Source of the DNA: an uncultured Candidatus Entotheonella sp.
Lineage (GTDB): Bacteria > Tectomicrobia > Entotheonellia > Entotheonellales > Entotheonellaceae
Direction of reading: 5' to 3'
Length of the DNA stretch: 64,000 bases
Assembly (NCBI GenBank): GCA_951828535.1
Contig: OX639990.1
Location: 545,300 to 609,299, forward strand
Below, one piece after another: positions 1 to 64,000 of the stretch; position 1 is the first letter of the stretch; each line of letters begins with the position of its first letter. Under the pieces are notes generated by a model. It worked only from the letters and a program-made list of their open reading frames with translations, was not told the DNA's origin and made no database searches. A program made the position numbers and the translations under genes.

Positions 1-525
1 CTGAAACTCGTCTTCGAGCGATTGGATAAAGGACAGAAAGTCTGCCTCCAGCCGGTTGATGGGCACGCCGTCCTGCACGTCCCACTGTCGGCCTTCGGGG
101 TTGTCGGGCAGCAGCGAGGCAACGTGCGCGCTACCGGGCAGGCCGTCAGCGCCGACGTCAAGGGCCACCATGACGTCGAAACGCAGCAGGGCGAGGTCAG
201 TCATATCGTCGGGGGTGAAGGGCTCGCCACGTAGATGGGTGTGCACATAGCGCAGGCCGCGCAGGCGGTTGACAGCGGTCCGAAAGCGTCCGATGTCGGG
301 CAGGAAGATGCTCTTGTGATCACCGACCACGACGTGTCCAATGGTACCCTTGCGGTCTATCAGCACGCCGATCTGGCGATTGAGTTCCTGAGACAATTCG
401 CAAAGATAGCGCCCGAGTTCCTGCGTGACGATCTGTTGCGCCGGTACTTTGCGGCGGTAGACGTGCTCAAGACGCCGGATCTGGTTCGCTTTCAGCCCTG
501 TGACATTGCCGTGTATGCGCTTGAT
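1..525 (-). CDS. hflX: HflX-type GTPase, N-terminal part (runs off left edge)
   Basis: The 175 codons present encode the long N-terminal domain of HflX, a ribosome-associated GTPase that splits stalled or hibernating ribosomes. Recognisable blocks are IHGNVTGLKANQ near the start, NRQIGVLIDRKG near residue 55, and RGEPFTPDDMTDLALLRFD near residue 105, which fit the long HflX form. The G domain lies outside the window. No ATG, GTG or TTG exists between the pyrF stop (547-549) and the conserved N-terminus. An ideal Shine-Dalgarno GGAGAGGAG (533-541) sits 7 nt before an ATC at 523-525, taken here as the start; ATA at 514-516 is the alternative. It lies 21 nt downstream of pyrF and is probably co-transcribed with it. 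Family call fairly sure, start uncertain. Confidence 0.75.
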   Translation of the reverse strand, partial: MKRIHGNVTGLKANQIRRLEHVYRRKVPAQQIVTQELGRYLCELSQELNRQIGVLIDRKGTIGHVVVGDHKSIFLPDIGRFRTAVNRLRGLRYVHTHLRGEPFTPDDMTDLALLRFDVMVALDVGADGLPGSAHVASLLPDNPEGRQWDVQDGVPINRLEADFLSFIQSLEDEFQ

Positions 526-546
526 TGCGTTTCTCCTCTCCGTGGA

Positions 547-1476
547 TCATCCCGCCCCGGACAGCCGGTGCTGGGCGTTGCGGATATCGTCACCCATGCG
601 CTGTGCCGCCTCGCATGCCGCCGCCCCATAGTCCACCTCGCTATAACGGCCCGCATAGCGTTCAGTACGCCAAGCGAAGATGATGCTGCGCGAGGCGTTG
701 ATCAGGGCGCCGTGTCCGCGGTCGTCGAAGCAGCACGCCACGTCAGCCGCAGTAGCGCCCTGGGCGCCGTAGCCGGGTACCAGAAACAAGGTATGCTGCA
801 TGAGTGAACGCAAGCGGGCCGCCTGTTCGGGCCAAGTGGCGCCCACCACGGCGCCGACACTCGAATAGCCGCTCTGCCCGCGGCTGCTTTCGCCCCAGCA
901 TTCCACCAAGCGACCGAGGTGCTCGTATAACGGTCGCCCGTCAACCCGCATATCCTGTAAGTCACCGGCGGACGGATTGGACGTTTTGACCAGCACGAAC
1001 ACGCCGCGGTCATGCCGCTGGGCGCAGTCAACAAATGGCTGGATGCCGTCGCGTCCGAGAAACGGGTTGACGGTGAGGGCATCGGCGGTGAAATCGCCAG
1101 GAGCGCCCAGAAACGCCTCGGCATAGGCACTCGCTGTGGAGCCGATGTCGTTACGCTTGCCGTCGGCGACAACCAGCAACCCTGCTTCTTTGGCATATTG
1201 CGCCGTGCGGACGTATGCCTCAAGGCCGGCAACACCGTAGCGTTCGTAGAAGGCGAGCTGCGGTTTGACCGCCGGAACGACATCGTGCACCGCGTCGATG
1301 ATGCCGCGATTGAAACGCCACAAGGCCTCCGTCACGGCCTCGGCGTTGTCACCCAATTCGGCGCGGCAGGCGGCCAGCAGGTGCGGCGGCAGGCTCTCCG
1401 GGCGCGGGTCGAGCCCCACCACGACGGCGCTGCCTTTGGCATCGATGGCCGCGCAGAGGCGGTCGGCAAAATGCAC
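547..1476 (-). CDS. pyrF: orotidine 5'-phosphate decarboxylase, long (type 2) form
   Basis: Decarboxylates OMP to UMP, the last step of de novo pyrimidine synthesis, in the cytoplasm. The 309-residue length and the early VVVGLDPRPESLP block fit the type 2 PyrF family. The catalytic Asp/Lys network is visible as DGKRNDIGSTA at residues 105-115, and the phosphate-binding end as VPGYGAQGA near residue 245. The start is GTG at 1476, preceded by AGAGGA at 8 nt. It follows the ABC ATPase gene by 28 nt and precedes hflX by 21 nt, so it looks like part of a housekeeping tail on a transporter operon. Nothing is missing from the family core. Confidence 0.93.
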   Translation of the reverse strand: MHFADRLCAAIDAKGSAVVVGLDPRPESLPPHLLAACRAELGDNAEAVTEALWRFNRGIIDAVHDVVPAVKPQLAFYERYGVAGLEAYVRTAQYAKEAGLLVVADGKRNDIGSTASAYAEAFLGAPGDFTADALTVNPFLGRDGIQPFVDCAQRHDRGVFVLVKTSNPSAGDLQDMRVDGRPLYEHLGRLVECWGESSRGQSGYSSVGAVVGATWPEQAARLRSLMQHTLFLVPGYGAQGATAADVACCFDDRGHGALINASRSIIFAWRTERYAGRYSEVDYGAAACEAAQRMGDDIRNAQHRLSGAG

Positions 1477-1504
1477 CTGACGATTCCTCTATTTCACCGC
1501 GGGC

Positions 1505-2602
1505 TCACAATCTGTTGCCGGCGTTGTCGAAGAAAAACGCCCGCCCCAGGTCCAGCCGCAGATGCACCGCTTCGCCCTCGCGCACGCTCGTTTCGCCTTG
1601 CACCAACGCCCGCAACTCCACGCCTTCGGCTTCCAGAATAACAATGGTGCGGCTGCCCAAGGGCTCGATGAGGGAAACCCGCGCCGCCACCGTGTCCGGT
1701 CGTTCGGGCGCGATGGCGATCGACTCGGGGCGGATACCAAGCATGATCTCCCCGTGATCCCGCAACGACGCCGTTCCGCCGGCCGCTTCGAGAGGCAACC
1801 GGAATGCCTGAGAGGCGAGGTTGAGCGCGCCGTTATCGGTCTGCACGTGGCATGGCAGGCAGTTGAGCGGCGGCGAACCAATAAAGGTGGCGACGAAGAA
1901 ATTGACCGGGTAGTGGTATATTTCGTGCGACGTGCCAACCTGTTGAACTTCGCCGTCCCTCATAACGGCAATGACGTCGCCAAGGGACAACGCCTCCTCC
2001 TGATCGTGCGTCACGAAAATCGTCGTGATACCGAGGTGTTTCTGAATACGTTTGATTTCCGTGCGCATTTCCACGCGTAGTGCGGCATCGAGGTTGGCAA
2101 GTGGCTCATCCAGCAGAAAGGCGTCCGGTTCCATGACGATCGCCCTGCCCAGCGCCACCCGCTGCGCCTGACCGCCGGACACCTCGTGCGGCTTGCGCTC
2201 CAGAAGATCCTCGACGTGCAACAGTTCGGCCACCTCGTTCACCCGCCGCCGGCGCTCGCTGCGTCCGTATGTCTTGTGCATGTCCAGGCCGAAAGAGATG
2301 TTGCGCCGGATGCTCAGGTGGGGAAACAGCGCCGTGTCCTGGAACACGAACGCCAGGTTGCGGTCCTTGGGCTGCAACCGGGTGATGTTGCGCCCCTTCA
2401 CCCAGATGGCGTCGTCGTTATCCGGCTGCTCCAGACCGGCGATGCAGCGCAGGGTCGTGGTCTTGCCGCAGCCCGACGGGCCAAGCAGCACCATCAGGGC
2501 GCCCTCGGCGAGCTGCAGGTTGACGTTGCGGCACGCCTGCACACGCCCACGTTGAAAGGTCTTGCGGAGATTATGCACTCGAATGCCGATGTTTTCGGCC
2601 AC
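1505..2602 (-). CDS. ABC transporter ATP-binding protein (MalK/UgpC type)
   Basis: Cytoplasmic ATPase subunit energising the adjacent two permeases. At 365 residues it has the length of the MalK/UgpC class, with an N-terminal ATPase domain and a C-terminal TOBE-type regulatory region. Visible motifs are Walker A GPSGCGKT (41-48), Q-loop VFQDT (86-90), signature VSGGQAQR (141-148), Walker B FLLDEP (162-167) and H-loop VTHD (197-200). The start is GTG at 2602 with AGGGAG just upstream. The reading frame stays open far into the permease gene, but that extension is an overlap in the wrong frame. The stop of the permease lies 14 nt upstream. The substrate cannot be read from the sequence; sugar or polyol is a guess from the family. 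Confidence 0.93.
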   Translation of the reverse strand: MAENIGIRVHNLRKTFQRGRVQACRNVNLQLAEGALMVLLGPSGCGKTTTLRCIAGLEQPDNDDAIWVKGRNITRLQPKDRNLAFVFQDTALFPHLSIRRNISFGLDMHKTYGRSERRRRVNEVAELLHVEDLLERKPHEVSGGQAQRVALGRAIVMEPDAFLLDEPLANLDAALRVEMRTEIKRIQKHLGITTIFVTHDQEEALSLGDVIAVMRDGEVQQVGTSHEIYHYPVNFFVATFIGSPPLNCLPCHVQTDNGALNLASQAFRLPLEAAGGTASLRDHGEIMLGIRPESIAIAPERPDTVAARVSLIEPLGSRTIVILEAEGVELRALVQGETSVREGEAVHLRLDLGRAFFFDNAGNRL

Positions 2603-2616
2603 CCCGTACTCCCTGG

Positions 2617-3453
2617 TTAGTAGCTGCGAACGGCGAATGTCTTCAAGAATTGCCCCTGAGCCAAGATATACAGCAGCACCGGCGGGATACCGGCCATCAG
2701 CGTCATGACCATTAGCACGTCCCACTCCACGCGCTCGCCGCCCACGGCGGAAACGTAGATGATGACCGATGCCGTACGCGGCCCCTGACCCGTCGTTAGC
2801 ATGTTGGAGAACAGAAAATCGTTCCAGCCGACCAGAAAGGCGAGAAACATCAGCGAGGTGATGATCGGCTTGGCCAGCGGCAGCATGACGCGCCAGAACG
2901 CCTTGAACGCCGTGCAGCCGTAAACCATGGCGCACTCTTCGAGGAACCGCGGCAACTCGGCGAAATAGGCGCGCAGAATCCATATGGCGAAGGGGATGAT
3001 GAACACCTGGTACGCCAGCCACAGCCCCGGCATGGTGTCGTACAGCCCGATCTTGACCCACAGGATGGTGAAGGGTACGACGAGCAGCACGAAGGGAAAC
3101 AACAGCGCCATGACGATGATGTAGAACATCACGTCCTTGCCGCGGAACTGCTTGCGCCCGAAGACGTAGGCGCCCGGCACGGCGACACACAGCGCCAGCA
3201 CCGCGGCGCCCAGCCCGGCAATCATGCTGTTGTAGATGTATACGTGGAACTGCTCGAATTCGATGGCATAGCGCCAGGCGTCCAGGCTCCACACCCTGGG
3301 GAGCCAGCGCACGTCGAAGATTTCCTCGGCCGGCTTGAAGGCGGTAAGGGCGATGTAGCCGTATGGGATCAGGACGATCAGCAAAACCACGGCGAGACCG
3401 CTGTAGCTCAAAACTTTCGGGGTGAGGGTCGCACGCCGCGTGTGCATGGCCAT
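2617..3453 (-). CDS. ABC transporter permease, MalG-like
   Basis: Inner-membrane subunit of a carbohydrate-type importer (binding-protein-dependent permease family). The 278-residue protein has about six hydrophobic segments, beginning with one at about residues 16-36. The cytoplasmic EAA loop that docks on the ATPase is visible as EECAMVYGCTAFKAFWRVML (about 171-190), close to the MalG pattern. The start follows the upstream permease stop by 8 nt with no strong Shine-Dalgarno, so translational coupling is likely. A second ATG two codons in is an alternative start. It pairs with the MalF-like gene immediately upstream. Confidence 0.9.
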   Translation of the reverse strand: MAMHTRRATLTPKVLSYSGLAVVLLIVLIPYGYIALTAFKPAEEIFDVRWLPRVWSLDAWRYAIEFEQFHVYIYNSMIAGLGAAVLALCVAVPGAYVFGRKQFRGKDVMFYIIVMALLFPFVLLVVPFTILWVKIGLYDTMPGLWLAYQVFIIPFAIWILRAYFAELPRFLEECAMVYGCTAFKAFWRVMLPLAKPIITSLMFLAFLVGWNDFLFSNMLTTGQGPRTASVIIYVSAVGGERVEWDVLMVMTLMAGIPPVLLYILAQGQFLKTFAVRSY

Positions 3454-3461
3454 AGGGCTGT

Positions 3462-4433
3462 TCAGCGCCTCCGTGCCTGCTTGATCTGCTTCTGAAAGCC
3501 GTGCAAAAACGGCGCGATGAGCACGAAGGTGACCAGGATGAGGAGAAGCCCAACGGTGAACGCCATGCCGAAATCACCCGACAGATAGGCGAACCGGTAG
3601 GTCAGGATGCTGAGGACGCTGGTTTCGTAGCCGGGTCCGCCGCCGGTCAGTTGGAAGGGCTGCTCGATCTTCGCCAGATTCCAGGCAATGCGGATGATCA
3701 CCGCGGCAAGCATGGCGCCGCGAATGTGCGGCAGGGTCACCACCCGGAAGCGTCGCCACAGATTGGCGCCGTAAACCTCCGCGAGCTCATAGTAGCTCTC
3801 GGGTATGGCCTGCAGGGCCGCCAGCAGGATGATGAACATGAAGGGCCAGAAGGTCCACGACGCCACCAGCATGATGATCCACTTGGCCCACAACGGATCG
3901 GAGAACCAGTAAATCGGCTTGGAGATGATGCCCCAGCTCAGCAGATAGTGCGTCACCATGCCGAGGTCGGGGTCGAGCAGGTACATCCAGATCGCGCCGA
4001 CCACCACCGGCGGCATGGCATAAGGCATCAGCATGACGCCGCGCCACACGGATTTCAGGGGGATGAAGGATTGGTTCAGCGCCAGGGCGGCGGCGAGGGC
4101 CAGGGCCAATTGCAGGGCGGTGCTCAACGAGTACAACAGGGTGACGCGTATCGTGGTCCAGAAATACGCCGCGCCGAACAGGTCGCGGTAGTTCTGCAGA
4201 CCGATCCATTCCGGCTCACCGATGAACGGCCACTTGTGGAAACTCATCCACACGCCCTGCAGGAACGGAAGCCACAACAATAAGACGAGGAACAACACGG
4301 TAGGCAACAGGAATAGCCAGATCAGCCAGCGCTCGGCGGCAACGGGTCTGGGGCGGCTGGCCGCCGCGGCGGCAGGAAGAGCAGGGCTGATGTCGATTGG
4401 GTGCCCAGGATGTAGCGCTTCTTGACGGGCCAT
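3462..4433 (-). CDS. ABC transporter permease, MalF/UgpA-like
   Basis: First of the two membrane subunits of the importer. It is 323 residues long with a roughly 35-residue Ala/Pro-rich cytoplasmic N-terminus. The first membrane span is WLIWLFLLPTVLFLVLLLWL, followed by about five more. The EAA loop is visible as YELAEVYGANLWRRFRVVTL near residues 218-237. It lies 24 nt after the binding-protein gene and 8 nt before the second permease, so the three are almost certainly one transcript. Family membership is clear; the transported solute is not. Confidence 0.9.
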   Translation of the reverse strand: MARQEALHPGHPIDISPALPAAAAASRPRPVAAERWLIWLFLLPTVLFLVLLLWLPFLQGVWMSFHKWPFIGEPEWIGLQNYRDLFGAAYFWTTIRVTLLYSLSTALQLALALAAALALNQSFIPLKSVWRGVMLMPYAMPPVVVGAIWMYLLDPDLGMVTHYLLSWGIISKPIYWFSDPLWAKWIIMLVASWTFWPFMFIILLAALQAIPESYYELAEVYGANLWRRFRVVTLPHIRGAMLAAVIIRIAWNLAKIEQPFQLTGGGPGYETSVLSILTYRFAYLSGDFGMAFTVGLLLILVTFVLIAPFLHGFQKQIKQARRR

Positions 4434-4457
4434 CGAAATTCCGGGGTTATGTGGGGA

Positions 4458-5825
4458 TTACAGGATCTTGTTGACTTCAGCGGCGTAGGCGCGCAACTCG
4501 CTGGCCACGTCGTTTCCCTGCATGGCCTGCTGGATGTGCGGCGCGAACAGATTGTACTGGATATCTACGCTCCTGACATGGTTGCTCCACACGCCGGGAT
4601 TATCCAGCATGGAAATGACGGCCTCGATGTAGCGGTCCGGGGCGCCTTTCAGCCCCTCCCACAAGTCGCGGCGGGCGCACAGGCCACAGCTCTTGGCCAG
4701 GGCGATTTGATTCTCCGGCAGCAACCACTCCTTGATGAATTCCCAGGCGGCGGCTTCCTTGATGGCAGCGTCCGGGCCTTCCTGCCGGGCAATACTGAAC
4801 GAACTCATGGACAAAAAAGCCGTCGAGCCGGTGGTGCCGCCGGCCATCGGGCAGTGCGGTCCCCACTGGATGATGCCGTCCTCGATCCCTCGCCGCAAGC
4901 GGCGCAGGATGGTACCGCGGTTGAGGATGTCGGCGTGCACCAGGCTTTTCTGGCCGCGGATCAGTTGCTCCACCGCGGCTTCGTCGGTGCTCTGCGGGGT
5001 GTTCGGCGACGAGAACCCGTACTTGCGGTACAGATCGATGTAGAACTGCACCGCGGTAACCCAGGCGTCGGTGTCACAGTTGGAGCGGCTCCAGTCGTCG
5101 TTGATGAAGTCGCTGTTGGGAATGTCCAACGAGCGCACCCAGCCATTCAACTGCGTGTCGCCGGCGTCCCAGATTTTGCCGTACACCTCATAGGGATACT
5201 CGGTAACGGATTGCAAAGCGGTGAGGAGCTCGACGAGGTGCTCGGTGTCTCGAATGGGCCAATTGCTGTCGAAGTCCAGACCGGCCTGTTCCCAGTGGTC
5301 GAGGCGGGTCACGAACGGCGCCTGCGGGATTAGCGTGAAGGGAAGATCGTAGATCTGATCGGCGTCGGGATAGCCGCGATTCTGCTGTTCGACCAAGGGC
5401 AGCAACCAGGCCATGCCGGCGTGTGTTTCCGGGTCCAAATCGGCGATGAAGTCGTTCATGGGCCGTAGGAAACTTCGCAACTGGCCGCTCCAGCGATTGG
5501 AGCCGTCGAACACCGTGGGCGTTATGCCGGCGATGAAATTCGTGCGGTATTTGGGACCGATAATGCTGCCGTAGGTGTCCCAGGTCGTCTTCACCTTGGC
5601 GCCCGTGCGTTGTTCGAAAGCCTTGACAATCGAAGCGGAGAGGCGTTTGACGATGGGATTCTGCACCCCGATCATGTTCCAGTATACGATGGTGACGCCC
5701 TTGAGGTCGCTACCGGCTTGCGCGTGCAACAGATCCGGTGTGAGGCTGGTGGTCAACCCCATGGCCGCCAATCCGGCGGTCATCGCAACGAAATCGCGCC
5801 TGGAGTACCGTGCATCGAGGTCCAT
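4458..5825 (-). CDS. ABC transporter solute-binding protein (extracellular, family 1), Tat-exported
   Basis: Periplasmic solute receptor of the transporter encoded just downstream, 455 residues, the usual size for family 1 carbohydrate-binding proteins. The N-terminus carries a twin-arginine signal with SRRDFVAM at about residues 8-15 and a hydrophobic stretch ending near LHAQA. The mature part opens with GVTIVYWNMIG, typical of the first beta strand in this family. ATG at 5825 was chosen because AGGGAGG lies 6 nt upstream and the Tat motif then sits at the right distance from the start; the frame stays open 72 nt further upstream. First gene of the operon. Confidence 0.9.
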   Translation of the reverse strand: MDLDARYSRRDFVAMTAGLAAMGLTTSLTPDLLHAQAGSDLKGVTIVYWNMIGVQNPIVKRLSASIVKAFEQRTGAKVKTTWDTYGSIIGPKYRTNFIAGITPTVFDGSNRWSGQLRSFLRPMNDFIADLDPETHAGMAWLLPLVEQQNRGYPDADQIYDLPFTLIPQAPFVTRLDHWEQAGLDFDSNWPIRDTEHLVELLTALQSVTEYPYEVYGKIWDAGDTQLNGWVRSLDIPNSDFINDDWSRSNCDTDAWVTAVQFYIDLYRKYGFSSPNTPQSTDEAAVEQLIRGQKSLVHADILNRGTILRRLRRGIEDGIIQWGPHCPMAGGTTGSTAFLSMSSFSIARQEGPDAAIKEAAAWEFIKEWLLPENQIALAKSCGLCARRDLWEGLKGAPDRYIEAVISMLDNPGVWSNHVRSVDIQYNLFAPHIQQAMQGNDVASELRAYAAEVNKIL

Positions 5826-5893
5826 GACCGCCTCCCTGTCTATCGTTTTGCCCCGCGCGGAACCTAGCTTTAGGCACCGGCTGTTGGCGTGGC

Positions 5894-5922
5894 ACACTAC
5901 TAAAGCTGGTGCGGGAGGTCAA
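5894..5922 (-). promoter_or_regulatory. candidate sigma70 promoter of the ABC/pyrF/hflX operon
   Basis: Read on the minus strand, TTGACC (5917-5922) and TAGTGT (5894-5899) are separated by 17 nt, about 70 nt upstream of the binding-protein ATG. The -35 is good and the -10 is weak. This is a pattern match only. Confidence 0.35.
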
Positions 5923-6035
5923 GCGATGGTCGCTGTCGGCGGGCAAGTTGCGTTCGGGCAGGGCTGTAGGCAAGATAAACACCGTGCGGCGAGCCGTGTA
6001 ACGGCGGGGATGAAGACACAGCAGAGGAGATGGGA

Positions 6036-6941
6036 ATGACGGCCGTGGTGATACCCACGCAGGACCGTGTGGAAGGTTACTTCAAAGAACTCAACAACTG
6101 GGGCCGCTGGGGCAACGACGACCAGCTCGGCACGCTGAACCTGATCACGCCAGCCAAGCAGGCGGCGGCGAAGGATCTCATCCGGAGCGGGTTGGCGGTG
6201 TCGCTGGCGCGGGACGTGGTGCCCCGCCCGGTGTATATGTACCACGTTACCTTCCCGTCGAAACGGGAGCGGGTGGACATCGTCCTGGACCGTTTCGACA
6301 TGGTCTACCATGGCTTCTGGATCACCCACGTCGACGCGCTGTGCCACGTGGCTTGGGACGGGGAGTTGTACAACGGGCGCCCGTTTGCGGACAGCCTCAC
6401 CGCTGAAGGCGCCACCTGGTGTCCCATTGATCCCATTTTCAACAAAGGTATCCTCACACGGGGCGTGCTGCTGGACATCGCCGCCGGGCGCAACGAAGGG
6501 CACATTACCGTTGGGCATCCAGTCACGCCAAAGGAGTTGGACGCCGCTGCCAGCCGCGCCGGCGTGCAGGTGGAACCCGGCGACGTGGTCGTGGTGCGCG
6601 GCGGCGACGAGACGTTTCGCACCGCCCATCCGGATTGGCGGCCGCGAATCTCGCCCCACCCGGGGCTGAACCTGTCGTGCCTGGAGTGGTTCCGGGAAAA
6701 GGACATCGCCGCCATTGCCTGGGACATGATGGACGAGCGTCCGAGCGGTTACCAGGGTTTCGGTATGGGCACGCACCTGGCCATTCCGTTCCTCGGCCTC
6801 GCCCTCATCGACAACGTTGACCCCGAGCGCCTGGCGGTAGCCTGCACCGAGCAGGGACGCTACGAATTCTTCTTCTCGGCCATGCCGCTGCCGCTCGTCG
6901 GCGCCACTGGCGCCCCGGCGCACCCGGTTGCCATCTTCTGA
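6036..6941 (+). CDS. cyclase family protein (kynurenine formamidase-like fold)
   Basis: Member of the metal-dependent cyclase/amidohydrolase family that includes bacterial kynurenine formamidase. The family motif is present as HGFWITHVDALCHVAWDG near residues 90-107, supplying His/Asp/His metal ligands, and LLDIAAGR follows in its usual place. It is 301 residues long with no signal peptide, so cytoplasmic. Two in-frame ATGs compete. The second (6036) is chosen because AGGAG lies 6 nt before it, whereas the first directly abuts the Shine-Dalgarno. It is followed 12 nt later by a TatD-type hydrolase. The substrate is unknown; a homologue with a signal peptide lies at 42362. Confidence 0.85.
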   Translation: MTAVVIPTQDRVEGYFKELNNWGRWGNDDQLGTLNLITPAKQAAAKDLIRSGLAVSLARDVVPRPVYMYHVTFPSKRERVDIVLDRFDMVYHGFWITHVDALCHVAWDGELYNGRPFADSLTAEGATWCPIDPIFNKGILTRGVLLDIAAGRNEGHITVGHPVTPKELDAAASRAGVQVEPGDVVVVRGGDETFRTAHPDWRPRISPHPGLNLSCLEWFREKDIAAIAWDMMDERPSGYQGFGMGTHLAIPFLGLALIDNVDPERLAVACTEQGRYEFFFSAMPLPLVGATGAPAHPVAIF

Positions 6942-6953
6942 GGCCAATTTCGG

Positions 6954-7736
6954 ATGACACTGCGCGAATCCGATCTGCCGCTTGTCGACGCCCATGCCCA
7001 CCTGTACGCGCCGGCCTTTGCCGCCGACCTGGACGCTGTGCTGGCCCGGGCGGCCGCCCAGGGCGTACAGGCGATTCTCTGCGTCAGCGAGAGCCTCGCG
7101 GAAGCGGAGCGAGTCATCGAGTTGGCGGATCGCCATCCGCTCATCAAACCCTGTGCCGGGCTGTACCCGACGATTCTCGACCGCGATGCAGCGGCGGCGA
7201 TGCTGGATTTCATCCGCCGGCACCAGGACCGGCTGGTGGCCATCGGCGAGGTTGGCCTGGATTACTGGAAGGTGCAGGACGCCGCCGACCGTGAGGTGCA
7301 GCGCGACATTCTGGCGCAGCATATTGCCCTGGCCCGCGAACTCGATATGCCGCTCAACATCCACTCCCGTTCCGCTGGCCGTCACTGCATCGCCTGGCTG
7401 CGCGAGAACGGCGCCCGGCACGTTCTGCTGCACGCCTTCGACGGCAAAGCCGCCACCGCTCGCGCCACCATCGAAGCGGGGTACTATTTTTCCATTCCCC
7501 CGTCGATTGTCCGTTCGCCGCAGAAACAGAAACTCGTCCGCCATCTGCCGCTGGAGCACCTGTTGCTGGAGTCCGACGCTCCCGTCTTGGGTCCTGACAA
7601 AGACGTACGCAACGAGCCGTGTAACGTCTGGCTGTCCTGCCAGCACATCGCCGCTATCAAGGGCGTGCCCGTGGATGAGGCGGCCCGAATGACTACCGCC
7701 AACGCCAAGCGCCTGTTTCCGCGGGCCTTTTCTTAG
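6954..7736 (+). CDS. TatD-family metal-dependent hydrolase
   Basis: TIM-barrel metallohydrolase of the TatD/YcfH group, 260 residues, cytoplasmic. The N-terminal metal pair is HAHLY (15-19), the bridging Glu is in IGEVGLDYWK, the next His is in NIHSRSAG, and the terminal Asp is in LLESDAPVLG. All ligands expected for a two-metal TatD enzyme are present. It is probably co-transcribed with the cyclase 12 nt upstream. TatD proteins are usually described as nucleases, but the pairing with a cyclase leaves a small-molecule role possible. Confidence 0.88.
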   Translation: MTLRESDLPLVDAHAHLYAPAFAADLDAVLARAAAQGVQAILCVSESLAEAERVIELADRHPLIKPCAGLYPTILDRDAAAAMLDFIRRHQDRLVAIGEVGLDYWKVQDAADREVQRDILAQHIALARELDMPLNIHSRSAGRHCIAWLRENGARHVLLHAFDGKAATARATIEAGYYFSIPPSIVRSPQKQKLVRHLPLEHLLLESDAPVLGPDKDVRNEPCNVWLSCQHIAAIKGVPVDEAARMTTANAKRLFPRAFS

Positions 7737-7860
7737 GACGCGAGTGGCCTGAATCGGCTTGTTTCCCGCATCCGGCGCATGCAGAATAGTGCGCTGTTGA
7801 AAGCCGTTACATCGGCAGTATATCCCGCAATTGATTCCCCTTCGGCAAAGGAGACCGCAC

Positions 7861-8304
7861 GTGGCAATCAAGGTTCTTGAACTGCATCACCACGGCATTC
7901 GCATCGGCAAGGAAGACGGCGAGGTCGAAAAAGCACGCTCGTTTTACAGCGACGTGCTTGGGCTGGAGACCGACGCCGGCCGGCCCACGATCCCGGGCAT
8001 TCCCGGCTTCTGGATGTACGTCGGGGAAGGCGACAATACCTCGCAGATCCACCTCATGGGTGCCGTTGGCATGTCCCCCGTCGCGCGCAGCGAAAAGGAA
8101 GACCCCACTCACCCGCACGTCGCCCTCGCCGTCGAGGACATCCAGGAAGCCAAACGCGACCTGGACGCCCGCGGCATCTGGTACTGGCAGATCGAAGGTC
8201 TCGTCGGCCAGGGATCCGATCAGATATTCGTCCGCGACCCCTTCGACAATATCATCGAACTGCACCAGATCGGCACCTGCCGCTGCAATAAGGCGGTGCT
8301 GTAG
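7861..8304 (+). CDS. VOC (glyoxalase/dioxygenase-like) family protein
   Basis: Single-subunit vicinal-oxygen-chelate protein, 147 residues, built of two paired beta-alpha-beta-beta-beta modules. Likely metal ligands are His in LELHHHGIRI near the start, His in HPHVALAVEDI near residue 80, and Glu in FDNIIELHQIG near the C-terminus. GTG at 7861 was chosen: AAGGAG lies just upstream and the predicted N-terminus then begins exactly at the first VOC strand. A TTG 30 nt upstream is possible but would add residues not expected in the family. Reaction unknown. Confidence 0.82.
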   Translation: MAIKVLELHHHGIRIGKEDGEVEKARSFYSDVLGLETDAGRPTIPGIPGFWMYVGEGDNTSQIHLMGAVGMSPVARSEKEDPTHPHVALAVEDIQEAKRDLDARGIWYWQIEGLVGQGSDQIFVRDPFDNIIELHQIGTCRCNKAVL

Positions 8305-8402
8305 AAGAGCGGAAGCCATACCGATAGATGATTCACCATGCGCATACTCAGGCGGGGTAAGATCGGAAGACGGGCGCCGGGGGCGCTGTCAATCGGCGAG
8401 TT

Positions 8403-8870
8403 CTATTGATACCGGGTGCCGCGCCTGGGTTCCCCCTTGATGAGATCGGGCGGCTCGTAGTTGATGTAGAACACTTCAAACTCCGTGCTCTCACCCGGTT
8501 CGACACGGATCACTCGTATCTCATTGTCCGCGTTACCCGCTGTCTCCAGGCGCTCGAAGGTGATTTTGGGGAAGGGGATACGATAAAGCCGCGGGGTGTC
8601 GTCTTTCTCCAGTGCCTCAACGTAGATATACAGTGACTCTTCTGAGGCGCTCGGCTGCGTGGCCAGCAATTGATAGTCGCCTTGGGGCGGATTGGGATTA
8701 GGATGGCCGAGGGCCTGTAATTGAATCCCCAATGGCAGCCAGATAGCCACGGCACCCGCAATGGCGGCCAGGGCTTTGAGCTTGCGTCCAGACAGGAAGA
8801 TGGCGAGAAAAATGACCAGTATGCAGCCCGTATGGAGGGCCAAAAGACTTGCGTAGGATGTTAATGGCAT
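8403..8870 (-). CDS. small membrane protein, paralogue of its upstream neighbour
   Basis: Unrecognised 155-residue protein. Two hydrophobic helices (about residues 6-26 and 33-50) are followed by a soluble domain of about 100 residues. The soluble part shares an ordered pattern with the protein encoded at 8874-9326: LG-x-P-x-P, a G-x-Y block, a YIYV strand, DDTPRLYRIPF and a VEPG motif near the end. The two are clearly paralogues from a tandem duplication. It lies 3 nt after that gene and is the last gene of the MotA/ExbD-like module. No known family could be assigned. Confidence 0.7.
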   Translation of the reverse strand: MPLTSYASLLALHTGCILVIFLAIFLSGRKLKALAAIAGAVAIWLPLGIQLQALGHPNPNPPQGDYQLLATQPSASEESLYIYVEALEKDDTPRLYRIPFPKITFERLETAGNADNEIRVIRVEPGESTEFEVFYINYEPPDLIKGEPRRGTRYQ

Positions 8871-8873
8871 GGG

Positions 8874-9326
8874 TTATTCAGCCTCGCCCTTCTGGCGCAC
8901 GAGAAAATGATAGGCAGGTATCTCTGGAGTTCCTCCGGGTTCGATCCGCACTGAGAGTTTCTCGAAAATGGTCAGCGTTTCCTGCGCTTCCTGCAAGGTC
9001 AGCGCAGCTTTGAGACTGAACGGCACCTGGTAATGGCGCGGCGTGGAGTCATCTTCCTGGGTAACAAACAGGTAAATTTCCTGCCGCGATTCATCAATAT
9101 CCCAGCCCAGCACGTCATAGACGCCAGTTTGCGGCCACGGGTCGGGGTATCCCAGGGTGTTGGACAAAAAGAGGTACGGCATAGCCAGCGCGGCCACCCC
9201 GATGATCACGGTAACCAGTCGCAACCCCCACTGCCGGGGACGGTACAGGAACAGCATGGCGAACAGAAAACAGACCGTCGCCGCATGGATGGCGAACAGG
9301 ACGATGAACTGGAGTATGTCGGACAT
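8874..9326 (-). CDS. small membrane protein in the MotA/ExbD-like operon
   Basis: Unrecognised 150-residue protein with two N-terminal membrane helices (about 6-26 and 33-51) and a soluble C-terminal domain. Shared blocks with the downstream paralogue include LGYPDPWPQTGVYDVL, EIYLFV and DDSTPRHYQVPFSLK. ATG at 9326 was chosen: an in-frame extension to 9404 exists but would overlap the ExbD-like gene and places non-membrane residues before the first helix. The 10-nt gap to that gene supports co-transcription. Function unknown; the neighbours suggest a membrane complex driven by ion flow. Confidence 0.72.
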   Translation of the reverse strand: MSDILQFIVLFAIHAATVCFLFAMLFLYRPRQWGLRLVTVIIGVAALAMPYLFLSNTLGYPDPWPQTGVYDVLGWDIDESRQEIYLFVTQEDDSTPRHYQVPFSLKAALTLQEAQETLTIFEKLSVRIEPGGTPEIPAYHFLVRQKGEAE

Positions 9327-9336
9327 GCCATGAAGC

Positions 9337-9930
9337 CTAGCGATAGGCCAAGATTGATTTGTAGAGATTATGGATGCTGTCCAGGAGCAGTTCCCCATCC
9401 TCATCCAGGCTGAACCGCACGACGGTGACTTCGTGTTTGCGCCGGGTCAGCAGCACATTACCGGAGAAGATTTCGCCGATGTCACCCTTCCCGGCAACGG
9501 TTACTTTGACGGGCACGGGCAGGGGGTCGCCGAATTCGTTATAGAGATGCAAGTTGATCGTGTATTCCCCCGGGTCGCGGCTGCGGATCGACATCATTTC
9601 GTAATTGAGTGTGGCGGCATCATTGATTTTGCCGCGGTCGTCGCGTTCCAGGTTCAAGGCCGGACCTGCCGTAAACACCCCCCAGCCCACCGGTACGCCG
9701 TCGGGACCCATCCCCCACAAATCCACGTCGTACGAGGTGCCCGTGGGCCAGAAGGCCTCGATCAGGATCTCCGTCCGAATCGGCACCTCATCGGTCTTCT
9801 TGACCGGATTGATCAGGAACGTCATCAGGAAGATCACCACCACCAGGCTGAGGACCATGAGAAACAGCACGTCCCGAAAAGCCACCCCGGCGGGATCGGT
9901 ATCTGGCGTCAACTCTCCTAAGGCGTACAT
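9337..9930 (-). CDS. ExbD/TolR-like single-span membrane protein
   Basis: 197-residue protein with a short N-terminal tail, one membrane helix at about residues 18-41 and a large periplasmic domain. Asp20 at the start of the helix (FRDVLFLMVLS) occupies the place of the proton-carrying Asp in ExbD and TolR. The periplasmic part is larger than in ExbD (about 155 residues) and does not look like a peptidoglycan-binding OmpA domain. It lies 37 nt downstream of the MotA/TolQ-like gene, as in exbBD and tolQR. Assignment rests on topology, the Asp and context. Confidence 0.65.
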   Translation of the reverse strand: MYALGELTPDTDPAGVAFRDVLFLMVLSLVVVIFLMTFLINPVKKTDEVPIRTEILIEAFWPTGTSYDVDLWGMGPDGVPVGWGVFTAGPALNLERDDRGKINDAATLNYEMMSIRSRDPGEYTINLHLYNEFGDPLPVPVKVTVAGKGDIGEIFSGNVLLTRRKHEVTVVRFSLDEDGELLLDSIHNLYKSILAYR

Positions 9931-9967
9931 GTCTCGGCTTGCAGAAGGGTTGAAAGATTGGGAAACC

Positions 9968-10657
9968 TCACGAGGCGTCGGCGCCCGCCGCTTCCCGATT
10001 GACGGTCAATTTAGGAATGACCTCGACTTCGGCGTGTTCGACGATTCGCACGACCAGATCGGTCACGGCGCGCAGCAGCATCTGGTAGTGCACCTGCAGC
10101 CAGATGCCGCCCAAGACGCTGCCGACCAGGGTAGTGAACAGCGCCACCCCCATGCCGTTGACGATCTGGCTCAGCACGGTTTTCACACGATCGATGTTTT
10201 CGCCCTGCCCGAGGCTGTCTCCCAGGCCGCTGACCGCGATCACAAAACCGACGACGGTTCCGATCAAGCCGAGCAGAATCAAGGTATTCGCTACGTAACC
10301 GACGACCTGAACCGACATCATCAGCCGGATGCGCAGGGTGGTAGCCAGCAGATTCTGATCGATGGGTGCTCCCTGTTGGTTGCGGCTCTTGCTCTGCAGC
10401 TTGGCGAAGTAATTCGCCGCCACCCCCTGCGGACTGGCATCGGCAAAGCGCGTCAATTCTCGATTTAAGATCAGAATGTGGTAGGTACTGATGATCCAGA
10501 ACATCCCGAAGACCAGGATGATCGCCCACGACAGATAGCTCGCATCACTGCGCAGGATCAGTTCAATCCAGCCTTGCAGCCATGCAACGTATCCTACGAG
10601 GACGGCAAAGGAATTGCCCAGCAGCCACTTATAGAATAGGGTGTGTTGGATGTTCAT
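9968..10657 (-). CDS. MotA/TolQ/ExbB proton-channel family protein
   Basis: 229-residue inner-membrane protein with four likely helices: two close to the N-terminus, and a pair at about 120-145 and 165-185. The third helix, ILLGLIGTVVGFVIAVSGL, and the fourth, MGVALFTTLVGSVLGGIW, match the conserved channel helices of TolQ, ExbB and MotA, including the Thr pair. It is first in a four-gene operon with an ExbD-like partner, so it probably forms the stator channel. It is not part of a tol-pal or tonB cluster and no flagellar gene is nearby. The cargo or work done is unknown. Confidence 0.82.
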   Translation of the reverse strand: MNIQHTLFYKWLLGNSFAVLVGYVAWLQGWIELILRSDASYLSWAIILVFGMFWIISTYHILILNRELTRFADASPQGVAANYFAKLQSKSRNQQGAPIDQNLLATTLRIRLMMSVQVVGYVANTLILLGLIGTVVGFVIAVSGLGDSLGQGENIDRVKTVLSQIVNGMGVALFTTLVGSVLGGIWLQVHYQMLLRAVTDLVVRIVEHAEVEVIPKLTVNREAAGADAS

Positions 10658-10679
10658 GCTGGCGCGACTTTATGAAGGG

Positions 10680-10708
10680 TCTATAAACCGTCATGGTTGG
10701 CGATGCAA
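10680..10708 (-). promoter_or_regulatory. candidate promoter of the MotA/ExbD-like operon
   Basis: On the minus strand, TTGCAT (10703-10708) and TATAGA (10680-10685) are spaced by 17 nt, ending 22 nt before the first ATG. It lies in the 126-nt divergent gap shared with the TPR gene. Pattern match only. Confidence 0.4.
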
Positions 10709-10783
10709 GCGTCTTTATAATCAGCGCTGAGCGTATATCCGTTGTCTCCGGGTTGTCAACCATTGATGAGGAGTGCGCATGTC

Positions 10784-11797
10784 ATGCCTGAGGTGCGATG
10801 GGTGCTGAATCGGCACCCGTGGATTCTTGCGGTGCTCATTCTGGTTGGTCTCGGCGCCGCCATGGGAGCCGTCACGAATTACATTCACCATACCATCCGT
10901 CCGCAGCAGCGTGCTGCCCTGGAGGCACGGATCGCCGATGCCGTCCACCGCGCGGAGGGTCGATACGAGGGCGGCAAGTTCGCTCGCGCTTTAGAGGATT
11001 ACCAACACGTTCAGCGAACCTTCGATGCCGATCTGACGCGTGAGAGCAAGGGGCAAATCGCGGAACAGGTGGGCCTGTGCTATCTGGGACTTGCGGACCA
11101 GGGTGACCCGCAAGGCCATCTCGCCCAGGCGGTGGCGGCGTTTCAAGAGGCGCTGGAGTTTTTTCCTGTCAACGTCTTCGCCACGGCCCATGCGAGCGTC
11201 CAGAGCCACCTGGGAGATGCGTATCGGCGGCACTTTCAGGTCGAGGCCAGATCGGAGCTTGCAAACAAAGCGATCGAAGCCTACCAAGCTGCCCTCGGGC
11301 TGCAAGCGGCCGATGCCGATACGGTGGCACAGGCACAAACGCTCAACCGCCTTGGCAACGTATACAGGGACCTCTATCAGGCGGGTAATTCGAGCATGGA
11401 GCAAGCCCTGCAGTTCTACGAGCAGGCGCGGGCGGCGCTGGCGGCGGCACCAGATGCCGCCACCCTTGGGGTAACCTACACCGACACGGGCCTGGCCTAC
11501 CTCATTCTGGCCCGGGGAAACGGCTCCAGCCGTAGCTTGAAACGGGCCATCGACCAGTTTGACAGGGCGGTGAACCAACTGAACGCCGAGATCTCGCCCC
11601 GCGAGTATGGCACCGTGCACAGGCATCTGGGCGATGCCTATACCTTGCTTGCTGATGCCAAACCTGGCAGCAGCACGAATCGAGCGCTGCACACGCAGAA
11701 CGTCATCGCCTACCGCAACAAGGCGAAAGCCGCCTACAAGATCGCCGAAAATTTCGGCATCCCGCGGCAGCGCCCCGCGCCGGCGGAGAAAAAATAG
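10784..11797 (+). CDS. membrane-anchored TPR-repeat protein
   Basis: 337-residue protein with one N-terminal hydrophobic helix (ILAVLILVGLGAAMGAV, about residues 14-30). A long helical domain follows with repeated Tyr/Ala-rich helix pairs typical of tetratricopeptide repeats: FARALEDYQHV, LAQAVAAFQEAL, ANKAIEAYQAAL, MEQALQFYEQARAAL and LKRAIDQFDRAV. TPR domains are protein-docking scaffolds; the anchor should place it on one face of the inner membrane. The start is the ATG preceded by GAGGAG at about 10 nt. It is transcribed divergently from the MotA/ExbD-like module and may belong to the same system. Confidence 0.75.
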   Translation: MPEVRWVLNRHPWILAVLILVGLGAAMGAVTNYIHHTIRPQQRAALEARIADAVHRAEGRYEGGKFARALEDYQHVQRTFDADLTRESKGQIAEQVGLCYLGLADQGDPQGHLAQAVAAFQEALEFFPVNVFATAHASVQSHLGDAYRRHFQVEARSELANKAIEAYQAALGLQAADADTVAQAQTLNRLGNVYRDLYQAGNSSMEQALQFYEQARAALAAAPDAATLGVTYTDTGLAYLILARGNGSSRSLKRAIDQFDRAVNQLNAEISPREYGTVHRHLGDAYTLLADAKPGSSTNRALHTQNVIAYRNKAKAAYKIAENFGIPRQRPAPAEKK

Positions 11798-11823
11798 TGC
11801 CCTACTGTGAGACCGATACGTCC

Positions 11824-11852
11824 TTGACTTCCCTCCGGGCTTCTGCTAGACG
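11824..11852 (+). promoter_or_regulatory. candidate promoter of the PQQ-dehydrogenase operon
   Basis: TTGACT (11824-11829) and TAGACG (11847-11852) with a 17-nt spacer, about 68 nt upstream of the dehydrogenase start. The -35 is strong and the -10 is weak. Confidence 0.35.
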
Positions 11853-11919
11853 GCCTTTCAGGTTTGTTCTTTACAACGTTCTGAGCTATGACCCTTTGGC
11901 AAGTAAGGAGAGAGGGATC

Positions 11920-13629
11920 ATGAGTAGTGGTATCTTCAAGCGCGTGTCTGGGTTACTGGTGGTGGTTTCCTTGCTCATGCTGATGATCGGCGGCGCCCAG
12001 GCGTTCCCGGTGCGGGATGAAGCCCTGGCGCAGCCGGCGGGCGAAGAATGGTTGCACGTCCACGGTGACTGGCACGCCACTCGGCACAGCACACTCACAC
12101 AGATCAATACGAGCAACGTTCAGGACCTCAACGTGGCCTGGGCACTCGCCCTTGGCGGCGTTACCGGCCTGCAGTCCAATCCTATCTACCACGACGGCCT
12201 GCTTTACATCCCGCTGGACAACAAGGTGCATGCGATCGACGCCCGCACCGGAGGGCGGGCGTGGAAATTCGAGCACGAACTGCCCGAAGATTGGGGCCAC
12301 TGGCAGTTCAACGACTTCCTGACGAACAAGCACCGCAGCGTGGGGATCTACCAGGACAAGATCTACTTCCTCTCCAATGACAACGTCCTCCACGCGCTCC
12401 ACTACAAGACCGGCGAGGTGATGTTCTCCAAACAGATACGGGAGTACCCGCGCACGTACGAATCATCGGACGACGCGGGCGGCTACCTGACCACCGTGGG
12501 GCCCCTGGTGATTCCGGGCCAGGTCCTTCTGCCCATGAACGCTTCCGACATGGGCGGCAAGCCGGGATTTGTGGACTCCGTTGACCCGGAGACCGGCGAG
12601 CTGCTGTGGTCAGCGAACATGATTCCCGGACCTGGGGAGCCGGGCTACGACAGCTGGCCGGGGAACAGCCGGGATTACGGCGGCGCCGGCCCGTGGATTA
12701 CCGGCAGTTGGGATCCCGAACTGAAGATGTACTATACCGGCACCGCGAACGCCTATCCGTATACGCCGCACAGCGACCGGCAAGGCCGCGGGGGCGGTGA
12801 CTATGAGAACGTCGGAGCCGCCGCCGTGGTGGCCGTTGACACGGAAACCGGCAAGGTCCCGTGGCGCTATACCGTTGTGCCCGGCGACCCCTACGATTAC
12901 GACACCATGCAAGTGCCTCTGGTCATTACCATCGATGGCCGGAAAACGGTGGTGCAGCCGAACAAGACCGGATTTATTAGCTACCTGGACGCCGCAACCG
13001 GCGAGTTCCTGAAGGCGACGCCTTTTTCGGACCGCATCACCTGGGCGTCAGGGTACACCGACGATGGCAAGCCCGTCTGGACCCAGACCATCCCGCAGGA
13101 AGGCGACGATCCGGTGGAAGTATGGCCCAGCCTGCTGGGTGGCGTGAACATGTATCCGCCGGCCTACAACCCGCAAACCGGCATGATCTATCTGGCGGCG
13201 CGCGAGATGGGCATGTTGTGGGGATTCGAAAAAGTACAGACCACGAGCAACGTGCAGCTGGTTGGCGCGACCTTTGAACTGCCGCCTGGCGGCTATGAGC
13301 TGAATAAGGCAGTGAATGCGGCAACCGGGCAGGAAACCTGGCGCGACCAGAAATCCAAGGACGGCTACTCCGGCGGCATGTTGAGCACCGCGGGTAACCT
13401 CGTCATGTACGGGGGCGCGGGCGGCATCGTGCATGCCGTTGATGCCAGCACGGGTGAAATCCTGTGGACGTTCAGTGCCGGCGTGACGTTCAAGGCGGCG
13501 CCGATCACTTACATGGTGGACGGCAAACAATATGTCACCATCGCCGGTGGCGGGATGCCGACGTTTGGCTCAGCCCCCGACGACCATCCCCTTGAGCATG
13601 GAAGTATCATGTTCACCTTCAGCAGGTAG
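11920..13629 (+). CDS. PQQ-dependent dehydrogenase (quinoprotein alcohol dehydrogenase type)
   Basis: Periplasmic eight-bladed propeller enzyme that oxidises an alcohol or sugar and passes electrons to cytochrome c. It is 569 residues with a cleavable signal peptide (hydrophobic core LLVVVSLLMLMIG, ending AQA). Typical blade features are GDWHATRHSTL near the mature N-terminus, repeated DAxTG turns, PGDPYDYD in the middle, NKTGFISYLDAATGE, and the terminal VDGKQYVTIAGGG. ATG at 11920 is preceded by AAGGAG/GAGAGGG. The cytochrome c gene follows 91 nt later, which supports an oxidase-type electron route. The substrate cannot be deduced. Confidence 0.9.
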   Translation: MSSGIFKRVSGLLVVVSLLMLMIGGAQAFPVRDEALAQPAGEEWLHVHGDWHATRHSTLTQINTSNVQDLNVAWALALGGVTGLQSNPIYHDGLLYIPLDNKVHAIDARTGGRAWKFEHELPEDWGHWQFNDFLTNKHRSVGIYQDKIYFLSNDNVLHALHYKTGEVMFSKQIREYPRTYESSDDAGGYLTTVGPLVIPGQVLLPMNASDMGGKPGFVDSVDPETGELLWSANMIPGPGEPGYDSWPGNSRDYGGAGPWITGSWDPELKMYYTGTANAYPYTPHSDRQGRGGGDYENVGAAAVVAVDTETGKVPWRYTVVPGDPYDYDTMQVPLVITIDGRKTVVQPNKTGFISYLDAATGEFLKATPFSDRITWASGYTDDGKPVWTQTIPQEGDDPVEVWPSLLGGVNMYPPAYNPQTGMIYLAAREMGMLWGFEKVQTTSNVQLVGATFELPPGGYELNKAVNAATGQETWRDQKSKDGYSGGMLSTAGNLVMYGGAGGIVHAVDASTGEILWTFSAGVTFKAAPITYMVDGKQYVTIAGGGMPTFGSAPDDHPLEHGSIMFTFSR

Positions 13630-13667
13630 CCTTGTCTTGCAGACAGCGGCATTTTCGTAACGACCCG

Positions 13668-13698
13668 GCGAAAGCACGTCGAATTGGCGTGCTTTCGC
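13668..13698. terminator. strong hairpin between dehydrogenase and cytochrome c genes
   Basis: A perfect 11-bp inverted repeat, GCGAAAGCACG and CGTGCTTTCGC, with a 9-nt loop. It lacks a long T-run, so it is more likely an RNA-stability or partial-termination element lowering downstream expression than a full terminator. Confidence 0.55.
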
Positions 13699-13720
13699 TT
13701 CACCTGAGAAGACGAGTCGG

Positions 13721-14137
13721 ATGAAACGGACGCGCTGCGACACTCTTTTTGTGGTGTCGGTGCTGGCTTTTGTAACGGTTTTGGTGGCGGGTCTGACGGC
13801 GGGCACGGACGCACTGGCGGCTGCCAGGGTCGCGTCTTCCAATCCGCTGTCGGGTGATGAGAACGCGGTTCAGGATGGTAAGACGCTCTACCGTTCCATT
13901 TGTGCCGTCTGCCATGGGTCACGGGCGAATGGCAGGGGACGGGGCATTGTCGGAGCCTCGAACCTGCAGAAATTCAAACGCGGCTACAACCTTTACGTGC
14001 AAATCGTCAAGAAGGGCAAAAGAAAGATGCCGCCTTATGGCGGCGGCAGGGTGCTAAGCGATGCGGAAATCGACCAAATTGGGGCGTATCTCGAGACCCT
14101 GGCGGTCAGAGGGGCGGTGTGGCTTGATCCTGAATGA
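13721..14137 (+). CDS. monohaem c-type cytochrome
   Basis: 138-residue periplasmic cytochrome c. The N-terminus is a signal peptide or anchor (FVVSVLAFVTVLVAGL). Haem attachment is CAVCH at residues 61-65 and the likely distal ligand is Met103 in KMPPYGG. The C-terminal helix LSDAEIDQIGAYLETL is typical of class I cytochromes. Its position directly after the PQQ dehydrogenase makes it the probable electron acceptor of that enzyme. ATG at 13721 gives a normal export signal. Confidence 0.87.
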   Translation: MKRTRCDTLFVVSVLAFVTVLVAGLTAGTDALAAARVASSNPLSGDENAVQDGKTLYRSICAVCHGSRANGRGRGIVGASNLQKFKRGYNLYVQIVKKGKRKMPPYGGGRVLSDAEIDQIGAYLETLAVRGAVWLDPE

Positions 14138-14168
14138 GCCGCCCTCCGGCAATCATGAGGAGAGGGGA

Positions 14169-14702
14169 ATGCAGTCACAATGGCCTCTGGTCCCGGCGGC
14201 TGTCGCCCTCCTTGTCGTTTCATTGTTGTGCCCTGGCCTGATTCCGGTTACAGAGACGCACGCCCAACCTGAGACGGATTGGCGGCTTGAGGTCAACCGG
14301 CAAGTGTTCAAGGCCCAAAGCTGGAACTGGGTGCTGCGGTTTGTCGAGAAAAAGGGCGACCGTCTCGTTCTTGGCGTTGCGTACAAGAATGATGCCAGTT
14401 CACCCCGCCCGATTTTCCTGGCAGAAGGCTTTCAGGCATCGACCCTGCTGACGGATGCGGCGACGGGGACGACCTACCCGTTACTCGGGATCAGCGGCAT
14501 CTCCGGCGAGGCCACCAAGGTTGGCCGCCGGAAGCGCAAGACAGCGCTCTTCACCTTTTCCTATCCCACCGCGGCAACCCGGGTCACCTTCTCCAGTGAG
14601 TGGATCACCGTCTGGATGATGAACGCCGCGTCACGTGTTCAGGTGGCGTTTCCCGTCCCCATTCACCGCGACGAGAGCCTTCTACCGGTCAAGGACTCAT
14701 AG
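14169..14702 (+). CDS. secreted protein of unknown function in the PQQ operon
   Basis: 177-residue protein with a clear signal peptide (VPAAVALLVVSLLCPGLIPV, then THAQP). The mature part is rich in beta strands, beginning with WRLEVNRQVFKAQSWNW and including a GRRKRKTALFTFSYP block. No family recognised. The start at 14169 follows GAGGAGAGGGGA, an unusually strong ribosome site, and lies 31 nt after the cytochrome gene, so it belongs to the dehydrogenase operon. It could be a periplasmic accessory of that redox chain. Confidence 0.7.
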   Translation: MQSQWPLVPAAVALLVVSLLCPGLIPVTETHAQPETDWRLEVNRQVFKAQSWNWVLRFVEKKGDRLVLGVAYKNDASSPRPIFLAEGFQASTLLTDAATGTTYPLLGISGISGEATKVGRRKRKTALFTFSYPTAATRVTFSSEWITVWMMNAASRVQVAFPVPIHRDESLLPVKDS

Positions 14703-15111
14703 GCTGGTCGAGATTGTCGGAAGATCTGGCCTGTTTCATACACTCCCTCGCATCTGATGTGCATCCCGTTTGAGATAACGAGCTTTTCGGGGTTGGCGTC
14801 TCTGCGAGGACGTTTTGCCTGCACCGGTAATTTCTGCCAAACCCCGTGATTTCAACGCGCCATTCTCGGTTGCGTCGGGCGACACAACTATAGATTTGGC
14901 GAACTCGTGGGGACGTCCTGCTGTCAAAACTGTCCGAGGTATTGGGGACGCGAATCACCGTTCACAACATCCTGACTCTCTGACTTCGGGCCAGGGTGAT
15001 AAAAAAAGGAATTTCGCCACTCGGCCCTGGCAACGAGCGCCGCCTGCTGAACTCGGCGTGCCGTTACCAAGCCAGACTTGTTTTACCTCCTACGTATGGC
15101 GGTTTTCAGTC
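14703..15111. other. 409-nt intergenic stretch before the P450 gene
   Basis: No convincing gene, RNA or terminator was seen. The P450 frame stays open upstream for most of this stretch, but the translated residues resemble no P450 N-terminus. The local base composition is more AT-rich than in the neighbours. Confidence 0.4.
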
Positions 15112-16485
15112 ATGCCTGCATTGCCACCCGGTCCAAGAAGTCCGCGTCCCATTCAAACGCTTAAGTGGATTTGGAAGCCAATTCCGTTCATGCAGGGGTG
15201 CGCCGAGGCTTACGGCGACGCGTTTACCATACGCCTGATCGGCGCGCCGCCGCTGGTATTTTTCAGTCAACCCGCCGCCATCAAAGAGATCTTTACCGGC
15301 GATCACGAGACCCTGCGCGCCGGACGCGGCAACGAAATCCTGAGACCCGTCTTCGGTCCCAACTCGGTGCTGCTCCTGGATGGGGCGCGGCATCGGCGCG
15401 AGCGCAAGCTGCTCATGCCGCCGTTTCACGGCGAGCGGATGCGGCTGTACGGCGGTATCATGCGTGAAATTGTGGATCGCTCGATCGATGATTGGCCGGT
15501 TGAACACGTTTTTCCGATTCATAAGCATATGCAGCAGATCACCCTGGATATCATTCTACGGACGGTGTTCGGCGTGGACGAGGGCGAAATGCTGTCTCGT
15601 CTCCGCGTGCTCCTAGTCGAGTTTCTGAGGTTGGTCGGCAGCAGCCCGCTGCTGCTGATTCGCCGGCTGCAAGTCAATCTGGGACCGTTCACGGCCTGGA
15701 AACGGATCGGCGAGCTTGGCCGTGAAATCAACCGCCTGCTGTACGACGAAATTGCCCGGCGCAAGACGGCAGATCTCGAAGAGCGCACCGACATCATGGC
15801 CATGCTCGTCGCCGCCCGCGACGAAGACGGTCAGCCCATGACCGACGACGAAATTCGGGATGAAATGATCACCATGCTGGTGGCGGGGCATGAAACCACG
15901 GCCACCTCGCTGTCGTGGGCGGTACACCGCCTGCTACAAAACCCCGACGTGCTGGCGACCGCTCAGGCCGAGGTAGCGTCGGTGATCGGGAATGGATCGC
16001 AAGGCTCCGAGCACATGGCGGAGCAGATCGCCGAGCTCAGCTATCTGGACGCCGTCATTAAAGAAACGGCCCGCCTCGATCCCATCTTACCCATCGTCAC
16101 ACGCTATCTCGAAACGCCAATGCGCATCGGCGACTGCGACCTGCCGGCCGGTTGCGTCGTGTCGCCGTGTATCTACCTCACCCATCGTCGGTCTGACGTC
16201 TGGCCGGAGCCTGAGGCATTCAAGCCCGAACGCTTCGTCGACAGACGCGTTGATCCCTACACCTTCTTTCCGTTCGGCGGCGGGTTGCGCCACTGCCTCG
16301 GTGCGGCGTTTGCCACCTATGAGATGAAAATCGTCTTGGCTCGGATGTTGTTACGCGTGGTCCTACGCCCGGACCCGAGCTACACGGTACGCGTCGTGCG
16401 GCGCAGCATTACGTTTGCCCCGTCGGGCGGTCTGCCGGTAATACGCACGGCTTCTGACCTGCAAGAACATGCGGGCGTGGTTTAG
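15112..16485 (+). CDS. cytochrome P450
   Basis: 457-residue soluble-type P450 monooxygenase. Conserved features in order are I-helix oxygen-binding AGHETTATSLSW, K-helix ETARLDP (ExxR), and the haem-binding loop FPFGGGLRHCLGAAFA with Cys395 as thiolate ligand. Proline-rich PALPPGPRSPRP at the very N-terminus marks the usual hinge and supports ATG at 15112, although no good Shine-Dalgarno precedes it. No dedicated ferredoxin or reductase is adjacent. The substrate is unknown; the overall look is closer to bacterial fatty-acid/drug-metabolising-type P450s (CYP4/CYP110-like) than to camphor types. Confidence 0.92.
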   Translation: MPALPPGPRSPRPIQTLKWIWKPIPFMQGCAEAYGDAFTIRLIGAPPLVFFSQPAAIKEIFTGDHETLRAGRGNEILRPVFGPNSVLLLDGARHRRERKLLMPPFHGERMRLYGGIMREIVDRSIDDWPVEHVFPIHKHMQQITLDIILRTVFGVDEGEMLSRLRVLLVEFLRLVGSSPLLLIRRLQVNLGPFTAWKRIGELGREINRLLYDEIARRKTADLEERTDIMAMLVAARDEDGQPMTDDEIRDEMITMLVAGHETTATSLSWAVHRLLQNPDVLATAQAEVASVIGNGSQGSEHMAEQIAELSYLDAVIKETARLDPILPIVTRYLETPMRIGDCDLPAGCVVSPCIYLTHRRSDVWPEPEAFKPERFVDRRVDPYTFFPFGGGLRHCLGAAFATYEMKIVLARMLLRVVLRPDPSYTVRVVRRSITFAPSGGLPVIRTASDLQEHAGVV

Positions 16486-16519
16486 GGACTTTGGATGCGT
16501 AGGCAGGCGCCAAGCGGGA

Positions 16520-16800
16520 ACTCAGCCTATGAATCATCGCAGCGCAGTTGACATCGGTATTCTCGAAGCGCTTTGCAAGGCGATGGAAGCGTCCGCGTTG
16601 ACAGAAGAAATACTCCACCACGTGCCGTCACTTGTTCATCTCCGAGTCGTCTTCGATCCCCGGGACGCGATTCCGCTTTGGCAGAGATCACCGCGGTCGC
16701 GTCACGGCCTTGCAATTGAGCGCGCAAGTCGTTGCCATCAAGTGCCCGATCTCCTCGGTCATGCCGCGCCGAACCGTTTTGAAATTGTCATTGTGGCCGT
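16520..16800 (-). pseudogene. decayed IS5-like transposase, C-terminal remnant
   Basis: On the minus strand, two pieces in different frames reconstruct the end of a DDE transposase. The first is GDRALDGNDLRAQLQGRDAT, then AVISAKAE, matching the second Asp region of IS5-type enzymes. The second is RHVVEYFFCQRGRFHRLAKR, then FENTDVNCAAMIH, matching the terminal Glu helix. A frameshift separates them and a TGA stands directly before RHVVEYFF. No terminal inverted repeats were found, so only a scar remains, between the P450 and permease genes. Confidence 0.65.
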
Positions 16801-16891
16801 CATGCGCATAGAATGCGAAGTGCCCACCGACCCCAGAGGATGTGGCGGGTGCAATGGCACGTGGGACCGTTAGACCAAAGGAGGAACCGCT

Positions 16892-19009
16892 ATGGCTTGG
16901 CGGCGTCATGGGATTACACTTGGCATTTGTATTGTCGGGATCGGTGTCTGCGGGTTTCTGTGGAATGCCTACTTTGGGGTGATGCTGACGCTGGTGGGGG
17001 AATCGGCGCCGTATCTGCTAATTGGGTTTGCGTTGGCGGGGGTGCTGAAGGCGATTGTGCCGGAAGACAAGGTCTACAAGCACCTCGGCGACAACCGGTT
17101 CAAGTCGGTGACCCTGGCGTCCCTGTTTGGCATCCCGCTGCCGCTGTGCTCATGCTCGGTGCTGCCGGTGGCGACGTCGTTGCGGCGCAGCGGGGCGAGC
17201 AAGGGCGCGACGACCTCCTTCTTGATCTCCACGCCCGAGACAGGGCTGGATTCCATTGGTATCACCTACGCCCTACTTGATCCCATCATGACGGTGGCGC
17301 GTCCGCTGGGGGCGTTTGCCACCGCAGTGCTCACCGGTTCGGCGGTCAACGTGATCGTTCGGCGGGGTTGGGATGGCGACAGCGACCCGTCGCCCGGTGA
17401 AACCCACGATGTCGGGCACGACCACGATCACGGACACGACCACAGCGCCGTGTACACGCCGGGCGGCGTCGGCAAACGTTCGGTCAGGGAAGTGGCGCGC
17501 GATTCCATGTCCTACGCCTTCGGTCCCTTGCTGGATGACCTGACGACGTGGCTGATCATCGGCCTGTTGGTGTCTGGGCTCATCGCCATTCTTGTTCCCG
17601 AGGACTTTTTTGGCTCCGTCATTCCTGCCGGGTTCGTGTCATCGGTGCTGATGCTGCTGATCGGCACGCCGATGTACATCTGCGCCGCTGCCGCCACGCC
17701 GGTAGCCGCCACGCTGATCGCTAAGGGGCTGGACCCCGGCGCGGCGCTGGTACTTCTGCTGGTTGGGCCGGCAACCAACGCCACCACCATCGCGATCATT
17801 GCGCGTTTGCTGGGCCGTCGGGTTCTGGTGATGCACCTGCTCGGTGTCACCGGCAGCGCTCTGTTGCTGGGCCTGTTGATCAACGCCGTTTACGGCTATT
17901 TTGCGGTGGACCTCGCTGCGATCGTTGCCCAGGTCGTGGAAAGTGGCTTGTCGCCGCTCAACATTGCCGCCACGGTGCTGTTCGTCTACCTGCTGGTTTT
18001 CAGCACCGTCCGTATGCGCATCGGGCCATACATGGTCCAGCGCGTGCGGGAGTTCTCCGCGCCGTTGGGATTCGATCCTCTGTCTCCCGCCTTCCGAGCC
18101 GCCGCGCTCGTGGCTGTCGTCGCGCTGTACGTCTCCACCGCGTTCTCGGTGGTCGGTCCGGGTGAAACTGCCTGGGTGGTGCGCTTCGGGCGGGTCGTGC
18201 GCGCTCTTGAGGCGCCCGGTTTGTACGCCCACCTGCCGCTGCCGATCGACCGCGTCACGCGGCTGAGCACCAACGAAGTGCGTAGCGTCGACCAAGGCTT
18301 CTTGCGCGCCGCCAATCGCATCGACATCGACATCGAACGCTCCGAGCGCGAGGACCTGATCGACGCCGCCCAGGTGATGACCGGTGAGGAGAACATCCTC
18401 AGTCTCTTCTATACCGTTCACTTCAGCGTCAGCGGGCCCTATGCCTACCGATACCGGGTGGCCGAACCTGCGGCGGTGGTGCGCACCTTTGCCGAGTGGG
18501 CGGTGCGCCAGACGGTGGCGCACCGCTCGTCGTCGGAAGTTCTGGTGACCGACAGAGCCGCCATCGAGCAGGAGGTTATGATCGCCCTGCAAGCCGAGCT
18601 CGACGCTGTTGGCAGCGGCATTCGCGCGGTGGGCGTGAATGTGCTCGACGCTCACGCCCCGCCCGCGGTGCACGAGGCGTTCCGCGACGTCGCCAGCTCG
18701 CTGGAGGACCGGGCGCGCAAAATCCGGCAGGCCGAGGGCTACCACTCTGAAACCGTGGCCGCGGCGCGCGCGGAAGCATTTTCGTTCATCCAGGAGGCCG
18801 AGAGCTTCCGAAGCGAGAAACTCAACGGAGCGAAAGGGCAGGGGACGTCCTTCTTGTCGCGCCTGGACGCATACCGCAACAACGAGGCGCTGACCCGGCA
18901 ACGGCTGTATTTCGATACCATCGAGAGTGCCTTGCAGGGCGTCAAGGGGCTGTTCCTGCTGGGCGATGACGTCGAGGTCGATCTTTGGAACATCCGTGAT
19001 GGAAAGTAG
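16892..19009 (+). CDS. ArsP/DUF318-type permease fused to an HflK-like SPFH domain
   Basis: 705-residue two-part membrane protein. Residues 1 to about 370 are a permease of the SO_0444/ArsP_1 type, with the signature CSCSVLP (86-92) and a His-rich loop, HDHDHGHDHS (about 176-185), suited to metal binding. From about residue 400 a new transmembrane helix leads into an SPFH/Band 7 domain (VVGPGETAWVVRFGRV), with an Ala/Glu-rich helical end as in HflK. The frame is continuous and AGGAGG precedes the ATG. The genes downstream encode HflC and HflK. Metal efflux tied to membrane-protein quality control is a plausible but unproven role. Confidence 0.82.
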   Translation: MAWRRHGITLGICIVGIGVCGFLWNAYFGVMLTLVGESAPYLLIGFALAGVLKAIVPEDKVYKHLGDNRFKSVTLASLFGIPLPLCSCSVLPVATSLRRSGASKGATTSFLISTPETGLDSIGITYALLDPIMTVARPLGAFATAVLTGSAVNVIVRRGWDGDSDPSPGETHDVGHDHDHGHDHSAVYTPGGVGKRSVREVARDSMSYAFGPLLDDLTTWLIIGLLVSGLIAILVPEDFFGSVIPAGFVSSVLMLLIGTPMYICAAAATPVAATLIAKGLDPGAALVLLLVGPATNATTIAIIARLLGRRVLVMHLLGVTGSALLLGLLINAVYGYFAVDLAAIVAQVVESGLSPLNIAATVLFVYLLVFSTVRMRIGPYMVQRVREFSAPLGFDPLSPAFRAAALVAVVALYVSTAFSVVGPGETAWVVRFGRVVRALEAPGLYAHLPLPIDRVTRLSTNEVRSVDQGFLRAANRIDIDIERSEREDLIDAAQVMTGEENILSLFYTVHFSVSGPYAYRYRVAEPAAVVRTFAEWAVRQTVAHRSSSEVLVTDRAAIEQEVMIALQAELDAVGSGIRAVGVNVLDAHAPPAVHEAFRDVASSLEDRARKIRQAEGYHSETVAAARAEAFSFIQEAESFRSEKLNGAKGQGTSFLSRLDAYRNNEALTRQRLYFDTIESALQGVKGLFLLGDDVEVDLWNIRDGK

Positions 19010-19115
19010 CAGGACAACCAATGACTAGAGGCTGGTGACGAGCGGCTGCCGGGCATTGCCCCCTCCCTGGTCACTAGCCACGGGCGAAGAATCACTGCCT
19101 TTCGGAGGTCATGAC

Positions 19116-20072
19116 ATGCGAAGCGTTCTCATCGTGATAGGCGTGGTGGTTGTGATAGCGCTCGCCGCTTTCGCAGGTACCTTCCAGGTACAGGAAACCG
19201 AGTTTGCCATTGTGGCTCGGTTCGGCGACCCGCGGCGGGTGATCGAACAGGCTGGACTGCATTTCAAGTGGCCGCCGCCCATCGACACCTTGTTGCGCAT
19301 CGACCGGCGCACCAACGTCCTGGACCCCGAGCCCGGCGAGTACCTGACGTCGGACAAGAAAAACATCCTGGTGAGCAATTTCCTCGTCTGGTCGGTGGCC
19401 GATCCGCTGCGCTATCTGGTCAGCCTCACCGACAAGAACAGCGCCGAGGCGCGGCTGACGGACATCATGCGCTCAGAAGTCGGCACGACACTGGGGGCGT
19501 ACCCGCTGTCGGCCCTGGTATCCACCGAGGAGCAGGATCAGACGATGGCCGACGTGATGCGCGACATCACCCGCAAGACGGCCCAGCGTGCCAGCGACAG
19601 CTTCGGCGTGCACATCGCCGCGGTGCGCATCAAGCGCCTCAATTTTCCGCCGCAGAACAAGCAGGCGGTGTTCCGCCGCATGGAGGCCGAACGCCAGCGT
19701 ATTGCGAGGCTGTATCGCTCCGAGGGCGAGGAAGAGGCCGAGAAGATTCGCGCCAGCGCCGACCGCGAGGAGGCCGTGCTGCTGAACGAGGCGCGCCGCC
19801 AGGCCGAGGAGATTCGCGGCGAGGCCGACGCTGAGGCCACCCGCATTTACGCCGAGGCGTTCGGACAGGACCCGGAATTCTTCGAGTTCGTGCGTTCGCT
19901 GGAGGCGTACCAGAACATCATCAGCGAGAGTTCCACCATCGTGGTGCCGAGCGACGCCGAGTTGCTCAAGGTGCTGCAGACGCCTTCCGGGGACGCCGCA
20001 CCGGAGCAAGTCGGTGACGCGGTCGACAGCCTGAAGCGCCTGACGGAACAGCAGGAAGGAGCCTCTCAATGA
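19116..20072 (+). CDS. hflC: HflC-like SPFH membrane protein (FtsH modulator)
   Basis: 318-residue protein with one N-terminal helix (VLIVIGVVVVIALAAFAG) and a periplasmic SPFH domain. Family blocks are ETEFAIVARFGDPRRV, HFKWPPPID, then RIKRLNFPP and the charged helix RMEAERQRIARLYRSEG, typical of HflC. HflC and HflK form a large ring around the FtsH protease in the inner membrane. ATG at 19116 is preceded by CGGAGG. It overlaps the next gene by 4 nt (ATGA), so the two are translationally coupled. No ftsH is present in the window. Confidence 0.87.
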   Translation: MRSVLIVIGVVVVIALAAFAGTFQVQETEFAIVARFGDPRRVIEQAGLHFKWPPPIDTLLRIDRRTNVLDPEPGEYLTSDKKNILVSNFLVWSVADPLRYLVSLTDKNSAEARLTDIMRSEVGTTLGAYPLSALVSTEEQDQTMADVMRDITRKTAQRASDSFGVHIAAVRIKRLNFPPQNKQAVFRRMEAERQRIARLYRSEGEEEAEKIRASADREEAVLLNEARRQAEEIRGEADAEATRIYAEAFGQDPEFFEFVRSLEAYQNIISESSTIVVPSDAELLKVLQTPSGDAAPEQVGDAVDSLKRLTEQQEGASQ

Positions 20073-21067
20073 CGCCCGACGCCACGCCATCGGCCGACAG
20101 CGGCGCCATCAGCCGCCGCCTGGGCTTGCGGCTGCGCGGTTGGTACCTGTTGCCGCTCTTGCTCGTCGTCCTCATCGCCCACATGGCCGTCACCGGCGTC
20201 TGGGTGGTGAATCAGAACGAGCAGGGCGTGGTGCTGCGCTTCGGCCGCGTGCGCAGCATCCTGCCGGCGGGCATGCACTTCATCCTGCCGTACCCGCTGG
20301 AAACCATGCGCCTCGTGCGCACTACCGAGGTGCGAACCATGGCCGTCGGCTTCAGTTATCTGGAGGCTGAACAAGCGGACAAGGCGGCCATGGAGGAAGA
20401 GGTGCAATGGCTCACGGGCGACACCAACATCGTCGAAATGCAGACGGCTATTCAGTACATCATCAAGTCGCCGGTCGATTACCTGTTTCGGGTCGCCGAT
20501 TTCAGCGACGGCCGGCCCCGCGACATGGCGCTGCGCAAGGCCGCCGAGAGCGTCCTGACGTTCCTGGTAGCGCGCATGAAGGTGGACGACGTGTTGTCCA
20601 GCGGCAAGGCGCGCATCCAGGAAGAATCGCGGGTGCTAATCCAGGAACTGGTCGATGCCATGGGATTGGGGGTGCAGGTGGTGTCGATGAATATCGTCGA
20701 GGACAACCCGCCGCCGAACGTCATCGCCGCTTTCAACGACGTGTCCAGTGCCAAGGCGGACCGCCAGCGTCTCATGAATGTCGCCGACGGCTATGCCAAG
20801 GACCTGCTGCCACGTGCCCGTGCACGGGCCCACCGGATTCGGCAGGAAGCGGAAATTTATCGCAGCGAGGTAGTCAACGCAGCCCACGGCGCCGCACAGC
20901 GCTTCGTCAAGCTCGCCGAGCAGGTGCGCACCTCACCGCAGGTATCGAAGGGACGGTTGTGGTTGGAAACGGTGGAGAAAACGCTGTCGCGGGCCCGCAT
21001 GATCGTCTACCCCCGCAAGCCGGGCAGCACTTTCACGCTGACTCACATCGAGGGGAAAATCCGCTGA
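20069..21067 (+). CDS. hflK: HflK-like SPFH membrane protein (FtsH modulator)
   Basis: 332-residue partner of the preceding HflC. A cytoplasmic N-terminus of about 27 residues leads to a single helix (LLPLLLVVLIAHMAVTG). SPFH motifs follow: VNQNEQGVVLRFGRV, FILPYPLETM and NIVEMQTAIQYIIKSP. The C-terminal helical stalk, RARARAHRIRQEAEIYRSEV, is characteristic of HflK. The gene order here is permease-HflK fusion, HflC, HflK, so three SPFH proteins are made from adjacent genes. The glycine-rich N-terminus of enterobacterial HflK is absent. Confidence 0.88.
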   Translation: MTPDATPSADSGAISRRLGLRLRGWYLLPLLLVVLIAHMAVTGVWVVNQNEQGVVLRFGRVRSILPAGMHFILPYPLETMRLVRTTEVRTMAVGFSYLEAEQADKAAMEEEVQWLTGDTNIVEMQTAIQYIIKSPVDYLFRVADFSDGRPRDMALRKAAESVLTFLVARMKVDDVLSSGKARIQEESRVLIQELVDAMGLGVQVVSMNIVEDNPPPNVIAAFNDVSSAKADRQRLMNVADGYAKDLLPRARARAHRIRQEAEIYRSEVVNAAHGAAQRFVKLAEQVRTSPQVSKGRLWLETVEKTLSRARMIVYPRKPGSTFTLTHIEGKIR

Positions 21068-21140
21068 AGTAACCCGTGATAAATGGATAAATGGCCAGTG
21101 ACCAACACTGATCACCACCCATTGTTCACCAACCACTGCT

Positions 21141-23225
21141 TCACGCAATGCGCCGCCGACGCTTGTTGTTGAGGTAATCGGTGACGACGTATTGCCCCAG
21201 GTGGCTGGGTGAGGAAAAGAACGCCCGCCCGCGGTTGATCTTGGTGATTTCCTGCACGAACCGCATCAAATACGGATCCTGCTCCATCATGAACGTGTTG
21301 ATCACGATGCCCTCACGAGTGCAGCGTTTGACCTCCTGCAGCGTTTGCTCGATGGTTCGCCAAGTGGGGGGATAGTTGAAGTAGGCCAGGTTTTGTTCGA
21401 GGTGGGCGGTCGGCTCGCCGTCGGTGACCATCAACACCTGCCGCTGGCCGTGCCGCGAGCGCGACAGCAGCCGGCGGGCGATCATCAGGGCGTGGTGCAT
21501 GTTGGTGCCCGGATAGTAGCTGCCCCAGGACGACGACGGAATGTCCTCGTGCCGCAGTTCGCTGGCGTACTCGGCAAACCCGATGACGTGCAGGCTGTCC
21601 TTCGGATACTGCATCTTGATCAGGCTGTGCAAGGCCAACGCCACCTTTTTGGCGGCGTCGAAGCAGCCGTTCAGACCCATCGAGCGACTCTGATCCAGCA
21701 TCAGCACGGTGGAGCACTGGTTCAGGTTCTCATCCCGATACACCTCGAAATCCTCAGGCAGAATGCGTACCGGAGCGCCCTTGCCCTGGCGCTGCACGGC
21801 GTTCATCAGGCTCTGCTGCAAGTGCAGGCTGAAATGGTCGCCGTATTCGTAGGCCTTGGTGTCGAGGCGTGCTTCGATGCCGATGCCGCGTCGCTCGGTG
21901 GGGTGCCCGCCGTGGCGGCCGATCTTGAGTCGGTTGAAGATGTCTCGGAGCACCTTAGAGCCGATTTTGCGAACGCCCTTGGCGGTCAGTTCGAGGCGAT
22001 CGCCCTGGCGTTTCAGATAACCGGCTTCCTCCAGGCGGCGTTCAAGTTCGCGTAGCTTTTCCAATTCCTGGCGCCCCTCGGGGCCGAGAATGGCTTCCAG
22101 CGTCTCGGCATCAACGTCCTGCAGGGAGCCGGCCTTGCCCACATCTTGCAACTGCTGCTGCAAGGCATCGACCTTTTGCAACTCGTCCATCAGGTGCATG
22201 GCCTGCTCCAGCGGCACGTCGGCATCACCGCTGAACTCATAAGAGGGCCGCTCATCGGCAGCGAGGAAATCGAGATTGGCCTGTAATTCCGCCATCTCGG
22301 CCGCCAATTCTTCATCCTCGAAGGCGGCGCTGAGCATCTCCTGAAGCTCCTGCCGCAGGTCCTCCGGCAGGCTGTTGAAAAGGGACTGCATTTGCGCCAT
22401 ACGCGATGCCATCTGCTGGGTCAGTTCTTCCAGGCTCTGCGGCGGGTTGGGGCCAAACATATCCCCGTACTTCTGCATGAAGCCGTCGAAATCGGGCTTC
22501 TCGCCCCACACCTGCTGGTCCAGCATGCGGTTCAGATCGGCGATCATTTCCTTCAAACGCTGCCGCTCTTCGGGCGCCATGTCGGCAAAGCGCTGTGCCA
22601 TGTCGCGCATGGCGTTGCCCATGGCCTGCTGCTTGAGCATCTCCATAAGCTCGTCGAAAGCCTGCTGCGCCTGCGGGTCCAAGAAGTTGTAAGGCTGTAA
22701 GGCCTTGACGCGGCTGGCGAAATCTTCCGGCAACTGGTCCATGAATTCCCGGCGTTGCCGATTGTCGCCGCTTCCCGCCTGGCCGGCCTGGTCTGATGCC
22801 TCGGCGGAAGCCCCCTGTTGCGCGCCCTGCTGAGCAGCCCTATCTGCCGATTCGCCGTCGGACGCCTGAGAGCCGGTTGCGGCCTCTTCGTCCTGTTGCC
22901 CCTGCGGCGGCGGCGGGCTCAGCGCCTCCCTCTCCTGCTGGATAATGTCGTCCAGGCGTTCCTTCAATTCATCCACCAGCGACGCCAGGTTATAGCGCTC
23001 CAGTCGCTCGCGGCTCTGCTGCTTGAGGCGCTCCATCATCTCCCGAATGCCCTCGAAACCGCTGCCCATGCGCCCCTGCATGCCGCGTTGCATTAGGTTG
23101 CGCAGCGCCTGACGGAGATCGCCGTGCGACGCCAGATCGTCCGCCATGGCCTCCATCAGGTCTTCACCGTCGACCGGTAAGGATTCCTGCGTCCCATCCC
23201 AGCGCGAATAGCGGTAGCTTCTCAT
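21141..23225 (-). CDS. VWA (von Willebrand A) domain protein with long Gln-rich coiled-coil region
   Basis: 694-residue soluble protein. The C-terminal third is a VWA domain with a complete metal-ion-dependent adhesion site: DQSRS (about 509-513), the Thr in PGTNMHH, and the Asp in MVTDGEP. The first 400 residues are Gln/Glu/Met-rich helices with a PPPPQGQQ linker near residue 105, suggesting extended coiled coil. Proteins of this design usually work with a MoxR-type AAA+ ATPase as a metal-dependent chaperone pair. No such ATPase gene is present here. GGGAGG precedes the ATG. It is convergent with hflK, 73 nt away. Confidence 0.82.
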   Translation of the reverse strand: MRSYRYSRWDGTQESLPVDGEDLMEAMADDLASHGDLRQALRNLMQRGMQGRMGSGFEGIREMMERLKQQSRERLERYNLASLVDELKERLDDIIQQEREALSPPPPQGQQDEEAATGSQASDGESADRAAQQGAQQGASAEASDQAGQAGSGDNRQRREFMDQLPEDFASRVKALQPYNFLDPQAQQAFDELMEMLKQQAMGNAMRDMAQRFADMAPEERQRLKEMIADLNRMLDQQVWGEKPDFDGFMQKYGDMFGPNPPQSLEELTQQMASRMAQMQSLFNSLPEDLRQELQEMLSAAFEDEELAAEMAELQANLDFLAADERPSYEFSGDADVPLEQAMHLMDELQKVDALQQQLQDVGKAGSLQDVDAETLEAILGPEGRQELEKLRELERRLEEAGYLKRQGDRLELTAKGVRKIGSKVLRDIFNRLKIGRHGGHPTERRGIGIEARLDTKAYEYGDHFSLHLQQSLMNAVQRQGKGAPVRILPEDFEVYRDENLNQCSTVLMLDQSRSMGLNGCFDAAKKVALALHSLIKMQYPKDSLHVIGFAEYASELRHEDIPSSSWGSYYPGTNMHHALMIARRLLSRSRHGQRQVLMVTDGEPTAHLEQNLAYFNYPPTWRTIEQTLQEVKRCTREGIVINTFMMEQDPYLMRFVQEITKINRGRAFFSSPSHLGQYVVTDYLNNKRRRRIA

Positions 23226-23281
23226 GCTTACCTCCCGTTAAAGCAGGGGTTCGTGGACAGGGAATAGCAAGGGACTCATGA

Positions 23282-24496
23282 CTAACCACCATCCACAGGC
23301 TGCGGCACGCTGCGATAGACGGCGCCGGCGGCTTCCAGTTCATCGATGTCCTGTGGGGCACAGCCGAGCAGCTCGGTGAGGATTTCCTCGGTGTGTTCAC
23401 CGGGCAGTGGGGCCGAGCCCAGCACCGTTTCACTGCGGCTCAGTTTGATGTTCTTGCCGGAGACGTGGATGGTACCGGCGACGGGGTCGCTCATTTCCAC
23501 GAGCAGTTCGCGCTCGTGCAATTGGGGGTCGCGAGCGGCAGAGGGCACGTCGTTCACGGCGTTTATCGGAATGCCTAACTCTGAGAAACGGTTCACCGAT
23601 TCTCGCACCGTGCGGTCGCCGAACCAGGCCCGTAGCCGTTCTTCGATGGCCTCCCATGCCCGACCGCGGTCGTCAACGGTCTTGAAGCGTGGGTCGTGCA
23701 CCCACTCGGGGGCGTCGATGGCCTCGCACAGACGCGGCCAGATGTTGTCGCTGATGGCGGCGACAAGCACCCAGCCGTCGCAGGTTTCGTAGGTGTTCAT
23801 CAAGCCGCGGCCGTTGCCGGTGCGTTCCGGCACAATCCCCTCGCCAAGAAAGGCGGCGCACTGAATTTCCGTCATGCTGAAGCCGGTGTCGGCCAGACAC
23901 ACATCGACGCATTGCCCTTCGCCGGACACGTGCCGTTCCTGGAGCGCCGCCAGCGTACCGATGGTGCCGTGCAGGGCGGTGATGCGGTCGATCACGGGGT
24001 TGTACGTGCGGGTGGGCGGATTACCGGGAAAGCCGGTGAGGGACATCATGCCGCTGATGGCTTGTCCGATGGGGTCGAAGCCGATTCGGTCGCGGTAGGG
24101 GCCGTATTGCCCGTAGGCCGACACGTTGACCATCACGAGGCCAGGGTTCAGTTCCTTGAGCTGATCGTAGCCGAGCCCCATGGCATCGATGGTACCGGGC
24201 CGGAAGTTCTGGATGAGCACGTCGGAGACTTTGACCAGACGGCGCACAACGTCCATTCCCTGTTTGGTGCGCAGGTTCAGGCCGAGGCTCTTCTTACCGC
24301 TGTTGTATTGCACCCAGTAAGCGCTCTGGCCGCGCACGAACGGGCCGTTTTTGCGGCTCTCGTCGCCGCCCGGCGCTTCGACCTTGATCACCTCGGCGCC
24401 CAGACGGGCCAGAACGAGGCCGATTCGGGGGCCGGCCTGATACCGCCCCAGATCCAGCACGCGAATGCCGGCAAGGGCTGTGTTCGACGTCGTCAT
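23282..24496 (-). CDS. class III CoA-transferase (CaiB/BaiF family)
   Basis: 404-residue cytoplasmic enzyme that moves CoA between carboxylic acids by an aspartyl-anhydride mechanism. The N-terminus GIRVLDLGRYQAGPRIGLVL and the following GAEVIKVEAPGGDESR are family hallmarks, as is NFRPGTIDAMGL near residue 105. The likely catalytic Asp lies in the VDVCLADTG segment. ATG at 24496 is preceded by GAGGAG; the frame is open 105 nt further but without a ribosome site. It diverges from the S9 peptidase gene. The acyl substrates cannot be predicted. Confidence 0.87.
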   Translation of the reverse strand: MTTSNTALAGIRVLDLGRYQAGPRIGLVLARLGAEVIKVEAPGGDESRKNGPFVRGQSAYWVQYNSGKKSLGLNLRTKQGMDVVRRLVKVSDVLIQNFRPGTIDAMGLGYDQLKELNPGLVMVNVSAYGQYGPYRDRIGFDPIGQAISGMMSLTGFPGNPPTRTYNPVIDRITALHGTIGTLAALQERHVSGEGQCVDVCLADTGFSMTEIQCAAFLGEGIVPERTGNGRGLMNTYETCDGWVLVAAISDNIWPRLCEAIDAPEWVHDPRFKTVDDRGRAWEAIEERLRAWFGDRTVRESVNRFSELGIPINAVNDVPSAARDPQLHERELLVEMSDPVAGTIHVSGKNIKLSRSETVLGSAPLPGEHTEEILTELLGCAPQDIDELEAAGAVYRSVPQPVDGG

Positions 24497-24670
24497 GACC
24501 CGCTCCTCAATGGTTGCAAGTACCCCGATTCGACCGGCGAGATGCACCGTTCCCGGCTTCTGAGGGGCGTCATGGTAGCACAGCGCCAGGCCGTTTGACA
24601 CTCGTTAAAACAGCATGCTAGGGTGCCGCCTCGCATACCGAACAAGGCTTGAAAACAGGGGAAATATGGC

Positions 24671-26674
24671 ATGAGCGCAAGGCACCGGCGGGCCATGAAA
24701 CCGGAGGACATTACCCGCATTCGCTGGGTGAGCGAGGTGCGGATGTCGCCCGACGGTCGACGGGTGGCGTTCGTGGTGACGACGCTGTCCGAAGAGCGCG
24801 ACCAGTACTTGTCGAATATCTGGATTGCCGGCGTTGATGGCGGACTGCCGCGCCGATTGACCCGTGGCGACAAGCGAGACGGTGCGCCGCGCTGGTCGCC
24901 AGAGGGAACTCGGCTGGCGTTCGTATCCGAGCGGCAGGGTCAGAAACGTCCGCAGTTGTACGTCATGCCGCTCGATGGCGGCGAATCCGTGCGGTTGACC
25001 GAACTGGCGCAGGGTGTTGCCGAACCTGTGTGGTCGCCGGATGGTAGACGTCTGGCTTTCGTGTCCCGCGTGGGGGGCGAAGAGACGCAGCAGGACGGGG
25101 CGGAGGAACCGCGTTCCAAGCCGGCACGGGTGATTACGACCCTCAAGTATAAGATGAACGGCGAGGGGTTCGTCTATGACCGCCGCTCGCATCTGTTCGT
25201 GGTAGACGCGGACGACGGCGCCGTGAACCAACTCACCGACGGCGATTTCAACCACACCGAACCAGCATGGTCGCCGGACGGGGCGCTGCTGGCCTTCACC
25301 TCGGGGCGCCACGCCGAGCGTGACGAAGACGATGCGTCGGACGTGTGGGTCATGCCTGCCGACGGCGGCGAGCCGCTTCGCCTGACGGACACCGCCGGGC
25401 CGGTGGGGCATCCGACTTTTTCGCCTGATGGGCGGAGCATTGCCTATCTCGGCCACCGCCAGCGCTACGACGCCGGTTACAACTGGCGTTTGTACACGGT
25501 ACCGGTCGGCGGTGGCACACCGGTCTGCCTGAGCGATGGCCTGGATCGCAATTGCCGCGCGCTGGGCAACCAGGGGCCGCTGTGGTCCGCGGACGGTGGC
25601 GCGCTGACCGTTGGCGTCCAAACACGGGGCGACGTGCAGGCGTACCAATTCGATTTCAATACCCGGCAGGCCCCCAAAGTCGTGCTGGACGGCCCCCGGC
25701 ACATCACCGACCTGTCAGCCGCGGCTGACGGCAGGCGGCTCGCCTTCCTTGCCACGGATCCGACGAATCCTGCCGAGGTGTTCGCCTGTGAATCGGACGG
25801 CAGTGGCGAGCGTCGTCTGACCGACCTCAACGGCGATTGGAAAGCTGAGGTCGGCCTGTCGGCTCCGGAACGTGTCGCCTGCGAACGTGACGGCTGCGGC
25901 CTCGACGCCTGGGTCGTGAAGCCGCACGGGTTCGAGCCCGGCAAGCGCTACCCGCTGTTGCTCAACATCCACGGCGGTCCGCACATGATGTACGGGCACG
26001 ATTTCTTCGACGAGTTTCAGGTCTACAGCGCTGCCGGGTATGCCGTCCTCTACGCCAATCCGCGCGGCAGTCAAGGGTACGGCGAGACGTTTACCCGGGC
26101 GGTGATTGGCGACTGGGGCGGGGTGGACTATGCCGACGTGATGGCGGCCCTGGACGCGGCCCTCCAGCAGTGCGATTTCATCGATCCACAGCGCCTCGGC
26201 GTCATGGGAGGCAGCTACGGGGGCTATCTGACGACCTGGGCCGTCGGGCATACACAGCGTTTCAAGGCGGCCTGCTCGGAGCGCGCCGTGAACAACGTGC
26301 ACACGCTGTTCGGCACCAGCGACATCGGGCATTCGTTTGCCGAGGCACAGAGCGGCTATCTGCCTTGGGACAACCTGGATTGGTATCTGGAACGCTCGCC
26401 GCTGACGTATGCCGCCGACATTACGACACCCCTGCTTATCCTGCACGGCGAGAACGATCTACGCTGCCCCATCGAACAAGCGGAACAACTCTTCGTGGCC
26501 TTGAAGAAACAGCACAAAGAAGTACGCTTCGTGCGCTTCCCCGATGAAGGGCACGACATGTCGCGTGCCGGCAAGCCGCGCCATCGCTTGGAGCGTTTTC
26601 GCATCATCCTCGAATGGTTTGCCTTCCATCTTGACCCACCGGACGGCGCGTCAGACGTTACTGCCGGCCTTTGA
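24671..26674 (+). CDS. S9 family serine peptidase (acylaminoacyl-peptidase/DPP type)
   Basis: 667-residue cytoplasmic peptidase with no signal sequence. The N-terminal half is a WD40-like/TolB-like beta propeller with repeated SPDGRRLAF and WSPDG blades. The C-terminal half is an alpha/beta hydrolase. The catalytic triad is Ser515 in GGSYGGY, Asp596 in GENDLRCP and His628 in EGHDMSR. Such enzymes trim short peptides or release acylated N-terminal residues. The gene stands alone in its orientation next to the CoA-transferase. The family is sure; the substrate preference is not. Confidence 0.92.
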   Translation: MSARHRRAMKPEDITRIRWVSEVRMSPDGRRVAFVVTTLSEERDQYLSNIWIAGVDGGLPRRLTRGDKRDGAPRWSPEGTRLAFVSERQGQKRPQLYVMPLDGGESVRLTELAQGVAEPVWSPDGRRLAFVSRVGGEETQQDGAEEPRSKPARVITTLKYKMNGEGFVYDRRSHLFVVDADDGAVNQLTDGDFNHTEPAWSPDGALLAFTSGRHAERDEDDASDVWVMPADGGEPLRLTDTAGPVGHPTFSPDGRSIAYLGHRQRYDAGYNWRLYTVPVGGGTPVCLSDGLDRNCRALGNQGPLWSADGGALTVGVQTRGDVQAYQFDFNTRQAPKVVLDGPRHITDLSAAADGRRLAFLATDPTNPAEVFACESDGSGERRLTDLNGDWKAEVGLSAPERVACERDGCGLDAWVVKPHGFEPGKRYPLLLNIHGGPHMMYGHDFFDEFQVYSAAGYAVLYANPRGSQGYGETFTRAVIGDWGGVDYADVMAALDAALQQCDFIDPQRLGVMGGSYGGYLTTWAVGHTQRFKAACSERAVNNVHTLFGTSDIGHSFAEAQSGYLPWDNLDWYLERSPLTYAADITTPLLILHGENDLRCPIEQAEQLFVALKKQHKEVRFVRFPDEGHDMSRAGKPRHRLERFRIILEWFAFHLDPPDGASDVTAGL

Positions 26675-26849
26675 CGGCGGCCAAACGCGCATGGTAGGTT
26701 AATTGCCAATTCCGACTTTGTGGTGATCGAAGAGAAGGGCGTGTTCGTGCCTTGGCTCGACATCCCGCCCCGTCCACGATATGAGCCCGGTTCATCGCAA
26801 TTCCACATCTATACCAAGAGAAGACTCCGGGAGCAGGGAGGTTTTTTGC

Positions 26850-28547
26850 ATGGCAGAGACAGGAACGGCAGCGCGAGTGGCGTTTGCTCCGGCAGCAGGG
26901 GCGGCCGAACTTTTTAGCGATGCCTTTCTCGATTATCTGGTGCACTTGCATGACAAATTTGCGCCGCGCATCCGGACGCTGCGCGCGAGCCGCGCCGAGG
27001 TATTGCGCCGCGCCCTGCAGGACGGCGTCCTCCCCACCCATCCCGCTGTTTCGGACATCAACACCGGTGATTGGCAGGTGCCGCCGGTGCCTGAGGACTT
27101 GAAACGCCCCGGCATCGAAATCTCGGGGCCTGCCTCCACCACCCACATGTTCATCAACGCGCTGAATCCCGGACCGGGGGGCTCGCGCGCCGTCGGCGAC
27201 CTCGATGACGACGAGGACGCTGCCGGGCACCGGCTGATCGATACGCTGACGGCGGCGCGGAACCGCTTGGCAGCGGTTGAACGCACGCTGTCGTTTTCCG
27301 ACCCCGATCGGGGCCGCGAATATCGCCTGGCCGAGGGCGAGTTGCCCTTCTTCATGCACCGTGAGCGGGGCCTGCACCTCGATGAATCGGACGTCACGAT
27401 CGACGGCAAGCCGGTATCGGCGGCGATTCTCGGCACGGCGCTCACCCTGTTCTACGCCGGACGGGCGCAGGCCAAGCGGGGCCTGGGCATCTATTTCTAC
27501 CTGCCGAAGCTGGAATCCGCCGACGAGGCCGCCTTCTGGCGCGACTTCTTCGCCGCCAGCCAAGCCTATCTGCCGTTTCTTGGCGACGCCGTCATCCGTG
27601 CCATCATTCTGGTGGAATCGCTTCCCGCCGCCTACCAAATGGAAGAGATGCTGTATGCCCTGGGTCCCTATGCGGCGGGTCTCAACGCCGCGCGTTGGGA
27701 TTTCAAGGCCAGCATTTTTGAATACGTGATGGCCGACCCGGCGTCGGTGTGGCCGGATCGGTTTGGCGTCGATATCAAGACCACGGATTTCCTGGCCACC
27801 ATTTTCCGTCGCCTGGTAGCCATCTGCCTAAAACGCGGCGCCGTACCCATTGGCGGCATGGCGACGCCGCTGCCGAGTTCCGACCCGCACGTCAACGAAG
27901 TAGCCGCGGAAGGCATCCGGGCAGACAAGCAGTGGGAAGCGGAGCAGGGATTTCTGCGCGCCTGGGTGGCGCATATCTTCCACATGGACACCGCTGCCAA
28001 ACCGTTTGAGGATATCCGGGCGACGGGCTGGGTGCCGTCTCCCGAAATGGCAAACCCAGACAATTACCCCATCGACATCCGTGTGCCCGACGGCCCTGTT
28101 ACCGTCGAAGGCACACGCCGCAACGCCCGGATGGTTCTGGAATACCTCGAAGGCTGGCTGCAGGGCAGGGGGGCCAAGGGTATCGATAGCCTGGCCGGCA
28201 AGCCGGGCATCCATCCCGCTCTCATGGAGGACCTGGCCACCGGCCGCATGTCCGTGGCGCAGATCGCCCAACGCATTCTGCATCGCGTGGCCGACAGCAC
28301 TGATCCCGGCCACCGGCACGATTTTGCTTTGATCAAGCGCCTGCTACAGGAGGAACATGAGGACATCATCGCCCGTCTCCCCGACCCTGGCAGCGAAACG
28401 AAGCGCCAAGCTGCCGAGCGCTACCATAAGGCATATGCCATTGCCTTGCGATGGATCAAGAACTACACCGAGTTCGAATTCCGCAGCCTGGGTTCCTACA
28501 GCCGCGACGAGTTGGAGGTTATCGCGGCATCCGAAGAAGCGTTTTGA
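26850..28547 (+). CDS. aceB: malate synthase (A-type)
   Basis: Condenses glyoxylate and acetyl-CoA to malate in the glyoxylate cycle. 565 residues, close to the usual A-form length. Diagnostic stretches are PGIEISGPA (the PVEITGP site), FMHRERGLHLDE, GLNAARWDFKASIFEYV and the signature region ATIFRRLVAICLKRGAVPIG followed by GMATPLPS. ATG at 26850 is chosen for the GGGAGG 8 nt upstream; the open frame extends 69 nt further. No isocitrate lyase gene is adjacent. With acetoacetyl-CoA synthetase elsewhere in the window it fits growth on C2 or acyl units. Confidence 0.93.
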   Translation: MAETGTAARVAFAPAAGAAELFSDAFLDYLVHLHDKFAPRIRTLRASRAEVLRRALQDGVLPTHPAVSDINTGDWQVPPVPEDLKRPGIEISGPASTTHMFINALNPGPGGSRAVGDLDDDEDAAGHRLIDTLTAARNRLAAVERTLSFSDPDRGREYRLAEGELPFFMHRERGLHLDESDVTIDGKPVSAAILGTALTLFYAGRAQAKRGLGIYFYLPKLESADEAAFWRDFFAASQAYLPFLGDAVIRAIILVESLPAAYQMEEMLYALGPYAAGLNAARWDFKASIFEYVMADPASVWPDRFGVDIKTTDFLATIFRRLVAICLKRGAVPIGGMATPLPSSDPHVNEVAAEGIRADKQWEAEQGFLRAWVAHIFHMDTAAKPFEDIRATGWVPSPEMANPDNYPIDIRVPDGPVTVEGTRRNARMVLEYLEGWLQGRGAKGIDSLAGKPGIHPALMEDLATGRMSVAQIAQRILHRVADSTDPGHRHDFALIKRLLQEEHEDIIARLPDPGSETKRQAAERYHKAYAIALRWIKNYTEFEFRSLGSYSRDELEVIAASEEAF

Positions 28548-28858
28548 GCCTACAGTCACCGCCGGGCGGGTCGATCTCGACGTATTGGTGTTAATAACTT
28601 CGAGCGCCTCGAGGCAGAGATAAGTCAACCAACCCTTTGGTTGTCTCTTGTAACTGCATTGTCGTGCAAGAAAATAGAAGCCGACAGGGATCGGGAGCTT
28701 TCTGCTCTCAATTGCATTCAGCTGGCATTTGCTGTGTGGAGATGTCGTTTTCTTGACTTTAGTCAAAGGTTGCACTATACCTTTGCGCGGTTTCTTTTGG
28801 AGAGTCGGTAAATACGTTGGATTTGCAAGGGACGGAATTTTTATAGAGGGTTTTGAAA
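28548..28858. other. 311-nt AT-richer intergenic region upstream of the MucR-type gene
   Basis: Holds no gene. It contains the promoter and palindrome annotated at 28753-28781 and otherwise nothing recognised. Its base composition is distinctly lower in GC than the flanking genes. Confidence 0.6.
28753..28781 (+). promoter_or_regulatory. promoter with palindromic operator candidate, MucR-type gene
   Basis: TTGACT (28753-28758), 17-nt spacer, TATACC (28776-28781). The -35 forms half of a perfect palindrome, TTGACT-TT-AGTCAA (28753-28766), a likely repressor site. A leader of about 70 nt remains before the ATG. Autoregulation would be typical of Ros/MucR proteins. Confidence 0.6.
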
Positions 28859-29386
28859 ATGGCACAGTCTGTACTTGAAATGGCTAAGGACCTAGTCATG
28901 GCGCAGATCCAGGTAGGCGCGTTGCCACTGGAAGAGATGCACAAAGAGTTGCAGAAGACTTATGCCGGCTTGGTTGAATTGAAGAACAAGGAAGAGGCCG
29001 GGGAAACCATTACCGGCCTTTCCTTTAGCGAAAAAGAAGAGACGTCGCAGGAGAGTAGCAAGGTCAAAAGCATTCCTGCCAATTGGAAGCAGAGCATCAA
29101 GAAGCACGCCATCGTGTGCATGGTATGCGGCGCGGCTTTCAAGCAGCTTTCGGTGAGGCATCTGAAGGAACACAGCCTCGACGCGCGTTCCTACCGCGTC
29201 AAGTTTGGCATCCCGAGAATTCAGCCGTTGTCTTCCAAGGAAACCACGACGATGCGCAAGAAGATTGTGCAGCGAAGCCGTCCATGGGAGAAGGCGCCAA
29301 CCTATATCAAGGCTCAGGAGCGTAAAAACGGCGGCACGGCCAAGAGCCCGAGAGGCCGCACGCAGGCGACTGCCCCGAGCGCCTGA
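28859..29386 (+). CDS. MucR/Ros family transcriptional regulator
   Basis: 175-residue DNA-binding protein. A prokaryotic C2H2-type zinc finger is visible as CMVCGAAFKQLSVRHLKEHS near residues 82-101, followed by the conserved RSYRVKFGIP of Ros/MucR proteins. The N-terminal helices are predicted to mediate oligomerisation, as in MucR. These proteins silence AT-rich targets and often repress themselves; the palindrome over the -35 supports this. The extended basic C-terminal tail (PRGRTQATAPSA) is common in the family. ATG at 28859 is preceded by AGAGGG. Confidence 0.87.
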   Translation: MAQSVLEMAKDLVMAQIQVGALPLEEMHKELQKTYAGLVELKNKEEAGETITGLSFSEKEETSQESSKVKSIPANWKQSIKKHAIVCMVCGAAFKQLSVRHLKEHSLDARSYRVKFGIPRIQPLSSKETTTMRKKIVQRSRPWEKAPTYIKAQERKNGGTAKSPRGRTQATAPSA

Positions 29387-29517
29387 GTTCAACCCCACTG
29401 CAGGTTTACCCCCACGGTTCTCGACAGTTGATTCCAATACATCGCTGCCCGCCCACATTGTGGCGCCCTGCGTCAGAATGTGCTGATGGGTTCGACTGCC
29501 CGGATGGAAGGGGAGGT

Positions 29518-30411
29518 ATGCACAACCCGGCGAACCAGCGCATCCCGGTGCTTGTCGTGTCCGGTTTTCTCGGTTCGGGCAAGACAACCCTGGTGCGGCA
29601 TTTACTGCGTGAAGCTCAGGACAGCGGCGCACGGGTGGCAGTCATCTCCAACGAATTCGGCGCTTTGGGCATCGATCAAGCGCTATTGGGGGAGGGTGGC
29701 GAGGCGTTTGTCGAGCTGGAGGGCGGCTGCGTCTGTTGTCAGTTGTCCGACGAGTTGCGCGACACCCTGCAAATGCTGCGGCAGCGCGTGCAGCCGGATC
29801 GGGTGATCGTCGAAACCTCTGGGGTGGCGTTGCCGTCCGACACGCAGTTGCAGTTCTGGCGCGAACCGGTGAGCGCCTGGGTGGACGACGACGTAGCCGT
29901 TGTGGTGGTCAACGCCGAGCAGCTTGGAGAGGGCCGCGACCTGCACGGCACCTTTGAGGATCAGGTGTCGTCGGCCGACCTGCTGCTGCTCAACAAGATC
30001 GATCTGGCACCGACGGCAGACCTGAACCGGCTTGATGCGCTGTTGCATGAGATGGCGCCGGACACCCCGGTGTTGCACACGTGCCATGGCGAAGTGGAGC
30101 CGGCGCTGCTTTTTCCACCTGATCCTGACGGTATGCGCCGCAAGCGCCGTAACGCCGGGAAATCTCCGGCTCCGCACCACCACGAGGTCTTCGAGACCTG
30201 TGAAGTTGCGGTTGCGGACGGTGTCGACCCGGAGGAGCTTCTGGCTCGGTTGCGGGATCTCGGAATGCTGCGGGCCAAGGGATTCGTGCACACCTCCCGA
30301 GGGCTGCAATTGCTGCAGGGAGTCGGTCGCCGCCTTGAATTGCTTGAGCCTCCGGGCCAGCCGCCAGAGCGGCTGGTCGGTCGCGTGGTGGTCATCCGCC
30401 GGGCCGGGTAA
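29518..30411 (+). CDS. CobW/YjiA-type G3E GTPase (metallochaperone-like)
   Basis: 297-residue GTPase of the G3E family. P-loop GFLGSGKTT near residue 17, metal-binding CxCC motif in GGCVCCQL (about 71-78), and NKID for guanine recognition. The C-terminal domain after about residue 215 is the CobW C-terminal region (FETCEVAVADGVDPEELLARL). A His cluster (PHHHE) just before it could add metal sites. Relatives deliver Zn or Co, or assist metal-dependent enzymes. ATG at 29518 follows GGGGAGG almost directly. Neighbours give no clear client enzyme. Confidence 0.87.
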   Translation: MHNPANQRIPVLVVSGFLGSGKTTLVRHLLREAQDSGARVAVISNEFGALGIDQALLGEGGEAFVELEGGCVCCQLSDELRDTLQMLRQRVQPDRVIVETSGVALPSDTQLQFWREPVSAWVDDDVAVVVVNAEQLGEGRDLHGTFEDQVSSADLLLLNKIDLAPTADLNRLDALLHEMAPDTPVLHTCHGEVEPALLFPPDPDGMRRKRRNAGKSPAPHHHEVFETCEVAVADGVDPEELLARLRDLGMLRAKGFVHTSRGLQLLQGVGRRLELLEPPGQPPERLVGRVVVIRRAG

Positions 30412-30535
30412 GGGGTAGGAGTCGCCGCGTTGACAAGGTGTTGGCCGGTCATTATGGTACGTCAGCCGCGGCGACGCGTTTGCGGTTGCTGACTAGATTT
30501 CATTCACAAAAGACATTCATAAAGAGAGGACTGTT

Positions 30536-31324
30536 GTGGAGGAAAGAACCGTCACTGTTCGCGATGGGTTGTTCGAGACCAAACTACGCACCGGTGGGAG
30601 CGGCGAGCCGCTGCTCTTCCTGCACGGTGCCGGCGGTTTGCGGGGTTGGGACCCCTTTCTGGCCGAACTGGCCCGTCGCTATACCGTGTACGCCCCGGCG
30701 CATCCGGGTTTTGAAAGCAGCAGCGGCCTTGAGCACGTGGACGACGTCGTCGATCTGGTGGTCTACTACAACGACCTGCTCGACGCTTTGGGCATCGAGT
30801 CCCTGCACGTCGTGGGGCACTCGATGGGTGGCATGATCGCCGCCGAATTGGCGGCCCTGAGCCCGCATCGGGTGCAGCGGCTAGTCCTGGCCAATGCCGT
30901 GGGACTGTGGCTGGATAAACACCCGGTAGCCGATTTTTTCGCCATGACGTCGGACCAGCTCGGCATCGCCCTGTGGCACGACCCCGAATCCGAGGTTGCC
31001 AAGGCTATGATGGCCGTGCCGGAGGACGAACAGGCTCAAATGCAAGCCTACCTCGTGCGCATGCAGCATCTGGCGACGGCTGGCAAATTCCTGTGGCCGA
31101 TTCCCGACAAGGGCCTGAAGAAACGTATCCACCGTGTGAAGGCGCCCACCCTGATCCTCTGGGGCCAATCGGACGGGCTGGTGCCGGTAGCGTATGCCCA
31201 GGCATTCCAAAGCTCCATCCATGGCTCGCAGGTGTCTATCATGCAGCGCTGCGGCCACATGCCGATGTACGAAAATCCCACAGGCTTCGTTGAGGAAGTC
31301 AGCGGCTTCCTGAATGGCGCCTGA
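30536..31324 (+). CDS. alpha/beta hydrolase
   Basis: 262-residue soluble hydrolase. The oxyanion loop is LFLHGAGGLRGWD, the nucleophile is Ser in VVGHSMGGMIA (near residue 90), the acid is probably Asp in GQSDGLVP, and the catalytic His is in CGHMPMYENP near residue 241. The set matches the meta-cleavage/haloperoxidase-like branch, but several reactions share this fold. The start is GTG at 30536, preceded by GAGAGGA. It stands 124 nt after the G3E GTPase and 105 nt before the methyltransferase gene. Confidence 0.87.
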   Translation: MEERTVTVRDGLFETKLRTGGSGEPLLFLHGAGGLRGWDPFLAELARRYTVYAPAHPGFESSSGLEHVDDVVDLVVYYNDLLDALGIESLHVVGHSMGGMIAAELAALSPHRVQRLVLANAVGLWLDKHPVADFFAMTSDQLGIALWHDPESEVAKAMMAVPEDEQAQMQAYLVRMQHLATAGKFLWPIPDKGLKKRIHRVKAPTLILWGQSDGLVPVAYAQAFQSSIHGSQVSIMQRCGHMPMYENPTGFVEEVSGFLNGA

Positions 31325-31429
31325 AAACGGCCGACTCGTCCGCGCTCCCCGGCGTTCTTGTAAACCGCCGTTCCTGCCGCCTGAGTGGTATTCGAAAGCC
31401 GTTCCCCATATCCAGGGGTCCCTGCCGGC

Positions 31430-33175
31430 ATGAGCAACGCTTTGAAATCGCAAGCCTTCGTTCGCACACCGCCCGCCATCGCAGGGCTCCTGGCGCGCTG
31501 GGCGTTGCGTTCGGCGGACGATCACGTTCTTGACGTGGGCTTCGGCGACGGGGCCTTTCTGGTGGAAAGCGCCAGGTATCTTCAAACGCTCGGCGCCTCC
31601 ACCGAGCGGCTCACCGATCAACTTCACGGCATCGATTCCCGTCCCGACGCGCCGCCGTTGCTCCGGCAGGCGTTCAGTTCCCACGGTCTTCCGATCCACC
31701 TGCCCGGTATTCGCACCGGCGACTTTTTCACCGCCACTTTTCCTCCCGCGGATGCGATGATTGGCAATCCGCCCACCGGCCGCCGCTGGCAGCAGCGAGA
31801 CGTGGAGGCCCTGCGGGCCGCCGCGGAAGAGTTGCCCGAGGCCGGTAAGCTCTCGCGCCTGACCGATCCGCAATGCTATGTCGTGATGCACGGCGCTCGG
31901 TTCCTGAAGCCGGGCGGACGCCTGGCGGTCATTATCTCCGATAGCTGGCTGGACATGCGGTACGGCACCGCCTTCAAGGAATACTTGCTGCGGACGTTCG
32001 TGGTGCGGGGCATCCTGGGATTTCAGGCACGCATGTTCCGTCAGGTGCGGGTGCGCCCCGTGGTCCTCCTGGCGGAAAAGCGTGCCGAGCCAGAGGCGCC
32101 GAAACACCAGCAGATTGCTTTTGTTTCCTTCAATGGCATGCCCCCCGCCAACCTGCCGAACGACCCCTGCGAGTTGCTGGACGGCACCTCGCCGCAGGCC
32201 GACGGCACGATTTTGTCCTCGGACGAGTTGAACCCCGAAGTGAAGTGGACCCCGTTCCTTTACGCTCCAGGGGTGTACAAGACGCTGCGGGAACATCCCG
32301 GCCTGACGCCCCTGAGCGCCTTGGCCCAGGTGCGCCTCGGCCTGCAAACGTTTGCCAAGATGTTCTACGTCGTGCCGCTCGTTACCCAAAAACGCTGGCA
32401 GCTCGAACGTCGCTGGCTCATGCCCTTGCTGCTGTCCCCTAAGGATCTTGACACGGCATGCCTTAGTTCCGACCTGTCGGCCCGCCACTACGTACTGGCG
32501 TGCAACGCCGCCAAGGAGCGCCTCACCGGGACGCGGGTGTTGCGCTATATCGAGTACTGGGAAAACCAGGTGTTGACGCCGCGCGGTCAGGCGCAGCCGG
32601 TTATCGGGGTGCAAAACCTGCCGCGCGTGGCCAGAACGGGCCGCGCCCCTTGGTACAACCTGCTGGATCATCTGACGCGCCGCGGCACGGCGCCGATTTT
32701 GCTGCCGCGCCGGATGCATCGGCGCCTGCGGGTGGTATGGAATCAGGCCGGTTGGGTAGCGGGTGAAAACTTCATCGAGCTCACGCCGCAGCCGGGCGTG
32801 GCGCCCCGGACGCTGCTGGCGGTGCTGAATACCGGAATCGCCGAACTGGCCTTGCGCGTCAACGCCCATGTATACGGCGGCGGCGTTTACAGCCTCAGCC
32901 CCGGCAGTATCGGCGAGGTGCCGGTCGTCGACGTGCGACGCCTAGTCCCGAAGGCACTGAATCAGATCGATAGAGCCTACAACCAATTTCTGCACACCAA
33001 CGGCTCGGAGCGTGGTCGGCTCGATGCGGCCGTGTTCGCCGCTGCGGGACTGCCGGACACCCTGTTCGAGGACCTGCAAACCGCCCTGGGCCGCATGCAG
33101 GGATTGGCCGATGCCGTCGCTCGGCCCGCCCCGATCGAAGCCGACGACTGGCCTGAGGAGTTGCGTCTCCTGTAG
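31430..33175 (+). CDS. N6-adenine-type DNA methyltransferase (orphan)
   Basis: 581-residue class I SAM-dependent methyltransferase with the gamma-type order: SAM-binding VLDVGFGDGAF (33-43), then catalytic motif IV as NPPT (113-116), where NPPY/F/W is usual. A C-terminal half of about 300 residues resembles the target-recognition region of TaqI-like or type IIG enzymes (LLPRRMHRRLRVVWNQAG). The N-terminal residues QAFVRTPP resemble the start of such methylases. No restriction gene is adjacent, so it would be a solitary or IIG-derived methylase. The Thr in motif IV could change activity. Confidence 0.72.
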   Translation: MSNALKSQAFVRTPPAIAGLLARWALRSADDHVLDVGFGDGAFLVESARYLQTLGASTERLTDQLHGIDSRPDAPPLLRQAFSSHGLPIHLPGIRTGDFFTATFPPADAMIGNPPTGRRWQQRDVEALRAAAEELPEAGKLSRLTDPQCYVVMHGARFLKPGGRLAVIISDSWLDMRYGTAFKEYLLRTFVVRGILGFQARMFRQVRVRPVVLLAEKRAEPEAPKHQQIAFVSFNGMPPANLPNDPCELLDGTSPQADGTILSSDELNPEVKWTPFLYAPGVYKTLREHPGLTPLSALAQVRLGLQTFAKMFYVVPLVTQKRWQLERRWLMPLLLSPKDLDTACLSSDLSARHYVLACNAAKERLTGTRVLRYIEYWENQVLTPRGQAQPVIGVQNLPRVARTGRAPWYNLLDHLTRRGTAPILLPRRMHRRLRVVWNQAGWVAGENFIELTPQPGVAPRTLLAVLNTGIAELALRVNAHVYGGGVYSLSPGSIGEVPVVDVRRLVPKALNQIDRAYNQFLHTNGSERGRLDAAVFAAAGLPDTLFEDLQTALGRMQGLADAVARPAPIEADDWPEELRLL

Positions 33176-33186
33176 CCCGTGGCAGA

Positions 33187-33588
33187 TTATTCCACCCAGA
33201 GATGGGGGTTCCAGGCCACCTCCCACAAGAAGCCGTCGGGGTCGGCGAAGTATCCCGAGTAACCACCCCAGAATACCGGGCCCCCGGGTTTGACGAGGGT
33301 GGCGCCCGCGGTAACCGCCTCCTCCAAAATCCGGTCCACCTCTTCCGGCGAGCGCACGTTGTGGGCCAGGGTGAAATCGCGGGAACCAGCGGCCTCGGAT
33401 GGGATTCCCGCGTCTTCGGCGAGCGCCTCGCGCGGATACAGCGACAGCCAAGTACCGGAGGTTTCAAAGAAGGCGATGTTTTCCGAGCCTTCGTCACGTT
33501 TGGGCAGCTTGAGACCGTCCCGATAGAAGGCAATGGACCGCTGTAGATCCGCCACGCCGAGGGTGATCAAGGATATCCGGGCTTCCAT
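33187..33588 (-). CDS. VOC family protein (glyoxalase/bleomycin-resistance-like)
   Basis: 133-residue single-domain VOC protein. Family features are ISLITLGVADLQRSIAFYRD at the N-terminus and the ending GYFADPDGFLWEVAWNP, with Glu as metal ligand. The residue usually occupied by the first metal His is Thr (LITLGV), so the metal site may be altered. ATG at 33588 is preceded by a GGAGG-like site. It is convergent with the methyltransferase gene, 11 nt away. Reaction unknown. Confidence 0.82.
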   Translation of the reverse strand: MEARISLITLGVADLQRSIAFYRDGLKLPKRDEGSENIAFFETSGTWLSLYPREALAEDAGIPSEAAGSRDFTLAHNVRSPEEVDRILEEAVTAGATLVKPGGPVFWGGYSGYFADPDGFLWEVAWNPHLWVE

Positions 33589-33764
33589 CGGGGGCCTCCT
33601 GTGACGACTGATTCAGACTTTTCTTGAGTCAGGGATTCTACCACGGTCCCGACGTGTCGCAGCCTTGACACCATAGGGTGCGGGTGCTACAACCCGGCGC
33701 CGTTTTCCATGAACCTTACCCATCCGAACGCAGGCCGACGCGGCCATCCCAGGGAGGCGATATC

Positions 33765-34766
33765 TTGAAGGACCGTTTCACGGCATACGTGGTTGACAAG
33801 CAGGACGACCAAGTTGAGGGGCGTATCGATTCCCTGTCGCTTGAGGACCTTCCGACGGGTGAGGTCACCATCAAAGTGGCTTATTCGTCTCTGAACTACA
33901 AGGATGGACTGGCCTGTACGGGACGGGGCGGCGTCGTGCGGCAGTATCCGCACGTGCCCGGCGTCGATGCCGCTGGAACCGTCGTCGCCAGTGAGTCGGC
34001 GGACATTGGGGTAGGGGAGCGGGTGGTGATTACCGGCTACGACTTCGGCGTCGGATCCTTCGGCGGCTACGCCGAATACGCCCGCGTGCCGGCGGCCTGG
34101 GTGGTCCGAACACCCGACATGCTGAGCGATTTCGAGGCCATGGCGCTCGGCACTGCCGGATTTACGGCGGCCATGTGCCTGTTGGCCATGGAGCGCAACG
34201 GTATGACGCCGGGGCAGGGCTCGATCCTGGTCACCGGCGCCACCGGCGGGGTAGGGAGCATTGCCGTGGATATCCTGGCGCAGCAGGGATACACCGTGGC
34301 CGCCAGCACCGGCAAGGCCGAGCAGCACGACTTGCTGCGGGAGCTCGGCGCCAGTCAGATTCTCAGCCGCGATGACGTGAACCTCACGGACGCAAAGCCG
34401 CGCCCCTTGCTCAAGAGCATCTGGGCCGGCGCGGTTGACACCGTGGGCGGCTCGACGCTCAGCGGATTGATCCGCACCACCCAGCACGGCGGCAACATTG
34501 CACTCTGCGGCCTGGTCGGCGGGCACGATTTTGCCGGCACTGTCATCCCGTTCCTGCTGCGCGGGGTCAACCTGCTTGGCATCGATTCGGTTGCTTGCCC
34601 GATGTCCTACCGCCAAGCAATCTGGCAACGCCTGGCGACCGACCTGAAGCCCCGGCACCTGGTGCGGCTTGCCCGCGTCATCACCCTCACTGAACTCCCC
34701 CGGGCCGTCGACGAGATTTTGCAAGGCAAGGTCACCGGCCGCCTGCTGGTGGAGCCACGCGCCTGA
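33765..34766 (+). CDS. MDR oxidoreductase, YhdH/AcuI type (acrylyl-CoA reductase-like)
   Basis: 333-residue NADPH-dependent medium-chain reductase lacking the zinc ligands of alcohol dehydrogenases. Typical blocks are SSLNYKDGLACTGRGG, PHVPGVDAAGTV, the nucleotide site VTGATGGVGSIAVDIL and GIDSVACPM near the end. In AcuI the reaction is reduction of toxic acryloyl-CoA to propionyl-CoA, so propionate or DMSP breakdown is a possible setting. The start is TTG at 33765 because CAGGGAGG lies 7 nt upstream and the encoded N-terminus then fits the family; the open frame continues upstream without homology. Confidence 0.85.
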   Translation: MKDRFTAYVVDKQDDQVEGRIDSLSLEDLPTGEVTIKVAYSSLNYKDGLACTGRGGVVRQYPHVPGVDAAGTVVASESADIGVGERVVITGYDFGVGSFGGYAEYARVPAAWVVRTPDMLSDFEAMALGTAGFTAAMCLLAMERNGMTPGQGSILVTGATGGVGSIAVDILAQQGYTVAASTGKAEQHDLLRELGASQILSRDDVNLTDAKPRPLLKSIWAGAVDTVGGSTLSGLIRTTQHGGNIALCGLVGGHDFAGTVIPFLLRGVNLLGIDSVACPMSYRQAIWQRLATDLKPRHLVRLARVITLTELPRAVDEILQGKVTGRLLVEPRA

Positions 34767-34774
34767 CCGTTGGG

Positions 34775-35425
34775 TCAGAAAAGATCATGGTTGTCAGCGC
34801 CATCGTCCGGCTGAATCTCAACGCGTTCGGGGCAATCGAGCCGGCCGATGTCGCAGAATCGGCATTCGTTGAAGCTCGCCACGCGGGCCAGCGCCGTGCC
34901 GCCGCCCACCTGCGCCATCATTTCGCGGAAGCGCGCCCTGAAGTCGCTGTCGAGCGCCTCGGCGGGAACGTCCACGGGGCCGGTCTGATAGTGCACGCAG
35001 CCGCTCAAGGTCCGCCCTCGCCAGACGGGCTGGGCGTGCGGCAGGACGAGCATGTAGATCATCACCTGGATCGTGTCGGCGTGACGCGGCTGGCCGGTCT
35101 TGCACTCGACGACCCGCACCTCGCCGTCTCGCCAAGCCACGATGTCCGGCTTGCCGCCGAGCGTGACACCTTGTTGCCCTAGCAGCCGAAAAGCGTTCTG
35201 GTCCTCCAACGACACCGAAAACGATGCCTGCCGCAGGGCTTCGGCCTGCTCGCGTACCATGGCGGTGTGCTCACTGGCCCACTTGGCCGCGTCGAAGTCA
35301 CTCGGCAACCGGTCGTAGGTATGATGCGCCCGAAACCAGGCGGCCCAGGCGCAGTGAGCGTCACCGGCGAGCAACTTGGAAATCCATGTTACCCAGACGT
35401 ACGGCGCGACGCGCGGCTCGGACAT
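34775..35425 (-). CDS. Cas4/RecB-like PD-(D/E)XK nuclease with Fe-S-type cysteines
   Basis: 216-residue protein with the RecB-family nuclease core: Asp94 in GKPDIVAW, Glu107 and Lys109 in VVECKTGQ, and the Q120-x-x-x-Y124 motif. One Cys near the N-terminus (Cys25 in HCAWAAWF) and three at the C-terminus (Cys188, Cys191, Cys198) match the arrangement that holds a 4Fe-4S cluster in Cas4 and AddB-type nucleases. No CRISPR array or cas gene is in the window, so this is a stand-alone member with a presumed role in DNA repair or defence. AAGGAG precedes the ATG. It is convergent with the MDR gene. Confidence 0.77.
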   Translation of the reverse strand: MSEPRVAPYVWVTWISKLLAGDAHCAWAAWFRAHHTYDRLPSDFDAAKWASEHTAMVREQAEALRQASFSVSLEDQNAFRLLGQQGVTLGGKPDIVAWRDGEVRVVECKTGQPRHADTIQVMIYMLVLPHAQPVWRGRTLSGCVHYQTGPVDVPAEALDSDFRARFREMMAQVGGGTALARVASFNECRFCDIGRLDCPERVEIQPDDGADNHDLF

Positions 35426-35592
35426 GCGGAGACTCCTTTCTTCAGAGCATCTTGAATGTCGAGAGGGGTAGCCATACTACCACAGCCAGACGCCGTGCGG
35501 CGCTTCGCCGAAGCCGTTGCCCGTGCGGGTCGGCCCGTGCTATCCTGTGCTCCCTTTCACACGTCAACCTCCACCCCTCTGACGGACCGTCC

Positions 35593-35988
35593 ATGTCCTT
35601 GCAGGTCGATGACATAGCCTCTCTCCGCGACGGTCTGGCGCACTTTCGCAATGCCGACTACTTTGCCGCACACGATTCGTGGGAGGAGGTCTGGCAAGGG
35701 CTCCGGGGCCGCCAGCGTCTGTTCTGGCAGGCGATGATCCAATTGGCGGTTGGCGCTTACCACTTCACCAACGGCAACCGGCGAGGCTGCCGGGGTCAAT
35801 GGCACAAGGCGCTGCAAAAATGTCATCAACTCGGCGGTATCGGCGACGCACCGCTTCAGCCCATTGGTCATTTGGCTGGAGTCCTGGAAATTTCCTTACA
35901 GGCATTGGCGGGTGACGAGAACCCCCTGCCGGGCCTTGCAGATTTCGCCGTTAACACGGTTTCTGAGGATTGGTTCCTTTTTTCTTGA
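35593..35988 (+). CDS. DUF309 family protein
   Basis: 131-residue all-helical protein. The family pattern is clear: FRNADYFAAHDSWEEVWQGL, then the Gln/Gly-rich helix FWQAMIQLAVGAYHFTNGN. Function of DUF309 proteins is not established. ATG at 35593 begins the domain; longer in-frame extensions run antisense to the nuclease gene and are not supported. The next gene starts 29 nt after its stop. Confidence 0.82.
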   Translation: MSLQVDDIASLRDGLAHFRNADYFAAHDSWEEVWQGLRGRQRLFWQAMIQLAVGAYHFTNGNRRGCRGQWHKALQKCHQLGGIGDAPLQPIGHLAGVLEISLQALAGDENPLPGLADFAVNTVSEDWFLFS

Positions 35989-36017
35989 GGCGACGTTTCT
36001 CCGAGGGGAATGCGATT

Positions 36018-37163
36018 ATGAAATTGAGCTTGGCGTACGAAATGCAGCGGCCGGTCGTTGACGACCACGCAGTGATCGAAGAAACGATCGAGCAATGCGT
36101 TCTGGCCGACGAAATGGGTTTCGACACCATCTGGTTCGTGGAACACCACTTTCTCACCGGCTTTTCGATGTCACCGTGTCCCGAGGCTATTTTCGGGGCG
36201 TTGAGCCGCCTGACCAAACGCATCCGGCTCGGCTTCGGCGTCGTCATTCTGCCGTACCATCACCCGGTACGGGTGGCTGAACGGGTTGCCATGATCGACC
36301 ACATGTCAGGCGGGCGGGTCGATTTCGGCACCGGGCGCTCGGCGCCGTACGAGCAGACGGGTATGGGCATCGACCCACGCAACACCCGAGACATGTGGGA
36401 AGAATCGCTGTCCATGATTCCTAAGATCTGGGAGGACGGGCTGTTCGAGTGGGAAGGCCGTTTCTGGAACGTGCCGCCGCGCGACGTGCGTCCCAAGCCG
36501 TACCAGCAACCGCACCCGCCGATCTGGGTGGCGGCCCTGCAACCTACGACTTACCGGCTGGCGGCCCAGAAGGGTATCGGCGTCATGGCCCTGAGCGTCG
36601 CAGCACCTGCAACGTTGGCCGAGCACGTCCAGGAATTCAAGGAAAACGTCCGACAGGCCAAACCGGTCGGACGAGCCGTCAACGACCAGTGGCTGAGCGC
36701 GACCATGGCCTTCTGCGGAGAGGACAACAAGGCGGCGCGCGAACTGGCGGCGCAATCGCTCAAGACGTTCTTCGGTCCTGACCGCCCGTACCTGAAAGAC
36801 CAGGTGGGGGTGTACGAGCGTCTCATCGAATCCTGGGGCGGCGTGCCGGAGCACCTGGAAGCCAATTTCGCCCGTTACATCAAGAAGGACGACGGCGATG
36901 ACAGCGGCCTGGACCTCTCCGGCGGCTCGGCACAAATCGCCAACGCCATCTGGAATCAGTTCGACGCCGACACCCTGGCCGACCGCGCCGTCACGGTCTC
37001 CGGCGACCCGGAAAGCTGCCTCAAGGCCATCGAGCTGCACCGCGCCACCGGCGTCGATCAGCTGCAGTTTCTCATGGCCACTGAGACCATTCCGCACGAC
37101 AAGGTCATGTCGTCCATCGAAATGTTCGGCAAGCACGTCATCCCCAAGCTCAATCACACATAG
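36018..37163 (+). CDS. LLM-class flavin-dependent monooxygenase (luciferase-like)
   Basis: 381-residue TIM-barrel oxidoreductase that uses reduced flavin supplied by a separate reductase. Typical features are DEMGFDTIWFVEHHF near residue 35, VVILPYHHPVRVAERVAMID, and the nucleotide-contacting GRVDFGTGRSAPYE region. The C-terminal part VTVSGDPESCLKAIELHRAT is usual for bacterial-luciferase-like enzymes. GAGGGG lies upstream of the ATG. A SIS-domain gene follows 26 nt later, so they are probably co-transcribed. The substrate is unknown. Confidence 0.87.
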   Translation: MKLSLAYEMQRPVVDDHAVIEETIEQCVLADEMGFDTIWFVEHHFLTGFSMSPCPEAIFGALSRLTKRIRLGFGVVILPYHHPVRVAERVAMIDHMSGGRVDFGTGRSAPYEQTGMGIDPRNTRDMWEESLSMIPKIWEDGLFEWEGRFWNVPPRDVRPKPYQQPHPPIWVAALQPTTYRLAAQKGIGVMALSVAAPATLAEHVQEFKENVRQAKPVGRAVNDQWLSATMAFCGEDNKAARELAAQSLKTFFGPDRPYLKDQVGVYERLIESWGGVPEHLEANFARYIKKDDGDDSGLDLSGGSAQIANAIWNQFDADTLADRAVTVSGDPESCLKAIELHRATGVDQLQFLMATETIPHDKVMSSIEMFGKHVIPKLNHT

Positions 37164-37189
37164 ATGCGGCACATTCCGGGAGATTCTCG

Positions 37190-38332
37190 ATGGCTGCCGA
37201 ATCGCCCCCTCGCACCGTGATGCGGGATCAGATCACGAGCCAGCCGGCCTTGCTGCGCGATATGGTCGAGCCGGCGGCGCAACAAGTAGCTGACGCCCTG
37301 CGCAACGTGAAGCCGCAGCATTGGCAGGCCATTTACACGGCCGGCTGTGGCGATTCGTTCTACGCCGGACTGGCCTGCGAGATGGCCTTCGCGCGATTTT
37401 CCCGTCTGCCGGTCAAAGCGCTTGCGGCGATGCCATTCGCGCGCTATGAGGCGGATCAGGCGCCAACATCGGCCGGATTGTTCGGCATTTCCAATTCCGG
37501 ACAGGTCGCGCGATCAATTGAGGCCGTTGCCCTGGCGCGGGCGGCCGGCTTGGACACCGTGGCGGTGACGGGAAATGTGGAAAGCGGCATCGCGCGGGAA
37601 GCGGCAGCGGCTGTTGCCGTGCCCATTGCGCCGATGGGACGAGCGCCGGGCATCCGCTCCTACACGGTTCAGCTTGTCAGCTTGCTGCTGTGTGCGATAC
37701 GGGTCGGCGAGCTGCGGCAGGTGTTGACGGCCGCCGAGGCCGATCGCTGGCGGCAGCGGCTGGTCGAGATTGCCGATTGCATGGCGGCAACGATCGAGGC
37801 CGTTGACGTCCCGGCACGGGAAGCGGCGGAACGGTTCGGCGACCATGAGGACTGGGTATTCCTGGGTTCCGGGCCGCACTATGCAACGGCACTGTTCAGC
37901 GCCGCCAAGCTGGTGGAAAGCTGTGGCGCCAATGCCTGGGGCCAGGACATCGAGGAGTGGGGGCACATCCAGTTTTTTAACAGCCGGGAGCCCACGCCGA
38001 CCTGTCTGATCGTACCGCCGGGCCGCAGCCTCGACCGGGCCTTGGAATTGCTTTCCCACGTCAAGGCAGTCGGACGCCGCACACTCGTGGTTGCGCAAGG
38101 CGACCCCGCGTCCCTTCCCGTTAACGTGGACGTCTTCCTGCCGGTACCGCATCCGGTGCCGGAACTGTTCGCGCCGCTGGTCTATTGCTTGGCCGGAGAA
38201 CTCCTGGCCTATTACCTCGCCGAAGCCCGGCAATCCCAATTTTTCCAGCCCACCGGCGGCGTCAGCGGCGCCGGTGACCGGCTGCGCGAAAGCCGTGTCC
38301 TGCGCCGCCTCGACGAACTATCGTCCGACTGA
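37190..38332 (+). CDS. double SIS-domain protein (sugar isomerase/GlmS C-terminal-like)
   Basis: 380-residue cytoplasmic protein with two SIS (phosphosugar-binding) domains. The first contains IYTAGCGDSFYAGLACEMAF and FGISNSGQVARSIEAV; the second contains VFLGSGPHYATALFSAAKL followed by EEWGHIQFF. This is the layout of the isomerase half of GlmS and of AgaS-type deaminase/isomerases. No glutaminase domain is attached, so it is not a full GlmS. It probably handles an amino-sugar phosphate; the pairing with the LLM enzyme does not suggest a pathway. Confidence 0.82.
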   Translation: MAAESPPRTVMRDQITSQPALLRDMVEPAAQQVADALRNVKPQHWQAIYTAGCGDSFYAGLACEMAFARFSRLPVKALAAMPFARYEADQAPTSAGLFGISNSGQVARSIEAVALARAAGLDTVAVTGNVESGIAREAAAAVAVPIAPMGRAPGIRSYTVQLVSLLLCAIRVGELRQVLTAAEADRWRQRLVEIADCMAATIEAVDVPAREAAERFGDHEDWVFLGSGPHYATALFSAAKLVESCGANAWGQDIEEWGHIQFFNSREPTPTCLIVPPGRSLDRALELLSHVKAVGRRTLVVAQGDPASLPVNVDVFLPVPHPVPELFAPLVYCLAGELLAYYLAEARQSQFFQPTGGVSGAGDRLRESRVLRRLDELSSD

Positions 38333-38344
38333 TCTCGCCAGCCG

Positions 38345-39376
38345 CTAAAACCTCACAACCCGCACGCGGTGGTTGTTACTGTCGGCGATGTATAGATTGC
38401 CTTGTGCATCGACGCAGCAGCCGTGCGGGCGGTCCAATCCCGCCGCCGTCGCCGGGCCACCGTCGCCGTGCCCGCCATGTTGCCCACCGGCCACGGTGGT
38501 GACAACGCCCGTGACGGCATCAATACGGCGAATGGCGTGGTTTTCCGTATCCACCACCAGAAGGTTGCCCTGCAGATCGCAACGCAGGGCTTTTGGCGCT
38601 CCCCACGTCGCCGCCAGGGCTGAACCGCCGTCGCCACTGTAGCCGCGCTCGCCGGTTCCCGCGAAGGTCGACATGATGCCGTCGGCACCCACCTTGCGCA
38701 CCCCGCTGCCCTCCCGTTCGCAGATGTAGGTGTTGCCGCTGCCGTCCTGACACACCGCCCGTGCGCCAAGGATGCCGGCTTCGGCGGCGGGGCGGCCGTC
38801 ACCGGCGCGTACCTTCTCACCGTTGCCGGCGAAGGTGGTGATGATGCCCGTAGTGAGGTCCAGCCGGCGGACGCGATGATCTTTTACGTCGGCGATGAGC
38901 AGGCCGCCGTGCCGGTCGAGGAAGCAATCATTGGGTTCCCGCAGGGCCGCCTGCGTGGCAGGTCCGCCGTCGCCGCCCGATCCCGGCATTCCGGTTCCGG
39001 CAACGGTTGAAATGATGCCGCTCGCCGCATCCACCTTGCGGATGACGGCATTCAAGCGGTCCACAATGTACAGGTCGCCATTGTCCGCGATGTCCAGGGC
39101 ATAGGGCTGGTTCAGGGTCGCCTGCGTAGGCGGGCCGCCGTCGCCGCCATAGCCGAGTTCCCCCGTTCCAGCGACGGTGGTAATCACGCCGCTGCGCCCG
39201 TCAATGCGGCGCACGCAGTGATTCATCGCCTCCGCCACGAACAAGTTGCCTTGCCGGTCGAAGGCGCACATGAAGGGTTCGTTGAGTCGGGCCGAACCGG
39301 CCGGGCCGCCGTCGCCGTCGTATCCGGCATCCCCGATGCCTGCCCTCGTGGTGATCATGCCGTTTTCAAGTGTCAC
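38345..39376 (-). CDS. NHL-repeat beta-propeller protein
   Basis: 343-residue protein made almost wholly of six repeats. Each carries a GDGGPAT-type turn, a hydrophobic strand pair such as GNLYIADSNNHRVR, and an ITTVAGTG closing strand. This forms a single NHL propeller, normally a ligand- or protein-binding platform. No signal peptide is visible, so a cytoplasmic place is more likely. The start is GTG at 39376; the internal ATG six codons later is an alternative. It is convergent with the SIS gene, 12 nt apart. Confidence 0.85.
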   Translation of the reverse strand: MTLENGMITTRAGIGDAGYDGDGGPAGSARLNEPFMCAFDRQGNLFVAEAMNHCVRRIDGRSGVITTVAGTGELGYGGDGGPPTQATLNQPYALDIADNGDLYIVDRLNAVIRKVDAASGIISTVAGTGMPGSGGDGGPATQAALREPNDCFLDRHGGLLIADVKDHRVRRLDLTTGIITTFAGNGEKVRAGDGRPAAEAGILGARAVCQDGSGNTYICEREGSGVRKVGADGIMSTFAGTGERGYSGDGGSALAATWGAPKALRCDLQGNLLVVDTENHAIRRIDAVTGVVTTVAGGQHGGHGDGGPATAAGLDRPHGCCVDAQGNLYIADSNNHRVRVVRF

Positions 39377-39454
39377 ATGACTTCCTTTCCTGGAACAGTT
39401 TCAGATCGTTGCCGCTCATAAGCATCTGTCCATCGCCGTCACGGTCTTCGCACG

Positions 39455-39483
39455 TTGACCTCTATCAGGGTGTGGTTTACAGT
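39455..39483 (+). promoter_or_regulatory. candidate promoter of the alpha/beta hydrolase at 39555
   Basis: TTGACC (39455-39460), 17-nt spacer, TACAGT (39478-39483), leaving a leader of about 65 nt. Good spacing and a strong -35. Confidence 0.42.
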
Positions 39484-39554
39484 GGCCGCTATCAAAACCC
39501 ACACCCATTCCAAACGCCAGCGAGCGTTGTCAACCCATTGTTAAGAGGTGAGTT

Positions 39555-40484
39555 ATGCCACTCGATCCGCAAGCCCAGCAGGTCCTCGATCAATTGGCGG
39601 CGTTGGGTCTGCCCCCGAACCATATGGTAAGCCCGCAGCAGGCACGCGAGAACATGAGGAACCGGCCCCGGGTCGATGGACCGGAAGTCGCCAAGGTGGA
39701 GGACCGCAGCGTGTCCTGGCGTGACGCCGAGGTGCCGGTTCGCATTTACACGCCAGCGGGCACGGGCCCCTTTCCCATTCTGATCTGGTGCCACGGCGGC
39801 GGCATGGTGGTGGGCGATCTCGAAACCGCCGACGCCACGGCGCGGCATCTGACGGTCGAAACCGGCTGCGTGACGGTCTCGGTGGATTACCGCCTGGCGC
39901 CGGAAACGAAGTTTCCCGGGGCGTGCGACGATTGCTACGCAGCCGCGGTGTGGGCGTCGGACAACGCTGCCAGCATCCAGGGCGATGCCTCCCGCATGGC
40001 GGTTGGCGGCGACAGTGCCGGCGGCAACTTGGCTGCTGTGGTGGCACAGATGGCCCGCGACCGCGCCAATCCCGATCTGGCGTTTCAACTGTTGGTCTAT
40101 CCGATGACCTCGCTCGATTTCGAGACGTCTTCCTACGTGGACAACGCTGACGGCTATCTGCTGACCCGCGACAGCATGAAGTGGTATTGGGATCAGTACC
40201 TGGGCGCTTCCGACGATCCGAATCACCCCTACGCGGTGCCGTCCCGGGCCGGGAGCTTCAAGAATCTGCCGCCAGCGTTGGTCATCACCGCGGAGTTCGA
40301 CCCGCTGCGCGACGAGGGCGAAGCCTACGCCAAACGCCTGGAAGCCGACGGCGTCCCCACCACCCACAGCCGATACGACGGCATGATCCACGGCTTTTTC
40401 GGCATGTCCGGTGCAGTCGACAAAGCTGGCCAAGCCGTCTCTGAAGCGGCCGCGGCCATGAAAAAGGCTTTCGCCGGCAAATAG
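39555..40484 (+). CDS. alpha/beta hydrolase, HSL/esterase family IV
   Basis: 309-residue cytoplasmic carboxylesterase of the hormone-sensitive-lipase family. Hallmarks are the HGGG oxyanion motif in WCHGGGMVVGD, the nucleophile Ser in GGDSAGGNLAA, Asp in EFDPLRDEG and His in DGMIHGFF. The order and spacing are those of family IV bacterial esterases. AAGAGGTGAG precedes the ATG. A 73-residue protein follows 15 nt later and may be co-expressed. The natural ester is unknown. Confidence 0.91.
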   Translation: MPLDPQAQQVLDQLAALGLPPNHMVSPQQARENMRNRPRVDGPEVAKVEDRSVSWRDAEVPVRIYTPAGTGPFPILIWCHGGGMVVGDLETADATARHLTVETGCVTVSVDYRLAPETKFPGACDDCYAAAVWASDNAASIQGDASRMAVGGDSAGGNLAAVVAQMARDRANPDLAFQLLVYPMTSLDFETSSYVDNADGYLLTRDSMKWYWDQYLGASDDPNHPYAVPSRAGSFKNLPPALVITAEFDPLRDEGEAYAKRLEADGVPTTHSRYDGMIHGFFGMSGAVDKAGQAVSEAAAAMKKAFAGK

Positions 40485-40499
40485 GGACCCGGGAGCGAC

Positions 40500-40721
40500 A
40501 TGGCGGACGTCTACGTCATTCAGGTAATGGCGCACCATGGGTATGGCCTGGAAGGCTGGCGCACGGTGCGCAAAGCCAGTGGCGCGCCATACGGCTTTGG
40601 AAGCTATGCCTCGGCGCACGCCGCCTTGCAGGAACATTTCCCAACCCTGCGCGAGGGCCTGAACGTGCGTGTGCACCGGCTCTTGGAGCCCAGCGAACCC
40701 TTGGCGTCCGGGAAGCCATAA
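40500..40721 (+). CDS. small conserved-looking protein, 73 residues
   Basis: Unrecognised small cytoplasmic protein with strand VYVIQVMAHHGYGLEGWRTV and a Tyr/Phe/Gly block, PYGFGSYASAHAALQEHF. It has a believable start with GGGAG upstream and sits 15 nt after the esterase stop. Codon use looks like that of its neighbours, which supports a real gene. No function can be offered. Confidence 0.6.
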   Translation: MADVYVIQVMAHHGYGLEGWRTVRKASGAPYGFGSYASAHAALQEHFPTLREGLNVRVHRLLEPSEPLASGKP

Positions 40722-40734
40722 TGTCCCGGCTCAG

Positions 40735-40774
40735 AAAAAACGGCTGGCCGCATACCTGACCACGGCCAGCCGTT
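40735..40774 (-). terminator. Rho-independent terminator of the solute-binding protein gene
   Basis: Perfect 12-bp stem AACGGCTGGCCG / CGGCCAGCCGTT with a 12-nt loop. On the minus strand the stem runs directly into TTTTTT, 25 nt past the stop of the gene at 40799. It may also serve weakly for the plus-strand pair. Confidence 0.88.
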
Positions 40775-40798
40775 CCCACGATCTTGTTCAGCCTGTCT

Positions 40799-42106
40799 CT
40801 ACGCTCTTCTCTCCCGCGTGTTCTTCATGATGCGGTGGATCTGATCCTCACCCCACTGCAGGGCCGCTTTGACGTTCTTGCCGCGAATCGCCTTGGCCAC
40901 CATGTCGGGTAGCACATAGACTTCGTCGATGCGCGCCACTTCCGGGTTCGGGTGATACGGCCAGCCGCGCGGGTGGCCGAATTCGCCCTCCAGGGGCAGG
41001 ACTTTCAGCTTCTCGTCGGTAGCCCAGATTGGGTGTGTCTCAAATTCCCGTACCGGGCCGTGGTTGAAGGCCATGCTGGCGACCACCCACTTGTTGAAAT
41101 TCTCCGGCTCGAACAAGTAGCGAAGGAATTCGCGCGCCCCTTCGGGATTGCGCGAAAACTTCCAAATGCCAAGGCTGACGATCGGCGGCGCGTTGTGGCG
41201 GCCAGCCGGCCCGGCGGGGGTGGGATGGTGATTGATGTCCTTTGCAATGTCCATCTTCTTGGCCAGCGCCGCGTTGTACGGGCTGATGGGGTTGTGAATC
41301 CACGACCCCCGGCCCGACAGCAGGAAACGGTTGTTGCTGGCATCATCCCAGGCCAGTACCTCATCGGTCATCGCTTTGTCGAATAGCTCGCGGTAGAACT
41401 CCATGGCCTCTTCGGTCTGCGGCGAGCGGATGGCGACCTGCCCCTCTTCGTCGATCACCTTGCCGCCGAAGCACCAGTTAATCGACCAGAAGGTGGTGTT
41501 AGCATCACCGGCGTGGCTGATGGCGATACCGACCGGATGCCCGGCCTTTTTCAGCTTGGTGCCCGCCGCCAGTACGTCGGCCCACGTGTCCGGCCACGCC
41601 AAGTCATGCTGCGCGAACAGCGCCTGGTTGACCGTGCCGGGAAACGACACCCAGAACCACGGCACCGAACGCCACGTGCCCTTGACGCGAAAGCTCTGCT
41701 CGCAGAACGGGTACCAGCCGCCCAGCTTGCTGCCCAGCTCGTCCACCAGGTCGTCCACGGGCAGGAGCTGCTTTTCGTACAGCCAGGGGAAGGCACCGCC
41801 CATGATCATAATGTCGTGACCCCGTTGGGCGTTGACCTCGGCCGCCTGCTTGGCCGGTATTTGCAGGTGGGAAATGGTGTCCACCTGCACCTTGGCGCCG
41901 TAGATTTCGCTGAATTCCGCGGCCTGACGGCGTAGTTCCTCGTCCGACGTCGGCACGAAGTGGTTCCAACTGAGCATCGTAACCCGCTTCTTGCGGGCCG
42001 CAATCGCCGGCGGAACCATCATCAGCCCCGCCGTGGTAGCCGTCGCCGTGCTCAGGAACTGCCGCCGGCTCAACGCGCCCTTGCCGCGTTTGCTTCTTTG
42101 CTGCAT
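40799..42106 (-). CDS. solute-binding protein (extracellular, family 1), Tat-exported, solitary
   Basis: 435-residue periplasmic binding protein. The twin-arginine signal reads LSRRQFLSTATATTAG and ends near AIAA. The mature fold has the family 1 layout: VTMLSWNHFVPTSDEE as first strand, and the FEPENFNKWVV region near the C-terminus. AAGGGAG precedes the ATG. No permease or ATPase gene is adjacent; a strong terminator follows, so it is a single-gene unit. It may feed a transporter elsewhere, perhaps the one at 1.5-5.8 kb. Confidence 0.87.
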   Translation of the reverse strand: MQQRSKRGKGALSRRQFLSTATATTAGLMMVPPAIAARKKRVTMLSWNHFVPTSDEELRRQAAEFSEIYGAKVQVDTISHLQIPAKQAAEVNAQRGHDIMIMGGAFPWLYEKQLLPVDDLVDELGSKLGGWYPFCEQSFRVKGTWRSVPWFWVSFPGTVNQALFAQHDLAWPDTWADVLAAGTKLKKAGHPVGIAISHAGDANTTFWSINWCFGGKVIDEEGQVAIRSPQTEEAMEFYRELFDKAMTDEVLAWDDASNNRFLLSGRGSWIHNPISPYNAALAKKMDIAKDINHHPTPAGPAGRHNAPPIVSLGIWKFSRNPEGAREFLRYLFEPENFNKWVVASMAFNHGPVREFETHPIWATDEKLKVLPLEGEFGHPRGWPYHPNPEVARIDEVYVLPDMVAKAIRGKNVKAALQWGEDQIHRIMKNTRERRA

Positions 42107-42361
42107 GGTGTTTCTCCCTTAACAGTGACCTCGATCCTCGACGCGACCAATTAGCTCGGCATGATACTGCACGGCGAACAGCGGGTCCATGACAACCTCA
42201 AAGGTCCTGCGGGGAGCGGGGATGCCTCTGTATCGTCTGGCCGGCTCATCCGAGAGGCCGGTCAATTCACGCTTGACCGCGGCCTTGCCGGGTGTATGAT
42301 GCCGCGCATTGAGGGCGAGATGCCCTGCAACTGAGGCACAATTAACGACAAGGAGAGAGCG

Positions 42362-43351
42362 ATGCAATTGACGCTACCCAGATCCGGGTTGATGGCCATG
42401 GTTGTACTCGGGATGTTCGTTTTGCCCGGTTTCCTTGGTTTGGCGGCGGCGCAAGAGACCCCAATAGGTCCGGTATGTTGGCCGTCGGAGTGGGGTCCGG
42501 ACGATCAACGGGGAGCGGCGAACCGCATCACCCCGGCCAAGATCATGGAGGCGGTGTCCCTGATCCAGGAAGGCAAAATTTACCAGTTGGGACGGGTCTA
42601 TGAACACGGCATGTCGATGCCCGGCAAGCGGCACTACAGCCTGACGATCCCCGGCCTGCCCACGTACACGCCGTTCGCCAAGAACCAGATCATCGGCAAC
42701 GACGAGATGGTGAGCGCGGAAATTGGCCAGGTGGGCACGCAGTTTGACGGCCTCGGCCACGTCGGCGTGCAGGTGGGCGACGACGAAATCTTCTACAACG
42801 GCAACAAGCTGGCCGACTTTGGCGACACCTATGGGCTGAAGCGCCTCGGCGTCGAGAACGTCGGGGTGTTCTTCACCCGCGGCGTCCTGCTCGACGTCGC
42901 CGCCTACAAGGGCGTCGACCGGCTGGAGGGGGGATACGTCATCACCATTGACGACATCAAGGGCACCCTGGCCCGCCAGGGCGTCGACATCGGGGAAGGC
43001 GACGTGATCGTGTTTCACACGGGTCACGGTTCACTATGGATGGTGGACAATGACGCCTATGGCGGCCCCGTGCCCGGACCCAGCGTGACGACGGTCAAGT
43101 GGCTGATTGAGCAGAAACCCGTCATGCTGGCCTCCGATACGTGGCCGGTAGAGGCAGTACCGGGCGAGGACCCGGAACGGGCTTTTGAGAGTCACCAGCA
43201 TCTGCTGGTGTGCAATGGCATCTACATCCATGAGAATCTCGACACGGCAGCCTTGGCGGCGGACAAGGTGTACGAGTTCGCCTACATCTACTCGCCGCTT
43301 CGTCTCAAGGGCGCTACCGGCTCGCCGGGCAATCCGATCGCCGTCAGATAA
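42362..43351 (+). CDS. exported cyclase family protein
   Basis: 329-residue relative of the kynurenine-formamidase-like cyclases, but with a signal peptide (LMAMVVLGMFVLPGFLGLAAA). The metal-site region is present as VGTQFDGLGHVGVQVGDD and is followed by FFTRGVLLDVAAYKG. Because it is exported, its substrate must be periplasmic. It differs clearly from the cytoplasmic homologue at 6036. AAGGAGAGAG precedes the ATG. It is divergent from the solute-binding gene, so the two may be linked by regulation. Confidence 0.82.
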   Translation: MQLTLPRSGLMAMVVLGMFVLPGFLGLAAAQETPIGPVCWPSEWGPDDQRGAANRITPAKIMEAVSLIQEGKIYQLGRVYEHGMSMPGKRHYSLTIPGLPTYTPFAKNQIIGNDEMVSAEIGQVGTQFDGLGHVGVQVGDDEIFYNGNKLADFGDTYGLKRLGVENVGVFFTRGVLLDVAAYKGVDRLEGGYVITIDDIKGTLARQGVDIGEGDVIVFHTGHGSLWMVDNDAYGGPVPGPSVTTVKWLIEQKPVMLASDTWPVEAVPGEDPERAFESHQHLLVCNGIYIHENLDTAALAADKVYEFAYIYSPLRLKGATGSPGNPIAVR

Positions 43352-43460
43352 CCCTTCCTAACCGAAACCGGCGCGGCATCTTTCGGGTGCCGTGCCGGGT
43401 CTGCTGGGGTCCGCATGGGTTCCCGGCGCATGAATGCGGAGCGACCCATGCCGGGTCAAC

Positions 43461-43493
43461 AAAAAGACGGGGGCAACCTGATGGTTGCCCCCG
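43461..43493 (-). terminator. Rho-independent terminator of the lipoprotein gene
   Basis: 11-bp stem with CGGGGGCAACC and GGTTGCCCCCG around a 4-nt loop. On the minus strand it is followed by TCTTTTTG. It lies 31 nt beyond the lipoprotein stop. Confidence 0.82.
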
Positions 43494-43523
43494 CCTTCGG
43501 CCTGGAATGAACCGGACATGCGC

Positions 43524-45002
43524 CTATCGCTCAGCCCCGAAAGAACCGGCGAAGCTTTGGTCGCCCTTCGTGGCGCCGAACGTGCCGGCAAAGGAAGTAG
43601 GATGGTCGGTGGCGGCATCACCGTTTCCGAAGAACAGGCCCCCCCATCTGCCTTGCCAGCCGCCATCAGCAGAGGTCTCGCCTTCAGTCCAGCCGCCGGC
43701 CCAAGCCTCCCATTCCTCTTGCAGCCAGGCGTGGTACCAGGACAGGTAGATATTGGTGTTCCGTTCCCCTATCGGCCCCAAGCTCAACTCCGTCAGCGGC
43801 GACGTTTTACCCCCATCTATGTTAAGATCGTAGACGCGTCCGACAGCCGAGCCGAAGTCGTCGGCCGTGCCGAAGTCAGCCGTCAATTCAACCTTCGCGT
43901 TGAAGGGACTGATCATCGTCGCCTCCGCATACATCCCGGCCGCCTCTCCTTCGTACTCGGCAGTCCCGGCGAGCCCCTGCAGGTTATTCACCTGGAAGGG
44001 GTCGCCACCACCCGCGAACACCCCGAAGTCAAAGTCGCTGGCGGCTGTAACGTCTTCCGGAACGAACAGCCAGAAGCCGAAATTGAGATAGTCCGTCGCT
44101 GCTACGAGCTCGCGCCCGGAGCCGGCAAGTTCTACCGCCGCGCTTCCGTCTTCAGGCGTGAAGAGCACGGGATCCCCTCGACTGTCGGGGATGTATCCCG
44201 GAGCCAATTGATACCGTGAGACCTGAAGAGCGCAATACCAACTGGTTCCCGTGGCACATGTAAATGTTCCTGGCATGTCGTCCAGAGAACCGCCCAAACC
44301 CTCTTCCGGAACGATAACGAATATGCCATCTTGGTCTGCCGGGATGGCAGCAATCCGGGAATCAGTCAAGGCGATGTCGTGATAACTCGTATCTCGATAG
44401 AGATTACCGGCGAACCCGGACGGGTCGCCTGGGTTATCGGATTCTTGCAGATCGGTGAACAAACGAAGCGTCAGTTTTCCGGCGGCCTCATACGCAGTTA
44501 TGGCCTCGAATCCCTGCCACTCCGAGCCGAGGCCATGATTCTCGACCGCGCGGTGTGACCTCGTTACGCCTTCCACGTCTCTGCCGTCCGTATGAACTTC
44601 TCGGCCAAACCAGACGTCCGGATCGCTGTGCGAGGGAGTAGATCGCCATATCCCGCCGCCGACTTCAAGTTCGCTCTCCTCGTTGTACCACGGTAGAACA
44701 AAGGCCCAACTGCCGTCCCGGTAGGATTGCGACATAGAGGCATACTCGAAGGCTACGGTATGGCGGAGATACCCAGTAATGGGCTCCCCAGCCTCTGATT
44801 CGACTGAGAGGCTAGTGGCATCCTTGATCCTGTCCGCCGCCGCCGCGACAGCTTGCGGGTCCGTCGGAAACGGCTCCGGTGCCATGGCCGAGCTTCCATT
44901 ACCAGAGCTTGAACAACCAACCAGTGCCGCGCAGAGCGCGACGACCAGACAAATCAGACCTAAGTTCCAACCTGCGCGCGGTTTAGGGTCAAATGGTGTC
45001 AT
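43524..45002 (-). CDS. outer-membrane-type lipoprotein with TbpB-like C-terminal barrel motifs
   Basis: 492-residue lipoprotein. The signal peptide ends in the lipobox ALVGCSSS, so Cys would be lipid-modified. The mature protein is Gly/Ser/Asp-rich with many short strands. Near the C-terminus, TSFAGTFGATKGDQSFAGSF followed by GAER resembles the closing strands of transferrin-binding-protein-B-like and Slam-dependent surface lipoproteins, where FGAxR repeats are common. ATG at 45002 is preceded by AGGA at 8 nt; upstream in-frame starts exist but push the lipobox too deep. The gene is monocistronic with its own terminator. The ligand is unknown. Confidence 0.72.
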   Translation of the reverse strand: MTPFDPKPRAGWNLGLICLVVALCAALVGCSSSGNGSSAMAPEPFPTDPQAVAAAADRIKDATSLSVESEAGEPITGYLRHTVAFEYASMSQSYRDGSWAFVLPWYNEESELEVGGGIWRSTPSHSDPDVWFGREVHTDGRDVEGVTRSHRAVENHGLGSEWQGFEAITAYEAAGKLTLRLFTDLQESDNPGDPSGFAGNLYRDTSYHDIALTDSRIAAIPADQDGIFVIVPEEGLGGSLDDMPGTFTCATGTSWYCALQVSRYQLAPGYIPDSRGDPVLFTPEDGSAAVELAGSGRELVAATDYLNFGFWLFVPEDVTAASDFDFGVFAGGGDPFQVNNLQGLAGTAEYEGEAAGMYAEATMISPFNAKVELTADFGTADDFGSAVGRVYDLNIDGGKTSPLTELSLGPIGERNTNIYLSWYHAWLQEEWEAWAGGWTEGETSADGGWQGRWGGLFFGNGDAATDHPTSFAGTFGATKGDQSFAGSFGAER

Positions 45003-45279
45003 GGCACTGTTCCTCATGTGTATCCGACGGATATCGGCGTGCTTGGCTTGCCTTGGCATACGCTACCAAGCTTGCTGAAATGGCAAATCGCCATTTATGG
45101 CATCATAACACACCCGCTGTTTGCGGCCTTGATGCGCAGAGTTGGCCTCACTCTCAACTCTCTAGAACACCATCTCTCCAACTTCAGGCTATTCTCCCAA
45201 AACGCCAAAACCCGCGTGATTACTGACCCAGACGAAGCTGCGTGGATTACTCGCGGCAGACGCTGGCGATCTCGGTCCG

Positions 45280-45614
45280 CTACTTGGACATGACATCCCT
45301 GAACAAGATCAGCACGATTGAACCGATGAAGCCAGAGACCAACAAACCGAAGAGCCACACCAGCCGGTTGCGCATCTGGAGCATGTCTGCGTGAAGCTGA
45401 TCCATGCGCTGTTCCAGGCCGTCGAAGCGCCGACTCAGGTCGTCGAAGCGCTGATTGATGTGAACCAAGTTCTGCTCTCACGCCTTTTCGGCGTAGGCAA
45501 AGCCCTGCTCCAGGTGCTTCTCGACACCAAGAAAGCGCTCGTCCATGCGCAGGACGTATCGTCGAAGTCTTCCTTACGGACAAATGCTTCGGCCATTTCG
45601 TCGTCTCCGTCCTT
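45280..45614 (-). pseudogene. broken coiled-coil membrane protein gene
   Basis: Three pieces on the minus strand form one protein: MAEAFVRKEDFDD in one frame, then YVLRMDERFLGVEKHLEQGF in another, a TGA, and VHINQRFDDLSRRFDGLEQR leading to a C-terminal helix LVWLFGLLVSGFIGSIVLIL. One frameshift near 45561 and one premature TGA after EKA disrupt it. The intact ancestor would be a roughly 110-residue coiled-coil protein with a C-terminal membrane anchor. Either a true pseudogene or affected by sequence errors. Confidence 0.62.
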
Positions 45615-45621
45615 AGACGGA

Positions 45622-45656
45622 ACGTCGGGTTGCGCCGGGGGCTAACCCGACCTACG
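45622..45656. repeat. palindromic intergenic repeat (TCGGGTT...AACCCGA type)
   Basis: An 8-bp inverted repeat, GTCGGGTT and AACCCGAC, with a 12-nt loop followed by CTACG. Elements with this core occur as dispersed extragenic palindromes in many proteobacterial genomes. Only one copy was seen in this window. Confidence 0.5.
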
Positions 45657-45660
45657 TGCG

Positions 45661-47610
<1,950 letters not shown>

Positions 47611-50600
47611 GGGGTTTCTCCGCAAAGGTGCCGGTGCGCAGCCAGCGTCCGATGCTCTGCACGTCGTGAAGCAGCAGGTAGAGAGCGGGCACGAGGACCA
47701 GGACCAACACCGTGGCGCCCATGAGGCCAAAGCTCATGGAAATCGCCATCGGGATCAGAAACTGCGCCTGTACGCTCTTTTCGAACAGGATGGGCGACAG
47801 GCCCGCGACGGTCGTCACGCTGGTCAGGATGATGGCGCGGAAACGTTGCTGGCCGCCGGCCAAGACGGCCTCAAACAGCGGCGTGCCTTGACGCCTGGCT
47901 CGGTTGATAAAATCGACCAGCACCAGCGAGTCGTTCACCAGCACGCCGCTCAGAGCGACAAGCCCGAACAGGCTAATCAGGGAAAGGACGTGTCCCATAA
48001 TGAGGTGACCGACCACAGCGCCGATGAAGCCGAAAGGAATCACCGACATGACGACCAGAGGCTGGGCGTAGGAACGGAAAATCACCGCAAGAATCGTGTA
48101 TACCAAAAGCATGGCAATGATGAAACCCCGGAACAGGCTGCCCACCGAGCGCTGCGTTTCCTTATGCTGGCCTTCGAAGGAATACCGCATGTTCTCGTAA
48201 TCGGCGAGCAGACGCGGCAGGAAGTCCTCGTCCAGGGCAACGAGAATTTTTTCCGCATTGGCTTTGGTGGAATCAACATCGGCGGTCACGCTGAGCGCGC
48301 GCTGTCGGTCGGTTCGCTTGATCACGGCGAAACCGCGCCGCAGGGTGGCGGTGGCCACCTCGCCAAACGGCACTTCGCTGCCGTTTGGGGTGCGAATGCG
48401 AATGTTGTCGAGGTCTCCCAACGAGCGCCGCTCCGCTTCCGGGTAGCGGATGACCACCTTTACGTCGTCGCGGCCACGTTGCAGCCGCAACGCCTCGGCG
48501 CCGTAGAAGCCCTGATTGACCTGTCCGGCCAGGTCGGCCAGGGTGATGCCCAGCACCCGTCCGGCGGGCTTGAGCGCGAGTTGGATTTCCATCTTGCCAG
48601 GGCGGAAGTCGTTGCTGATGTCCAGAACGCCGGGATAGGTGGCCAGTTCGGCCTCCAACCGCATTGCAGCCTCGCGCATGGCGGTGAAATCGTCGCCCAT
48701 CAGGCGCACTTCGATGGGCTTGCCGATGGGAAAAATGTCCTCGCTCATGAAAATGAGCTCAAGCGCGTCCGGCACGTCGCCGGACAAGTCTCGCCACGTG
48801 TCAGCCAAAAGGGTGCTGGAAATACCGCGTTGCTCCGCAGCCAGGAGTTCGACCGTCACCTCCCCCACGTGGCTGCCGACCTCGGGCTCGAAGTCGGAGT
48901 TAATGCCGACCACCGTCATGATCTGCTTGACGACGCCGTCGGACTCGGGATCAGTGGGCCGGAAATGATCGTCAAGTTCGCGCGCCGCGGCTTCAAGGCG
49001 CGCCGTAGCCGCGGCCGTTTGCGCCAGTGGGGTGCCTTGCGGCATGGTGAGGCGCGCCAAAATGGTATCGGTGTCCCGGTCGGGGAAGAGCTCGAACTCC
49101 AGGTGCCCGCCCAGAAACAGGCCGAACATGAGCATCAGAATCGCCAATGCCGAGGCGGCAACAACCAGGCGCCACGCCATGGCACGCTTCAGCACGGGCA
49201 TATAGACCCGTACGATAAACCACTCGAGAGCGCCGTCGATACCGCTCCGGATGCGTTGCGCCAGGCGACGAATACCTCGTCTGGGCGTCTGATAACCGCT
49301 TTCCGGCAGCGCGTGCGCCAGGTGCGGCGGCAGAATCACCATACATTCAAGCAGCGAACCGAGCAGGGCGGCCACCACGGCCACGGGCATCACGGCGACG
49401 AACTTGCCCAAAATGCCCTCCATGATGAACAGCGGCACAAACGCTGCTACGGTCGTCGCCACCGCCCCGATAACCGGCACGGCTACCTCGCTAGCGCCGT
49501 CGATGGCCGCCTGCACCGGGGGTTTGCCGCGCCGCCAGTGGCTGTAGATGTTCTCGCCGACCACGATGGCGTCGTCGACTAGCATGCCGAGCGCCATGAT
49601 GAAGGCGAACATGGTGATCATGTTGAGGGTGCCGCCGTACAGAATCAGGATCCAAAGCCCGCCCAGCAATGCCACCGCCAAGCCAGCCGCCACCCAGAAT
49701 GCCAGCCGCAGGTTCATGAACAGCCACAGGCTGAGAAGCACCAGGAACAGACCTTGCAGCCCGTTACGGCTGAGCAGTTCCAACCGACTTTTGGTGATGG
49801 CTGAATCATCCGCCCACACGCTCATGGACAGGCCATCCGGCAGTTGCGGCGCTTGCTCGGCGACGTAGCGCCGCACGGTGTCGGCAATGACCAGGGCATC
49901 TTCCTCGCTGGTCCTGAACACGGAAACCAGCACACTGGGGGTCCCATTGAAACGCCCGATACGCCATGCATCAACGAAACCGTCGCTGACCCGCGCCACC
50001 TCGTCCAGGGTGATCACGGTGCCGTCCGGGCGCGTCAGCAGTGGCACCATGGCAAATTCCAGACCGGTGTAGCGCTGCCCGGCGGTGCGAACCACGATAT
50101 CCTGCGTCGGTGTCTTGATGCTGCCGCCCGGCAGGTTAAGGCTGCTGCGCTGCACCACTTGGCGGATTTCTTCGAAAGTCAGGCCGTGGCGCCGCAGGCT
50201 CTCCTCGGACACCTCAATGCTGATCTCATAATCCCGGGTGCCGAAAATCCGCACCTGCGAAATGAACTCGGAAGCCAGAAGGTCGTCCCGCACGCGGGTG
50301 GCGACTTCCTTCAACGTGCGCTCAGGCTGCTCGCCATAGACGGCGATGTTGATGACCTTGCGCCGCTCGGCGAGTTCCTCATAGCGCGGCGGTTCGGCGT
50401 CCTCGGGGAAGGTGTCGATCTTGTCGACCTCATTCTGGATATCCTCCAGGGCGCGGCGATTGTCGACGCCTGACTTCAACCGGGCGAGCACCACGCCGGA
50501 GCTCTCGAGGGACTGCGACATGATGTCCTGAATGCCCTCGACACTCTTGATGGCTTCTTCGATTTTGACGACAACGCTTTCTTCAATTTCCTCCGGGGTG

Positions 50601-50767
50601 GCGCCTGGAAAGATGGTCTGCACCTGCACGATATCAAAGGAAATTTGCGGGAAGGTCTCGCGCCTGAGATTGTAGGCGCTCATGCCGCCGACCACGATGA
50701 TCACGACCATCAACAGATTGGCCGCCACTGGATTGTTAACGGCGGCCGTAATGAGTCGTCGCATGCC

Positions 50768-52135
50768 TTAACGCTCCCCTTGCCGCGCGACCGTGCCTTG
50801 GGTAGCGGGGTTGGCGGGTGGCACCGGTTCGACTTCCAAAGCGCGAAGTTTCATGCCGATGACCGGCGCGCTGAGGGGAGACACCACGAGTTGGTCGCCA
50901 GACTGCAAACCGGCGCTGAGAATGGCTTGGTCGCGCAGGAAACGCAGAACTTGTACCTGGCGGCGAGCCAAGCGGCCATCGGTGACGAGATACACCGAGT
51001 TGCCGTCGTGCAACGCCGTACGGGGGATGACGACGGCATTGGGCTGGCTGCCGGCGGAAATTTCCACCCGGCAGAACATACCGGGCTGCAGGGCCGGGTG
51101 CTTGCCAGGACGGAACGAATCCCAGGGTTTCGGGACTTCCACCACGAGGGTCAGGGTGCGCGTCCGGGCATCCAGGCCGGCCTCCCACCGAACCACCTTG
51201 CCGTGCCAGGCATAATCCCGCTGGCCGCCTTGCCAGTGAACCGTGGCTGCCGGCAGGAGATCGTTTGGGGCCGGAACGGAATCCGCCGCGGGTGAGAAGT
51301 GGTCCGGCGACAGGGTCGGCAGCCAGCGGAGTTCGTCCATGGGCACGGCAATGGGAATCTCCACGGCGTCCGTACCGTACAGGGAGGCGACTTCGCGACC
51401 GGCGCTGACGAACTCGCCGAGGTCCAGCGTGGTGTGCATGAATTGGCCGTCGGCGGGCGCCAGCAAGCGCGTCTTGCTGAGTCTCAACTCGGCCTCAGCC
51501 AATTCCGCTCGCGCCACCTCGATAGCGGCTTCGGCCTGATCAACCCGCGGCCCGTTCAACGCCAACTGGTTTTCAACGCTCTGCACCGTGCGCAGCGCCT
51601 CGTTCCGCGCCCGCCGACGGCGGTCACGCTCACGCGGCGAAATAGTGCCCTTGCGCTCCAGCGCCTCATCACGCCGTAGGTCCTCTTCCGCGATGGACAG
51701 GTTTTGGCGTGCCAGCTCGAGGGTCTCCAGGTGATTCTTCCGCTGCTGCCAAAGCACGGCGATTTCTTTCTCGTGCTGAATCAGTCGGGCCTGAATCCGT
51801 TGCACCGCCAGCCGAAAAGAACGGGGGTCGATCTCGAACAACAGGTCGCCGCGCTTGACGTGCAGCCCGGCCCGCAACTGCGGCGACAACTCGACAACCG
51901 TTCCCGACACCTCGGGCGCGACGCTCCAGACGTGCTTCGCCCGCACGGTGCCGAATCCGGCTACGGAAAGCGGTACGTCGCGCGGTTCCACCTTTACCAC
52001 GCGGACCACCGGACCGGGGTTGTCGACGATCTGCCGCGGCGGCGGGTTGCGTAGGCCGATCAATATATTCATGCCGGCAGCGCCCACGGCCAGGATAGCC
52101 AGCGCGCTGAAGCCGATCAGAACTCTCCGTAGCAT
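50768..52135 (-). CDS. RND periplasmic adaptor (membrane fusion protein)
   Basis: 455-residue adaptor linking the pump to an outer-membrane channel. An N-terminal anchor helix (VLIGFSALAILAVGAAG) is followed by barrel/lipoyl halves (FGTVRAKHVWSVAPEVSGTV and LAPADGQFMHTTLDLGEFVS). A long coiled-coil hairpin between them is rich in Glu, Arg and Ala (about residues 110-215). ATG at 52135 is chosen because GAGAGG lies 5 nt upstream; a GTG two codons earlier abuts the ribosome site. First gene of the pump operon. Confidence 0.9.
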   Translation of the reverse strand: MLRRVLIGFSALAILAVGAAGMNILIGLRNPPPRQIVDNPGPVVRVVKVEPRDVPLSVAGFGTVRAKHVWSVAPEVSGTVVELSPQLRAGLHVKRGDLLFEIDPRSFRLAVQRIQARLIQHEKEIAVLWQQRKNHLETLELARQNLSIAEEDLRRDEALERKGTISPRERDRRRRARNEALRTVQSVENQLALNGPRVDQAEAAIEVARAELAEAELRLSKTRLLAPADGQFMHTTLDLGEFVSAGREVASLYGTDAVEIPIAVPMDELRWLPTLSPDHFSPAADSVPAPNDLLPAATVHWQGGQRDYAWHGKVVRWEAGLDARTRTLTLVVEVPKPWDSFRPGKHPALQPGMFCRVEISAGSQPNAVVIPRTALHDGNSVYLVTDGRLARRQVQVLRFLRDQAILSAGLQSGDQLVVSPLSAPVIGMKLRALEVEPVPPANPATQGTVARQGER

Positions 52136-52807
52136 CGACACCTCTCTTTCCTGTCCAAAATTGCGTGTCTTGGGATATCAGTTAGGTTTTATTAACGATG
52201 GCTGTCTACTATATCTTCCACTCTCCACCGGTGCACACCGATTTTCGCCTGCGTCGTGCCCCCCTTTCCTGGCCTCTCTTCAAGAAGGTTCTGAGCACCC
52301 CACTGAGGCATCCCCGACTCCAAAGGGGTCATTCCAAGCTTGACCCGGAATCCAGAACCCCGGAAAGCCAGTGGAATCCGGCTTTTCATCGGCGTGACGC
52401 GGCTTGGCCACAAAAGGTTTGAGCAGTGCTTCGTCAGACCCTTCCTAATGTGCATCACACGTTCAAGGGGGGGGGATCGCTGGTCTGGGCCCTCTGCCAA
52501 TTGGGGAAACTGTTGCTCCCTCTCCTCCGGTGGGAGAGCCTGCCCCCGACTCGATCCAGGGGTTGGGGCGAGGGGGCCTTCCTGCCCGCGGGCTGCGCGG
52601 CGCAGCGGGTCAATATGCTACACTATCCGCTCGTCATCGTTGGTTCTCGCCGCGGTTTACCCCATCCCTGACAGCAGAACAGAGGACGTAACGGCATCTG
52701 AAAAGCCGGGATTTGGCAACGCAATCGTGTCGCGCACACGGAAACGGCGGCCCGTTGCCGAGCCCCGGTCCCTGCTTTTCACAACGTATCCAAATGGAGG
52801 ACGGCTT
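52136..52807. repeat. 672-nt intergenic region with dispersed-repeat fragments
   Basis: No gene is supported here, although the pyrophosphatase frame stays open through most of it. Two stretches resemble widespread extragenic repeats: GGTCATTCCAAGCTTGACCC plus GGAATCCAG (near 52328-52356), and the CCCTCTCCTCCGGTGGGAGAG hairpin with the nearby GGGGCGAGGGGG (about 52517-52582). A run of nine G occurs near 52470. This is probably a landing zone for repeats between divergent operons. Confidence 0.45.
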
Positions 52808-54925
52808 GTGTCTCAACTGGTACTGACCATCGTGTGTAGCGTGTTTGGCCTCGCCTTTGCTGTCTACCTGGCGCGCTGGGTGTTGCAGAAGGACGACGGC
52901 ACGGAGAAGATGCGGGAGATTTCGGATGCCATCCGCGAGGGTGCCGAAGCCTTCCTGCGGCGGCAATACAGCACGATCACGCTGCTGACGGTGCCCGTCA
53001 CGATCGTGCTCTTCGTGCTTTATGCCTACATCCGGCCTGAGAACGCCGCCGACCCGGTGGACCGCGTGCAGATGGCGATCTACGTGGCGGGGTCGTTCAT
53101 ATTCGGCGCCCTGTGCTCGGGTATCGCGGGCTACATCGGCATGTTCGTGTCCATTCGCACCAACATCCGCACCGCATCGGCGGCACGTACCAGTCTGAAC
53201 GACGGCTTGCGCATCGCGCTGCGGGGCGGCGCCGTGTCCGGCCTGTTCGTGGTGGCCATGAGCCTGATCGGCGTCGGCGGCCTGTTCCTGCTGCTGTGGC
53301 TGCTGGGCATCGAGGACAAGAAGATTCCATTCCTGATCGTCGGCTACGGCTTCGGGGCAAGTTTCGTGGCGCTGTTTGCGCAGCTCGGCGGCGGTATCTA
53401 TACGAAGGCGGCGGACGTCGGCGCTGACTTGGTGGGCAAGGTGGAAGCGGGCATCCCGGAGGACGACCCGCGCAACCCGGCGGTGATCGCCGACCTGGTG
53501 GGCGACAACGTCGGCGACTGCGCCGGGCGCGGCGCCGACCTGTTTGAGTCCACGGCCGCCGAGAACATCGGCGCCATGATCCTTGGGGTCGCGCTGTATC
53601 CCTACTTCGGGCTCAAGGGCGTCTTGTTTCCGCTGGTCGTGCGCGCCTTCGGCCTGCTGGCCTCGATTGTCGGCGTCATGGTCGTCAAGACGGACGAGGA
53701 CGGCGACCCGATGGAGGCGCTCAACAAGGGGTATTACCTCACCACGGTGCTGGCGGGCATCGGCTTCGGCATCGGCTGCTACTGGCTGATGTCCACGCCG
53801 CAGGCGCCGCAGGCGTGGCTGTATTTCTGGGCCTGCGGGCTCATCGGGCTGGCGACGGCCATGGTGTTCGTGTACATCACGCAGTACTACACCGAGTACA
53901 AGTACCGTCCGGTGCGCTCGATCGCCGAGGCCTCGGAAACCGGGCCGGCCACCAACATCATCACCGGGTTCGCGGTGGCCCTCGAATCGACCGCCATGCC
54001 GGTGATCGTCATTGCCGTTGCCATCGTGGCGTCCTATCACATCGGCCTGGCAAGCGGCGTCGAGCACGCCGGCTTCTTCGGCACCGCGGTGGCGACGATG
54101 GGCATGCTGGGCACCGCCGCCTATATTCTGGCCATGGACACCTTCGGACCGATCGCCGATAACGCCGGCGGTATTATCGAGATGAGCGAGCAGCCAGAGG
54201 AAATCCGCGTCAAGACCGACCGCCTGGACGCGGTTGGCAACACCACCAAGGCACTCACCAAGGGTTACGCCATTGGCAGCGCCGCCTTGGCGGCGTTTCT
54301 GCTTTTCACCGCCTATCTGGACGAGGTCAAACACTACGACAAGGATTTCGCGGGCACGGTGGACATCGCCAAGCCCGAGGTGTTTGTTGCCGGCCTGCTC
54401 GGCGCCATGCTGATCTTCCTGTTCTCGGCACTGGCCATACGGGCCGTCGGCAAGGCGGCCTACTACGTGATCAACGAAGTGCGGCGGCAGTTCCGTGAGC
54501 ACCCCGGCATACTCGAAGGCACCGAGAAGCCGTCGTACCGCCAGTGTGTGGACATCGTCGCCGCGGGCGCCTTACGGGAGATGGTCCTGCCCGGGCTGCT
54601 GACCGTTGGCATGCCCATCGCTGTCGGGCTCATCTTCCGTCAGATGGGCGTCGGTGCTGAAGCCATGGCGGCACTGCTGATGGTGGGCACCATCGCCGGC
54701 ATTCTCGTTGCCACCGTCCTCAACAACGGCGGCGGCGCCTGGGACAACGCCAAGAAATACGTTGAAACCGGAATTTATGGAGGCAAAGGCTCCGAGACCC
54801 ACAAAGCCGCCGTCGTTGGGGACACCGTCGGCGATCCGTTCAAGGACACCGCCGGCCCATCGCTGCATGTCGTCATCAAGCTTCTCAGTACCATCACGCT
54901 GGTGCTGGCACCACTGTTCCTATAG
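52808..54925 (+). CDS. hppA: membrane-bound proton-translocating pyrophosphatase, K+-independent type
   Basis: Hydrolyses pyrophosphate to pump H+ across the membrane. 705 residues with about 16 helices. Catalytic loops are intact: GGGIYTKAADVGADLVGKVE, DNVGDCAGRGADLFES, and the C-terminal GDTVGDPFKDTAGPSLH. The GNTTKALTKGYAIGS segment has Lys where K+-dependent enzymes have Ala, which marks the K+-independent class. The start is GTG at 52808 with GGAGG 7 nt upstream; the open frame reaches far into non-coding repeats. It can save energy by recycling biosynthetic pyrophosphate. Confidence 0.95.
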   Translation: MSQLVLTIVCSVFGLAFAVYLARWVLQKDDGTEKMREISDAIREGAEAFLRRQYSTITLLTVPVTIVLFVLYAYIRPENAADPVDRVQMAIYVAGSFIFGALCSGIAGYIGMFVSIRTNIRTASAARTSLNDGLRIALRGGAVSGLFVVAMSLIGVGGLFLLLWLLGIEDKKIPFLIVGYGFGASFVALFAQLGGGIYTKAADVGADLVGKVEAGIPEDDPRNPAVIADLVGDNVGDCAGRGADLFESTAAENIGAMILGVALYPYFGLKGVLFPLVVRAFGLLASIVGVMVVKTDEDGDPMEALNKGYYLTTVLAGIGFGIGCYWLMSTPQAPQAWLYFWACGLIGLATAMVFVYITQYYTEYKYRPVRSIAEASETGPATNIITGFAVALESTAMPVIVIAVAIVASYHIGLASGVEHAGFFGTAVATMGMLGTAAYILAMDTFGPIADNAGGIIEMSEQPEEIRVKTDRLDAVGNTTKALTKGYAIGSAALAAFLLFTAYLDEVKHYDKDFAGTVDIAKPEVFVAGLLGAMLIFLFSALAIRAVGKAAYYVINEVRRQFREHPGILEGTEKPSYRQCVDIVAAGALREMVLPGLLTVGMPIAVGLIFRQMGVGAEAMAALLMVGTIAGILVATVLNNGGGAWDNAKKYVETGIYGGKGSETHKAAVVGDTVGDPFKDTAGPSLHVVIKLLSTITLVLAPLFL

Positions 54926-54942
54926 AGGACGGTGGGCAACCG

Positions 54943-55761
54943 TCAGTAATAAACCGCCGCGCCGGTGCCGCCGTTGGCGACGATCAGCTCGCCGGTGACG
55001 GCCCAGGCTTTATCCGAGGCCAGGAAAACGGTGACATAGGCAATCTCCAAAGCATCGACCATGCGGCCGATAGCGTTGGTACGCGGTGCGTCGGCAGCGA
55101 AGTCCCGCGCTTCCACCTCGGCGGCGGTGACGCCAAGCTCCTTGGCGCGGGTTGCCAGCAGGCTGGGGGTACGCTCGGTACGGGTGATGCCGGGATGGAT
55201 GCAGTTGACCGTGATGCCGTCGCGCCCGAGCTGCAGCGCCAGGGTACGGGTCAGGTGCACCAGGGAGGTGTTGCGGGCGCCGCCGCTGAGGTTGCCGGCG
55301 GTACGGGCGTTGGTGCCGCTGATGTTAATGATGCGCCCCCATGCCGCCGCCTTCATGTGCGGAATGGCGGCGCGGCAACAACGCAAGGCGCCAACATACT
55401 TGACGTTGAAATCCTGCAGTAAGTCTTCGTCGACCACCGTGTCGATACGCCCGACGGCGGTCGGCGAGCCGCCGGGCGGGGCGCCGCTGTTGACCAAAAT
55501 GTGCAGGCCGCCAAGTTGCTCGGCGGCCTGATCCGTCATGCGATCGACCTGCTCGCGACTGGTCACGTCGGTCACAATCGGAACAATTCGCTGTCCGGTT
55601 TCGGCTGCCAGTTCCTCGGCTGTCGCCGACAATTCCTCTTGGCCGCGCGCCACGATGGCCACGTCAACACCTTCACGGGCCAGTTCCAGCGCAATCGCCT
55701 TGCCGATACCGCGGCTGCCGCCGGTTACAATCGCCTTCCTGCCTCGCAGTCCAAATTCCAT
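54943..55761 (-). CDS. SDR-fold protein lacking the catalytic Tyr/Lys
   Basis: 272-residue classical-size short-chain dehydrogenase-like protein. The cofactor loop TGGSRGIG (13-20) and the NISG serine (Ser148) are present. The position 13 residues after Ser148, where the catalytic Tyr should be, is Gly161, and the Lys position holds Thr165 (Asn164 adjacent), in the stretch LSGGARNTSLVHLTRTLA. The family core NAG is NSGA. The protein keeps normal length and the C-terminal GELIVANGGTG strand, so it is not a decayed gene. It may bind NAD(P) without classical catalysis or use other residues. Confidence 0.82.
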   Translation of the reverse strand: MEFGLRGRKAIVTGGSRGIGKAIALELAREGVDVAIVARGQEELSATAEELAAETGQRIVPIVTDVTSREQVDRMTDQAAEQLGGLHILVNSGAPPGGSPTAVGRIDTVVDEDLLQDFNVKYVGALRCCRAAIPHMKAAAWGRIINISGTNARTAGNLSGGARNTSLVHLTRTLALQLGRDGITVNCIHPGITRTERTPSLLATRAKELGVTAAEVEARDFAADAPRTNAIGRMVDALEIAYVTVFLASDKAWAVTGELIVANGGTGAAVYY

Positions 55762-55891
55762 AGGTTACCTTTCCTTGTCGATCCATCTGGTTTGGTGCCT
55801 GCCGTCCAGCATACGATAAAGCCGTGATTCAAGTCAGGTGAGAATGATGCTGAACTCAAGCCGTAATGCACACGCAAGATGGGAGGAAAAC

Positions 55892-56866
55892 ATGAACAAC
55901 TTTGCTCGTAGGCTCATGACGCTTGGCGCGGTCGCGGCGCTCGGGTTCGCTTTTGTCATTGCCGCATTGATGGGTCTGGCCGCGGCCGACGGTGTTGAGC
56001 GCTGGCCTATCCACATCTGGAGCGACGGCACCCGAATGGCCGGCGACCTCTGGCTGCCTGCCGGTTTCGGCGACGGCAGCGACAAGCCGGCAATCCTCCT
56101 GACCCACGGCTGGGGCGGCACGCGCGAGCATCTCAACCGCGCCTATGCGCCGAAATTCGCCGCCGCCGGTTTCGTGGTGCTGACCTTCGATTACCGGGGC
56201 TGGGCCGACAGCCACAGCCGTCTCGTCATCATCGGAGAGCAACCGCAGCCCGACGCCAACGGCGAGGCAACGGTCCGCGTCCGCGCCATCCGGGAGGTGG
56301 TCGATCCGCATGACCAGATCCGCGACATCACCAGCGCCCTCGATTACCTGAGCGGCGAGCCCGGCGTCGACCACGACCGCATCGGCATTTGGGGCACCAG
56401 CTATTCGGGCGGCCACGTCATCCATGTCGGCGCCCGCGACGACCGCGTGGCGGTGATCGTCAGCCAGGTTGGATATCAAGGCGTCGGCGGTTGGACCCCG
56501 GAGGTGAGGCGGTTCGCCCGCCAGCGCGCCGTCGACAAGGCGCGCGGCAAGATTGACCCGATTCCGCAGGGCATTGACCAGATCCCCAGCCGGGGCGGCA
56601 CGCCGGACTTGGCGAAGATGCTGGACCACCGTCCAATCGACTGGGCGGGGGCCGTCAGGGTTCCGACCCTGATCATCGACGTCACCGAGGAAGAGCTCTT
56701 TGACCATACGGCCAACGGCCGCGCTGTCTACGACGTCATCCGCCAGAACGCCGCGGCCGTCTACCAGACTTTTCCCGGCAAGCACTACAGCATCTACGGG
56801 CGCCACCTTGCTGCCGCGTCCTCCGCGGCCCTCGAATGGTTCCAGAAGTACCTGATGGCCCGGTAG
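55892..56866 (+). CDS. exported or membrane-anchored alpha/beta hydrolase (X-Pro peptidase/acyltransferase-like)
   Basis: 324-residue hydrolase with an N-terminal signal or anchor (LMTLGAVAALGFAFVIAALM). Catalytic parts are the loop LLTHGWGGTREHLNR, the nucleophile Ser in WGTSYSGGHVIH (near residue 175), Asp in IIDVTEEELFDH and His in GKHYSIYG. GTSYSG is close to the S15/CocE and DUF829-like hydrolases. GGGAGG precedes the ATG. It should act in the periplasm or at the membrane surface; the substrate is unknown. Confidence 0.83.
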   Translation: MNNFARRLMTLGAVAALGFAFVIAALMGLAAADGVERWPIHIWSDGTRMAGDLWLPAGFGDGSDKPAILLTHGWGGTREHLNRAYAPKFAAAGFVVLTFDYRGWADSHSRLVIIGEQPQPDANGEATVRVRAIREVVDPHDQIRDITSALDYLSGEPGVDHDRIGIWGTSYSGGHVIHVGARDDRVAVIVSQVGYQGVGGWTPEVRRFARQRAVDKARGKIDPIPQGIDQIPSRGGTPDLAKMLDHRPIDWAGAVRVPTLIIDVTEEELFDHTANGRAVYDVIRQNAAAVYQTFPGKHYSIYGRHLAAASSAALEWFQKYLMAR

Positions 56867-56894
56867 CTTGAGAAAAGGGGCAATAGACTAGTTT

Positions 56895-56924
56895 TTGGGC
56901 AGTCATCCGTCCGTGCGCTACAAT
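56895..56924 (+). promoter_or_regulatory. toxin-antitoxin promoter with palindrome over the -10
   Basis: TTGGGC (56895-56900), 18-nt spacer, TACAAT (56919-56924). The -10 lies inside TACA-A-TGTA (56919-56927), a short palindrome suited to antitoxin autorepression. Confidence 0.5.
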
Positions 56925-56957
56925 GTACCACCTTATTTTTATGCAGAGGATGAAACC

Positions 56958-57221
56958 ATGCCCGCAAATGCTGTTGTTCGTGCTCGTATTGACAAGGACC
57001 TCAAGGAGAAAGCCACCATTGTGCTGGCCAGCATTGGGTTGACGGTGTCGGATGCCTTTCGCATGATGCTGATGCGCGTGGTGGCTGAACAAGCCCTCCC
57101 GTTCGATCCCTTGGTGCCAAACGCCGAAACCATCACTGCCATGCGCGACGCCCGGCTCGGCAATGTAGGGTCTTTTGAGACTGTCGATGCGCTGATGGAA
57201 GACCTGAATGCGCCGGATTGA
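56958..57221 (+). CDS. RelB/DinJ family antitoxin
   Basis: 87-residue antitoxin. The N-terminal ribbon-helix-helix (VVRARIDKDLKEKATIVLAS, then IGLTVSDAFRMMLMRV) binds DNA. The C-terminal tail FETVDALMEDLNAPD would wrap the toxin. ATG at 56958 is preceded by AGAGGA. It overlaps the toxin gene by 14 nt, the normal arrangement for a co-regulated pair; the complex is expected to repress its own promoter. Confidence 0.9.
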   Translation: MPANAVVRARIDKDLKEKATIVLASIGLTVSDAFRMMLMRVVAEQALPFDPLVPNAETITAMRDARLGNVGSFETVDALMEDLNAPD

Positions 57222-57489
57222 GCGGACCGGGCAGTTCAAACGGGACTACAAACGCGTGCGAAGGGGCCGAAACCGCGCCGCGTTGGATACCATTCTCGTC
57301 GAGGTCCTGGAATCGCTCGTCAACGACCTGCCGCTCGAGCCGCGGCACCGCGATCACCCTTTGACGGGGGAGTGGCATGATCATCGGGACTGTCACATCA
57401 GACCCGATCTGCTCCTCATCTACCGGAAGCCCAACGGGGACGTGTTACAGTTGGTCCGCATGGGCTCTCACAGCGAATTAGGACTGTGA
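57208..57489 (+). CDS. YafQ-type RelE-superfamily mRNA interferase toxin
   Basis: 93-residue toxin of the YafQ family, which cleaves mRNA on the ribosome. Residues aligning with the YafQ active site are His50 (HRDHPLTG), His63 (RDCHIRPD), Asp67 and His88 (GSHSEL). The C-terminal Phe, important in E. coli YafQ, is replaced: the protein ends HSELGL instead of HAALFG. Length and strand order are otherwise normal. It overlaps the antitoxin gene by 14 nt. It may be weakened by the missing Phe. Confidence 0.88.
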   Translation: MRRIERTGQFKRDYKRVRRGRNRAALDTILVEVLESLVNDLPLEPRHRDHPLTGEWHDHRDCHIRPDLLLIYRKPNGDVLQLVRMGSHSELGL

Positions 57490-57523
57490 ATGGCAGGCGC
57501 TTCACCTGTGGTGCTCAACCTGC

Positions 57524-59173
57524 TCAAGGCCGGTACGCGTCGATGCCGACGGTCGCCGGGCTCGGACCGCTGGGCATCACCAGCGTCTTGGCACGGTCCG
57601 CGCCGATGACCAGAACGTAATAACGCTCGGCGCTTTCGAGAACTGGGACGGTCATCCCAAGGCGCTCCTGCTCGCTGTGGTTCAGCAGCCACTTCCAGTT
57701 GGCGGCGACGCGCGCTTCGCCCTCCAGGGGCATGTACTGGATCATCTTCCCGAGGCTGGCGTTGGCGTTGTGATGGATGAATTCCCTGGTGCCGTACTTG
57801 CTGAACCCCTGCGCGCCTACGGGCCGGGCGACGTCCGGCGGCATGAAAATGAGCCGTTCGGCGTCGTGCCGCTCGGCAAGGCTGCGGGTGCCGAAGGTGC
57901 ATCCGTAGGCAATGGTTTTCAGCAGCCCTTCGGCGCTGGTATTACCCTGATCCTGCACGTCCAACTCGCCGTCAGTGACGAAAATGCTGATAGCGCTTTC
58001 TTCCCGCCTAAAACCCCGGTCGACGTGGAACGGCTGCCACGGGCTCATGGCCTCGTTCTCGGCCAGGCAATGCACGAACTTGCGGGTCGTGCCGATGGTG
58101 TCCATGTCCATGTGGCCGGGATACCACTGGCCGATGTTGCGGAGACACAGGGAGAAGGCGCGGCCAATCGTGATGTTGACCCGGTTGTCGCGCCCCGGTC
58201 CCAGCCCGGACCTCGGATTGAGGCCGATTTCCTGAGCGATGGGGCCGTTCACCACCAGCACCGGGGCGTGCGGTGAAGTGGACATCAACAAGGACTTGCC
58301 GCCGTGCGGGCCGAGTTCCGACAACGCCTTGACCGCGGCGATGACCACCGGCATGTGTTCCGGCAGGGCGCCGGCCATGGCCGCGTTGATGGCGATCTTC
58401 TCCACCGTGGCGAGCCCGAAACCGGGCGGCATGTCGCACACCAGATGATTCGGCGGCAGACACGTGCCTTGCAACAGCGTATCGACCGCCCGGCGGGTGG
58501 CCGGGTAAAGCGGCAGGCTGTCGCCCCAATCGCGGCTCAGGAAATCCTCGTTCATGCGCAGCACCGCGGCGTAGCGGTCATCGGCGTCGTATGGATAGCG
58601 CCGCTCGGGATCGTGGACGTCGGCGCCGTTCTCGGCCTCCTGCCCACCGCTCACGAGGGCGTGGACAAGGCTGTCGATGGCCAGTTCCGTTTGCTTGACG
58701 CATTCATCCAGGGCGAGATTTCGGTAGATGCGCGGCACGGTAACGAATTTCAGATCCGGCATGGCGAAGGTTCGAGAGCTGGCGACGGCGTCTTTCTCAA
58801 AACGTCCCGAGACGATAGGGACGGCGGGCTTGCCCATCTTCTCGATCTCGATCATGTCGTGGCACATCCACGACGCGCACGTTCCTCAATCGGCGGTGGC
58901 GCCGACGACCACGTCACACTCCTCGGCGGCTTGCCTGACGATCGGCGGCGGGGCAGGGTAGTTGCCGCCGGTGTAGAAGTTGATGGTCACGTCGCTGAAC
59001 ATTTCCTGAAGCAAGGCCCCGACGCGCTTCAGGGCCACATCGCCGCCATGCGTGCCGCTCCACAGCAGCCCGACGGTTTTGTGATCCAGGCTGGCAGGCC
59101 GCGGGTTGATCGGCTGGGTCGTTAGCACGCCCCGTTGCTGGGCAACAGGATTCAATACTTCCAAGGTATACAT
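57524..59173 (-). CDS. UGSC-family selenoprotein with in-frame UGA (Sec96)
   Basis: One 549-residue gene read through a TGA at 58886-58888. Upstream, MYTLEVLNPVAQQRG to EECDVVVGATAD is the UGSC-domain start; downstream the frame continues as GTCASWMCHDMIEIEKMGKP. The TGA falls exactly on the U of the U-G-S/T-C redox motif. The two halves share one frame with no overlap or new ribosome site, and AGGAG lies 7 nt before the only good ATG. A hairpin starts 11 nt after the TGA. The rest (about 430 residues) is unassigned but rich in conserved-looking His/Asp. Probably a thiol/selenol redox enzyme. It is divergent from an enolase-superfamily gene. Confidence 0.82.
58856..58874 (-). promoter_or_regulatory. 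candidate bacterial SECIS hairpin
   Basis: In the mRNA, GTCGTGG pairs with CCACGAC around the loop ATGTG. The stem begins 11 nt after the TGA and the loop lies 18 nt after it. If the closing G-C opens, the loop starts with G, as in known bacterial SECIS elements. The hairpin lies inside the coding sequence, as expected. Confidence 0.6.
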
Positions 59174-59406
59174 GGCCACACTCCTGAAAATGAGCGGATG
59201 ATGTCCTGACAAGGCCGTTGATATTGGTCCTCGCCCTTACGGGACAGCTATCCTACGCTCGCCTCACCGGGCAATCAAACGGCCGCATGGCGCGGTGGAC
59301 GGCCACCAGGCGGCTGCTTTACAATGACGCTCCAATCCCTGACCGATCCGGTCCACCCAAACACCCGGATGGCCCAAGCCGCCGCACAATCGTCGAGGAA
59401 ACCGCC

Positions 59407-60492
59407 TTGTCTATCACACACGTTGAAACCTCTCTGTACCGCCTGCCGCTGCCGTTCGTCATGCAGGATTCCATGCACGGCAAAATGACCCACTCCGAAT
59501 TCGTCGTCGTGCGCCTGCGCGACGGCGACGGCGGGGAAGGCACCGGCTATACCTACGCCCTCAACAGCGGCAAGAGCATCGCCGCACTCATCGACGGCGA
59601 GCTTGGGCCGTTTCTGCAAGGCCGCGACGCCGACCGCATCGAGGCCATCTGGAAGGACATGTGGTGGCACGTGCACTACGCCGGACGCGGCGGCGCGGCC
59701 AGCTTCGCCATCTCGGCCATCGACATCGCGCTGTGGGACCTGAAGGCCCGCAGACTCGGCGTGCCCCTGTGGCGCCTGCTCGGCGGCCATGACCCGGACG
59801 TGCACGCCTACGCCGGCAGCATCAATTTCAATTTTTCCGTTCCCGAATTGATCGAGCAGAACCGCCAATTGGTGGACAGTGGCTTTCACGCCGTGAAAAT
59901 GCGGGTGGGCAAGGAGACGCTGCGGGAGGACATTGAGCGGGTCGGGGCAGTGCGTAAGGAAATCGGCGCCGACGTGCATCTGATGGTGGACGCCAACATG
60001 AAGTGGTCAGCCGAGGAGGCCATTCGACGCTCCCGAGCGCTGGCCGAGCACAACGTTTACTGGCTGGAGGAGCCCACCATTCCCGACGACGTCGCCGGTC
60101 ATGCTCGCATCGTGGCCGAGGGCCTGACGCCCGTCGCCGCCGGCGAGAATCTCCACACAATCTACGAATTCCAGAAGTTCATGGCCGCCAATGCCGTGTC
60201 GTTCGTCGAGCCCGACGTCACCAACTGCGGCGGCATCACGCCGTGGATGAAGGTGGCGCACCTAGCCGAAGCCCACAACCTGCCCATCACCTCGCACGGC
60301 GTCCACGACTTGCACGTCCACCTGCTGGCCGCCATTCCCAACGCCAACTACCTCGAAATCCACGGCTTCGGCGTTGAGCCTTACGTGGAAGTGCCTCTGC
60401 CCATCGTCAACGGCATGGCCCGCGCCCCGGAACGTCTTGGCCACAGCGTGGATTTCGTGTGGGACAAATTGGCGCCGCATCGGCTGAGGTGA
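59407..60492 (+). CDS. mandelate racemase/muconate-lactonizing family enzyme (enolase superfamily)
   Basis: 361-residue Mg-dependent enzyme that abstracts a proton alpha to a carboxylate (racemase or sugar-acid dehydratase type). Catalytic features are the K-x-R pair in HAVKMRVG (Lys164, Arg166), metal ligands Asp195 in MVDANMKW, Glu in WLEEPTIPDD and Glu in VAAGENLH, and a general-base His in ITSHGVHDLHVH. The start is TTG at 59407 with GAGG upstream; the open frame extends 189 nt further without homology. It is divergent from the UGSC gene. A truncated copy lies at 61918-62224. Confidence 0.88.
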   Translation: MSITHVETSLYRLPLPFVMQDSMHGKMTHSEFVVVRLRDGDGGEGTGYTYALNSGKSIAALIDGELGPFLQGRDADRIEAIWKDMWWHVHYAGRGGAASFAISAIDIALWDLKARRLGVPLWRLLGGHDPDVHAYAGSINFNFSVPELIEQNRQLVDSGFHAVKMRVGKETLREDIERVGAVRKEIGADVHLMVDANMKWSAEEAIRRSRALAEHNVYWLEEPTIPDDVAGHARIVAEGLTPVAAGENLHTIYEFQKFMAANAVSFVEPDVTNCGGITPWMKVAHLAEAHNLPITSHGVHDLHVHLLAAIPNANYLEIHGFGVEPYVEVPLPIVNGMARAPERLGHSVDFVWDKLAPHRLR

Positions 60493-60820
60493 CTTGACAG
60501 TGCTGCGAGGAGAGGGTCGGTCGAATTATAACTGCGGCTGATCCAGCCTGCGGGTGCATTTCCGCCTATAGGGAACAATGGGCGCCCACGAGGGTGCGCC
60601 TACAATCCCTATTGGTGCACTGAATCATATCTCGCTGCCCGCGGATAGCGTCCTGTTGAGGTAGGAGGAGCCTCGGCGGGCAGCAAACGCCGGTACTTCT
60701 ACGACACCCCGAATTCCACGAGAAACGGTAGGAGGGCTCTCGTTAGGAGGCCGGAGAGAACTGGTTGGCCCGGCGGCGCGGGCGGGGCCCCTACAGGCGC
60801 CGGAAGCCCGCTGGCCCATG
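60493..60820. other. 328-nt non-coding stretch with GC-rich repeat fragments
   Basis: No gene seen. It holds GGGCGCCCACGAGGGTGCGC (about 60581-60600) and GGCGGGGCCCCTACAGG (near 60781), which resemble dispersed GC-rich intergenic repeats. This lies between the enolase-superfamily gene and the adhesin. Confidence 0.4.
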
Positions 60821-61807
60821 TTAATTGGTTTGGAAGAGCCCACCGGCCTGCCAGTCGTACAGACCGGAAACCGTTCGCTCAAGGCCGCCGCTGACGCTGG
60901 CTTGATGGCCGCTGGCCTCATTGCCCGCACCGCCGGTGACGCTGGCATAATAGCCGCTGGCCGTGTTGTTGGAACCGCCGCTAACGCTGGCATAATCGTA
61001 GATGGCCGCGTTGAGGTAACCGCCGGTGACGCTGGCATAATCGCCGCTAGCCACGTTGTGCTGACCGCCGGTGACGCTGGCATAATCGCCGCTAGCCACG
61101 TTCTGCCGACCGCCGGTGACGCTGGCATAATCGCCGCTAGCCACGTTCTGCTGACCGCCGCTGACGCTGGCATAATCGCCGCTAGCCACGTTCTGCTGAC
61201 CGCCGCTGACGGTAGCCCGAAGACCACTGGCCTCATTGCTTTTACCGCCGATGGCGCTGGCAAAAGTACCGCTAGCCTCATTGTACTGACCGCCGCCAAC
61301 GCTGGCCCGAGAGCCGTTGGCGGTGTTGCTGCCGCCGCCGCTTACGCTGGCATACTCGCCGCTGGCCTTATTGTTTTTGCCGCCGATGACGCTGGCATAC
61401 TTGCCGCTCACCGTACTGCTGTAGCCCGCCACCAAACCGCCATAACTCGAATAACTGTGCCGAGGGCCAATCACCACATTATGCGAGCCACTGCGGGCAG
61501 GGGTGCCAACGCTCTCATTGTAGCCAATGATCAGATTGCCGACGCTATTGCTGCTAGCGGTGCTCCCCTGGCCGTTTCGCACATGCACGTTGCAGCCCTT
61601 AAAGATGACATCGTCGACCAAGCCCGCCCCCGCAGCCGTGGTCATGCAGTCCGGGATTAAGTTTAGCAGTCCGTTAATCTGGTCTTGGAGCACGGTAATC
61701 TACTCTTGCAACTCGCTCAACGTCTGCGCCGTAGCTGGCAGGACGGCCTTGAGGACGAGACTTCCGCACACCACGGTCAATACCAGGGTCTTCATAAGTC
61801 GGGTCAT
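60821..61807 (-). pseudogene. YadA-head-like repeat adhesin with in-frame amber codon
   Basis: From ATG 61807 (GGAG upstream) the gene encodes a signal peptide (MKTLVLTVVCGSLVLKAVLP, then ATAQ), then TAG at 61700-61702 (codon 36), then 292 further codons in frame. The body is about twelve 15-residue repeats of the type NVASGDYASVTGGQQ, the left-handed beta-roll repeat of trimeric autotransporter heads. There is no C-terminal membrane anchor. The TAG would be CAG (Gln) in the heptad-like LSELQE-x-ITVLQDQ. Either a recent nonsense mutation or a suppressed stop. Confidence 0.7.
61020..61203. repeat. 45-bp coding tandem repeats of the adhesin
   Basis: About four nearly identical 45-bp units containing CTGGCATAATCGCCGCTAGC, within the adhesin coding region. 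The DNA identity exceeds what protein conservation needs, which suggests recent unit duplication. Confidence 0.85.
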
Positions 61808-61917
61808 GCTCAGCTCCTTCACACAAAGGGTTTGGCTTGGCAGTACGAATCGAAGGCCGTGCAGCATAGACCAAATCCTCGCGGATGATCTACTCCGATG
61901 GAGAAAGACAAAAACAC

Positions 61918-62224
61918 CCCGGCCGGCCCACGCCGAGTTCGTCGTCGCGCCCCTTCGGGACCGCGACGGGGTCGCTGAGTATAAGGTACTCCCTCAACAG
62001 CGCCAAGAGCATTGACGCACTCATCCCGCGGCGCCCACGACTTGCACGTCCACCTGCTGGCCGCCATTCCCAACGCCAACCACCTCGAAATCCACGGCTT
62101 CGGCGTTGAGCCTTACGTGGAGGTGCCTCTGCCCATCGTCAACGGCATGGCCCGCGCCCCGGAACGCCCAGCCCACAGCGTCGATTTCATCTGGGAAAAA
62201 CTGGAGCCGCATCGGCTCGGTTGA
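61918..62224 (+). pseudogene. truncated duplicate of the enolase-superfamily gene
   Basis: Two segments of the gene at 59407 are fused. A degraded early part (HAEFVV, then a frameshifted stretch matching the LNSGKSIAALI region) is joined at about 62030 to an intact C-terminal part (HDLHVHLLAAIPNANHLEIH through VDFIWEKLEPHRLG). About 240 central codons with all metal ligands are missing. The C-terminal part is nearly identical in DNA to 60301-60492, so the duplication is fairly recent. With the original copy it brackets the adhesin. Confidence 0.82.
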
Positions 62225-62230
62225 GTTAAC

Positions 62231-62751
62231 GGCTGTGAACAGAGTCCTGCTAAGGGGAGGGCGTCGCACCGACAATACCTCCTTCCCCGAGCAACTTTGT
62301 GAAAAGGGGCCTCTCGCTCACCATATTCTGTTGCCGTGTCGTCTTTCCAGTTTTTGGCGCCCACCTCGTCTCGCCTGCAATACGCTGTCACCGCGGCGGA
62401 CCTGGAAGCCATCGACACCCGCCTGCGCATGCCCAAGGCGCACGAAGGGCCTCCTTTCTCGGTTGCGTTGGGCAACACTATTCTGTAACACGAGGTGGAA
62501 CCAGCCTTGGCTTTCGCATCTGTTGACGCTTGCCAGATCGCTTGCCGGCAACCGCTGATAACAGTCTCCACAGAGCTGCCTACCTGGCATGAACCCCAGT
62601 TCGGGATGTTCGATCCACTCCACCATGTAGAGCGTGCGCTGGCCCCTGCTCGGTGCTGTTTCCGGCCTGCTGCTCGTGGTGGGACGTTTTTGTGGTGCCG
62701 GGTGAAAAGGAGTGCCCTGGCGAGTTCGTGTTCTTGCCAGGGCATTCGTGC
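62231..62751. other. 521-nt accessory stretch without a supported gene
   Basis: Short open frames exist on both strands but none has a ribosome site and a recognisable family. A 9-bp inverted repeat, TGCCCTGGC / GCCAGGGCA (62713-62744), with a 14-nt loop lies just before the recombinase start. Confidence 0.4.
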
Positions 62752-63399
62752 ATGGAGAAGCGGTCTTGCGGGCCTCGGCCATGGCGGAAGCCGCTCGTGC
62801 CCAGAAGACAAAATGTAAAAAGTGAGGATGTCTGGCTGACGGACAGGCATGACCGCGCCCGCAACTTCCTAAGCGATGCCGAAATGGATGCCCTCCTTGA
62901 AGCGGCCAGGAAAGACCGTCATGGAGTCCGGGATTTTCTGCTGTTGCTCATGATGTGTCGCCACGGCTTGCGCCTCAGCGAAGCCGTCCGCATGCGACGC
63001 CAGGACCTGAACCTCAAACGCGCCTGGGTGTGGATTCGGCTCCTCAAAAGTGGCCTGTCTGTGGAACATCCGATTGCCTGCGATGAACTGCGGGCGATCA
63101 AGCGCTACCTGCACACGCGCCACGACGCGTTGCCGTGGCTGTTTCTGTCTGAGCACGGGCAGCCGATGACCCGACAATTGGTCAACTACCTCATTGGCGC
63201 GCTGCCCGGCGTGCCGGACTCGGTGCGCCTATCCCCACATGCTGCGGCATTCCTGTGGGTTTTGTCTGCCAATCAAGGCAATGACCTGAGGCTGATCCAG
63301 GACCATTTTGGGCATCGAGACCCCAGACACACGGTTCACTATACGCGTGTCACTGGCGTTCGATTCGAGGGACTGTGGGAGACACCAATCAAAGGGTGA
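62752..63399 (+). pseudogene. short tyrosine recombinase with scrambled catalytic box
   Basis: About 215 residues related to FimB/XerD-type integrases. The first Arg (CRHGLRLSEAVRMR), Lys (LLKSGLSVEHP), the end motif DLRLIQDHFGHRDPRHTVHY and the Tyr are present. The HxLR box is lost: the frame reads PHAAAFLWVLS, while +1 reading of the same bases gives HMLRHSCGF. So an extra C in CCCC (63233-63236) and a lost base near TTTT (63260-63263) shift the frame out and back. The start is uncertain. Inactive unless these are sequence errors. Confidence 0.72.
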
Positions 63400-63488
63400 G
63401 TCAGAGTGCTCGGCGGCGGCGAGCACCGTCAATTTGGCACTCTATGACAGCTATGTTGTTACTGCGCCAGATTCAATGTCAAACGTTC

Positions 63489-63896
63489 TCATTCAATACG
63501 CGGTTTGTAGTCCTTGAGCACATTCTCGTAACCCGGGGCCTCGACCGTCGCGGTCTTCCGATCACCGGTTTCGACCCCCACGCCGCGGTCGTACTCATTC
63601 GGGTCCTCAATTCCTTTCGACCTCAGGAACCAGAATTTCAAGACCATGAGCATCACCAGCGAAAAAAGGCTCCAGACCGCAGCAACGACCAGAACCATTC
63701 TTCCTGCCGCATCCATAGAACCGCCCTCGAGAGCTGGCACAAACCAGGTCATGACAACGCCCACAACGATTCCAGCAAGGCCAATGGCCAAGCTGAAGCC
63801 GCTTATGACGAAAAGCTCAAGCGTCAAGACCACGACCGCCACCGCCACCCATAAAAGCGGGTTCAGCAGCCAGTCCTGAACCAATTCCTGGCTCAT
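63489..63896 (-). CDS. NfeD-like membrane protein
   Basis: 135-residue protein with about three hydrophobic segments: LLWVAVAVVVLTLELFVIS, then a glycine-rich pair LAIGLAGIVVGVVMTWFVP, then VLVVAAVWSLFSLVMLMVLK. This is followed by a short hydrophilic tail. Topology matches the short NfeD class, partners of SPFH/stomatin proteins in membrane quality control. ATG at 63896 has GGAGG at 6 nt. The upstream gene's stop overlaps the ATG by one base. The beta-barrel domain of full NfeD is largely absent. Confidence 0.72.
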   Translation of the reverse strand: MSQELVQDWLLNPLLWVAVAVVVLTLELFVISGFSLAIGLAGIVVGVVMTWFVPALEGGSMDAAGRMVLVVAAVWSLFSLVMLMVLKFWFLRSKGIEDPNEYDRGVGVETGDRKTATVEAPGYENVLKDYKPRIE

Positions 63897-64000
63897 CACG
63901 CTCCTCCTTCCTTACCTTCTGTCTCCGAAACCTCAGCAACGTCTCCTTCCGCTATCAGCGCTCCCTGAGCACCGGCAAAAGCGCCAAAGCCTAAGCCCTC
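63896..64000 (-). CDS. C-terminal end of an unidentified gene upstream of nfeD-like
   Basis: Only 34 codons are in the window (from the right edge to TGA 63896-63898), ending VSETEGKEGGA. In NfeD operons the neighbour is usually an SPFH/stomatin-type protein, and the Ala/Gly/Glu-rich tail would fit, but this cannot be confirmed. The stop codon overlaps the start of the NfeD-like gene, so the genes are coupled. Confidence 0.45.
   Translation of the reverse strand, partial: EGLGFGAFAGAQGALIAEGDVAEVSETEGKEGGA

Follow-up and report, generated by a model that had tools for sequence, protein, structure and literature searches.

The locus described here raises the question of whether two abutting minus-strand open reading frames, which share one frame, constitute a single selenoprotein gene and, if so, which reaction its product may carry out. 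It lies in a window (the whole stretch of DNA that was analyzed, 64,000 nucleotides) from an uncultured Candidatus Entotheonella sp. whose genome is a single contig of 3.62 Mb. The UGSC proteins, to which an earlier note on this DNA assigned the product, are among the most abundant selenoproteins of surveyed waters and have no assigned reaction. The statement in that note that the family lacks a settled biochemical role is correct (PMC13188914).

The gene (57524–59173, minus strand) is a frame of 549 codons running from an ATG at 59173–59171 to a stop TGA at 57526–57524, and its sole interruption is the in-frame TGA at 58888–58886, codon 96, in the context VVVGATAD-U-GTCASW. This agrees with the earlier description of two ORFs parted only by a TGA that falls on the first position of a UGSC-type motif (here U-G-T-C), and with the ribosome site ascribed to the upstream part, a Shine-Dalgarno-like AGGAG (59181–59185, minus strand) located 7 nt 5' of the ATG; as a separate ORF the downstream half could start only at an internal ATG within SWMCHD. 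The Pfam UGSC model (PF24696) matches residues 6–174 (58652–59158, minus strand; E=3.8e-28, 99.2 bits vs a gathering threshold of 25). Since this match crosses the TGA and 80 full-length homologues read through the same codon, the continuity of the frame is far beyond chance. The score against the NCBIfam equivalog NF041046 is 90.9 bits, below the cut-off of 125, which places the protein, as judged from these models, in a divergent subfamily of PF24696 outside that equivalog. A match to PF01182 (E 0.03) was judged to be due to chance, an Rfam search over the gene gave no match, and sequence searches of the PDB were equally negative, whether the query was the fusion, the UGSC domain or the GrdB profile.

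The host genome encodes the complete selenocysteine (Sec) machinery whose presence the earlier note had proposed to check, that is, selA and selB (adjacent), selD and a tRNA-Sec with anticodon UCA. Comparison with homologues, also proposed there, showed TGA at codon 96 in 70 of the 80 full-length sequences and a Cys codon (TGT or TGC) in the other 10; none ends at residue 95 or has any other codon at this site. Sec and Cys have been exchanged through at least four changes on the protein tree, and both this position (Sec or Cys) and C99 of the UxxC motif (U96-G-T-C99) are invariant in the homologues. Counted from the first base of the UGA, a bacterial SECIS-like hairpin with a stem of 7 bp (GUCGUGG / CCACGAC; 58856–58874, minus strand) starts 14 nt downstream. 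The stem is fully paired in 67 of 71 Sec genes vs 4.5 expected from synonymous shuffling, in which the protein and the codon use of each gene were held constant; as many of these 71 genes are close relatives, they do not represent 71 independent events, and the stronger point is the contrast with the Cys genes, where the same hairpin is fully paired in one of 10 (1.1 expected). Compensatory A-U changes in the stem occur in two genes. Four further UGSC proteins of the host genome each have an in-frame TGA at the same site, and a second Entotheonella genome contains an intact copy encoding a 95% identical protein. Because Sec/Cys codon exchange, hairpin, Sec machinery and the four additional TGA-bearing proteins agree, the reading of the TGA at 58886–58888 as Sec, advanced in the earlier note, holds on this comparative evidence. 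It is very improbable that translation truly stops at this TGA, or that the TGA arose by a pseudogene mutation, so that the locus would encode a peptide of 95 residues and, independently, the downstream ORF: TGA does serve as a normal stop in the host genome, and terminates this same gene, but the shared TGA in 70 homologues from several phyla with Cys in the remainder, the hairpin kept in Sec genes, the intact copy in the second genome and the fact that the second ORF could start only at an internal ATG all speak against it.

Glycine reductase and D-proline reductase employ a Sec subunit together with a substrate-activating subunit to cleave a bond reductively, and in the case of glycine reductase the electrons are provided by thioredoxin. 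The selenoprotein B of glycine/sarcosine/betaine reductase (GrdB, PF07355) resembles the UGSC proteins in several respects. Thr in place of Ser, which the earlier note reported for this member, is correct but not peculiar to it, as UGTC occurs in 50 of 50 sequences of the nearest clade (Chloroflexota, SAR202-type), with UGSC, UGGC or UGAC in other clades. UGTC is also, in the GrdB proteins examined, the GrdB motif, a point that had been missed. A profile of 27 UGSC domains aligned with a GrdB profile (hhalign) with the Sec columns in register, at a probability of 92.8 and an E value of 3.9e-7 for a single comparison. When the four UGxC motif columns were removed, the probability dropped to 36, the register was unchanged and the score (34.5) exceeded the maximum of 100 column shuffles (22.0) and that of the reversed profile (22.5). 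The kinship rests on one homologous C-terminal region and is weak once the motif columns are taken out; on these profiles the relationship of the UGSC domain to the Sec domain of GrdB appears significant, real but remote. The UGSC protein differs from GrdB and PrdB in that PF07355 matches neither the window protein nor any of the 27 UGSC rows, no GrdE- or GrdA-like gene occurs at the window locus, and its partner domain is apparently unrelated to the GrdE/PrdA subunit (probability 0.07 against a GrdE-like profile) and does not match the GrdB profile; unlike the GrdB/PrdB systems, UGSC proteins occur also in aerobes and haloarchaea.

The host genome, which is that of a sponge-symbiont type of bacterium, additionally contains three GrdB-like genes, each adjoined by a GrdE-like gene (L165:6978-9392, L166:6923-11040, L167:6163-8798). 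The Sec codon was read in two of them, one locus also has a GrdC-like gene, and the GrdE-like proteins lack the Cys of a GNC stretch present in the clostridial-type GrdE of L169. Short PrdB/GrdB-like proteins are encoded at L043:3084-4235 (plus strand) and L168:5133-6032 (minus strand) of the same genome, the former with a TGA in the motif TPT-U-PLC and with a UGSC/partner pair at a distance of about 4 kb.

The large C-terminal region noted earlier does exist, although not as a single block of about 430 residues: 453 residues follow the TGA, of which about 80 complete the UGSC domain and about 360 (residues 188–549; 57527–58612, minus strand) form a second domain, here called the partner domain. 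No Pfam or NCBIfam model matches the latter above chance in any of 50 homologues, and its invariant charged residues are D31, R151, D169 and E185 (own numbering). In 17 genomes, which were picked via fused genes, the partner was fused to or within 2.5 kb of 61 of 66 UGSC matches, in either order and without exception on the same strand. UGSC and partner domains are equally numerous in complete Chloroflexota chromosomes (2:2, 3:3, 8:8), even where some lie apart, and there are up to eight paralogous pairs per genome. Among 148 unselected Actinomycetota, the partner is present in all nine genomes with UGSC and, by itself, in one more, while both are missing from the other 138 (Fisher 1.4e-13), and 11 of 13 UGSC matches in this sample adjoin a partner. 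These distributions indicate that the partner is a separate domain and a near-obligate companion of UGSC across bacteria and haloarchaea, a constancy suggestive of a two-part reductase of wide occurrence.

Both Entotheonella genomes also have a solitary partner-domain gene with no UGSC gene in the vicinity (L046:5661-6689), and a search around the host-genome copy for an in-frame TGA of the UGSC type was negative. On two haloarchaeal plasmids, two partner paralogues flank one Cys-type UGSC gene (partner-UGSC-partner triplets; L172:7983-10645 and L173:6888-9587).

The fusion as such is not new. A UGSC/Unknown_1 fusion is reported in the GOS survey of 2008 (PMC2398784), and the earlier note missed both this precedent and the family-wide nature of the partner. 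As far as the survey's description of Unknown_1 permits comparison, that fusion and the UGSC family (PF24696, NF041046) share with the window protein the Sec-bearing domain, the UxxC motif, Sec/Cys exchange and a second fused domain; the window protein differs from the family in having UGTC for UGSC and in scoring below the NCBIfam equivalog. No report of the pairing rule, of a relationship between UGSC and GrdB or of a linkage of UGSC to thioredoxin reductase turned up in the literature searched, which covered few subscription journals.

This linkage takes several forms. An Arthrobacter plasmid carries trxB, trxA, partner and UGSC as one gene run or operon, in a Mycobacteriaceae metagenome-assembled genome a TrxB-TrxA fusion is encoded directly upstream of a fused UGSC/partner gene, divergent trxB/trxA genes adjoin the fused gene in Micromonospora, and in a Streptosporangiales genome the next gene after the fused one is TrxA-like. 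A gene for a thioredoxin reductase-like flavoprotein is adjacent to UGSC/partner in Haloterrigena and near it in Variovorax. The grd operon at L169 opens with trxB-trxA-grdE and has its trxB-trxA start in common with the Arthrobacter operon; some UGSC loci have trxB-trxA alongside, as grd does. The linkage was seen at loci of Cys forms only: TrxB occurs within 2 kb of five of 18 Cys loci vs none of about 73 Sec loci, and is absent at the window locus. Other neighbors of UGSC/partner genes belong to uptake and to CoA and organic-acid catabolism and include ABC, TRAP and tripartite transporters, CoA transferases, enoyl-CoA hydratases, dehydrogenases and lyases; a search for a conserved neighbor over 80 loci found none common to the close Chloroflexota clade. 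Near UGSC/partner pairs there are also ComA-like (phosphosulfolactate synthase) genes, namely in Entotheonella (L047:5470-6213), Arthrobacter (L174:5713-6498) and Natrinema (L171:5497-5964), a possible hint at sulfonate chemistry; as a substrate clue this linkage, seen in three phyla, was considered too thin for naming a substrate.

With regard to function, the UGSC/partner pair is most likely a reductase fed by thiols or selenols. On balance, the reading that we favor is that the Sec-containing UGSC protein, fused here to its usual partner, forms with it a soluble reductase or reductive lyase acting on a small substrate of the organic acid type in a GrdB/PrdB-like manner. In such an enzyme, the substrate would be bound by the partner domain, with the invariant Asp, Arg and Glu residues forming the substrate site; the selenol of Sec96 would attack the substrate or hold an intermediate, to be resolved by Cys99 through a selenenyl sulfide. 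The enzyme would regain its reduced state from thioredoxin/thioredoxin reductase, in keeping with the chemistry of glycine and D-proline reductase. Several points weigh against this reading: the thioredoxin linkage is confined to Cys loci, no GrdE- or GrdA-like gene accompanies the window gene, the partner shows no similarity to GrdE, the kinship with GrdB has a narrow basis, the structural matches of the partner are too weak to indicate a reaction, and the close Chloroflexota copies have no conserved neighbor. A wider proposal is held more tentatively, at slightly below an even chance: UGSC and partner may represent a third branch of the selenol-based two-component reductases of the GrdB/PrdB type, one that spread horizontally among aerobic bacteria and haloarchaea, takes its electrons from thioredoxin and serves different substrates through many paralogues per genome. 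Together, strict pairing, kinship with GrdB and thioredoxin-reductase neighbors provide a selenoprotein that was an orphan with an enzyme hypothesis that can be tested, and show which parts to co-express.

A less probable function, though one that deserves serious consideration, is redox defense, in which the protein would act as a thiol peroxidase or disulfide reductase with Sec96 and Cys99 as a thioredoxin-type couple and the partner merely as a modulator. The UxxC redox motif, which UGSC shares with thioredoxin-fold selenoproteins (Trx-like, Prx-like), is consistent with this role, as are the linkage to thioredoxin and thioredoxin reductase and the thioredoxin-like fold and redox role assumed for UGSC in earlier work, namely in the 2008 GOS survey (PMC2398784). 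The predicted fold may point elsewhere. An AlphaFold2 model of the whole protein (mean pLDDT 90.7, pTM 0.91) has a UGSC domain of five alternating beta/alpha units, with Rossmann-like structural matches at Z about 10 and Sec96 immediately before the N-terminus of a helix; this five-fold alternation of strands and helices, if the model is right, is unlike the order in thioredoxin and the thioredoxin-fold selenoproteins. Moreover, the large partner domain carries the four invariant charged residues, and substrate-specific enzymes are the better fit for genomes with as many as eight paralogous pairs, sited near genes of transport and catabolism.

It is improbable that the main chemistry is instead hydration or elimination, with a reductase-type UGSC domain joined to a partner that is a hydratase or lyase of the class I fumarase kind. 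In the model of the partner domain (pLDDT 87), class I fumarases head the Foldseek list at E 5e-4, but VIA-align gives Z of about 4 and an rmsd of 5–6, within the range of chance arrangements, TM-scores are near 0.2, and the conserved ligand set of three Cys for a cluster is absent from the partner alignment. Assignment of the partner domain as a fumarase or as a 'Toblerone' hydrolase was set aside, the fold matches being too weak for a function.

Where this copy came from can be judged from the tree. The window protein and its closest relative in the collection (the 95% identical protein, from an uncultured Candidatus Entotheonella chromosome) nest in a Chloroflexota clade whose members bear the titles SAR202, Dehalococcoidia or Chloroflexi (the joint clade has a support of 100, the nesting one of 88–94). 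Fused copies from further genera of the family to which the window belongs are 37–39% identical and placed elsewhere. The simplest reading is that the gene probably passed from Chloroflexota to Entotheonella. Plasmids also bear the UGSC/partner pair. On plasmid pFER4 of Paracoccus ferrooxidans (L175:1-14736), a UGSC gene with TGA and a partner gene lie between selA and selB, possibly a mobile unit that combines Sec use with a Sec user; the UGSC gene is annotated there as two hypothetical proteins, an example of how annotation pipelines split such genes at UGA.

Two features flank the selenoprotein gene in the window. Just downstream of it, on the opposite strand, two overlapping plus-strand ORFs (56895–57489; 108 and 93 aa) have the appearance of a RelB/RelE-type antitoxin-toxin pair. 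On the other side, a 189-bp repeat (60297–60485 and 62029–62217; 93% identity, 1.7 kb apart) corresponds to a piece of the 3' end of an enolase-type gene (59218–60492), and a gene for an SGG-type repeat protein (60821–61693, minus strand) sits between the two copies.
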